Below are positions 1 to 37,080 of a stretch of 37,080 nt of DNA, piece after piece (position 1 is the first letter of the stretch; each line of letters opens with the position of its first letter). Origin of the DNA: a virus; IMG/VR virus record IMGVR_UViG_3300007541_000068, positions 1 through 37,080 of that record; one strand, written 5' to 3'. A program made the position numbers and the translations under genes. Below the pieces are notes generated by a model. It ran no database searches. It saw only the letters and a list, made by a program, of their open reading frames with translations, and was not told the origin of the DNA.

Positions 1-339
1 ATTACGAAAAAAAGCCGCCACTCTGGTAAACGGTGGACGGATGCGCAGAAACAGCAGCTGCGACTGCTGTACTATAATGCAGACATGTCTTTCGAAGCCA
101 TAGCCATCGAGCTGGGCCGTAGTATTGCCAGTGTCCGTAGCCAACTGCGGCGGTTGGACAAGTTGGACAATCAAGCACCGCCGCGTGTGTCGGACGATCC
201 AGTACCACCACCCAAGCGCCCTACCCTAATTTCCCCGAAGGAAGTTTATGGTACACCCACCCGGATGTTCGCGACCTGGGCTACCGGCGCGACGTTCGTG
301 CTTCTGATAGCCATATTGGTTTTCCTGCTAACGCTGTAG
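1..339 (+). CDS. Membrane-tethered HTH protein (5' end outside window)
   Basis: The frame is open from base 1, so the N-terminus lies outside the window. An ATG at 85 exists, but the reading frame before it encodes KRWTDAQKQQLRLLYYNAD, which completes a SANT/GcrA-like helix-turn-helix continuing through MSFEAIAIELGRSIASVRSQ. I therefore take the gene as running in from the left. A Pro-rich linker follows, and the last 20 or so residues (TWATGATFVLLIAILVFLLT) form one hydrophobic membrane-spanning segment ending at the stop. A DNA-binding head with a C-terminal membrane anchor is unusual for a phage protein. It could tether phage or host DNA to the membrane or act as a membrane-bound regulator; both ideas are inference. 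The HTH resembles that of the GcrA homologue at 2503, so the two may be related. Confidence 0.7.
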   Translation: MTKKSRHSGKRWTDAQKQQLRLLYYNADMSFEAIAIELGRSIASVRSQLRRLDKLDNQAPPRVSDDPVPPPKRPTLISPKEVYGTPTRMFATWATGATFVLLIAILVFLLTL

Positions 340-416
340 ATGCCGACGCGTTTACAGAAGAGTGGGCGGGAAGCCGTTAATCCAACCAAAAAATTAACCA
401 TGAAAGGAAGTATCTT

Positions 417-680
417 ATGAAAGTCGTCGTAAACGAAGTACAGAACGAAGGTATCGAAACGCTGTTGGGTCAGAATGTTACCTTTTGGTGTGGTGTCTAC
501 ATCTACACAGGAAAGCTGGTAGGTGTTAGTGACACCTGTGTTAAACTGGAGGATGCAAAGGTTGTCTATGAGACAGGTGCCTTCAGTATTAAGCAATGGG
601 GTGATGCTCAATCTTTGTCGGCGGCTTGGTATATCCAGACCGCGGCCATTGAATCCTTCGGTGTGATGCATAAGGAGTAG
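417..680 (+). CDS. Small conserved phage protein, possible Sm-like fold
   Basis: This encodes 87 residues, preceded by a good ribosome-binding site (GAAAGGAAG, about 6 bases before the ATG). There is no signal peptide or membrane segment. The pattern is an all-beta protein: an N-terminal helix-like stretch, then LLGQNVTFWCGVYIYTGKLV, VKLEDAKVVYETGAF and a final AWYIQTAAIESFGV strand. The G-x-x-V-T/V-x-x-G-x-L-x-G/V-V pattern and a later strand pair recall Sm/LSm-type small barrels. Similar small proteins occur in early regions of marine phages, where they are usually left unnamed. An RNA-binding (Hfq-like) role is only a fold-based guess. It stands alone between short gaps, upstream of the repeat gene. 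Confidence 0.65.
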   Translation: MKVVVNEVQNEGIETLLGQNVTFWCGVYIYTGKLVGVSDTCVKLEDAKVVYETGAFSIKQWGDAQSLSAAWYIQTAAIESFGVMHKE

Positions 681-703
681 CCCGCCGCACAGGAGTACGC
701 GCC

Positions 704-976
704 ATGAACACTAAACGTAAGACATACAAATCTAGATTTAGGTCTTGGTCGGGGTCTGGGTCTAGGTCTGGGTCTAAATCTGGGTCTAGGTCTGGGTCTG
801 GGTCTAGGTCTTGGTCGGGGTCTTGGTCTTGGTCTGGGTCTAGGTCTGGGTCTAGGTCTGGGTCTAGGTCTTGGTCTAGGCCTGGGTCGTGGCCTTGGTC
901 TAAGTCTGGTTCTGGGTCTAGGTCTTGGTCTAGGTCTGGGTCTGGGTCTTGGTCTGGGGAAAATAGGGACTGTTAA
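704..976 (+). CDS. Ser-dipeptide repeat protein (SR/SG/SW-rich)
   Basis: This encodes 90 residues. After a basic N-terminus (MNTKRKTYK) almost the whole protein is Ser alternating with Gly, Arg, Trp or, rarely, Lys or Pro, ending in a short non-repeat tail (ENRDC). It is encoded by a hexanucleotide repeat (TCTNGG). Two things argue that it is translated: a clean AGGAG at 691-695, 8 bases before the ATG, and an open frame through the array that stops just two bases before the thyX start. The composition is strongly basic, with regularly spaced Arg and Trp, and the chain should be disordered. It resembles eukaryotic RS domains only in composition. RNA or DNA binding, or condensate formation, is inference; no family is recognised. 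The minus-strand Pro-Arg reading frame across the same DNA is a shadow. Confidence 0.65.
   Translation: MNTKRKTYKSRFRSWSGSGSRSGSKSGSRSGSGSRSWSGSWSWSGSRSGSRSGSRSWSRPGSWPWSKSGSGSRSWSRSGSGSWSGENRDC
731..958 (+). repeat. Hexanucleotide tandem array (TCTNGG)n, G-rich on + strand
   Basis: About 38 degenerate hexamers (TCTGGG, TCTAGG, TCTTGG and a few variants) run without interruption. The strand bias is extreme: G and T on the plus strand, C and A on the minus. Many GG and GGG runs are separated by 3-base TCT spacers, so the plus strand could form two- or three-tier G-quadruplexes. The second codon of each pair varies (GGG/GGT, AGG, TGG), while the Ser codon is almost always TCT. This looks like slippage growth followed by point drift. 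Confidence 0.9.
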
Positions 977-977
977 C

Positions 978-1640
978 ATGCACGAAGAAGTAAAGCTGGT
1001 TGGCTACAGCCGCAGGATCGGCTCCCAACCTGATGAGACGCTTGGCGACCAGATCGCCTACTATGCCCGCGTGAGTAATCCGACATCGGCGGAAATGGGC
1101 AAAGGCAACGACAGGTTGATTAGCTATCTGATCCGGCACAAGCACTGGAGCCCGTTTGAGATGGTGTCAGCGACCTTGAAGATCACAAGCACGCGGGATA
1201 TCCTTCGGCAAATCTTGCGGCATTCGTCCTTTTCGTTCCAGGAATTTTCTCAGCGGTACAGCGCAACCGAGACGACCGGAGCCGTGCGAGAAACGCGGCT
1301 ACAGGACCGCACCAACCGGCAGAACAGCTTGCCCAACGCCGACCCGGAACTTGCTGACTGGTGGGTCGAGAAGCAGCGCGCGGTCATGGGCAGCACTTTC
1401 GAGCTTTATGACCAAGCGTTGAAGCGCGGCATCGCCAAAGAACAGGCGCGCGCCATCCTGCCAGAGGGCCTGACCCGCAGCACCATATTTATGTCCGGCT
1501 CAATCCGGTCATGGATACACTACTGCGAGTTGCGAACTGGACCAGAGACCCAGAAAGAGCATCGCGAGATCGCTGCTGCGTGCGCAGTCCAGCTCGCCCG
1601 AGTGTTCCCTCAGATCGTCGGAGTGCTCGAACATGACTGA
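978..1640 (+). CDS. thyX: FAD-dependent thymidylate synthase ThyX
   Basis: This encodes 220 residues, a normal length for ThyX. The enzyme makes dTMP from dUMP with methylene-tetrahydrofolate, using FAD and NADPH, in the cytoplasm. The ThyX signature is at residues 81-94 (RHSSFSFQEFSQRY), corresponding to the canonical RHRx7S: R81, H82 and S91 are present, but the third position is Ser83 instead of Arg. Upstream, the conserved segment KHWSPFEM is clear, and downstream RAILPEGLTRSTIFMSGSIR and LRTGPETQKEHREIA match the family's substrate-binding C-terminal half. The start has an AGGGA about 9 bases upstream, at the end of the repeat gene. It overlaps the next gene by 8 bases and forms a nucleotide-supply group with the dCMP deaminase at 2042. 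Confidence 0.95.
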   Translation: MHEEVKLVGYSRRIGSQPDETLGDQIAYYARVSNPTSAEMGKGNDRLISYLIRHKHWSPFEMVSATLKITSTRDILRQILRHSSFSFQEFSQRYSATETTGAVRETRLQDRTNRQNSLPNADPELADWWVEKQRAVMGSTFELYDQALKRGIAKEQARAILPEGLTRSTIFMSGSIRSWIHYCELRTGPETQKEHREIAAACAVQLARVFPQIVGVLEHD

Positions 1641-1932
1641 CAGGCTGGAACTTCTGGACGGCTTTCGCCAGCGCCTGCAGCGAGCCATGGATGTCCGTGG
1701 CTACTCACAGCTCGACACCGCCCGCGCGGCGCATCTATCGAGGCAGGCTATTTCGCATATGGTGGCGCCGGAAACGCGCCCGCGAGCCCGTAAGATGGGC
1801 CCCCAGCTTTTTCAGCTGAAGAAGCTGGCCGACGCTCTACATGTAGAGCCCGGCTGGCTCGCGTTTGGCTCAGGCAATCCACCGGAGACAAACACCGCCA
1901 AGGAAAACGATAGGAGATTAGAATGGCCGTAA
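1633..1932 (+). CDS. XRE/Cro-type helix-turn-helix regulator
   Basis: This encodes 99 residues. The N-terminal 75 form a lambda-repressor-like HTH: LDGFRQRLQRAMDVRGYS, then QLDTARAAHLSRQAISHMV as the helix-turn-helix, then LKKLADALHVEPGWLAFG, the typical last helices of XRE domains. The C-terminus is short and polar, with no ligand-binding or LexA-like peptidase domain, so it is Cro-like rather than a CI-type repressor. The start overlaps the end of thyX (ATGACTGA), so the two are translationally coupled. It probably controls early phage transcription, though no operator was identified. It does not by itself imply lysogeny, since no integrase is seen. Confidence 0.85.
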   Translation: MTDRLELLDGFRQRLQRAMDVRGYSQLDTARAAHLSRQAISHMVAPETRPRARKMGPQLFQLKKLADALHVEPGWLAFGSGNPPETNTAKENDRRLEWP

Positions 1933-2045
1933 AAATCAAAGACGCGCTGTGGCGACCTGAGCCAAAACCAAAGCGCCGCAACAAGCCCCACCCACTTCAC
2001 CACCAAAAGAAGTTAAACAAACACAGCAAATGGAGGAAACGATGA
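1923..2045 (+). CDS. Tiny very basic protein (40 aa)
   Basis: This short gene begins MAVKIKDALWRPEPKPKRR and ends HSKWRKR; about a third of the residues are Lys or Arg. It is supported by a good AGGAG at 1912-1916, 6 bases before the ATG, and by overlaps with both neighbours: its start lies within the end of the XRE gene, and its stop TGA (2043-2045) overlaps the dCMP deaminase ATG at 2042. Such coupling is the rule in this operon. I recognise no family. A nucleic-acid-binding or host-takeover peptide is possible but unproven. Confidence 0.55.
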   Translation: MAVKIKDALWRPEPKPKRRNKPHPLHHQKKLNKHSKWRKR

Positions 2046-2503
2046 ATCAGCACGACCACGCGTCCACGTCTAGGTGGAACGCATATTTTATCAAGATCGC
2101 GCACGACACCATGATGATGTCGAAAGACCCGTCGACACAGGTAGGTGCGGTCGCAGTGCGCGACGGCCACATAATATCAACAGGCTACAACGGCTTCCCC
2201 CGCGGTGTTCACGATACCGCCCAGCGCCTGTTGGATCGTACCGAGAAGTTACTACGAACCGTACACGCCGAAGAGAACGTGATTGCTGACTGCGCACGGC
2301 GTGGCGTGTCGCTAGACGGTGCTACAGTGTACGTCACTGCACCACCCTGCAACCGCTGCGTGGCGTTGCTGATCCAGGCAGGGGTCGACAAGATTAAATA
2401 CTTACCTGGTAGTGACGACTTTATGAGACGCTGGCTCATAGAAACAAAATTGGCACGCGAGATGTGCTGCGAGGCCGGCGTATTTATGATGGAGTTAGGT
2501 TAA
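2042..2503 (+). CDS. dCMP deaminase (zinc-dependent cytidine deaminase family)
   Basis: This enzyme deaminates dCMP to dUMP, the substrate of ThyX encoded just upstream. The zinc site is complete: H75-A-E77-E-N and P-P-C103-N-R-C106, with E77 as the proton shuttle. The N-terminal WNAYFIKIAHDTMMMSKDPS and TQVGAVAVRDGHIISTGYNG segments match phage and bacterial deoxycytidylate deaminases. The length, 153 residues, is usual. An ATG at 2030 is in frame, but the bases between it and 2042 contain GGAGGAAA, a strong Shine-Dalgarno at the right distance for 2042, so I chose 2042. Whether it is allosterically controlled by dCTP/dTTP cannot be read with certainty. Confidence 0.93.
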   Translation: MNQHDHASTSRWNAYFIKIAHDTMMMSKDPSTQVGAVAVRDGHIISTGYNGFPRGVHDTAQRLLDRTEKLLRTVHAEENVIADCARRGVSLDGATVYVTAPPCNRCVALLIQAGVDKIKYLPGSDDFMRRWLIETKLAREMCCEAGVFMMELG

Positions 2504-2901
2504 TGGATTGGAACGAACAAAATGTGAAACGGCTGTGTGACTTGTACGACCAAGGGTTATCTGGTTCTATGATAGCGCGACAGCTGGGGGTAAGTAAGGG
2601 CACCGTTGTCGGCAAGATACGCCGGCTCCGACGTCGTGGACTATGCGGCGCGCGGGATGCCGTCTCCATGACTAAGTCAGAACTGCTAAGGTATAATAAA
2701 GAGCGCAGGCGGCGTCGGTTTGCACCTCCCCCACCGTTGCCCGACGCACCACCCAGATCGCAGTGCCAGTACATAACCGGAGACCCAGGTTTTCGTGCGG
2801 ACATCTCCTACTGTGGGGAGGACGTGGTTGCTCCAGGCAGTCCCTACTGCAAGGCGCATCATGCGAAATGCACCAGTCTCGTAAACCCGTTTAAGTTTTA
2901 G
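2503..2901 (+). CDS. gcrA: GcrA-family cell-cycle regulator homologue
   Basis: This encodes 132 residues. The N-terminal HTH (MDWNEQNVKRLCDLYDQGLS, then SMIARQLGVSKGTVVGKIRR) is the GcrA signature. The C-terminal part has the matching Cys/His region: QCQYITGDPG, YCGEDVV and SPYCKAHHAKC. In alphaproteobacteria GcrA binds sigma70 RNA polymerase and promotes transcription from promoters with CcrM-methylated GANTC sites. A phage copy could redirect host cell-cycle transcription or activate phage promoters; that is inference. The middle is Arg- and Pro-rich. I start it at the ATG overlapping the previous stop (TAATG) rather than the in-frame ATG at 2464, because the family begins with this W-x-x-x-x-V motif. 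It strongly suggests an alphaproteobacterial host. Confidence 0.88.
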   Translation: MDWNEQNVKRLCDLYDQGLSGSMIARQLGVSKGTVVGKIRRLRRRGLCGARDAVSMTKSELLRYNKERRRRRFAPPPPLPDAPPRSQCQYITGDPGFRADISYCGEDVVAPGSPYCKAHHAKCTSLVNPFKF

Positions 2902-2908
2902 GTACACG

Positions 2909-3232
2909 ATGAGTATGACCCCCGAAGCTAAAGTTAAAAAGAAAGTATCCGATTTGCTGAAGGGCATCGGTGCGTACTACTTCTATACAGTGACCGGCGG
3001 TTATGGACGCAGCGGTGTCCCGGACATCGTCGGCTGCTATCGTGGCGAGTTTTTCGCGATAGAGTGTAAGGCAGGGAAGAACAAACCTACGCCGCTCCAG
3101 GAGAAGAACATGAAGGAGATACGCGGGGCCGGTGGGCTGACGTTAATTATCAACGAGGGCAACACGGATGATGTGCTGCGGTTCATTGGCGGCATCATAC
3201 ACGATCCTCGGCAGCTGGAGTTACCACTATGA
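2909..3232 (+). CDS. VRR-NUC domain nuclease
   Basis: This encodes 107 residues, the size of a stand-alone VRR-NUC (PD-(D/E)xK) domain. The catalytic set is visible: G36-V-P-D39 and E52-C-K54, with YFYTVTGGYGRSGVPDIVG and GEFFAIECKAGKNKPTPLQ giving the classic core, followed by the Q-containing helix and a final GGLTLIINEGN strand. Phage VRR-NUC proteins are thought to cut branched or flap DNA during replication and recombination, and their genes usually sit beside DNA polymerase genes, as here. The Shine-Dalgarno is weak, and an in-frame ATG at 2915 is an alternative. The stop overlaps the next start (ATGA). Confidence 0.92.
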   Translation: MSMTPEAKVKKKVSDLLKGIGAYYFYTVTGGYGRSGVPDIVGCYRGEFFAIECKAGKNKPTPLQEKNMKEIRGAGGLTLIINEGNTDDVLRFIGGIIHDPRQLELPL

Positions 3233-3606
3233 GTTGGGCGGACAATCCAGCCGAGGTCGGCCACTATCCCGATAACAACCCGAAAACGATTTACGGCGTC
3301 CAAAAGCCATCGCTTGGCCTGATCCCGCTTGCCGCCCTGGAAGCTGCTGCCGGCGCGCATCAGCTAGGGGCCGATAAATACGGCCCCTGGAACTGGCGGG
3401 AAAAGCAGGTGGCGGCGAGTGTCTATATCCACGCTATGCTTCGCCACATCAAAGCGTGGCAAGAGATCGAGGACCTTGACCCAGAGAGCGGTGTATCGCA
3501 TCTCGGCCACGTCATGGCCTGCTGCGGTATACTCCTCGACGCCCAGCGTCATGGTAACTTAATTGATGATCGGGTAGTGACGGACAATGGCACTGATAAC
3601 TCTTGA
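3229..3606 (+). CDS. dATP/dGTP diphosphohydrolase-like protein (DUF5664/MazZ-like)
   Basis: This encodes 125 residues. The core SLGLIPLAALEAAAGAHQLG, KYGPWNWREK, YIHAMLRHIKAWQ and DLDPESGVSHLGHVMACC matches the phage family annotated as dATP/dGTP diphosphohydrolase N-terminal domain (DUF5664), an all-helical MazG-like fold. The acidic and His residues (H in MLRH, then E and D in EIEDLDPESG, H in SHLGH) would bind metal. Members linked to aminoadenine phages (MazZ) convert dGTP to dGMP for 2-aminoadenine synthesis, but many relatives occur in ordinary phages, so substrate and purpose are uncertain. It begins inside the VRR-NUC stop (ATGA) and overlaps the polymerase start by 20 bases, which suggests that the two are made together. 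Confidence 0.8.
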   Translation: MSWADNPAEVGHYPDNNPKTIYGVQKPSLGLIPLAALEAAAGAHQLGADKYGPWNWREKQVAASVYIHAMLRHIKAWQEIEDLDPESGVSHLGHVMACCGILLDAQRHGNLIDDRVVTDNGTDNS

Positions 3607-5425
3607 CTTTGAAACGTATTACAGCCGTCGATACTCGTTAACCAAGTATACTACAGAGGAGTATATACGAGACTACAGGTTCGAGGTCATTGGTGTCAGC
3701 GTTAAGGTCAACGATGACCCGGTTCGCTGGTTTAGCGGTACCCACGAACAGATCGCCACGTTCTTCAGGCAGTTCCCCTGGGCTTCGTCCGGCGTACTGG
3801 CGCATAACGCTATGTTCGATGGGGCCATATTGAGTTGGGTATTTGGCATTAGACCGAAAGCACTATTCGATACGATGTGTATGGGTCGCGCCATCCACGG
3901 TGTTGAAACCAGTGCCAGCCTAAAGGCTCTGGCCGAACGCCATGGACTAGGTGTCAAGGGCGACGCTGTGCTGCGAGCCCTGGGCAAGCACCGGGACGAG
4001 TTTACCCCCGAGGAGTTGGCGGAATACGGCGAGTACTGCAAGAACGACGTAACGCTGACCTACAAGTTATTCCAGGACATGGTGTGGAAGTACCAATTCC
4101 CAGACGAGGAGTTGAAGCTGATCGACCTGACGTTGCGGATGTTCACGGAGCCAGTGCTAGAACTAGACCTAGGCCTGCTGCAAGAACACTTAAACACGTT
4201 ACAGCAGCAAAAGACGCAGTTGTTAGAGCAAGGAGGCGTCACCCGTGAGGACCTGTTGAGTAATCCTAAATTTGCGGATGTACTTCGTAACTTAGGTGTG
4301 GAGCCTCCCACTAAAACAAGTCCACGGACTGGTAAGACGACGTATGCGTTTGCGAAAACCGATGAGGCCATGCGCGCTTTGCTGGAGCACGACTACCCTC
4401 AAGTGCAAACGGTAGTGGCGGCGAGGCTGGGCGTCAAAAGTACGTTGGAGGAGACTAGAACACAGCGGTTCTTGGAGATTGCCTCCCGCGGTCTGCTACC
4501 GGGGCCGATCCGTTATTACGCTGCGCACACAGGCCGGTGGGGCGGTGCGGACAAAATCAATCTACAGAACCTGCCGAGTCGTGGCGATAATGCTGGGGTG
4601 CTAAAACGATCTATTGTAGCGCCCCCTGGCCACCTGCTAGTGGAGTCCGACTCGTCACAGATCGAGGCCCGCGTGCTGGCATGGTTGGCTGAAGAGGAAG
4701 AGCTGGTACACGCGTTCACCGTAGGTGATGACGTGTACAAACAGATGGCCGGGTCGATCTACGGCAAAGATCCAGCGGAAGTCAGTGGGTCCGAACGGTT
4801 CGTAGGTAAGACAACTATCCTGGGTGCCGGCTACGGCATGGGGTACGTTAAATTTTTGGCTCAGTTAAAGAACTTTGGTGTGGACGACATTGACGAGCAT
4901 GAAGCACGACGTATCATTCAGGTATACAGGTCTACATATAGTGAGATCGCTCAGCTATGGGCCAACGCGAACCACTCTGTACGTTCGATGGTGAACGATG
5001 CGCCAGTGCAGTTCGGCAGGGCCGGGGTGCTCCGCGTACGGGCAGCGGACAACGCAATAGAGCTACCCAACGGACTGTCCCTACGCTACTCAAACCTACG
5101 GACACAAGGTGATTGTGATAACCGGCCCGAGCTAGTCTACGACACGCGCCTTGGTCCCACCCGGCTGTACGGTGGGAAAGTTATCGAGAACGTGTGTCAG
5201 GCATTGGCGCGGTGCATCATCGGTTGGCAGATGCAGCAGATCGCGAAGAAATATAGAGTCGTGCTAACTGTACACGACTCAGTAGTATGCTGCGTACCCG
5301 AAGATGAGATCGCCCAAGCCAAGGATTATGTAGAGCGGTGTATGCGATTAGTTCCTTTATGGGCGACCGGTTTACCTGTAAACTGTGAGGCTAAAACCGG
5401 TAAGTCATACGGAGATTGTAAATGA
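3587..5425 (+). CDS. Family A DNA polymerase with 3'-5' exonuclease
   Basis: This replicative polymerase of 612 residues has two domains. The N-terminal DnaQ-like proofreading exonuclease has Exo I D7-x-E9, Exo II HNAMFD (N74, D78) and Exo III YCKND (Y150, D154), all complete. The polymerase domain has motif A DSSQIEAR (D355, E360) after HTGRWGG, motif B RFVGKTTILGAGYG (R404, K408, Y416) and motif C VHDSVV (H563, D564, S565). Two deviations stand out. The residue equivalent to Pol I Phe762 is Leu412, and the Glu of the usual HDE motif is Ser565. There is no 5'-nuclease domain and no DnaJ-like zinc insert. It overlaps both neighbours (20 bases upstream, ATGA downstream), at the centre of a nuclease/polymerase operon. 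Confidence 0.97.
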   Translation: MALITLDFETYYSRRYSLTKYTTEEYIRDYRFEVIGVSVKVNDDPVRWFSGTHEQIATFFRQFPWASSGVLAHNAMFDGAILSWVFGIRPKALFDTMCMGRAIHGVETSASLKALAERHGLGVKGDAVLRALGKHRDEFTPEELAEYGEYCKNDVTLTYKLFQDMVWKYQFPDEELKLIDLTLRMFTEPVLELDLGLLQEHLNTLQQQKTQLLEQGGVTREDLLSNPKFADVLRNLGVEPPTKTSPRTGKTTYAFAKTDEAMRALLEHDYPQVQTVVAARLGVKSTLEETRTQRFLEIASRGLLPGPIRYYAAHTGRWGGADKINLQNLPSRGDNAGVLKRSIVAPPGHLLVESDSSQIEARVLAWLAEEEELVHAFTVGDDVYKQMAGSIYGKDPAEVSGSERFVGKTTILGAGYGMGYVKFLAQLKNFGVDDIDEHEARRIIQVYRSTYSEIAQLWANANHSVRSMVNDAPVQFGRAGVLRVRAADNAIELPNGLSLRYSNLRTQGDCDNRPELVYDTRLGPTRLYGGKVIENVCQALARCIIGWQMQQIAKKYRVVLTVHDSVVCCVPEDEIAQAKDYVERCMRLVPLWATGLPVNCEAKTGKSYGDCK

Positions 5426-6090
5426 GCGTGACGCCCTGGTCATATAGCCGGATGAAATTGTTTGAGCAGTGCCCCAAGAAATACTACCACCTCAATATAG
5501 CGAGAGACTATAAAGAACCCCAGTCCGACGCTATGCGTTATGGTAACGAGTTTCACACAGCGTGTGAGGTTTACATCCGCGACGGTGTAGACTTGCCACC
5601 CGCTTTCGAATTTGCACGGGCTACGCTTGACGCGTTAGCAGCCAAGGACGGCGACAAGCACTGCGAATACCGGATGGGGTTAACACATGACCTGGAGCCA
5701 TGTGGGTTTAGCGACAAAAACGTCTGGTACAGAGGTATTGCGGACCTCATAATCCTTAACGGTGAAGATGCCATGGTCGTCGACTATAAGACTGGCAAGT
5801 CCGATAAGTACGCCGACCCCGACCAGCTTGAGTTGATGGCGCTGTCCGTATTTAAGCATTTCCCACAGATCAAACGGGTGCGCGTGGGTCTCGTGTTTTT
5901 CGTACCTAACACCCTAATACGGAACGTGTTCCTGATCTCTGACGCTGACAGACTATGGGAACGGTGGTTCAATAATGTGAGTAGGATGGAGCAGGCATTT
6001 TCAAACAACGTGTGGAATGCGAACCCAAGTGGTCTATGCCGACGCCACTGTGTCGTGGAATCTTGTGTACACAACGGAAGGAATCAGTGA
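5422..6090 (+). CDS. PD-(D/E)xK nuclease, Cas4/RecB-like with Fe-S cysteines
   Basis: This encodes 222 residues of the RecB/Cas4-type exonuclease family. The N-terminal SYSRMKLFEQCPKKYYHL is the usual opening. Then come RYGNEFHTACE (motif I His), YRGIADLII (D108), MVVDYKTGK (D121, K123) and DQLELMAL (the motif with Gln). C17 together with C206, C210 and C215 (Cx3Cx4C near the end) reproduces the four-cysteine pattern that holds a 4Fe-4S cluster in Cas4 and AddB. It probably resects or trims DNA ends during replication or recombination. No Cas1/Cas2 or CRISPR array is nearby, so a CRISPR adaptation role is not supported. The start overlaps the polymerase stop (ATGA). Confidence 0.9.
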   Translation: MSVTPWSYSRMKLFEQCPKKYYHLNIARDYKEPQSDAMRYGNEFHTACEVYIRDGVDLPPAFEFARATLDALAAKDGDKHCEYRMGLTHDLEPCGFSDKNVWYRGIADLIILNGEDAMVVDYKTGKSDKYADPDQLELMALSVFKHFPQIKRVRVGLVFFVPNTLIRNVFLISDADRLWERWFNNVSRMEQAFSNNVWNANPSGLCRRHCVVESCVHNGRNQ

Positions 6091-6368
6091 TGCCGTACGT
6101 GAATAAACCAAGACCGTACAAGAAAGAATACCAGCAGCAGAAGAGCCGTGGCGAACACGCGGATCGGATGGAGCGCCAGCGAGCGCGACGCGCTATTGAC
6201 AAAACGGGCGCGGATAATAACCATAATGGTAAGGCTGATCGGCGCGAAGGCAAAGATGTAAGCCACAATAAGCTGTTAAGTAGAGGCGGTAGCAACGCAG
6301 ACGGTTACCGAATAGAGAGCAGTAGCAAGAATAGAAGCCGTAACGGACATAGCCCCAAAAAGAAATAA
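6090..6368 (+). CDS. Small HNH-like basic protein
   Basis: This encodes 92 residues, basic and polar throughout. The C-terminal half GKDVSHNKLLSRGGSNADGY, then RIESSSKNRSRNG, follows the phage HNH-like pattern in which a G-K-x-V-D-H motif is followed by N and S-x-x-N-R residues; here the Asp before the His is Ser. The N-terminal half, with KKEYQQQK and RARRAIDKTGADNN, resembles the basic leader of the same small proteins. Nuclease activity is uncertain because the motif is degenerate. I start at 6090, where the ATG overlaps the previous TGA and a GGAAGGAA lies about 6 bases before it, rather than at the in-frame ATG at 6012, which lies well inside the nuclease gene. Confidence 0.65.
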   Translation: MPYVNKPRPYKKEYQQQKSRGEHADRMERQRARRAIDKTGADNNHNGKADRREGKDVSHNKLLSRGGSNADGYRIESSSKNRSRNGHSPKKK

Positions 6369-6406
6369 TGTGACCGTTACCAGCTTGATAATATAGTGAG
6401 GACAAC

Positions 6407-7942
6407 ATGCAGATAGTTGACAACGATACCATCCGACTAAAATTACGTGACCCTGGACGGGTCATGTCTGCGATACCCTGGTGCACTAAACTAGCAGACG
6501 ATTCGGTCTTGGTGCCTTGGCAATTAGACGAGCTAAGGGAGCTAAGTGCACTAGATATAAACGTGCCATCACCCATAACGCAGCGGTACGATTGGCCAGG
6601 GGAACATGCACCATACGACCACCAACGTGCGACCGCGGGGTTTCTAACGCTGAACCGCCGCGCTTTCTGCTTCAACGAGCAGGGCACAGGTAAAACTGCA
6701 TCGGCAATATGGGCTGCAGACTTCCTATTGCGGGAAGGGGAGATAAATCGCGTACTGGTTATATGCCCGCTGTCGATCATGGAGAGCGCGTGGCGTGCAG
6801 ACCTATTTAAGTTTGCGATGCACCGGACCGTAGACGTAGCTTACGGCACTAGGGAGAAACGTAAACGTATTATCAACAGCGGTGTTGAGTTCGTAATTAT
6901 AAACTACGACGGCGTTATGCCGGTCCGAGACGATATCATCGCTGGCGGTTTTGACCTCATAATCGTGGACGAGGCTAGCCATTATAAGAACGCGCAAACA
7001 CTAAGATGGAAAAATCTGCATAAGCTATGTACCCCCGACACATGGCTGTGGATGATGACGGGTACTCCCGCTGCACAATCCCCGCTGGACGCATACGGCC
7101 TTGCCAAGCTAGTAAACCCTGAAGCGGTACCGAGGGCTTTCGGTGCGTTCAAGGACATGGTCATGTTCCAGGTCACCCGTTGGAACTGGATGCCCAAGTC
7201 AACCGCGATTGATACAGTACATCGCGTGTTGCAGCCCGCGATCCGCTACACGAAGGAACAGTGTCTGGACCTACCAGACATGGTCTACACCAACCGGACT
7301 GTAGAACTAACACCGCAGCAAAAGAAGTTCTACGAACAGTTACGTAAGAAGTTAGTAGTAGAGGTTGCTGACGGTGACGTAACCGCGATCAATGCTGCGG
7401 TATGCGCCAACAAACTCCTGCAAGTAGCGTGCGGCGCGGTCTACACCGACGAACGCGATGTATTAGAGTTTGACGTTAGCCATCGCTACAAGGTGCTTCG
7501 CGAAGTCATAGACGAGTCTTCTAAAAAGACGTTAGTGTTTGTCCCATTCCGGCATGCCATCGATATCATCCTGGAGAAGCTGCGAGCCGATGGTATTACC
7601 GCCGAGGCCATACACGGCGGCGTTAAAGCCCGTGTACGAACCGATATATTCCGTAGGTTTGAAACGACTGACGCACCGCAGGTGTTAGTGATTCAGCCCC
7701 AAGCTGCTGCACACGGGGTTACATTGGTAGCCGCGAACACCGTCGTGTGGTGGGGGCCGGTCAGTTCTTTAGAGACCTATGCCCAGGCAAATGCGCGGGT
7801 TCATCGTGCTGGGCAGGACCAGAAGTGTACGGTAGTACACCTACAAGGTGCACCCATCGAACAACGTATTTACAGTATGTTAGGCAAAAAGATCGACATC
7901 CATTCCCGCATCGTGGAATTATACAAAGACCTGCTTGCGTAG
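6407..7942 (+). CDS. SNF2-type superfamily 2 helicase
   Basis: This 511-residue DNA-dependent ATPase has both RecA-like domains. After a short N-terminal region, YDHQRATAGFLTLN is the Q-like entry. Motif I is NEQGTGKTASA (K96), motif II IIVDEASH (D188, E189), and motif III MMTGTPAAQSP. The second domain has KTLVFVPFRHAIDI (motif IV), then VLVIQPQAAAHGVTL (motif V) and ARVHRAGQ (motif VI). Motif VI with HRAGQ is typical of SNF2/RapA-like enzymes rather than replicative DnaB helicases. In phages of this kind it usually stands beside polymerase and primase genes and probably remodels or unwinds DNA. A GAGGA ribosome-binding site precedes the ATG by about 7 bases. Confidence 0.94.
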   Translation: MQIVDNDTIRLKLRDPGRVMSAIPWCTKLADDSVLVPWQLDELRELSALDINVPSPITQRYDWPGEHAPYDHQRATAGFLTLNRRAFCFNEQGTGKTASAIWAADFLLREGEINRVLVICPLSIMESAWRADLFKFAMHRTVDVAYGTREKRKRIINSGVEFVIINYDGVMPVRDDIIAGGFDLIIVDEASHYKNAQTLRWKNLHKLCTPDTWLWMMTGTPAAQSPLDAYGLAKLVNPEAVPRAFGAFKDMVMFQVTRWNWMPKSTAIDTVHRVLQPAIRYTKEQCLDLPDMVYTNRTVELTPQQKKFYEQLRKKLVVEVADGDVTAINAAVCANKLLQVACGAVYTDERDVLEFDVSHRYKVLREVIDESSKKTLVFVPFRHAIDIILEKLRADGITAEAIHGGVKARVRTDIFRRFETTDAPQVLVIQPQAAAHGVTLVAANTVVWWGPVSSLETYAQANARVHRAGQDQKCTVVHLQGAPIEQRIYSMLGKKIDIHSRIVELYKDLLA

Positions 7943-7952
7943 CAGCTTTAGC

Positions 7953-7975
7953 TATAATATACGGTATAACCGTAA
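7953..7975 (+). promoter_or_regulatory. Possible promoter element with overlapping dyad
   Basis: In the short gap between the helicase and the next gene there is a perfect TATAAT (7953-7958), followed by a 15-base dyad TACGGTATAACCGTA (6-base arms, 3-base centre; 7960-7974). The dyad sits where a repressor would block a starting polymerase. A convincing -35 box at the usual spacing is absent, so this is tentative. The downstream gene has a strong GGAGG (7981-7985). Confidence 0.35.
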
Positions 7976-7990
7976 ACCACGGAGGACAAT

Positions 7991-8377
7991 ATGGATTTAG
8001 ATCGACTAACCCGCGTTTTCATAAAGATACGCGATGCTAAGGCTGAATTAGCCAATGCATATAAGATCAAAGACGCAGAGCTTACCGCGCAGATGGATAC
8101 TATAAAAGCTGCGCTATTAGAGTACTGCGACGAAAATAGTGTGGAGTCCGTCCGCACGAACGAAGGTACGTTTTACAGACAAGTACGTACACGGTTCTGG
8201 ACTTCCGACTGGGAGTCCCTGCACAAGTTTGTGCTTGAGCACAATGTACCTGAGTTGCTGGAGAAGCGTTTACATCAAGGCAACGTAAAGCAGTTTCTGG
8301 ATGAGAACCCGGACTTACTACCTCCGGGTATGAATGCGGATTCTGAGTATGTGTTAACAATCCGAAAGAACCGATGA
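7991..8377 (+). CDS. Conserved phage protein with N-terminal coiled coil
   Basis: This encodes 128 residues of a family widespread in phages beside ssDNA-binding protein and primase genes; the function is not established. The N-terminal half (about residues 5-55) is helical with heptad-like spacing (LTRVFIKIRDAKAELANAYK). A compact region follows with ESVRTNEGTFYRQVRTRFW, then SDWESLHKFVLEHN, and the closing LLPPGMNADSEYVLTIRK is typical of the family. There are no catalytic motifs and no membrane segment. Its start has a textbook GGAGG, and its end overlaps the next gene (ATGATGA). Its place in the operon suggests a helper for ssDNA handling or nuclease inhibition, but that rests on position only. 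Confidence 0.7.
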   Translation: MDLDRLTRVFIKIRDAKAELANAYKIKDAELTAQMDTIKAALLEYCDENSVESVRTNEGTFYRQVRTRFWTSDWESLHKFVLEHNVPELLEKRLHQGNVKQFLDENPDLLPPGMNADSEYVLTIRKNR

Positions 8378-8589
8378 TGACTGATGATAAGTTTATATCA
8401 ACGCACGAGTTCGCCAAAAGGTTGAGCGTAAGTCCGCTGACCATAAGCAAGTGGCTCAAGGGTGGCGCGATCCCTGCTGGTTCGTACATCCGCGTTGGTA
8501 AAGTTACCCGCATCAACGAACGGCTCGCTATGGCCGCGCTGATTAACCACGAAGATACAAACACCATGGAGGATACGAACGATGAGTGA
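8374..8589 (+). CDS. Small winged-HTH (excisionase/MerR-like) protein
   Basis: This encodes 71 residues. The segment FISTHEFAKRLSVSPLTISK, then WLKGGAIPAGSYIRVGKVTR, is the usual winged HTH of phage excisionase-like proteins: a helix-turn-helix, W-L-x-x-G-x-I-P, then a basic wing. The tail is acidic and polar. Because no integrase is visible, a role as a DNA-binding regulator or replication accessory is more likely than excision. It starts by ATGA overlap with the preceding gene (ATG at 8374, or the second at 8377) and contains the ribosome-binding site (GGAGG, 8568-8572) of the next gene. Confidence 0.8.
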   Translation: MMTDDKFISTHEFAKRLSVSPLTISKWLKGGAIPAGSYIRVGKVTRINERLAMAALINHEDTNTMEDTNDE

Positions 8590-9472
8590 CCTGACCCTAT
8601 TTGAGAATATGCCCGCGCTCCCTGCCGATGTACTGGAGCGGTTCAGTACGGTCGATCAACGTGTAGGCGGCGAGGATAGCGTGAATACGCGGCGTCGCAT
8701 TAGCATCAACGGCGGGCGCTTCCGGGAGATCGTAAACGGTAAACAAGTTGCGGTAAGCAAAGAAGATTGGCTGGACGTAGTGATCGTCGATGGTAGTGCC
8801 ATCATGCGTAACTACTACTCTGGGCAGTTCGATCCTAACAACCCCACACCACCGGATTGCTGGTCGCTGGACTGCAATACACCAGCTCCTGAAGTACGTG
8901 CACCAAAAGCTACGCGCTGTACGGGATGTCAGTTTGACGTAGCTGGTAGTGGGTTTGGTTCAAGCCGCGCGTGCCGGCGTTTTCAACGTCTGGCTGTAGT
9001 GCTGGATGGTAAGCTGGATACCATCTACCAATTGCAAATTCCGGCGATGTCTATTTTTGGACAGCCAAACGGACAGAACCTACCACTCCGGGCGTACATG
9101 AACTTCCTGCGTTCGCACGGCAGGCCATCCGGTACGTTGGTGACGCGTATCTACTTCGACACCAACTCCAGTACTCCCAAGCTGTTCTTCAAACCGCAGC
9201 GCGTGCTCGCTCGGGATGAAGTTGACACGGTGTTTGGTCTGATTGATCTTCCGGAGACTAAACAAGCTATCGAGATGTCGGTGGCTAACATGGACGGTGT
9301 TGCAACTAACCAGCAGTCGCGACCGGCAGCGAACGCATCGCCGATGGGGTCGGTAGAGGATGATGTAGAGGAGGACGCGCCTCAGCCTAAGAAGCGGGCT
9401 ACTGCAGCCAAACCACAACCGGTGGAGCCCAACAAGGATTTGGCGTCACTTGTCGACGAGTGGGATGACTGA
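8582..9472 (+). CDS. Probable ssDNA-binding protein with Zn-type cysteines and acidic tail
   Basis: This encodes 296 residues. It begins MSDLTLFENMPALPADVLE and has beta-rich segments (RISINGGRFREIVNGKQVAV, DWLDVVIVDGSAIMRNYY). A cysteine cluster follows (DCWSLDCN, RCTGCQFD, SRACRRFQR) that could hold a metal, then RLAVVLDGKLDTIYQLQIPA and a strand-rich core. The last 60 or so residues are a Pro/Ala/Lys and Asp/Glu linker ending LASLVDEWDD. An acidic tip with an aromatic residue is what T7 gp2.5 and bacterial SSB use to recruit partners. Together with its place just before the primase-helicase, this suggests a replication SSB, but the fold is inferred and I do not recognise a named Pfam family. 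It overlaps the wHTH gene. Confidence 0.65.
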   Translation: MSDLTLFENMPALPADVLERFSTVDQRVGGEDSVNTRRRISINGGRFREIVNGKQVAVSKEDWLDVVIVDGSAIMRNYYSGQFDPNNPTPPDCWSLDCNTPAPEVRAPKATRCTGCQFDVAGSGFGSSRACRRFQRLAVVLDGKLDTIYQLQIPAMSIFGQPNGQNLPLRAYMNFLRSHGRPSGTLVTRIYFDTNSSTPKLFFKPQRVLARDEVDTVFGLIDLPETKQAIEMSVANMDGVATNQQSRPAANASPMGSVEDDVEEDAPQPKKRATAAKPQPVEPNKDLASLVDEWDD

Positions 9473-9495
9473 GCGCTGTAACCGGTGTTCCGTAG

Positions 9496-9525
9496 CGGCT
9501 GGGGTAAAACCCAGCCGTATTCTTC
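9496..9525 (+). terminator. Hairpin with T-rich tail between SSB-like and primase genes
   Basis: A perfect 8-base stem, CGGCTGGG (9496-9503) pairing with CCCAGCCG (9510-9517), closes a GTAAAA loop and is followed by the T-rich TATTCTTC. This fits a rho-independent terminator or an attenuator that reduces transcription into the downstream primase-helicase gene, which begins only 19 bases beyond this element. It could also be an mRNA-processing or stability hairpin. Confidence 0.6.
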
Positions 9526-9543
9526 TCTCGTTGGTAATACCTG

Positions 9544-12420
9544 ATGGACTCACAAACACTCATATCAAGGGCGTTACCAGAACCCGGTTGGTACTGCCTT
9601 TTTACGACTATGCCTAGCGCTAACCAGCGCGCGCAGAGATTCTTCCAATCACACGAACAGCTTTTGGTCGCAGCAGAGGAGTACAATGCTCAGGGTTACG
9701 ACACATTCTTCGGCCTAGCCACGTTCCAGGAACAGGGGAACCGCAGGCAGGACAATGTCGCGTCGCTAAGTGCATTGTTCCTCGACTTGGATTGCGGCAC
9801 CGGTAAGGGCTATGCGGACCAACAAGCAGCACTGTTGGCACTGCGTGGGTTCTGTAAGGCCCTGGCGCTACCGAAACCTACCATCGTTAGTTCTGGTGGT
9901 GGCTTGCACATATACTGGTTCCTGAGTAATCCCCTACCTTGGCGCGAGTGGAAGCGACTAGCTGAGGCGCTGAAGCGTGCCTGTGTGGAGAATAAGCTAC
10001 ATGCAGATCCCGCTGTAACAGGAGATGCCGCCCGCGTGCTGCGTATACCGGGCACCAATAACTATAAGGGCGATGCGCCACGTCCGGTAACCGTGCTGGT
10101 CTATAACGAGCAGTGCATCGATGCCGAGGATGTAGCTGCAAAGCTACACGTCGCGGCACCGGCGGCACCGGCTTTAGCGCCGTACGAGGGTCCTGCCGCA
10201 CCAAATGAAGATAAGCTGCATGCGGTCTATAAAGATAACAGGCAAAGCAGATTCCGTAAGCTGTTTGACCTTACAGTCGCCGGTAAGGGCTGTGCGCAAA
10301 TCGCCAACATCATAGCGAACCGGGCGACACTAGAAGAACCGCTGTGGCGGGCCGGGTTATCCATAGCTACGCACTGTGTGGATGCGGATAAGGCCATCCA
10401 TATAATAAGTAAGGGGCACCCCGATTATAATCGTGGGCAGGTGGAGGAGAAGGCTGCCAGGGTGAAAGGGCCGTATACGTGTGCTACGTTCGACTCCCTG
10501 CGCCCCAACGTATGTCAGGACTGTCCGCACTGGAACAATATACGTTCCCCCATTACGCTAGCACGAGAGGTCAAAGAAGCGGAAGCTGTCGACGGTATAT
10601 ATGTCGACGTAGAACCAGCTACCGACGTACTTGATGCGGTCGCACCTACTCAAGACCCCGTAGAGCAGTACCATATACCTGTCTATCCGAAACCGTACAT
10701 CCGTGGAGCCAAGGGCGGCGTATATGTACGCATAGCGAGGGGCGATGAGGTAGAAGAGCGTTGTGTCTACCACAATGACTTCTACATAGTTAAACGCATT
10801 CGAGATCCGGAATTAGGGGATGTACTACTCGCACGCCTGCACCTACCTGTGGATGGCGTACGGGAGATAGTTATACCTATGACGGCTGCTACGTCGCGTG
10901 ACGGCTTGCGGTTAGCATTATCGCATGAGGGTATGACCGTCCTGAAGGTAGACGAGTTAGCCGCTTACGTAATGGCCTGGGTACGGCATCTGGAATTTAC
11001 CGCAGTAGAGGTAGCACACAATATGTTTGGTTGGACCGACGATACAATGCAGGAGTTTGTGCTTGGGGCAGCGTGCATCTCGGCAAAGGGGCGCACCAAA
11101 AACCCCCGCACTAAACAAACCGAGCAGCATTTCTCCGCATTCTCCGCAAAAGGTGACCTAGCCAAGTGGAAGGAGACTGTGGAGTTATGGAACGAACCAC
11201 GGTTCGTGCTACAGCAATACGTTCTGGGCTGCGGTTTCGGCAGTGTGCTGGTGCCGTTGACGAACGTAAACGCTATGCTCTTCCATATGCACAGCAAGGA
11301 AAGCGGCGTTGGCAAAACAACTACGCTGCTCGCCGCCCTGGGCATCTGGGGTGATCCGGACCTAGTACGGTTGAAGGTGGCTGACACCTATAACTTTAAG
11401 ATGAACCGGGCGGAGGTGTATCACAACATCCCTTGGGGTATTGACGAGGTGACTAATTCTCCGGCCACAGAATACAGCAACCTCTTGTACGATATCACCC
11501 AAGGCAGGCAGAAGGGGCGCATGTCCGGAAGCGCTAATACAGAGCGCTTCCAGGGTGAGCCGTGGCAACTGATAGCGCTGACCACGGGCAACGTCAGCGT
11601 TGTAGAGCGCCTGCAGGCGGTTAAAGGGTCGCCCCAGGCCGAAGCGCAGCGGGCGCTGGAATACTATGTCCCTAGGTTGTTTCTGGGCGCGCAGAGTAAA
11701 ACCATCACCGATGAATTTGAGCATAGCATAAAGACTAACTTCGGGTTAGCCGGCCCCGTCTTCGTCCAATACCTGATAGATAACATGGAAGAGGTTAGGG
11801 AAGACTTCAAAGCTATACAGATGCGTGTGGACGAGCAGGCAGCTTTATCGGCAGAGAATAGGTTTTGGTCAGCACAAGCAGCCTGCGCCATAGGGGGCCT
11901 AGTATTTGCCAAGCGCGCAGGTCTTGTTAACTTCGATGTCAAACCCGTGCTAAGCTGGGTAGTTAACGACCTATTGGTTAAGAACCGCCGCGCTACTGAG
12001 GAGATGGTACGCCTACCAGAGGATATTATGGCGGACTTCTTTTCAGAGCACATTAGCAACATACTGCAAATCAAGAGTTCTACCGATAGCCGTAGCACGG
12101 ACAATCGTATGGACCTGGATGAGACACTAATAATACCGGAACAGGTCGCCCGCGGTAAGCTGGTCGCGCGTTATGAGACCGATACCAAGAAGTTCTTTGT
12201 GAAGACTAATGAACTACGGGCGTGGTGCGCAGACATGCAATATAACTACGGTCAACTTGTGATTGGGCTAAAACAGTATCACGAAGGTGTCTACAAAAAG
12301 GTGCGGCTTATGAAAGGTACTAATATGTCTATGCCCGCAACGGACGTTGTGGTCATGCGGTTTACCGGCAATCCAACGGTGGCGCAGGGTGAGTCAGAGC
12401 ATGGAACGCAGGATACCTGA
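9544..12420 (+). CDS. Primase-polymerase (AEP) fused to superfamily 3-like helicase
   Basis: This 958-residue protein has two functional parts. The N-terminal archaeo-eukaryotic primase (PrimPol) shows LFLDLDCG (D81, D83), SSGGGLHIYW (H122) and ARVLRIPGTNNYK. This is followed by a linker and a Cys-bearing segment (residues ~318-335: TCATFDSLRPNVCQDCPHW) like the PriCT/zinc region in phage primases. The C-terminal half has a Walker A (HSKESGVGKTTT, K591), a Walker B-like GIDEV (D634, E635) and LMTTGN-type sensor residues (IALTTGNVSVVERL), as in DUF927/SF3 helicases. It would prime and unwind DNA at the fork. The ribosome-binding site is weak, and a hairpin precedes the gene. Its end overlaps the following small gene by 20 bases. 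Confidence 0.93.
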   Translation: MDSQTLISRALPEPGWYCLFTTMPSANQRAQRFFQSHEQLLVAAEEYNAQGYDTFFGLATFQEQGNRRQDNVASLSALFLDLDCGTGKGYADQQAALLALRGFCKALALPKPTIVSSGGGLHIYWFLSNPLPWREWKRLAEALKRACVENKLHADPAVTGDAARVLRIPGTNNYKGDAPRPVTVLVYNEQCIDAEDVAAKLHVAAPAAPALAPYEGPAAPNEDKLHAVYKDNRQSRFRKLFDLTVAGKGCAQIANIIANRATLEEPLWRAGLSIATHCVDADKAIHIISKGHPDYNRGQVEEKAARVKGPYTCATFDSLRPNVCQDCPHWNNIRSPITLAREVKEAEAVDGIYVDVEPATDVLDAVAPTQDPVEQYHIPVYPKPYIRGAKGGVYVRIARGDEVEERCVYHNDFYIVKRIRDPELGDVLLARLHLPVDGVREIVIPMTAATSRDGLRLALSHEGMTVLKVDELAAYVMAWVRHLEFTAVEVAHNMFGWTDDTMQEFVLGAACISAKGRTKNPRTKQTEQHFSAFSAKGDLAKWKETVELWNEPRFVLQQYVLGCGFGSVLVPLTNVNAMLFHMHSKESGVGKTTTLLAALGIWGDPDLVRLKVADTYNFKMNRAEVYHNIPWGIDEVTNSPATEYSNLLYDITQGRQKGRMSGSANTERFQGEPWQLIALTTGNVSVVERLQAVKGSPQAEAQRALEYYVPRLFLGAQSKTITDEFEHSIKTNFGLAGPVFVQYLIDNMEEVREDFKAIQMRVDEQAALSAENRFWSAQAACAIGGLVFAKRAGLVNFDVKPVLSWVVNDLLVKNRRATEEMVRLPEDIMADFFSEHISNILQIKSSTDSRSTDNRMDLDETLIIPEQVARGKLVARYETDTKKFFVKTNELRAWCADMQYNYGQLVIGLKQYHEGVYKKVRLMKGTNMSMPATDVVVMRFTGNPTVAQGESEHGTQDT

Positions 12421-12628
12421 ATACGTAACCATCTACCCGGACGGGGTACCTATAGAGATTAGACTACGAAATATGTCTGTGGGGGCCTCAGTGTTTGTAC
12501 CCTGTCTGAACATACCCCGCGCTACCACTTTAATACGTACTACCTTAGCGAATTTAGGATGGTCCGCTAGTGTGCATCCATCCACACAAGACAACATTTT
12601 AGGGGTTCGCTTCTGGCGTACAATGTGA
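12401..12628 (+). CDS. Small conserved phage protein
   Basis: This encodes 75 residues, starting at the ATG inside the end of the primase gene; an upstream in-frame ATG at 12347 lies deep inside that gene and is less likely. Features are VTIYPDGVPIEIRLRNMSVG, then ASVFVPCLNI, and the end LGVRFWRTM. The S-V/I-G-x-S-F/V-F-V-P-C start followed by a closing V-R-x-W-R-T is a pattern I have seen in small phage proteins near replication genes, where it has no assigned function. There is no membrane segment. It is the last gene of the rightward arm, just ahead of the convergent terminator. Confidence 0.7.
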   Translation: MERRIPEYVTIYPDGVPIEIRLRNMSVGASVFVPCLNIPRATTLIRTTLANLGWSASVHPSTQDNILGVRFWRTM

Positions 12629-12690
12629 TATACAGCCTATGGTTCATCCGAACCTTCATGTTTGTCCTCCCCACGTTTGGTTACCAACTT

Positions 12691-12720
12691 ACCCCCGGCC
12701 TCAAAACCGGGGGTATTTTC
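12691..12720 (+). terminator. Rho-independent terminator between convergent arms
   Basis: ACCCCCGG (12691-12698) pairs perfectly with CCGGGGGT (12707-12714) around an 8-base loop, and ATTTTC follows. It lies in the 110-base gap where the rightward early genes meet the leftward virion genes. The T-rich side favours termination of plus-strand transcription; the minus side has no U tract, so leftward termination is less certain. Nothing else is seen in the gap. Confidence 0.85.
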
Positions 12721-12738
12721 TAATCCGCCTGCAAGTAC

Positions 12739-15700
12739 CTACCAGCCAATATCGAATGCGCGTGTGTACGCATTCATGTGGTCCCTTACGTCGCCCCATA
12801 GATATTTAGGTATCTCCACACCGTTGACTGTACGGGCCGTGGTTTGATAGTTCGCTTTTAACGACCGCCGGACACTATCTACCGTTATCGCCTGCGATGG
12901 ATACCTGCGATTGAACTCGCGGGCCTCCTGTATACCTTCTCTGTATGCGGCTGTATCTCCGCGCGCATGCGCTAGGTATAGCTTACGGTAGATACGACTA
13001 CGCTTTTGTGAGGGCACGTTCTTCATGTCCACCTTACGGACATTGTCCTCCAGGATGCGGGTGTACTCGGATGGCGTGAAACCAAACAACTGCCCGAACA
13101 GCTCACCCCCACTGAGGTCTCCGTAGATAACGTCGTCCCGTTTGGTCCGTATACCGCCCTCTGCGTAATACCGATGGGTCTTGAGCACATTGGCAAGCGC
13201 TGCAGGTAAGAACTTCTCTATGCCGCGCTCGATATTACCTTCCTGCAGATCTCTGTAGCCCCGCATAGCACGTTCGCCCAGGCTGATCGCGGGTCCACCC
13301 AGATACAGCCCGAACAGCTCCGAGATGGTAGGATCGTCCACGTATTTGTTTTCTTGGAGTAGCAACCCGCTTAACCGCGTACGGCTTGATATATCTACGT
13401 CCAACAGTGCCGTGAGCGGGCCCTTGAAAAGACCTTCACCAGTGTACTTCCGCACCATGGTGTTGAAGTCGTCTTCGTCTTCGCCCTGGAACAGGGTGTC
13501 GTAGAGCAGTTGTACAGCACCATACAGCGGCAAACCATACATGCCGGAGAAGAACAACGAAGTACCGGTCAGGCCGAACAGCTGCCGCGCGGCTATTCTC
13601 CGGAGTTCCCTACTCTTTGCATCTGTGCCGGGGAACGCGTTGTCTATAAGCGTCTTGGCGGTACGGAACATAGTGGTATACATGTTTATACCATAGCTCT
13701 TATACATGAGCGCTACACGACCTATGCCCTGTTGCGCTATACGAGGCCCGGTCTCAGAGAACATAGCGCCGTTGAGTTCCCGCACCGCACGCAGCGCGGT
13801 TTGGGTTGCAGTATCCACGTCCTCCCCTGCCGCTCGGGCTAGTTTATAAGCGGTTATCAGAGAGACCTGCCTGTTGAACTGCTCCGACCGGTTAAACATG
13901 ACCGCGCTAATCGCTGTTACCTTATCCAGCGGGGACTGCTCTGCTCTTTTAGCAGTTACACCCAACGCGTCTGACAGGATATCGTTGGTCATAACGCCGT
14001 GGCCGATAGCTGCAGCCACGACCGGTTTAATGTCTTCCAGCTCTTGCTTCTGACGCTGGTCCAAGCCCAGATCGCTGCGTACCGTCAGCTCACCCTTGTC
14101 GTTAGCCGTATAGTACAGATCTAGACCGTCTGTTAGGCGTACACGGGAAGCTGCACCGAGTCTACCTCCAGACGGTCCACGCCTAGCGCCTACAGTAGAC
14201 CCGTTAACAATACGGATCGCATCAAAGATAGCGCTTGTAGTCTCTCCCCAACCATACTTGCCGCTCAGCATTGGGTACAAGAACATCGGGACCTGAGACA
14301 TCTGCACGACGGCGGAGGACACGTTTCCTCCCAACGTCCATAGAAAAGCACCTTGCGTAACCCTACGCACGATAGCTTCCGAGTCCTTATTTTTAGCCCC
14401 GGAGCGTATATACTCCAGGCGCTTCTTGAGCTCAGAAGCTACAATCTCCGGTGCCTTTGCGTTGAACAGCGCGGCTTCCATGGCACGCCCCGCTTGGGAC
14501 TTTGCCGCGCCTCCAGTAGGTACATTCTTCGGCGCTGCTTCAAGGTATTTAGGCAGCTCAGCCTCTAGTGCGTGTATATCCACCGAGGATCGGAGCTTCG
14601 CGATATCGGCAGCAAGACCATACGCTTTTTTACGGAACGCGTGCATGACATCTGTCTCGTGCCCCGCGTAGTCTTTCCGACGCTGCAAGGAACGAGCAAA
14701 AGACGATTCAGGCATTAGGTTTACGAAGTTCTTTAGCAGTTCTTCTACCTGAGCGTTACGCTGCTGCCTCCACGCAGATAGCGCGGCAGGGTCCGCGGCG
14801 ATATCCGCTGGTGGCTTGGCGCGTTCCAATAGCTCTACGGTCTGTTTAATTACGGGGATAGCGCTTTTCCCTCCGCTCAAGGAGGCCAAGCTGAACTCTT
14901 TGTTCTCCACGCGTATAGAATTACGATCTATTCCAGGGTTAGCCCTAGCGAGCTTTTCCGCACGCTCCCAGGCCCCGCGAGACTCAAACATCTGCACGAC
15001 GTAGGCATCTTGTTTCGACAGGGCTGGGTCCGTCAAAATATATTCCAGGCGGTACTTACCTTCCCGGTTTAGCGGGAAGTACTCTTTACGCTGCCCATGG
15101 AAGAGCCGCTCAATAAGCTCATTCTTGACGGTGGGGGTCATGTCCGTGCCTTCGGCCAGATCGTCAAGCCGTGCTATGAACACAGCGCGAAGCTCTGCGT
15201 ATTGCCGCGCGTACTCATCCCGTAGGAGTTTATAGAGCTTCGGACCGTTGGCCCCTGTGGCCCGCAGTACGGACTGCTGCGCGTTCCATACCGCTAGCTT
15301 AGCCGAGTCGTTCCTATACGCTCGGGCAGCCTCCGCGGCGGTGAGCGTGGGGTCTACCTGGAAAATGGTAGCGCCGTACTCACGGCTATAGACGAGATCG
15401 TCGAGCGCAGCCTGCTGCGCATATGTCATACGTTTGTGGAGGCCTTCTGCTTTCTTAGCAACAACGTCGACGCGCTTCCTTGCTATTGCAGTGGCTGCAC
15501 GCGCATTCTCCGCCGCCTTTAACACCCGGTGCCCAATATCTCTAAGCCCCACCGCCTCTGCCATGTCCGCAATAGTGTGCAGGGGTGCTGCGGCTGAATA
15601 GAAAACCTTGGCTTTCTCCGCAAAATTCCCGAACAGGAAGCTGCGCATGTCATCAAGGCGATCTTGCTTAGGTAGTGTTGGGATACTTTTTACGGCTTTA

Positions 15701-18700
15701 CCCATACCGCCCATGACCCCTGCAACAGTAGAACGGTTTCCGTCTATCGGAGTTGCAGGCATAGCGTACGGGTCGATACCCGGCACAGGGGACGCTGGGA
15801 ACAACACGGCATCAAGCAATTGGTCCGCACGGCGTAACATATCCGCACCGCGTGGGGGTGGAGCTATCCCAAGCAGGAGTTTTTTTACCAGATCAAAGAA
15901 GCGGGTTAGGACGCCAGGGTTGTGTGCTTGCAAGTGCTGCCGGAAGCTAGCATTACCCATAACTTCCGAGGCAAACTCGAATACGTCTCCCAGCGCGTTA
16001 ATGTCACCGAAGCTACGTTTTAGGTCGCCCTTTGCATCGTTGAACAATTTAATCAGCGCCTTAGCTGCAGGAGTGCTACCTCCGTTAGCCAGTGCTCGCA
16101 CGGTGGCCGCATGGGCCATCTCATGGAGTAATACAAACGGGTTTATACCCCGCTCGGCCTCCAAGTATATCGTGTTCGTTGCCGGGGTATAGATCCCCAC
16201 TACCTGCCTACCATTCAAGAATAACGTGGGCTCCACGAAGACGTCTACAGACCCCACATACTCTGCTAGCTTGGTCGCTAGATTTCTTACAAACGGGTCT
16301 GGGTGAAACCGGGCTAGGATCTCCACCGCACCGCGCAGGTTGTTGTTCTCTACAGCGTGTTTGAAACCTTTGGGTACGATAAACATGCTCGTAGGAAGCA
16401 TACTATCTGCGCCGGGGTAAGCGCGGCCTACGAAATCCCCAGTCCGCGCCATATCCTTGGCGTGCCTCTGAAGGTCCCTAAATACGCGCAGATCAGACGA
16501 GCTTAATAGGCTTACTAGTCGTTTAACCACTTCATCAAGAAGCGTTGCATCTGCAGGGTTCTTAGGTACCGCCACATCAGTAGCAACCTGCGCTAGTGTG
16601 TTTTTTAAGTCGCCGTTGGTAATGGGTTTTATGGACGCTAGATACGTGTTCGCATCATCAGAGAGGTCCTTACTCTTGCCTTCGATGACGTCGTTTAATT
16701 CTCTATTTTCTGTTTCCGCAGATAGTTCTGCCTTGGAACTCAGGGCAGTGGGGACCTTGACTAGCAGTTTAGGCAGCTGTCTCCTCGACCGCTCAAGTTT
16801 CCTTATGTCGGGCGTACTAGGTTCAGGTTTGGGGGCTGCTCCCTTGGGGGCTGTTCCCTTGGGGGCTGTTCCCTTGGGGGCTGTTCCCTTGGGGGCTGTT
16901 CCCTTGGGGGCTGATTTAGTGGCTACTGGAGGCTGCTTTGCCTTTTCTCCATCTGAAGATCGTCCAGGAACTCCTTTACCGCGTCCCACTCTTCTGGGTG
17001 TAGTCTCTCCAGCTCCGGGGGTATTGGCAGGTTGTGGTGAAGTACCAGTAGCGCCAGTTCCATCTCCTCCTGATCTAGGTGAAGGTCGCTTTCGTGCCTC
17101 AGGCTTGCTACCTGTTTTACCAGCACCCGGAGCAGACGATTGGTCTCGTTCTGTGCTTCCAAAATCTTGGCCTGTAGAAGCAGCGGAAGGCTCTCCTTCA
17201 GTTCCCGCATTAGGCGTACCTTTCTCTAGATCTAGTTTAAGCTGTTCGGGTTCCGCAACCGCTGCCTCTGAGTCGCGCCTATTTCGTCTCGCATACATAC
17301 TCTTAGCGGCGCGGTCTAAGGAGTCGCGCGTTATGCCTACTTCCCGCAGGACATCAGCTACAGATGCCTTGCGACTCTTAGCTATGCTAGTTAGCGCCTT
17401 ATCGACAGCCGCTTCCGGGAACAACTTACCTTTAGTGATGCTTGTTTCGATATTATCTAGGATTCCGGACAGTACCGTAGCCGTTGGTGCAGGCGGTCCA
17501 GCCGTACCCAGTGATTCTAAGTCCGGGAATAGCTCATACGTCTCATCGGTACCCGCAGTCCTCCGCTGCTTTTGCAGCGCGGCGTACTCTGCCTCCCCTA
17601 CAACGCTTTTTTCCGGCGTCGGCTTTTGGGGTCTCGGAGATAAACGTAGCTGCCTAGGGTCCGGTGTCGTTGCCTCTTGGGCGAGTTGCGCCTCATCTGG
17701 TCTTGGGGTTGCGCCGAGAAGACCGCTACCTTTTTTACCAACGGCGAGTAGCCTCCTAGCAGCATCGTTTAAGTATCCGTAAGTTACGCCTGCATCCCGC
17801 ATAACAGCAGCTGTGGATGTCTTACGGCTTCTAGCCATGCTAGTTAGCGCCCTATCAATAGCATCTTTTGGCGCTAATTTATTTCTAGTAAGACCCGTGT
17901 TAATTTTCTCCATGATCCCGGATAGTACCGTAGCTGCTGGTGTAGGCGGTCCAGCCGTACCCAGTGATTCTAAGTCCGGGAACAGCTCATACGTCTCACT
18001 AGTACCCGCAGTCTTCCGCTGCTTTTGCAGTGCGGCGTACTCTGCCTCCCTCGCAGCGCGTTCGTCCAGTGCCGTTACTTCCGGGAGCACAAGCTGTTCT
18101 GGTTCCGTAACCGCTGCCTTCGGTTCCGTAGCCACTGCCTCTGGTGTCGGAGCTTTTGGCGCAGTGCCCAGTGATTCTAGGTCTGGGAACAGCTCATACG
18201 TCTCACCAGGGCGCGCAGTCCTCCGTTGCCTTTGCAGCGCGGCGTAGTCCGCCTCTCTCGCAGCGCGTTCCTCCGCAGCGCGTTTCTCTTGCGCTAAGAG
18301 TTCCGGGAATACAGGCTGCTCAGAGCCTGGGATCGCCGCCTCTCGGGCGCGTTGTCCCTCTACTTCCTCCGGGGTGATCTCGCCGTCCCTAGGTACAAAC
18401 AATCCGCCCCGTTCCGGAGCTGCGCCGACGAAACTCCTACCCTCCCCATCACCTTTGTATAGTTTCCTAGCAGCGGTATCTAAGTAGTCGCGAGATACGC
18501 CCACTTCCTGCAGGATAGCGTCTATAGATGTTTTACGTTCCTTGGCTACATCAGTAAGAACTTTATCGACAGCCGCTTCTGGGAACGCCCCAGCTTTGGT
18601 AACTTCCGATTCAACTCTATTTATGATCCTGGACAGTGCCGTAGCCGTTGGCGCAGGCGGTCCCTCCGCACCCAATGCTTTTAAGTCCGGGAATAGCTCA

Positions 18701-19776
18701 TACGTCTCACTAGTACCCGCAGCTCTCCGCTGCTCTCGCAGTGCGGCGTACTCTGCCTCCCGCGCAGCGCGTTCCTCCGCAGCGCGTTCCTCCGCAGCGC
18801 GTTTCTCCGCAGCGCTATCTTCCGGCGTACCGGTGGTTGACGCACCACGTCCACCCCGCAGCAACAACCCGAGCACTGCGCCGGCGATACCGCCAACCGC
18901 GCCTTCTTTTAACAGGCCCGCGTCCACAAGTTCGCGCTCCGGGTTGTAGCCTCGCTCGATCATGTTTTGGAGGAAGCCCTGCACGACCTCTTGTCCAGCT
19001 TCAACCCCACCCGAGGCGAGGGCGTCTATCGCACGATCACGGAACCCTTCAATTGTGTCTTTACCCAGCTTGTCTACAAGATCCGATACGCCCGGAATAC
19101 GTAGGGCTTTGACAAATCTACCATATGGCACGACGTCTATCAGACCAAGCGGAGCACCCTGGCGTGTGGCTAGGTTACGCTCCTCCAACGTGGCACCCGC
19201 CGCGCGTGCGCGTTCGCTAGCCTCGCCAGCAGACGCACCGACTCCGAGCAGCCCGGCTAGTCCCAGACCACCAAGTAGGGCGGGGGCCCCGGCGGTACCT
19301 GCAACTGCAGCGCCCGCCAGACCCGTACCTAGCCCAGCCAGTACGGAACCGATACCGCCACCGATATCGGCGGCAAAACTATCCTTTTCGGTTTCTGGTT
19401 TTATAGACTTCGCAAAACTCTGGATAGCATCGCGGACTTCGCTTTCGTCCTTTTCTTCTAAAGTAGTGGCCGCGCCTAACGCTGCGCTCTCAAAAGTATC
19501 AACGGCACCGCGACCGATACCTCGGATGAAGTTGCCTATCAGGCTGTAGTCCTGCTCCGCGACCGTCGGGGGCGCGACTCTGCGGGGCACGTCCCCAAAG
19601 CTAGGAGCAAACTGCCCTGCGGCACGCCTGCGCTCAGCAAACTGCCTGTACGCGGTGTACCGTACCTGCTCTAACGCATTTACAGCACTCATATCGTTAG
19701 CGGCCCGCGCTTGCGCTATGGCGCGATCTAACTGCTCAATAGTTACAGTATCTGCACCATTACCAGCGTCAGCCAT
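12739..19776 (-). CDS. Giant polyvalent-type virion protein with zincin domain
   Basis: This encodes 2345 residues and is the last gene of the leftward arm. Order of parts: N-terminal ~310 residues with two Gly/Ala-rich hydrophobic stretches (about 138-185 and 290-307); four diverged modules (~340-870), each with EYAALxxQRR and TYELFPDL followed by a helical ALTSxAKSRKTS unit; a Pro/Ser/Gly linker with an APKGT array (~954-980); and a middle region with a zinc-peptidase motif HEMAH (H1218, E1219, H1222; LLHEMAHAATVRAL). After that come a KEYFPLNREGKYRLEY segment (~1564) and a long helical C-terminus (GRVALMYKSYGINMYTTMF). This layout matches phage polyvalent proteins, which are packaged and injected to act in the host. 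Peptidase activity and injection are inferred from family knowledge. Internal-virion or ejection protein is the best call. Confidence 0.85.
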   Translation of the reverse strand: MADAGNGADTVTIEQLDRAIAQARAANDMSAVNALEQVRYTAYRQFAERRRAAGQFAPSFGDVPRRVAPPTVAEQDYSLIGNFIRGIGRGAVDTFESAALGAATTLEEKDESEVRDAIQSFAKSIKPETEKDSFAADIGGGIGSVLAGLGTGLAGAAVAGTAGAPALLGGLGLAGLLGVGASAGEASERARAAGATLEERNLATRQGAPLGLIDVVPYGRFVKALRIPGVSDLVDKLGKDTIEGFRDRAIDALASGGVEAGQEVVQGFLQNMIERGYNPERELVDAGLLKEGAVGGIAGAVLGLLLRGGRGASTTGTPEDSAAEKRAAEERAAEERAAREAEYAALREQRRAAGTSETYELFPDLKALGAEGPPAPTATALSRIINRVESEVTKAGAFPEAAVDKVLTDVAKERKTSIDAILQEVGVSRDYLDTAARKLYKGDGEGRSFVGAAPERGGLFVPRDGEITPEEVEGQRAREAAIPGSEQPVFPELLAQEKRAAEERAAREADYAALQRQRRTARPGETYELFPDLESLGTAPKAPTPEAVATEPKAAVTEPEQLVLPEVTALDERAAREAEYAALQKQRKTAGTSETYELFPDLESLGTAGPPTPAATVLSGIMEKINTGLTRNKLAPKDAIDRALTSMARSRKTSTAAVMRDAGVTYGYLNDAARRLLAVGKKGSGLLGATPRPDEAQLAQEATTPDPRQLRLSPRPQKPTPEKSVVGEAEYAALQKQRRTAGTDETYELFPDLESLGTAGPPAPTATVLSGILDNIETSITKGKLFPEAAVDKALTSIAKSRKASVADVLREVGITRDSLDRAAKSMYARRNRRDSEAAVAEPEQLKLDLEKGTPNAGTEGEPSAASTGQDFGSTERDQSSAPGAGKTGSKPEARKRPSPRSGGDGTGATGTSPQPANTPGAGETTPRRVGRGKGVPGRSSDGEKAKQPPVATKSAPKGTAPKGTAPKGTAPKGTAPKGAAPKPEPSTPDIRKLERSRRQLPKLLVKVPTALSSKAELSAETENRELNDVIEGKSKDLSDDANTYLASIKPITNGDLKNTLAQVATDVAVPKNPADATLLDEVVKRLVSLLSSSDLRVFRDLQRHAKDMARTGDFVGRAYPGADSMLPTSMFIVPKGFKHAVENNNLRGAVEILARFHPDPFVRNLATKLAEYVGSVDVFVEPTLFLNGRQVVGIYTPATNTIYLEAERGINPFVLLHEMAHAATVRALANGGSTPAAKALIKLFNDAKGDLKRSFGDINALGDVFEFASEVMGNASFRQHLQAHNPGVLTRFFDLVKKLLLGIAPPPRGADMLRRADQLLDAVLFPASPVPGIDPYAMPATPIDGNRSTVAGVMGGMGKAVKSIPTLPKQDRLDDMRSFLFGNFAEKAKVFYSAAAPLHTIADMAEAVGLRDIGHRVLKAAENARAATAIARKRVDVVAKKAEGLHKRMTYAQQAALDDLVYSREYGATIFQVDPTLTAAEAARAYRNDSAKLAVWNAQQSVLRATGANGPKLYKLLRDEYARQYAELRAVFIARLDDLAEGTDMTPTVKNELIERLFHGQRKEYFPLNREGKYRLEYILTDPALSKQDAYVVQMFESRGAWERAEKLARANPGIDRNSIRVENKEFSLASLSGGKSAIPVIKQTVELLERAKPPADIAADPAALSAWRQQRNAQVEELLKNFVNLMPESSFARSLQRRKDYAGHETDVMHAFRKKAYGLAADIAKLRSSVDIHALEAELPKYLEAAPKNVPTGGAAKSQAGRAMEAALFNAKAPEIVASELKKRLEYIRSGAKNKDSEAIVRRVTQGAFLWTLGGNVSSAVVQMSQVPMFLYPMLSGKYGWGETTSAIFDAIRIVNGSTVGARRGPSGGRLGAASRVRLTDGLDLYYTANDKGELTVRSDLGLDQRQKQELEDIKPVVAAAIGHGVMTNDILSDALGVTAKRAEQSPLDKVTAISAVMFNRSEQFNRQVSLITAYKLARAAGEDVDTATQTALRAVRELNGAMFSETGPRIAQQGIGRVALMYKSYGINMYTTMFRTAKTLIDNAFPGTDAKSRELRRIAARQLFGLTGTSLFFSGMYGLPLYGAVQLLYDTLFQGEDEDDFNTMVRKYTGEGLFKGPLTALLDVDISSRTRLSGLLLQENKYVDDPTISELFGLYLGGPAISLGERAMRGYRDLQEGNIERGIEKFLPAALANVLKTHRYYAEGGIRTKRDDVIYGDLSGGELFGQLFGFTPSEYTRILEDNVRKVDMKNVPSQKRSRIYRKLYLAHARGDTAAYREGIQEAREFNRRYPSQAITVDSVRRSLKANYQTTARTVNGVEIPKYLWGDVRDHMNAYTRAFDIGW
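16831..16913 (-). repeat. 15-base tandem array encoding APKGT
   Basis: About five copies of a 15-base unit (plus-strand GGGGGCTGTTCCCTT) lie in the linker of the 2345-aa protein. They encode in-frame APKGT pentapeptides, nearly identical at DNA level, which points to recent slippage. The first and last copies carry single changes (APKGA). Confidence 0.9.
17515..18770 (-). repeat. Four diverged TYELFPDL modules in the giant protein
   Basis: The motif TYELFPDL preceded by EYAALxxQR occurs four times, at about residues 355, 524, 592 and 744 of the 2345-aa protein (plus-strand positions ~18690, 18190, 17985, 17530). Copies 1, 3 and 4 are followed by a similar ~75-residue helical unit (ALTSxAKSRKTS, then a Y/S-L-D/N-x-A-A-R/K turn). 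Copy 2 lacks it and runs straight into copy 3, so it looks like a partial duplication. Confidence 0.85.
18764..18823 (-). repeat. 15-base tandem array encoding AEERA
   Basis: Three near-identical 15-base units (GCAGCGCGTTCCTCC on the plus strand) plus a fourth diverged copy encode AAEERAAEERAAEKRAA in the 2345-aa protein. Single AEERA units recur before other modules, so this short charged helix has been copied within the gene. Confidence 0.85.
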
Positions 19777-19793
19777 GGGATATACCCCCTGCT

Positions 19794-21677
19794 CTATTTC
19801 GGCTGTTGTTTCTGAAAGTATTTCCCAAGGTTAGGGTTTTCTTTCAGCAAATCTGCTATATCTACATTACCTAAGTTAGCGGCGTTAAAGCTCATGGCTT
19901 TTCCACCTAGCGATACTATTATTTGCTGCATAGCATCTATTGCTTTTATCAAATCAGAGTCATTTATCGACATCACCGCAAGTGCGTTTGCCTTTTGTGG
20001 GGATATAGGGTCAACTTGTTCGCCAAGCCCAATTGCTTCTTTGTTCAACCTCAAGATGTCGGCGGTCCGCTTGGTTACTTCAGAAACCGCCAGCGATATC
20101 ATAGAACCGGTCTGGCCGTATAGCTTCACTATATTGTCTCTGTTGCTCCGAGCATCCGCTCTATTCTGCTGAAACTCGGCTAGCGTCCTGTTTGCATCAA
20201 TTGTAGCCTGCTGTATTGCCTCATTGCTCGTTATGCGTCGCATATCAACACCTGCTTGCAACAACGCTCTTTGCCAATCCACAGCTATCCTTCTGTCGTT
20301 TGTGATAGCGTTTACTGTCAGCTCTTTGATCTTGAGATAGTTTTCCATATCTTTGATAGCGCTTTCAGTGGCGGCTTTCGCCAGATCGGTGTCTCGTGCA
20401 CGACCTTCCTTATACAGCCCGTACACCTGCATAAGATCTTGGCGATCTCGCAGGCTCTCTCGGTCTAGGCCGCCTATGTAAGCCCGCGCAAAATTACCGT
20501 AGCCACCAGAATTACCCTTAGTAGCTTCACCGGCGAAGCGTATAAACTTGTTAAAGAAGGCGCTATCTTGTGCCTTCCGTTTATCCTGTAGAGCAGTAAG
20601 TCGTTTCTCAAAGTCAGCGTACCGAGCAGCCTCGTCGGCACGTCCGAAACGCTGGTCATACTCTGCTTGCCGTTGCGCCTGATCCACCGGTGTTTGTTTA
20701 TCCAGACCTGCTAGTCCGTATTGCTGAAGAGTGTTGGTGCCGTCGCCGTATGGGGCCCCCTTCATAAGTTGGCTTATACCGCTCAGGTCGGTCGGTGGTA
20801 TCATCGTGCGCGGGAGATTGATGTTAGGATCGCTGACAGAGGCGGCGGCAAGGGCAGGGGCAGGGGCAGGGGCAGAATCGTCGGCAGGGGCGGTGGTGCG
20901 GTTGTCAGTGGCAGGGGCGGCGGCAGAGGCGCCACCAGAACCAGGAACATCTGGGGGGGCGATGTAGGGGAAATCGCCCGGATAGTCTTGTCGCCGCGCG
21001 TCGATAAACCCGTTTAGCTCGTCCAACCTCTGCGACAGTTTCTGTACGAGCCTGTCCACGTTTTCTTTCGCGGTAGCGCGCCCGCCAGGGCGGTGAAATT
21101 CAGGGTTGTAGGAAGGATCCTTCGGTATCCATTGACCATATTCATCTGGCTGAGCTATATTTGATAGCTTATCGACTATTTTAGCGCGCTCTTTCTTGTA
21201 CGCTTCTTCCGATTTATCTCTTAGGTACATCCCAGGGACGTCACCGCCGCTGGCGAGGCTCACAATACCACCACCGGCCATACGTGCGGTGGGCTGCGTA
21301 GGCTGTGGGGTGCGGGGCGCGTTAGGGGGCGTGAGAGATTCAAGACCTTGGGGCTGGCCGCCACCAGCCGCGACACGTTGCAGGTTCTTTTGTTGCTGCG
21401 TCTGGATAGTCTTACCAATACCACCCAACTGCTGTGCCATCTCGTCCTTGGTCATACCAAGGGCTTCTTGCTCCAGCTGCTGCTTGATCGTGCGCGGGTT
21501 CTGCTGCATTGCTGCCTGCAGTTCCTGCTGCGCTTTTTTCTTCTCCGAAGTCAGCTTCTGTAGGGCCAGTAGGTCTAGCAGCTCTTGATTGGACTGATAG
21601 CGTTTCTGCAACGCACCGGGATTCGCCCGGTATGCGTCCATACGGCTAGATACTTCCTCGTTAAGATTTATAGCCAT
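19794..21677 (-). CDS. Minor virion protein with Gly-rich motif and coiled coils
   Basis: This encodes 627 residues. The N-terminal part is helical and Gln-rich (LLDLLALQKLTSEKKKAQQE) and is followed by a Pro/Gln linker. ARMAGGGIVSLASGGDVPG (residues ~132-150) is a Gly-rich motif seen repeatedly in minor structural proteins of marine podophages. A low-complexity Ala/Pro stretch (~240-270) is encoded by GGGGCA repeats. The C-terminal ~300 residues look like a long helical bundle (VNAITNDRRIAVDWQRALLQ). No enzyme motif is seen. It lies between two other minor virion genes and the giant polyvalent gene, so an internal core or tail-tube role is likely but unproven. The start has an AGGGGGT about 8 bases upstream. 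Confidence 0.7.
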   Translation of the reverse strand: MAINLNEEVSSRMDAYRANPGALQKRYQSNQELLDLLALQKLTSEKKKAQQELQAAMQQNPRTIKQQLEQEALGMTKDEMAQQLGGIGKTIQTQQQKNLQRVAAGGGQPQGLESLTPPNAPRTPQPTQPTARMAGGGIVSLASGGDVPGMYLRDKSEEAYKKERAKIVDKLSNIAQPDEYGQWIPKDPSYNPEFHRPGGRATAKENVDRLVQKLSQRLDELNGFIDARRQDYPGDFPYIAPPDVPGSGGASAAAPATDNRTTAPADDSAPAPAPALAAASVSDPNINLPRTMIPPTDLSGISQLMKGAPYGDGTNTLQQYGLAGLDKQTPVDQAQRQAEYDQRFGRADEAARYADFEKRLTALQDKRKAQDSAFFNKFIRFAGEATKGNSGGYGNFARAYIGGLDRESLRDRQDLMQVYGLYKEGRARDTDLAKAATESAIKDMENYLKIKELTVNAITNDRRIAVDWQRALLQAGVDMRRITSNEAIQQATIDANRTLAEFQQNRADARSNRDNIVKLYGQTGSMISLAVSEVTKRTADILRLNKEAIGLGEQVDPISPQKANALAVMSINDSDLIKAIDAMQQIIVSLGGKAMSFNAANLGNVDIADLLKENPNLGKYFQKQQPK

Positions 21678-21688
21678 TACTGGACCCC

Positions 21689-22615
21689 CTATATGCCCTG
21701 TAGATCTTCTGGTAATAGATCCAACCCACCGCTGCTTGCACTGCCCGTACCGCCGAACAAGCTCTGAAGGAGATCCCCTATACCCCCTTGCGAAAGGAGT
21801 GATGTTATATCTGCCCCACCGCCGAGCAATTGGGTGAGGTAGCTAGGCTCCGCGTAATTAGTATTGGACGCTGCGATAGGGAGCCCCTGCAGTAGAGACT
21901 GCATATACTGGACTTGTTTATAGGGGAAATCCCGTTCCTCCAGGAATTGTTGCATATCAGCAGTTACGCCCGCCTGTTCGATATCGCGCTGAACCTGCCC
22001 CGCATTCTCTTGTCGCTGTAATACGTTTAGACCATATTCGTTGATAGCAGCCTGCGCAGCACGCTGCCTGTCCTGTTCAGTATTAAACTGTCCGAGCCCT
22101 TGGGTGTACGCCTGTTGGTAACCCTGCCCGGTGATGTCTGCCAGATTGCGAAGGAGATTGCGGTCTAGTTCAGATTCCATAACCGCTTGACGCCCACCAC
22201 CGAATGCGCCGGCCTGGGTAAGCCTAGCTGCGTTCTGCACGCGCTGAACCTGCGCCTGCCGCCGCGCTTCCGCAAGCTGAGGCTCCAACGCCGCTTGCAA
22301 ATATGGACTCATATATTGCTGGGCGACACCAGGATCAGTGAAGACTTGCGGGGTATAAGTACCCATACGCTCAGTGGGCACCGCAAGGTTAGCCAGACCG
22401 GAGAACGCCTGCTGTTGCATGGCGGACTCACCGGCAGTAAGCGGTCCAGAGTAGGCTTGGTAGGGCTCGTAGGACTGGGCCCAACCTTTGGATAGCATGT
22501 CAGTTACGTATGGGCCTACCCACGTTGAGAGCGAGGACTCTTTACCAGTCGCGGACCCATCGGTCGTCCCAGTCGTCCCAGTCGTCCCAGTCGTCCCAGT
22601 TGTATCATCAGGCAT
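21689..22615 (-). CDS. Minor virion protein (helical, FGGGRQ motif)
   Basis: This encodes 308 residues. A short N-terminal TGT tandem repeat (residues ~6-17) is followed by WVGPYVTDMLSKGWAQSYEP and YQAYSGPLTAGES. The central helix region includes LTQAGAFGGGRQAVMESELD, a motif common in an uncharacterised class of phage virion proteins. The end is Gly-rich (SQGGIGDLLQSLFGGTGSAS). There is no membrane segment. A GAGGTGA precedes the ATG. Its neighbours on both sides are minor virion genes, and the set probably forms part of the internal core or tail of the particle; the exact role is unknown. Confidence 0.7.
   Translation of the reverse strand: MPDDTTGTTGTTGTTGTTDGSATGKESSLSTWVGPYVTDMLSKGWAQSYEPYQAYSGPLTAGESAMQQQAFSGLANLAVPTERMGTYTPQVFTDPGVAQQYMSPYLQAALEPQLAEARRQAQVQRVQNAARLTQAGAFGGGRQAVMESELDRNLLRNLADITGQGYQQAYTQGLGQFNTEQDRQRAAQAAINEYGLNVLQRQENAGQVQRDIEQAGVTADMQQFLEERDFPYKQVQYMQSLLQGLPIAASNTNYAEPSYLTQLLGGGADITSLLSQGGIGDLLQSLFGGTGSASSGGLDLLPEDLQGI
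22563..22598 (-). repeat. 9-base tandem array encoding TGT tripeptides
   Basis: Four exact copies of GTCGTCCCA (plus strand) encode the TGTTGTTGTT stretch at the N-terminus of the 308-aa virion protein. The copies show no mismatches, so the array is probably recent and may vary in copy number. Confidence 0.9.
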
Positions 22616-22623
22616 AATTCACC

Positions 22624-23439
22624 TCACACAGGCATTACGGATTTAGGATTGACTTGCGGCGCTTGCTTCCTGCGCCCTGTCCGCTGCTCTCTAATACGCG
22701 CCATCATCTCATCCAGACGCCTCGCCCCGGCATTGGAGTTCCCGTTACCTAAATGACTCACTACGTCGGCAGGTATTACAAACTCGCCATCGCTAAGGGC
22801 GGCTTCCTGGGTACCGTTTATATTAGCAGGTACCTCGTCGGCCATACCGTCAGTATTGCCAGCTAAGTATTTACCACGCCGCAGGCCCATTATACCACCG
22901 TTAGCAGCAGTCTGCACGGCCATGGGTGGTCGTACTACTGCGGGGCGTAACTGCCGCGCCGGGTTCTGTAGGTTATAGCGGGCTAGGGGTTCCCGTTGCG
23001 CTACGTCCGCTGCCTGGGCCTCTGCCAACGCCTCGGCGTTACCCTGTGGTACGTACTGTTGGTCGGTGAAATACCTACGCCCACTACTGCCCGGACGCCG
23101 GTTAGGGTCATACGTATACTGCAAGGGCGGCGCACCACGCGGTGCGGATGCCATATCTGCGCCGAGTGGTGGAGCAGGTGGTAGGATCGCGCCGGGGACT
23201 TGGCTACGGACCATATCCCTGCGGGGGATACCCCCTTGGTACCCGACCCTTGTTACTTGCGGCCCCGTTAGCCCCGCTTCGTTGGCTAGGTACCCAAGAC
23301 CCAGCGTCCCTGCCGTTTGAAGCAAACTACCGCCAACAGTGTTAGAGCCAAATAAACTACCGAGGCCCCCCAATATATCGCTACTACCAAAACCAAATGG
23401 TTCTGCGACCACATCTACAATATCGCTAAGCCAACTCAT
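22624..23439 (-). CDS. Minor virion protein with GEFVIPADVVSHLG motif
   Basis: This encodes 271 residues from the ATG at 23439, or 272 from the GTG just before it. The start overlaps the TGA of the giant upstream gene (TGATG), with GGAG at 23447-23450. The N-terminus is Gly-rich and hydrophobic (DILGGLGSLFGSNTVGG), and the middle is Pro-rich and disordered. The conserved C-terminal block is AANGGIMGLRRGKYLAGNTD, MADEVPANINGTQEAALSDG, EFVIPADVVSHLGNGNSNAG and ARRLDEMMARIREQRTG. This block is characteristic of a structural protein family in marine podophages, whose function is unknown to me. The motif may be a docking or interaction element rather than catalytic. Confidence 0.75.
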   Translation of the reverse strand: MSWLSDIVDVVAEPFGFGSSDILGGLGSLFGSNTVGGSLLQTAGTLGLGYLANEAGLTGPQVTRVGYQGGIPRRDMVRSQVPGAILPPAPPLGADMASAPRGAPPLQYTYDPNRRPGSSGRRYFTDQQYVPQGNAEALAEAQAADVAQREPLARYNLQNPARQLRPAVVRPPMAVQTAANGGIMGLRRGKYLAGNTDGMADEVPANINGTQEAALSDGEFVIPADVVSHLGNGNSNAGARRLDEMMARIREQRTGRRKQAPQVNPKSVMPV

Positions 23440-26400
23440 CACGTATCTCCCAGGATGCGCAGCAATCTATCAGTATCACTATCGATTTGTCCACCGGATA
23501 CATAACCCCCACTAGCTCCAAACAAACCCCTAGCGGATGGATTGATTGTCTGCGCCTGTGGTTGCGGTCTTGGTGTCCCGTATACCAAATCTCTGAGGCC
23601 GCCACCCGCCCCTGAATAAGGAGAAGGGAACAAGCGTTCTTGTTGCGGAGTAGCAAAGATACTACTCCAGTCATACACATAGTTCAGATTTACCGGGGAC
23701 GGTGCCTGCGCCGCTGCGCCGCTAGTCCCTACAGCCCCACCACCCGTTGGTTGGGTTAGCAAGGTTGTAAGCAGTTGCTGTTGAGCGAGCTTGTTCTGCT
23801 GCGCTAGTTGCGCCGCTGCAATCTGCTGCTGTTGGAGCGCCAGCTCGTTAAATAACCCATATATACCGGTACCAGCGAAGCGGGACGGGTCAGGGATATC
23901 GAAAGCAAGCCCCGTTTGCATACTTGTGAGAGTATCGAGGTCTGTCTGGTCTACGACACCGTCAGCGTTGGTATCGTAATCTAGTACCTGTTGCTCATTT
24001 GCAACAGCGTTGCCCGCAATAACGTCTACAACGAAGTCAATATCAGTTTGGGTTACTTGGGCTGCGGGCTTCCCGATATAGTCCGCAATAAGCTGTACCT
24101 GATCGGATAGGTCGGTAACCTGCCCACCGACATCAGAAATCTGACTGGCAAGCGCGTCCCTAGTAGTCCCCAGCTCCGCAAGTAAGGTCTCTTCAGTGGT
24201 ACCTAGAGTAGCGGCAAGGTCTGCAATTGCTGCATTAGTAGCAGCATCGGCAGTAGCACCAGCGGCACGGTATTGTTCGATAAGATCAGTAAGGGCGGTA
24301 AGTTGGCTCCCAACACCCGTAAGACCCTCACTTATATCACTAGCGAGGTCCGTTCTTAAGGTGTTAACGATATCTTGCGCACCCTCTAGGAGGGTTTGAC
24401 CCTCGGGGATACCTAATAGCGTACGAACCGCATCGGTATTTAAGCTCTCAGGGAGCGTTATATTAGAAACTATATCCGCAGCCAGCGTGTTCCTCATATA
24501 GCTGACTAGATTGGTATCATCGTCTATGCCGAGTAAAGTCTGTACAGCTCCGCTTATATCCAGATCAGTCAACACGCTGGTCAGGGCGGTTTCTAAATCT
24601 GCAGTAGTGAGTACCGTAGGCAACTTCGCAGCAATACCGTCAACAATATCGGTGCGCAGTGTGGCTAGATATCCGCTAAGTACGGTGGTTAGATCCTCGT
24701 CTTCCGCAATCCCGAGAAGCCCCCGCGCTGCCGTAGCGTCTATACCCGCTAAAGTACCGGCATCCTCTATGGCAGTAGTTACTGCGGCAGCTATGTCGCC
24801 AGTTGTCCACGAACTGAAATCAGCGGGGAGGTAGCCCGCAACAGACTCCAAGAAGTTATCTTTAATAGTGGTAACCGTATCAGTGAGATATGTGGCTATA
24901 TCCTGTGGTTCACCATTTTCGTCGTTAGGGATATTAAGTATGTTACGCACATCTTCGGAAGTCAGGAAAGACCCTACACCCAACGTATCCAGCGTGTCGG
25001 CTATAGCTGTCCGTACAGCATCAATTGTAAGGTTATTAGATGCAGCGTCATCAGTCGGGTCTACCGTATCCCCTACCGTATTAATGGCTGTCCCGACACT
25101 ATTTAACAGCTCTAGGCTCAGTTGGGATTGGAAGTAGTCAAACAGGTTTTCATCGGTATCCTCCGCGATGCCCAACGTGCTATACACCACGCTAGCGTCT
25201 GCACCTGTATCTGCAGCATATTGTGCTACGGCGGCGCGCAGGGCACTAGCGATATCAGCGCTACCAGGAGCAACAGCGCTAAGATTATCTAGGACGCCGG
25301 TACGGGTATCCTCCGTAGTAATACGCCCCATAATAGACGATACGTAACCATCCAGAGCATTGCCTAGAGATGCACGCTCTTCATCCGTGATGGATGCCCC
25401 CTGGGAGTCCAGAGCGTAAAGCACATCTACGATCTCAGCTCGTTCGGCAGCGGTCAGCCGATCTACTGGAAGATCGCTGTACCCCAGGGTGTCATTGATA
25501 AGGGATCCCAAATTATCATCAATGGCTTGCCGTACAGCTGTCTCATCTACCGTCGTCTCATCTACCGTCGTCTCATCTACCGTCGTCTCATCTACCGGCG
25601 TCTCATCTACCGGCGTCTCATCTACCGGCGTCTCATCTACCGGCGTCTCATCTACCGGCGTCTCATCTACCGGCGTCTCATCTACCGGCGTTTCTGGCAG
25701 TGGGTGGTTCTCTGCATAGGTCACCACCACGTCCGCAACTAGTGCAGGGGGCTGTCCAACTAAACTATCTATGAGGCCCGGATCAGTCTCCGCAACGTCA
25801 TTTGCGCTATACCCAGCCTCTGCAAATGCATATATCGCTTCAGAGGTAGAAGTTAGGTTTGGATCAGCGGTGTAGATAGTGCTTAACACCGCAGCCGTAA
25901 GCGCTGCTCCAGTAAGGCCAGCGCCGGATAATACCTCCGTGATAGTAGTCTCATCCGGTGTACCGGAATCAACAGCACTGGAATACATATCGTGTACGTC
26001 GGGATTGGTCCGTATAAGGGCATCGACGATAGCATTACCCGTAGACTTCAGTATTTTACCTGAAGCACTAATACCGATTGCGCTCCCCGATATAGATCCA
26101 CCTACAACAGCCCCCAAGAATGTGGCGCCAGCTACGTTACTAGCCACGTCTATGCTTGGATCAATCAGAGATAAAGTACCAGAAAGATATGCTTCCGTAA
26201 TACCTTCTTCGACGCCTTCGGTGGCAGCTCCGAGCGCTACAGAAGTAATATAGTTGCCGACCGTGCCGCTGACAGACTTATCCCCAAACACGGCCTTTCC
26301 TAAGGCTAGACCACCGACCCCCATTGAGGCTAGCGTTGCATACGCACTGACTAAGCCAGTGTTACGCGCTACGTCTAACGCATACGCGTGGACCTCGTCG

Positions 26401-29400
26401 GCTGACGCCCCTGGGTTTATCTTTAAGTACGTATTTGACGCGCGCTCGTAGGCTTCGTTGGCCGAACCACCAAATGATTCTGCTATGTTTGACACCGCAA
26501 CGGCTGTAAGGGCCGCCGTGTTGCCCATACGATTAACTATAGCCGCGGCTGCATCGTCGCCTACCTTTCGCATTGCTGCTAGACGCTGAGCGTAGGACAT
26601 CGCTTTTGTGATGAATTTGGCAGCGCTACCTATAAGTAGCGGACCCAGCTCTTGGATACCCTCTTTTACAACTATCTCCCCAAAAAACTCTACTGGGTGC
26701 GCGTAGCCAGCTTCTACTACGTTTCCTATTGTTGCCGCTGCCCGCTCATACCAAGGGAGTGTCGGGTCTATAGACTGCCCCAAAGCATCCTGCATCGCTT
26801 CGATGCGTTGCGTGCGGTCGGACGGGGTAAGCGCGCCACCTATCGCTAAAACCTCGGTAGCAAACCTGCCAAGAGCCGTATCTGCGCCTACCGTATTGAC
26901 GGCATGAGCCGCACCCGCATAGTTATAAAGACTCTCACCTCCGGCCCTTATAATTAACGACGCCGCGTACGCTATGTTTGGATCTCCGGTAGCTTTTGCT
27001 GCATCGCTTATCGCGTTAAGCGAGCTCAGCATGGTACTTACGATACCGTCGCCAAAGGCATCTACCTGCGCTCCAATGTCAACCCCAATAAGATTAGAGA
27101 CAGCGTCAATAACCGCTTGGTCGGTTTGTCGTATAGACTCAATCGATTCTGGATCGTAGGTTTGTAGAACAGCATAAGGAAAGATTGCGGCGAGGGCTAG
27201 GCCCTCGCTTATTGAAGCGGATATTTGGTTGAGGGTATCCGCAATGACGGAGAGGCTGTCAAGGGCCGTCGAGGGCGCATCACTATTTTTAATAGTCTGA
27301 AATGTGACGGGCCCGTCACCCAATATCTGCCCCAGGACAGAGTCTGGTAAGCTACTAGCTGAAGCTTCAAACTCCGCTACCTTAGATCCAAATACAGAGG
27401 GGAGAATGAGGGAACCTTCGTTCAGTATCCACTGACCGTTTTCGTCTTGCGTAGCTATCTGCGATAGCTCAGCGTAGAGCGTTTTATAGGTATTTACAAC
27501 ATCGCCATCCACTACTACTTCAGTAGTCGTAGGAGTAGCAGTGCCGTCAGGCGTTTCTGGCGATGTTGTGGTAAATTTGTACGTAAGCATACCTGGGTTT
27601 TCCAGATCAGGCGCTTCCGTTACCGTAACTTCATTACCATTCAAATCGTAAAAAGTAGTCTGGGTAAAATAGTCAACACCAGCACCTAGGCTGGGGTCCA
27701 CCGCAATTGAGATCCTGCCCCTTACCGGGTCATAGTACTCTTGGCTTTGCCGGAGCTGCCACTGTTTATTACCATTCGCTAAGGTCACTAACTGCGCACG
27801 GCCCGTAAGAACGTGGACAAGGCTTACACCGTCTGCATAAGTGGTCGTGTCGTTGGGTGTGTAGTAGTTAGCCGCCGTGGATAATAGTGTAGATACCCGC
27901 TGCGGGTTAGCTTCTAGATTAGCAAGAAACAGATCCTTTTCTTGCTGGGTCAACACCCGATTAGGCTCGGTAGAACTTATCTGCAGTAGGTCACGGACGT
28001 AGGGGGTATCTAAAGTAGCATTAACAGCCACGTTGCGAATTACTATCCCAGCCGACTCTTTAGCGAGGTAGCCCAACATGCCATATTCGGGGTTATTAAC
28101 CGCGTCTAGGACGTTAACAAACGGGGCGTTTGGTGGATTTTGGCCGTCATATACGGCGCGGACTACCCCCGATACAACATTACCACCGACCCGTATCGTG
28201 TTCTCGTTGACTACGGAATTAACGACGGACATGATACTCTCACGCATACCCGGAGAGAGGATCTGTTCGGAAAAATTGTAGTCCGCGTTTAGGCGGTCGA
28301 TTACCTCATTATATACCTGCGTCTGCGCTGTACGTAGAGTTGTGTCACGGTCTGATCGCGAGGTGAACAACCCTGCGGCGAGACCAGTTTCTAGGTAATG
28401 GGTGTACGCCTCGTCTGTGGTTATATTATAGCCCCAAGTCCCCGACCCATAGTCAAACGCTGCGTTACCAATCGACTGACGGTAAAAATCAGGGTCAAAA
28501 TTGGGGCTAGCGGACAGGGCAAGGGCCCGAGTCACGGTAGGTACAAAAGTTGTCTCATAGTAGTCTTCAAACCCGGGCACAGAATTAAATACCGCACCCT
28601 GCGCTTCCAATAGGGGGGCCTGCAGCGATACCAATGCCGCTGATGCTTCGTCAAAAGACGTCTTTAATCCGTATATATAATTGCTAAACCCTATGGTGAA
28701 GTTATCTGTGTATCCGAGATCGGTAGATCCAGCCTCAAGCGCGGTGTTTCCTGTACTTAATATGATATTTAAGGCGTCAGTCCCACCGGCTGCCACCGCA
28801 GTCTTATAGTCTGCTAGAGCTTGTTTAGCGGCGGCAGCGGACGCTGCTGCTCCAGAATTAAGCACTGTCTCCGTAAACGTCTTCCTCTGTGGGTAAGGGT
28901 CCCCTTCAGGTCCGGGGTCTACCATCACAGTTTCGGTACGCGTGACAGTGTGGTAGTGAGAATCGATTTCGGCCTGTAAGTACGATCTATTGCCCGCATC
29001 TACTGCGTTAAGGGCATCTCCGATACCGCTGAGTAGTAGAGTATTCGTCGCCTCTAGCTCCAAGCGCTGAGGTTCAAGCTCATTATAAAGCGAATTGCCA
29101 ACCAATCCGTATGCTGGCGTAGCCCCCCTGACGTCGTAGTAGGTACTGTAAACGAAGTACTCGCCTTCGCCGTCGCCGGCTATAGTCCTTACCGGTGTCG
29201 TTGGTAGGCCGCCCAGCGACTGTACGATTTCGGTTCCGTAATAGCCGTAACCGTCCCCTTCGCCACCGTCGTATCCATAAACGTCGACACTATAACCAAC
29301 AAATTCCTCTTGGCTATTAGCAGCTTGGGTAGTCTCAATGTCTCTTAACGTATTTAGGTTTGATACGTACTGATCTAACTCAAGATTTAGTTGTAGATAA

Positions 29401-30785
29401 GTATCGTCTTGGTCTATAAATGTACGTAAAGCTGCTAAGTCCCTCGGGTCAACGGTATCGAAATCAGCAAAGTCTATATAGTCGCCTTCAGGGTTAAGCG
29501 CTATTATCGTCTCCCTCGCAGAGTTTAGGACTGCCAGCGCAGCGGCGGCCTCGGCAGGAGTAGCAGCATTAAGATAGGCCGTAAGTGCAGCGTTATAGTC
29601 TAACTTGGCTTGCCTAGCGGCTACAAGCTCGCCTTGGATAATATCTGCGGTGAATGCGTTTTGCTGGGCTAGTAACAGTTGCTGTTTATACTCTGCCGCG
29701 GTACCAAAGTAGTCGTCCAGGACCCCTCCAAGCACGGAATCCTCTAGCGCACTATTGATAAGGTCATTAATCTCCTCAGCTAAAACATTACCGCCACCGC
29801 CATAGATCAAGAAGTTGCCGTAGCTGGATAACGCCTGCGCCCCTACCGTTTCAGGGGGCAACCCATTTATAGCGCCTTTAGTGGTAGCGCTGATAAATTC
29901 GGTTATCAGCCGTACTTTAGTCTCATTCGCTACCTCCTGCGCTCGCCGCGCAGCAGGATCTGCGATACTGGCGGGGTCTTTTAGGTCCAGGACTTCTTTG
30001 CCTATGATATTATTTATAGTTTTCCCTAGTATGACTCCCGACGTTATAGTAGCGGGATCAAACTCAACGCTACCAGTTGCGGCAAGGCTAGACAGCCCGC
30101 TCACCAAAGTACTAGAAACAACATCTAACCCTAAGTTCTTGGCATAATTTGCAACGTCCGACAGCTCAGTGTCTATATCATACAGCCCAGACTCTTCTAG
30201 GACGCTAGCTACTCCAGTACTGACCGCCCCATAGGCACCTCCAGATAGCGCGCCTTGCACCGGGTCCATACCAAACACAGTGGAGGACACCGCACCCTTA
30301 GTAGCGCCGACCAGGGTGTTCGCTAATATCTTAGCAGTGATGGGGGCTAGACCTTCGTATGCCAATGTTTCCGTTAGGGCCGTCGTCAGCCCGCGGTCTA
30401 AGGCTACCTCGAAGAAACTTGGAGAAGCCGCGCCAACGGCCTCGCCCCCTATATCTATAGCGCCGGAGCCGGCGACCTCCTCAAGTCCAGGTATTGAGGA
30501 TAGTCCAGCCGAGGCTAACGTAGTGGCGGTGGATATCGCTACAGACGTAATAATATCTCCAAAATCGCCGCCTTTTATGGCGGTCTCGACCCCGGATATA
30601 ATAGGAACAAGCCATACCTGCCCGGTTACCGCAGCGGCGACTTTGGCTATTGTGGCTACGAGCGTTATAGGGTTAGCAAATCCTTCTAGAAAATCGCCTA
30701 TATCGTCAGATAAGTCGTCAAAAAACTCCCCGATGCCGCCTAAAGCATCGCCAATAAAATCAAAGAAGCCGCCGAACAACCCCAT
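23439..30785 (-). CDS. Giant virion protein (2448 aa), probable internal/ejection protein
   Basis: This is the largest gene in the window. The N-terminus MGLFGGFFDFIGDALGGIGE is amphipathic and hydrophobic, followed by long Ala/Gly-rich helical stretches that may be membrane-active. Further features: an FDPDFYRQSIG...YTHYLETGLAAG unit (~760-800), like the FDPxYYLxxNPDV repeat of some adhesins; a second hydrophobic Ala/Gly region (~1450-1660); a PVDET array (~1699-1748); a series of diverged units with LLGI(A/P)ED/EG (~1780-2150); a calcium-loop-like DTNADGVVDQTD (~2271); a Gln-rich stretch; and a C-terminus ending ASGGYVSGGQ and DTDRLLRILGDT. Function is inferred from size, position and hydrophobic stretches: a large internal or DNA-ejection protein. 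No polymerase or peptidase motif was recognised. It is coupled to its neighbours by TAATG and TGATG overlaps. Confidence 0.8.
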   Translation of the reverse strand: MGLFGGFFDFIGDALGGIGEFFDDLSDDIGDFLEGFANPITLVATIAKVAAAVTGQVWLVPIISGVETAIKGGDFGDIITSVAISTATTLASAGLSSIPGLEEVAGSGAIDIGGEAVGAASPSFFEVALDRGLTTALTETLAYEGLAPITAKILANTLVGATKGAVSSTVFGMDPVQGALSGGAYGAVSTGVASVLEESGLYDIDTELSDVANYAKNLGLDVVSSTLVSGLSSLAATGSVEFDPATITSGVILGKTINNIIGKEVLDLKDPASIADPAARRAQEVANETKVRLITEFISATTKGAINGLPPETVGAQALSSYGNFLIYGGGGNVLAEEINDLINSALEDSVLGGVLDDYFGTAAEYKQQLLLAQQNAFTADIIQGELVAARQAKLDYNAALTAYLNAATPAEAAAALAVLNSARETIIALNPEGDYIDFADFDTVDPRDLAALRTFIDQDDTYLQLNLELDQYVSNLNTLRDIETTQAANSQEEFVGYSVDVYGYDGGEGDGYGYYGTEIVQSLGGLPTTPVRTIAGDGEGEYFVYSTYYDVRGATPAYGLVGNSLYNELEPQRLELEATNTLLLSGIGDALNAVDAGNRSYLQAEIDSHYHTVTRTETVMVDPGPEGDPYPQRKTFTETVLNSGAAASAAAAKQALADYKTAVAAGGTDALNIILSTGNTALEAGSTDLGYTDNFTIGFSNYIYGLKTSFDEASAALVSLQAPLLEAQGAVFNSVPGFEDYYETTFVPTVTRALALSASPNFDPDFYRQSIGNAAFDYGSGTWGYNITTDEAYTHYLETGLAAGLFTSRSDRDTTLRTAQTQVYNEVIDRLNADYNFSEQILSPGMRESIMSVVNSVVNENTIRVGGNVVSGVVRAVYDGQNPPNAPFVNVLDAVNNPEYGMLGYLAKESAGIVIRNVAVNATLDTPYVRDLLQISSTEPNRVLTQQEKDLFLANLEANPQRVSTLLSTAANYYTPNDTTTYADGVSLVHVLTGRAQLVTLANGNKQWQLRQSQEYYDPVRGRISIAVDPSLGAGVDYFTQTTFYDLNGNEVTVTEAPDLENPGMLTYKFTTTSPETPDGTATPTTTEVVVDGDVVNTYKTLYAELSQIATQDENGQWILNEGSLILPSVFGSKVAEFEASASSLPDSVLGQILGDGPVTFQTIKNSDAPSTALDSLSVIADTLNQISASISEGLALAAIFPYAVLQTYDPESIESIRQTDQAVIDAVSNLIGVDIGAQVDAFGDGIVSTMLSSLNAISDAAKATGDPNIAYAASLIIRAGGESLYNYAGAAHAVNTVGADTALGRFATEVLAIGGALTPSDRTQRIEAMQDALGQSIDPTLPWYERAAATIGNVVEAGYAHPVEFFGEIVVKEGIQELGPLLIGSAAKFITKAMSYAQRLAAMRKVGDDAAAAIVNRMGNTAALTAVAVSNIAESFGGSANEAYERASNTYLKINPGASADEVHAYALDVARNTGLVSAYATLASMGVGGLALGKAVFGDKSVSGTVGNYITSVALGAATEGVEEGITEAYLSGTLSLIDPSIDVASNVAGATFLGAVVGGSISGSAIGISASGKILKSTGNAIVDALIRTNPDVHDMYSSAVDSGTPDETTITEVLSGAGLTGAALTAAVLSTIYTADPNLTSTSEAIYAFAEAGYSANDVAETDPGLIDSLVGQPPALVADVVVTYAENHPLPETPVDETPVDETPVDETPVDETPVDETPVDETPVDETTVDETTVDETTVDETAVRQAIDDNLGSLINDTLGYSDLPVDRLTAAERAEIVDVLYALDSQGASITDEERASLGNALDGYVSSIMGRITTEDTRTGVLDNLSAVAPGSADIASALRAAVAQYAADTGADASVVYSTLGIAEDTDENLFDYFQSQLSLELLNSVGTAINTVGDTVDPTDDAASNNLTIDAVRTAIADTLDTLGVGSFLTSEDVRNILNIPNDENGEPQDIATYLTDTVTTIKDNFLESVAGYLPADFSSWTTGDIAAAVTTAIEDAGTLAGIDATAARGLLGIAEDEDLTTVLSGYLATLRTDIVDGIAAKLPTVLTTADLETALTSVLTDLDISGAVQTLLGIDDDTNLVSYMRNTLAADIVSNITLPESLNTDAVRTLLGIPEGQTLLEGAQDIVNTLRTDLASDISEGLTGVGSQLTALTDLIEQYRAAGATADAATNAAIADLAATLGTTEETLLAELGTTRDALASQISDVGGQVTDLSDQVQLIADYIGKPAAQVTQTDIDFVVDVIAGNAVANEQQVLDYDTNADGVVDQTDLDTLTSMQTGLAFDIPDPSRFAGTGIYGLFNELALQQQQIAAAQLAQQNKLAQQQLLTTLLTQPTGGGAVGTSGAAAQAPSPVNLNYVYDWSSIFATPQQERLFPSPYSGAGGGLRDLVYGTPRPQPQAQTINPSARGLFGASGGYVSGGQIDSDTDRLLRILGDT
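25540..25689 (-). repeat. Ten-copy 15-base array encoding PVDET/TVDET
   Basis: Ten exact-length 15-base units follow one another. Three read GTCTCATCTACCGTC (TVDET) and seven GTCTCATCTACCGGC (PVDET), differing by a single base, so the array has grown in two blocks. It encodes an acidic, Pro-containing hinge in the 2448-aa protein between the hydrophobic region and the LLGI repeats. Confidence 0.95.
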
Positions 30786-31297
30786 TATTGCGCCCTCGGC
30801 TCAGCTGATTTGGGTACTAATGGGAACCGTACGCGTTTCCCGACACGCACAAACACCTGGGCCTTAGTGGCATCCCGCCTGTCTATCCCAACCCACAACC
30901 GACTATCGCTAGCGGTCTTTAGGAAGTCTTGCAGCCGCACGAAAGAGCTTACCATATCTCGACCAACTGGCGCTGTGTAATGCGTGCATCCAACACGCTG
31001 CAGGTAACCGATGTACCTAACGAAATTGGTTTCGAAATTGGGTGTAGTGTCTATATTGTATACCTCACCAAGGTATTTCATGTCCTTACTCTTGGTCTTT
31101 TTCCCGCGAAACGACAAGAACACCGTATTACGTACCTGTTGTATATCTGCGCTGGGGGCGGATATACGCTGCGCCACTGCCGCCATAGCATAACCAGCAT
31201 TGGGGAAATTTGTATTTGGGTAAGATTCGCTAGCCACTAGCCGGGTTATAATTTCCGGGCCGGGTACTAGCTTCTCGTTGCTATCTATGGTTTCCAT
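30785..31297 (-). CDS. Conserved phage protein of unknown function
   Basis: This encodes 170 residues. Segments are KLVPGPEIITRLVASESYPN, then FPNAGYAMAAVAQRISAPSA, FLSFRGKKTKSKDMKYLGEV, TNFVRYIGYLQRVGCTHYTA and LWVGIDRRDATKAQVFVRVG. It mixes helices and strands, has no signal peptide or membrane segment, and shows no catalytic motif that I recognise. Its stop TAA shares one base with the ATG of the giant gene (TAATG), so they are co-translated. Its position, between the jelly-roll-like gene and the giant virion gene, suggests a structural or assembly accessory role. Confidence 0.65.
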   Translation of the reverse strand: METIDSNEKLVPGPEIITRLVASESYPNTNFPNAGYAMAAVAQRISAPSADIQQVRNTVFLSFRGKKTKSKDMKYLGEVYNIDTTPNFETNFVRYIGYLQRVGCTHYTAPVGRDMVSSFVRLQDFLKTASDSRLWVGIDRRDATKAQVFVRVGKRVRFPLVPKSAEPRAQ

Positions 31298-31308
31298 CGC
31301 ACATCTAC

Positions 31309-31932
31309 CTATAAATTACTAACAAAAGATACAGCAGCCACGGCGGATGGTAAACCTGGATGCGGGGCTGTAGGAACCTCCGTATGCAGCTGTAACGCCG
31401 TGTCTGAAGTAGCCCAGTACATCTCTATGTATTGCCCGGCTAACAGGGCTATGGAGAAGTTCCAATATACTACCGCGTCATTGTTTCCGGATACAGAGAA
31501 CTTCTTACCTCCATAACTAACGTCGGTACCGTCTTTGTTAATCCAGACATACAAGGTAGTAGTGCTAGCGTTGGTGTGCTCTGTCTGCAGCGTCACCTGG
31601 AAATTATATACCCCATCGTAGGACACGGTTATCCTAGTATTATCCACCCCCGCTACAGTAACACCATTGCCTATGTACGTACTTTCAAACTCTACGGGGT
31701 ACCCGGTGTTCGCTAAAGCAGCGGGTTGGTCGACCGTACTATAAAACGAACCACGGGGCATATAAAGATATTTGCCGCCGTCCTCTGTACTAAGCAGATC
31801 ATTCACCACCCCGGTAAGTCTACGAAAGAACAGGCGCAGGACATTGTTCGTCTGCTCCGCACCATCCCGACGGTATTCATTATTCGCTTGAGGTAATGCG
31901 GGCGGCTGTACTTTATCTAACGTATTCGGCAT
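31309..31932 (-). CDS. Jelly-roll-like virion protein (possible C1q/TNF-like fold)
   Basis: This encodes 207 residues. The N-terminal helical part (QANNEYRRDGAEQTNNVLRL) probably docks to the particle. From about residue 60, SFYSTVDQPAALANTGYPVE, then ITVSYDGVYNFQVTLQTEHT and IALLAGQYIEMYWATSDTAL give the pattern of a C1q/TNF-like beta sandwich: a Y-D/Y-G-x-Y-x-F strand, then G-D/Q-x-I-E/x-L/x strands. Such domains decorate phage heads or tails. Receptor or surface decoration is an inference from fold, and its position next to the tail hub gene fits an appendage protein. The start is two bases from the stop of the upstream hub gene. Confidence 0.7.
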   Translation of the reverse strand: MPNTLDKVQPPALPQANNEYRRDGAEQTNNVLRLFFRRLTGVVNDLLSTEDGGKYLYMPRGSFYSTVDQPAALANTGYPVEFESTYIGNGVTVAGVDNTRITVSYDGVYNFQVTLQTEHTNASTTTLYVWINKDGTDVSYGGKKFSVSGNNDAVVYWNFSIALLAGQYIEMYWATSDTALQLHTEVPTAPHPGLPSAVAAVSFVSNL

Positions 31933-31933
31933 G

Positions 31934-33823
31934 CTACCGCCTACCGTCAGGTCTCAGGTCAATTCTGGGAGCCCCAAGCTGCCACGTAACTCCGAGGTCG
32001 TTAGATTCCAATTGCATGACAAGCTGGCGTCCCCGGATACGGACATTGAGCTGTTGAGTGAACGCCTCAACAGGAACAGTCGTGCTTCGAGCAACTGTGC
32101 CAGAATTAACTCCACCGACAGATGCTGGGTTGTTGTAACCAGAACCGGTATTACTCATAGGTGTTAGCGTCATCAGCGCAGATGGACTAGCCGCAGTAGA
32201 GCCCGTAAAGGTGATATCCGGAAGGATACGCCAGACAAACGAGAAATGGTCGCCGTCGTCGATATCGAACTCGGTAGACGTCACGTACGCATTTATCGGT
32301 TCTGGTGTGCCGGTTATGTTGCCGTCCACGCCGTACTCGTGGTTGACTAAATTGTTCTCGTACGTAGCTGCAATCGGATAGTCCTGGATACCCACATCTA
32401 ACCATGCCGTGCGGGAGAGCGTGCCGTAATACCAAATCTCTTCCCGGTGATTAAACACCACGTATCGGTCGACAATGGTAGACCCAGCCGTACAATAGAA
32501 CCACCAAATTTCGTGGTAAGATTCATTAGTGCCTGCAAACACCTGACTGTACTGCAGGGTGTTAAAATCTTCGAACACGAAGCGGCGAACATCACAAGGT
32601 AGCGTCTGCGTGGTCCCCGCGTAGGAGTAAAACTTATCGCGTCCCATCCAGTAAGCTACGCCATTGGCGTATGCTACTGCATTCTGTGATGCGATAGAGA
32701 TGTTATCACCTACTAGCTGTGCCCCCCAGGCTTCTGTACCACCTAGGTACTGCAGCGAGTATACCGAAGCATCGGTCCATACTAGGATTTCCTGACGTGC
32801 CTGTGCGGCGGTAACGATACCAGTACCACGGGATAGCCGTAGGCTACCCGACTGGTTAGTAGCCGAGGGGGTCCACTCAGCCGCGTTTTCCTGGTCAGAC
32901 CAACGAATCAACATGGGGTCCTGTGTGGACCCACCAATGTCGTTACATCCGAAACAGAAAACAAAACGACTGACGTCAGAAACAAGTATATAGTTTTGCA
33001 CTGTTGGCACACCAGACGCACCGACAAGTGTGGTCAGGTTGACCCCACGAGTACTTGTACCGGCGCTAGAATCCCAATAGTAGATACCACCTCCACGGGG
33101 ACCAAAGATTAAGTCTTCACCGAAGTTGGACTGGCTCCAGAGACGCAGGCCATTCTCTGTAGATACACCGACACCCCAACCTCCGGACCCCCAACCACCT
33201 GCGCTCCACCCGCTAAGGGGGATGGCGTATGAGGCACCCACATTAAGCTGGTACGCACCCACTACTGAAGCTCCACCATTCCCCGTATCAGACGCGTTAG
33301 CTAGAACCTCTGCCCCGGTAGTAGCATCTTTAGCCGTAAAGGTATACGTGCTGGACGACGGTACGGATACGATCTGGTACTCTTGGTTAAGCACATCCGC
33401 GGTGATATCGCCGCCTAGTGATACCGCCCCGCTAAATGTTACAAAGTCCCCGACTACAGCCCCATGGGAGGAATCAGTTGCTGTGATGGTGGCACTACCA
33501 TCTACCGCAGCAAAAGTTACATCCCCTGCAGCTGTTGTCTCCCGGATAGGCGTAATGTCGTAGTACTGCGCGCCGTTTTCTACGTAGAATTTAAGATTGG
33601 TGCCTAGCCCGATATAGTTAGCGGCACCCAAGGTAAGCCAGCGAAATAGCGAACGGCATATACCTAGGAAGCTAGAGGTAGAGATGGGACTCCAACCACC
33701 TATCTTTTCTGGGTAGCCCTGCCGAAAACGGATTTTGTCTCCATCATACCAACCCCCCTCGTTAGCGTAGCTAGTACGCTCACGATTTAACCCAGGCTTC
33801 AGTACGATCTTCTGTAGGGGCAT
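31934..33823 (-). CDS. Tail hub/stabilisation protein, P22 gp10-like
   Basis: This encodes 629 residues. The N-terminus MPLQKIVLKPGLNRERTSYA, then WYDGDKIRFRQGYPEKIGGW, is the typical opening of the phage stabilisation family (P22 gp10, PF11134). Repeated blades with W and G follow (GAANYIGLGTNLKFYVENGA, GIYYWDSSAGTS, EIWWFYCTAGSTIVDRYVVF), consistent with a beta-propeller hub. An Ig-like insertion appears near residues 100-180 (TITATDSSHGAVVGDFVTFS). P22 gp10 plugs the tail of a short-tailed phage, which supports a podovirus. Fibre, lysis and jelly-roll genes flank it. Confidence 0.85.
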   Translation of the reverse strand: MPLQKIVLKPGLNRERTSYANEGGWYDGDKIRFRQGYPEKIGGWSPISTSSFLGICRSLFRWLTLGAANYIGLGTNLKFYVENGAQYYDITPIRETTAAGDVTFAAVDGSATITATDSSHGAVVGDFVTFSGAVSLGGDITADVLNQEYQIVSVPSSSTYTFTAKDATTGAEVLANASDTGNGGASVVGAYQLNVGASYAIPLSGWSAGGWGSGGWGVGVSTENGLRLWSQSNFGEDLIFGPRGGGIYYWDSSAGTSTRGVNLTTLVGASGVPTVQNYILVSDVSRFVFCFGCNDIGGSTQDPMLIRWSDQENAAEWTPSATNQSGSLRLSRGTGIVTAAQARQEILVWTDASVYSLQYLGGTEAWGAQLVGDNISIASQNAVAYANGVAYWMGRDKFYSYAGTTQTLPCDVRRFVFEDFNTLQYSQVFAGTNESYHEIWWFYCTAGSTIVDRYVVFNHREEIWYYGTLSRTAWLDVGIQDYPIAATYENNLVNHEYGVDGNITGTPEPINAYVTSTEFDIDDGDHFSFVWRILPDITFTGSTAASPSALMTLTPMSNTGSGYNNPASVGGVNSGTVARSTTVPVEAFTQQLNVRIRGRQLVMQLESNDLGVTWQLGAPRIDLRPDGRR

Positions 33824-33829
33824 AGCATC

Positions 33830-34342
33830 TCAACCGACTAGTGATAGCGCCTGTTCGCGCGTTTCCTTATTACGTCGGCTCCACCCTCGGCCAAAATGTG
33901 TGAAGGTAGGAAGTCCTTCGTAATACACCTTACGGAGTTTGTACAGCTCTTCGATCACATGCTCCGGAGTATTTTCACTAACAGCAGCTAACGTCTTCGG
34001 CCCGAGTAGTCCGTCTGCTTCGACACCTACTATACGCTGTAGACGTTTTACCGCCGTACCGACACCGGCATTAACAGCAAAATCAAAAATTGCGTGATCG
34101 ACACCTGCGGGGAGGGTATCTCCTGATACTTTATCCCAATACATCTTCTTATATATCGGGGTTACGTCGGTAACCGTGAGATCTCGCATCTCCTGCTCAG
34201 TCACATCCCGCCATAGAAACATAGCTAAGGTGCGCTGTGTTACACCAAGATTGGTACGGCCACCTGGATCTTTAGGGTCGTCGACGTAACCCCCTTCGTG
34301 ATCTAGAACCCAATGTAGACTTAAATCGAAATTACCAATCAC
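33830..34342 (-). CDS. Endolysin, GH108-type N-acetylmuramidase
   Basis: This encodes 170 residues, starting at a GTG that overlaps the TGA of the holin gene (GTGA). The signature VLDHEGGYVDDPKDPGGRTN carries the catalytic Glu (E16) of the GH108/Zlis lysozyme family. NLGVTQRTL follows, then a helical PG_binding_3-like C-terminal part with DFAVNAGVGTAVKRLQRIVG, VEADGLLGPKTLAAV. It cleaves the glycan strands of peptidoglycan. A longer frame to 34555 exists, but the extra N-terminus lies wholly inside the holin gene and has no resemblance to the family, so I chose the GTG. There is no signal peptide, so it depends on the holin. Confidence 0.9.
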   Translation of the reverse strand: MIGNFDLSLHWVLDHEGGYVDDPKDPGGRTNLGVTQRTLAMFLWRDVTEQEMRDLTVTDVTPIYKKMYWDKVSGDTLPAGVDHAIFDFAVNAGVGTAVKRLQRIVGVEADGLLGPKTLAAVSENTPEHVIEELYKLRKVYYEGLPTFTHFGRGWSRRNKETREQALSLVG

Positions 34343-34755
34343 GGCTTCATGGTCCTTGCGATCTTCTCCCCGGACCTGCCGACTACATAACCGCCCACAC
34401 CGATCATCAGCAGATTCCAAAGCTCGTCCGGTAACGGAATACTCAAGACCACTTGTTGTCCTAGCGCGTAGTTGGCTACCACCGCTGCAATGGGTGCCAG
34501 CAAATAGTTCCAGCCAACGATAGCCGTAATCGTTAACATCAGAATTGGACGCCACGTCGCTGTGATCGTATGTTCCGACTTAGCCTCTGCCATAACGACC
34601 TGTGCCGCTGCTTGCTCAATAGCATGGCCGTTGGTCACAAGCGCCATATTAAGCTCGCGTTCGATCTCAGCGCGCTTATTCTGATCCTCCGGCAAAATTC
34701 GGCCTAATACGTCACCGATAAGTGGAGCTAGGATTGGGAGTAGTGCACCAATCAT
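34339..34755 (-). CDS. Holin, three-TM GTA-associated type
   Basis: This encodes 138 residues. A short hydrophobic N-terminal segment (MIGALLPILAPLIGDVLGRI), a charged helix, ATWRPILMLTITAIVGWNYL and LLAPIAAVVANYAL, then LWNLLMIGVGGYVVGRSGEK give the segment order of the GTA_holin_3TM family (PF11351), common in alphaproteobacterial phages and gene transfer agents. It would form the membrane lesion that lets the endolysin reach the wall. The start overlaps the spanin-like gene (ATGA), and its end overlaps the endolysin start (GTGA), a fully coupled lysis cassette. Confidence 0.88.
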   Translation of the reverse strand: MIGALLPILAPLIGDVLGRILPEDQNKRAEIERELNMALVTNGHAIEQAAAQVVMAEAKSEHTITATWRPILMLTITAIVGWNYLLAPIAAVVANYALGQQVVLSIPLPDELWNLLMIGVGGYVVGRSGEKIARTMKP

Positions 34756-35057
34756 TTCATCACCTCGCGTTTTAGCTGATCGACCTCAACACGCAGGCGC
34801 TCGACCTCTCGATGGCGGCGTTCCATCGTGTCTGGTGACGACATGCCGGCCAGGATGCCGATCCGGTGCTGCGTTGTGTCGACGACGTTTTCCAATTTGT
34901 CCACCCGCTGATCCAGCTTGCGCAAGCGGATCTCGATGTCGTGCGCCTGATCCGCCAGCAGCTTTATCTCGCGTTTTGCTATAGCCGCTGCACTGACGAC
35001 GCTCACCAGCATCCCGGCGAGCGTCAGCATCAGCTTGATATCAATCGCCCCGTCCAT
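34752..35057 (-). CDS. Spanin-like TM/coiled-coil protein
   Basis: This encodes 101 residues. One N-terminal membrane segment (IKLMLTLAGMLVSVVSAAAI) is followed by a long, heptad-patterned helix (DIEIRLRKLDQRVDKLENVV, then RREVERLRVEV-like repeats, ending VDQLKREVMK). This topology is that of an inner-membrane spanin (Rz-like). It also fits the DUF2730 family of Mu-like phages, and no partner lipoprotein was found. It lies in the lysis cassette, 6 bases after the 58-aa gene and overlapping the holin start. Confidence 0.7.
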   Translation of the reverse strand: MDGAIDIKLMLTLAGMLVSVVSAAAIAKREIKLLADQAHDIEIRLRKLDQRVDKLENVVDTTQHRIGILAGMSSPDTMERRHREVERLRVEVDQLKREVMK

Positions 35058-35063
35058 CGGCGG

Positions 35064-35240
35064 TTACTTCTCCTCGCTTCTCACGCGACCCAGCAGGCGC
35101 TGGACGGTATCTGTCTCGTAAATCCGGAGCGACAACCAGATGACCGACAAAAGAGCGCTGATCGCAGGCAGGAACTCGAAGAGTGTACCAATCGCTATGG
35201 TAACTGCTGTCCAGTCAACGAAGTCTTTCTCGCTGTGCAT
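35064..35240 (-). CDS. 58-aa small membrane protein, possible second holin
   Basis: This short gene sits between the fibre and spanin-like genes and has an ATG at 35240, with AGGA 7 bases upstream (35248-35251). The sequence FVDWTAVTIAIGTLFEFLPA, ISALLSVIWLSLRIYETDTV and QRLLGRVRSEEK gives one or two short membrane spans and a basic tail. The pattern I-R-I-Y-E-T-x-T-V-Q resembles small holin-like proteins of T7-type podophages. A role as holin, pinholin or holin modulator is inferred from position and shape. Confidence 0.75.
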   Translation of the reverse strand: MHSEKDFVDWTAVTIAIGTLFEFLPAISALLSVIWLSLRIYETDTVQRLLGRVRSEEK

Positions 35241-35249
35241 CTCTCGATC

Positions 35250-36644
35250 CTAACCATTGACTGCTTCCGTGGTCTGAGCATTACAAACCCAACGGATCGT
35301 GGTAGCGCTTGCCCCAGTGACCCGGATCGCGAACCCGCCGTTCGTTATATCAGCCTCTACCACCACAGCCCACCCCGATGCACCAGCGTCGGCGGCTAAT
35401 TCCGTGACAGTCGCAGAACCAAGCAAAGCTGTGTCCGATGCGTTTGCGCCGCGCTTCATAGCCGCCTTGATCTCCCAGACTTTAGCATCAGCGACAGATA
35501 CGTTTGTGTCTTTCGCTACTACAAAACCATGCAGGAGGAAGAGCGATTGGCTCGGCATATTGATTGTGTTGTACGCATCTGCCGTACCTGTACCATCAGC
35601 GGTAACACGCGTTTGGGTATCCGACGTAGTCTCTACACGGAGTACATGCCGTGATATCTGCGCTGTACCGGATGTGCTAGAGAAAGCTCCAGAAGCAATT
35701 GCCTCCTGCCCATACCTCGTAGCATCGGCTTGGTACCCTCCAACGACTGTGGCATAGGCGCTATTAGCACCGATAGTATTTCCCCTACCACCACCTATAA
35801 CGGCGTACGTAGCGGAATTAGCGTTATCCTTACCTCCAGAGACCACACCGGACGTAGCCGTAGACGCCAACGTGTTAGTGTCCCCGCCTACAACCACACC
35901 TGTCACTGCATTATTGGTGTTGTTGTTACCACCGCTAACCACGGCGCTCGTAGCGGACGTGCCCACGGTATTGTTAACACCGCCCGTGAGGACAGAGTTG
36001 TTCCCACCGGCCACTTCAGTGGCAGTAGAACGGTTCGTCTGTAAATCGACGGCATTCGTACCGCGCTTATTGCCACCAGCGGAAGCACTATTCGGAATAG
36101 CCGCCAGGATTGAACCGGTACCTTTTGGCACGATAGCGGTATCTATATTACTCTCCGCCCCCGTGGCGGAAAACGCCTCTACAGGGACGGTTGCGTTGGG
36201 GCTTGCGCTATTTTTAGACTCATCGAAATAGAACAGCCCAGGAGCCACGGAGAGGACATCAACGCCGTCAGCGTATAAAATGAGGGTCTCGCCATTGAGC
36301 ACAGTGGTAGCTACCCCACCACTGATCGCTACGGAGAGAGACTGGTCACCCGTAGTAGCGTTCTTTACCACATACATCTTCTGTACCGCGGGAACATATA
36401 AAGTCCGCGTAGCGGTAAGAGACACTGAAGATGTCACATTGAAGTATAAAGCGCGAAATACCTGACTACCGTTACTGTCCGTATAAGTTAAGGTCTTATC
36501 GGTATCCGTAGCAAAGTCTACATCTTCGTAGCCACCTACGGCTTGTTCCACTGCCTCCCAATTATTATTGGTCGTAGCGCCCCAAGTGTTGGTCTGCTCA
36601 CCGGTGCCGATCAGTTCCAACTTTAGGTTAGAATATGTACTCAA
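35250..36644 (-). CDS. Tail fibre/appendage protein with beta-roll repeats (TTG start)
   Basis: This encodes 464 residues. The N-terminus STYSNLKLELIGTGEQTNTW, then GATTNNNWEAVEQAVGGY, is the particle-docking domain typical of podophage fibre proteins. The middle has Asn/Gly-rich repeats (NSVLTGGVNNTVGTSATSAV, then VVSGGNNNTNNAV, VVVGGDTNTLASTA, VVSGGKDNANSATY, VIGGGRGNTIGANS), the pattern of a YadA-head or left-handed beta-roll stalk. The C-terminus, with FLLHGFVVAKDTNVSVADAK and TTIRWVCNAQTTEAVNG, is a receptor-binding tip domain. The start is TTG, with AGGAG at 36653-36657, 8 bases upstream, overlapping the stop of the gene before. No internal ATG gives a comparable full-length protein. 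Confidence 0.85.
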   Translation of the reverse strand: MSTYSNLKLELIGTGEQTNTWGATTNNNWEAVEQAVGGYEDVDFATDTDKTLTYTDSNGSQVFRALYFNVTSSVSLTATRTLYVPAVQKMYVVKNATTGDQSLSVAISGGVATTVLNGETLILYADGVDVLSVAPGLFYFDESKNSASPNATVPVEAFSATGAESNIDTAIVPKGTGSILAAIPNSASAGGNKRGTNAVDLQTNRSTATEVAGGNNSVLTGGVNNTVGTSATSAVVSGGNNNTNNAVTGVVVGGDTNTLASTATSGVVSGGKDNANSATYAVIGGGRGNTIGANSAYATVVGGYQADATRYGQEAIASGAFSSTSGTAQISRHVLRVETTSDTQTRVTADGTGTADAYNTINMPSQSLFLLHGFVVAKDTNVSVADAKVWEIKAAMKRGANASDTALLGSATVTELAADAGASGWAVVVEADITNGGFAIRVTGASATTIRWVCNAQTTEAVNG

Positions 36645-36655
36645 TGTAGGAACTC

Positions 36656-37080
36656 CTAAGCCGCTATCAGCGTCCAGAATGGATTCTGGTCAGGTACAAT
36701 ATCCTCCCAGATGTTCACGTTACCTATTGCGCCGATACCAACCACACCAGTAGGTATGACCGTAACATTGATCGGGACCTCTACATCACCTATGGCCCCA
36801 ACAGCCGACACACCGGTCACCCCAAAACCGAAAACAAAAGTCAGATCTTGACCGGATAGTGTGAAACTGCCTTGCCCTGCAGTGATAGACCTAGTCGATG
36901 TAAGAGTGCTATCCAGGCCAGTAAGCGTAAAGCTGCCAGCACCAGCCGGTAAACCATAGCCTATGCTAAGGGTACTACTATACCCGGTTAGGGTAAAGTT
37001 ACCATAAGCTGCGGCTATTAGATAGTCCGCGTCAAGATTTATATCCTGTCCGGTTAGGGTAAACGCACCAACACCGCCTG
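36656..37080 (-). CDS. Fibre-associated structural protein, FTLTG repeats (5' end outside window)
   Basis: The frame is open to the right edge; at least 141 residues are visible, ending at TAG (36656-36658). Four copies of a 22-residue unit starting FTLTG or FTLSG (GAFTLTGQDINLDADYL, GNFTLTGYSSTLSIGYG, GSFTLTGLDSTLTSTRS, GSFTLSGQDLTFVFGFG) are visible, each with a Gly before the strand. They are followed by two shorter units (GVSAVGAIGDVEV, GVVGIGAIGNVNI) and the end WEDIVPDQNPFWTLIAA. Repeats of this kind occur in fibre or head-decoration proteins of marine phages. The rest lies outside the window, so total length and N-terminal domain are unknown. Confidence 0.85.
   Translation of the reverse strand, partial: GGVGAFTLTGQDINLDADYLIAAAYGNFTLTGYSSTLSIGYGLPAGAGSFTLTGLDSTLTSTRSITAGQGSFTLSGQDLTFVFGFGVTGVSAVGAIGDVEVPINVTVIPTGVVGIGAIGNVNIWEDIVPDQNPFWTLIAA

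Follow-up and report, generated by a model that had tools for sequence, protein, structure and literature searches.

Borg-encoded Sm ribonucleoproteins carry N-terminal amino-acid tandem repeats; in these archaeal elements Sm protein and repeat are fused in one polypeptide, with repeat units of 4-12 or more residues (PMC9879509). Pfam DUF6948 (PF22253) is a family of phage proteins without an assigned function. Low-complexity sequences of a related kind are also familiar from eukaryotes, where SR/RS-domain and FUS-type proteins alternate Ser with Arg, or Gly, Ser and Tyr, and carry aromatic or Arg stickers.

We analysed a 37,080-base IMG/VR virus record (hereafter the window) in which a gene for an alternating Ser-X protein lies between a gene for a predicted Sm-fold protein and thyX (Table 1). 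The likeness to the Borg case is that an extrachromosomal element couples an Sm-fold protein to a tandem repeat that is disordered, in frame and evolving fast. Unlike the Borg genes, those described here are on phage contigs, the repeat is a gene of its own, and it alternates strictly by two residues; repeat-Sm fusions of the Borg aaTR-Sm type were not found, the two being separate ORFs in all loci examined. Judged from database searches and open-access literature, the Borg Sm protein with its fused repeat (PMC9879509) is the nearest described case. In that literature no paper emerged that deals with a Sm-like/Ser-X pair, with Sm/Hfq-like proteins encoded by phages or with DUF6948; a description that is not indexed is possible, and the two-gene module is apparently undescribed.

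Table 1. Features of the module and its downstream neighbour in the window
Feature	Position	Strand	Basis and remarks
Sm/LSm-fold protein (predicted), 87 aa, upstream partner in the module, net charge -4	417-680	+	ORF, AF2, structure search, alignment
AGGAG ribosome-binding site of the repeat gene	691-695	+	Sequence read; 8 nt 5' of the ATG at 704
Ser-X dipeptide-repeat protein, 90 aa	704-976	+	ATG to TAA ORF; predicted disordered
Hexanucleotide array, in-frame consensus TCTNGG	741-958	+	TRF and codon list
thyX, flavin-dependent thymidylate synthase, neighbour outside the module	978-1640	+	Pfam Thy1 PF02511, E 6.6e-40

The Ser-X protein consists of a basic leader, MNTKRKTYKSRFR, followed by (Ser-[Gly/Arg/Trp])n and a short tail, GENRDC. 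About 36 hexamer units of the ORF are read as Ser-X, and TRF describes the array with a period of 6, 36.3 copies, 77% matches and a score of 233, the second highest among the window's arrays. The Ser register contains TCT 31 times and TCG twice, with one Phe and two Pro as exceptions; the X register contains GGG (14), AGG (9) and TGG (7), plus AAA, AAG and GGT, the two Lys being the exceptions there. Two further coding arrays in the window, at 25540-25691 and 16829-16913, have 15-bp units and sit in giant proteins of 2448 and 2345 aa (PVDET and APKGT repeats). The sequence-only reading had described the gene as a TCTNGG array in a clean reading frame with its own AGGAG ribosome-binding site, placed just before thyX among early genes, and each of these points is borne out by ORF calling and TRF, by the position of the site, and by the Pfam match of thyX together with its early-type neighbours.

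No Pfam domain above the cut-off was found in the 90-aa protein, and searches of Pfam, PHROGs, NCBIfam and PDB sequences yielded nothing useful. NCBIfam matches of the SdrC/ClfA type were rejected as low-complexity SD-repeat similarity far below the cut-off. A scan for promoters and terminators gave matches at chance level, with no excess. AlphaFold predicted no fold for the Ser-X protein (pLDDT 47.6, pTM 0.11), which, from a shallow alignment of low-complexity sequences, is weak evidence; this lack of a predicted fold fits the earlier idea of a disordered protein that may be condensate-like or bind nucleic acid. Its half-Ser composition, Gly spacers and Trp/Arg stickers would likewise suit a multivalent disordered scaffold. 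Unlike SR and FUS proteins, it is leader and repeat throughout, with no RRM or other domain; the RRM plus RS domain of an SR protein was not found by Pfam, and we do not claim homology.

The sequence-only reading overlooked the key partner of the repeat gene, the small gene immediately upstream, for whose product we found no Pfam family or PDB sequence match. A scan of viral contigs for relatives of this protein gave 74 loci, and an alignment of 53 members of the family (A1) revealed an invariant YIYTGKLVG core. From this alignment AlphaFold2 predicted a barrel of short strands (pLDDT 92.6), the model having the short helix and five-stranded barrel of the Sm fold. All 50 of the 50 PDB matches listed by VIA-align were Sm/LSm proteins (Z 9.7-10.6), as were the top Foldseek matches; the top matches of both were to spliceosomal and archaeal Sm/LSm proteins over 65-70 residues. 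The likeness to the Sm/LSm/Hfq superfamily extends to size, strand order and a Y-x-G-x-L-V strand, but it is a likeness of predicted fold, as the family has no sequence match to Pfam LSM or PDB chains. None of the 53 members reached LSM among the Pfam LSM-type models, the best result being one weak LSM14 match (E 0.13). When Sm1 and Sm2 were read by eye in the alignment, the Y-x-G-x-L-V strand was invariant, Asn or Ser occupied the position of the usual Asp, and the Sm2 Arg-Gly was absent; the canonical Sm RNA-contact residues were not clearly recognisable. We speak of a predicted Sm-like fold. In bacterial genomes (84,980 species) a search for the Sm-like gene gave a single match, a Patescibacteria MAG contig that also has a Ser-X ORF. 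This MAG-binned contig (L309) may be a phage contig.

Linkage of the two genes was assessed in 58 loci picked by the upstream protein and not by the repeat; the window and two finds made later are among them. A Ser-X ORF lay directly downstream of the Sm-like gene on the same strand in 56 of the 58, the window among them. The Ser-X start codon overlapped the Sm-like stop codon in 25 loci, and the gap was at most 30 bases in 20 more. Of the two remaining loci, one (L287) has its Ser-X ORF upstream of the Sm-like gene, and in the other (L277) the contig end leaves only 88 bases, which already read as repeat. The same leader type and repeat were found beside Sm-like relatives, and many phages carry several tandem Ser-X ORFs with a common leader, up to a maximum of 15 distinct arrays at a single locus. 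In clusters of this kind (L085, L098, L138, L141 and L197) each ORF has its own start and the shared leader. Ser-X genes are thus widespread across environmental phages, and the earlier view of the gene as an oddity of one phage did not hold.

The converse approach, a DNA scan for six TCTNGG units, gave 120 loci. Arrays were called mixed if they contained at least three kinds of N, and 59 of the 84 mixed arrays had a Sm-like gene no more than 3 kb away on the same strand; many of the others were truncated by locus ends or were second clusters. Several contigs (L259, L276, L277, L280, L302, L559, L571, L574 and others) end inside or just before an array, a pattern that suggests breaks in assembly at these sites and an under-count of the module. 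In L306 a second repeat ORF, in an Ala-Met/Leu frame, occupies 3456-3971 just upstream of the Sm-like gene; this phage also has an AGC-type Ser-X array, and another frame of 3456-3971 may be the coding one.

The genes around the module are of early type. In the window they include thyX, an HTH protein, dCMP deaminase, a GcrA-like protein, a dGTP/dATP diphosphohydrolase-domain protein, DNA polymerase A, a PD-(D/E)XK nuclease and an SNF2-type helicase, and in other phages the module adjoins RecT, ERF, RtcB or pterin-synthase and radical-SAM genes. Modification enzymes and exporters, as expected near a RiPP precursor, were not seen among the window's ten flanking genes, which are regulators and DNA/nucleotide enzymes. 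Elsewhere the neighbours were varied early genes, and the sole radical SAM gene adjoins a pterin-synthase-like gene, an arrangement that we take to be that of queuosine pathways. As controls we took 111 viral loci (1.13 Mb) whose thyX or DNA polymerase is related to that of the window. Neither the Sm-like gene nor a Ser-X ORF occurred in any of them (0/111), indicating that such an ORF is far from a chance feature and that the module moves independently of these neighbours.

This setting bears on the idea that the repeat protein is a virion or extracellular glue, that is, a structural or adhesive protein assembling on the small barrel protein. Alternating small and large residues could pack as beta strands, and Gly-Tyr-Ser repeats resemble silk- and FUS-like sequences. 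However, the module sits among thyX, dCMP deaminase, DNA polymerase, RecT and ERF genes rather than tail or capsid genes, and we consider such a role very unlikely.

We surveyed codon usage in 244 arrays from 135 loci. The Ser codon was TCT in 204 arrays, TCG in 14, TCA in 5, AGC in 5, AGT in 1 and mixed in 15, whereas the X codon was nearly always NGG, encoding Gly, Trp or Arg. A tree of the Sm-like protein, which has few columns and many weak forks, requires a minimum of 16 switches in Ser codon class. The Gly:Trp:Arg mix, ~0.33:0.28:0.28, was the same within error across all Ser codon classes. Arg was encoded by AGG in 87 loci and by CGG in 21, and 94 of the 108 loci used one Arg codon at ≥90%, compared with 16% expected if codons were drawn independently. 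The Ser codon has thus been swapped between phages while the residue was kept, which points to protein-level selection. As read from these sequences, selection acts on the protein, and the evidence for it comes from the comparison between phages.

Viral contigs were then searched blind for AGYNGG arrays; these encode the same peptide and have little DNA in common with TCTNGG. A Sm-like gene was near 18 of the 25 mixed AGYNGG arrays, as against none of the 95 unmixed ones. The Thr/Ala control pattern RCTNGG gave seven mixed arrays; a Sm-like gene accompanies a single one, which is Thr-X (L549). RCTNGG arrays also gave Ala-[Gly/Arg/Trp] readings in L506, L507 and L540. Those of L506 and L507 come from reading Gly-X genes beside DUF6948 in the wrong frame, and L540 has, in addition and separately, a SAARSAAW repeat within a longer protein. 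A different coding frame, either Leu-Gly (+2) or antisense Pro-Arg, would make the variable base synonymous; we rejected it because the leader, the start/stop overlap and the stop codon all match the Ser-X frame, and because the alternative frames change with codon class (to Pro-stop for TCA arrays).

These comparisons also address the possibility that the array acts as RNA or DNA, its GG-every-six word being a multivalent binding site or an mRNA G-quadruplex and the peptide a by-product. The Sm-like ring could, for example, bind the array and autoregulate its own mRNA, much as TRAP binds spaced triplets. GG does recur every 6 nt in all codon classes; in TCT arrays variation is lower at the third-position G of the X codon (207) than at its second position (616), and the third position of Ser is held as well. 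Yet everything else in the word is replaced (UCUNGG, UCGNGG, UCANGG, AGCNGG) while the YIYTGKLVG core of the partner stays constant, and Arg is retained through either AGG or CGG. Only the Ser-X frame accommodates start, leader and stop; the alternatives read Leu-Gly, Arg-Gly, Ala-Gly or antisense Pro-stop. The repeats beside DUF6948, which alternate GGN with Tyr, Ser or Asp codons, are a different RNA, and an Rfam search gave no match. We regard a nucleic-acid element, including its autoregulatory form, as quite unlikely.

Within arrays the pattern was different. One-step departures from TCT in TCT arrays numbered 155 at the first codon position, 157 at the second and 90 at the third, or 312 nonsynonymous and 90 synonymous changes, where ~2:1 is expected without selection. 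The constancy of TCT had been read as a hint of selection for Ser spacing. That argument fails, since the silent position varies less than either of the others; Ser is no better protected than the silent position and shows no signature of purifying selection inside these arrays. Constant TCT is therefore held by tandem copying and not by selection for Ser, and tandem copying best explains the uniform Ser codon within a phage. In contig pairs with identical upstream flanks, array lengths differed by 48, 6 and 48 bp, all in frame, although repeat lengths from short-read assemblies can be wrong and such errors may contribute to the differences. The array had been suggested to vary in length, as these sibling contigs bear out, and a comparison of length and frame in relatives had been proposed as a check: all differences are multiples of 6. 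Frame-breaking indels would be a weak refuter of coding, because 6-bp slippage never shifts the frame.

The absence of purifying selection on Ser within arrays and the 6-bp steps between sibling contigs are what would be expected of a selfish or neutral microsatellite, a functionless product of hexamer slippage whose frame is open only because it changes 6 bp at a time. Such an element is highly improbable here, given the near-universal linkage to one small gene, the same palette encoded by unrelated codons, the conserved leaders and start/stop overlap, and the absence from the control loci. We conclude that the product of the Ser-X gene is very likely translated, with a Ser-X palette that is fixed and a length that varies naturally.

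A parallel system emerged from more distant relatives. Further Sm-like relatives form a second group, called group B (IRTVTM...ADSGRF), which is also accompanied by Ser-X ORFs; in the environmental record MW202573 the pair is annotated as two hypothetical proteins. Profile comparison matched A1 to group B (E 1.9e-10) and group B to DUF6948 (E 2.2e-7), with no match in the direct comparison of A1 and DUF6948; DUF6948 models were among the viral fold matches of the A1 model. DUF6948 thus appears to be a distant relative of A1, linked through group B. As in A1, a dipeptide-repeat ORF follows, although DUF6948 is its own sequence family and its partner repeats are acidic Gly-[Ser/Tyr/Asp]. Such an ORF follows the DUF6948 gene in 76 of 80 loci, cultured phages included (loci L556-L635; L551-L554), as scored by a looser Ser/Gly dipeptide detector that was positive in 3 of 1132 control windows. 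Within any one phage the Gly codon is uniform, and it varies from phage to phage, the pattern seen for Ser. Cultured examples are Pectobacterium phage Sabo, with overlapping CDS0034 and CDS0035, and Iodobacter phage phiPLPE, with gp84 and an unannotated overlapping ORF. Gene25 of CV-1-33, beside DUF6948, may be annotated in the wrong frame (Ala-Met).

The two systems have opposite charges within each pair and reversed signs between them, with exceptions that the means hide. Mean net charge was -3.2 for A1 Sm-like proteins (1 of 53 positive) and +6.4 for Ser-X repeats (6 of 244 negative); it was +1.5 for DUF6948 (32 of 51 proteins positive, 13 negative) and -7.1 for Gly-X repeats (0 of 44 positive). 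This opposition suggests direct binding of barrel and repeat.

A basic, Trp/Arg-rich peptide beside a partner of opposite charge could instead be a host-directed antimicrobial or takeover factor that binds nucleic acid or membranes, with the acidic Sm-like protein as its chaperone or antidote. Its composition, the early-gene neighbourhood and the several copies in some contigs (up to 15 distinct arrays per locus) are compatible with this role. The acidic Gly-[Ser/Tyr/Asp] repeats of the parallel DUF6948 system, however, have no cationic character, and no signal peptide was apparent by eye in the Ser-X sequence; we consider the proposal unlikely.

We favor, with chances slightly short of even, the reading that the Ser-X protein is the second gene product of a conserved phage module in which an acidic Sm-like barrel and a disordered basic polymer form a multivalent complex. 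The barrel would bind the polymer through opposite charge and Trp/Arg stickers; early in infection the complex would probably work on nucleic acid as a condensate or RNP-like assembly. Arrays would grow and shrink by tandem duplication, which would homogenise the Ser codon within a phage, while selection on the polymer would maintain the residue mix.

The module pairs a predicted fold of RNA-binding type with a minimal natural polymer of stickers and spacers. The code of this polymer is directly legible: a single spacer residue and three partner residues, reached convergently from at least five Ser codons. It offers a clean natural experiment, in a fast-evolving system, on selection for low-complexity sequence. 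It also provides a candidate function for DUF6948 and for hundreds of small phage ORFs overlooked or misframed in gene calling. Because the cultured phages phiPLPE and Sabo carry the DUF6948 version, the idea is testable now. More broadly, and more tentatively, phages may carry a general class of two-gene assemblies, each a small Sm-like barrel with a separate dipeptide polymer of opposite charge and rapid evolution, Ser-[Gly/Arg/Trp] or Gly-[Ser/Tyr/Asp], that would form, during infection, a programmable condensate or RNP compartment, retuned by repeat turnover without breaking the frame.
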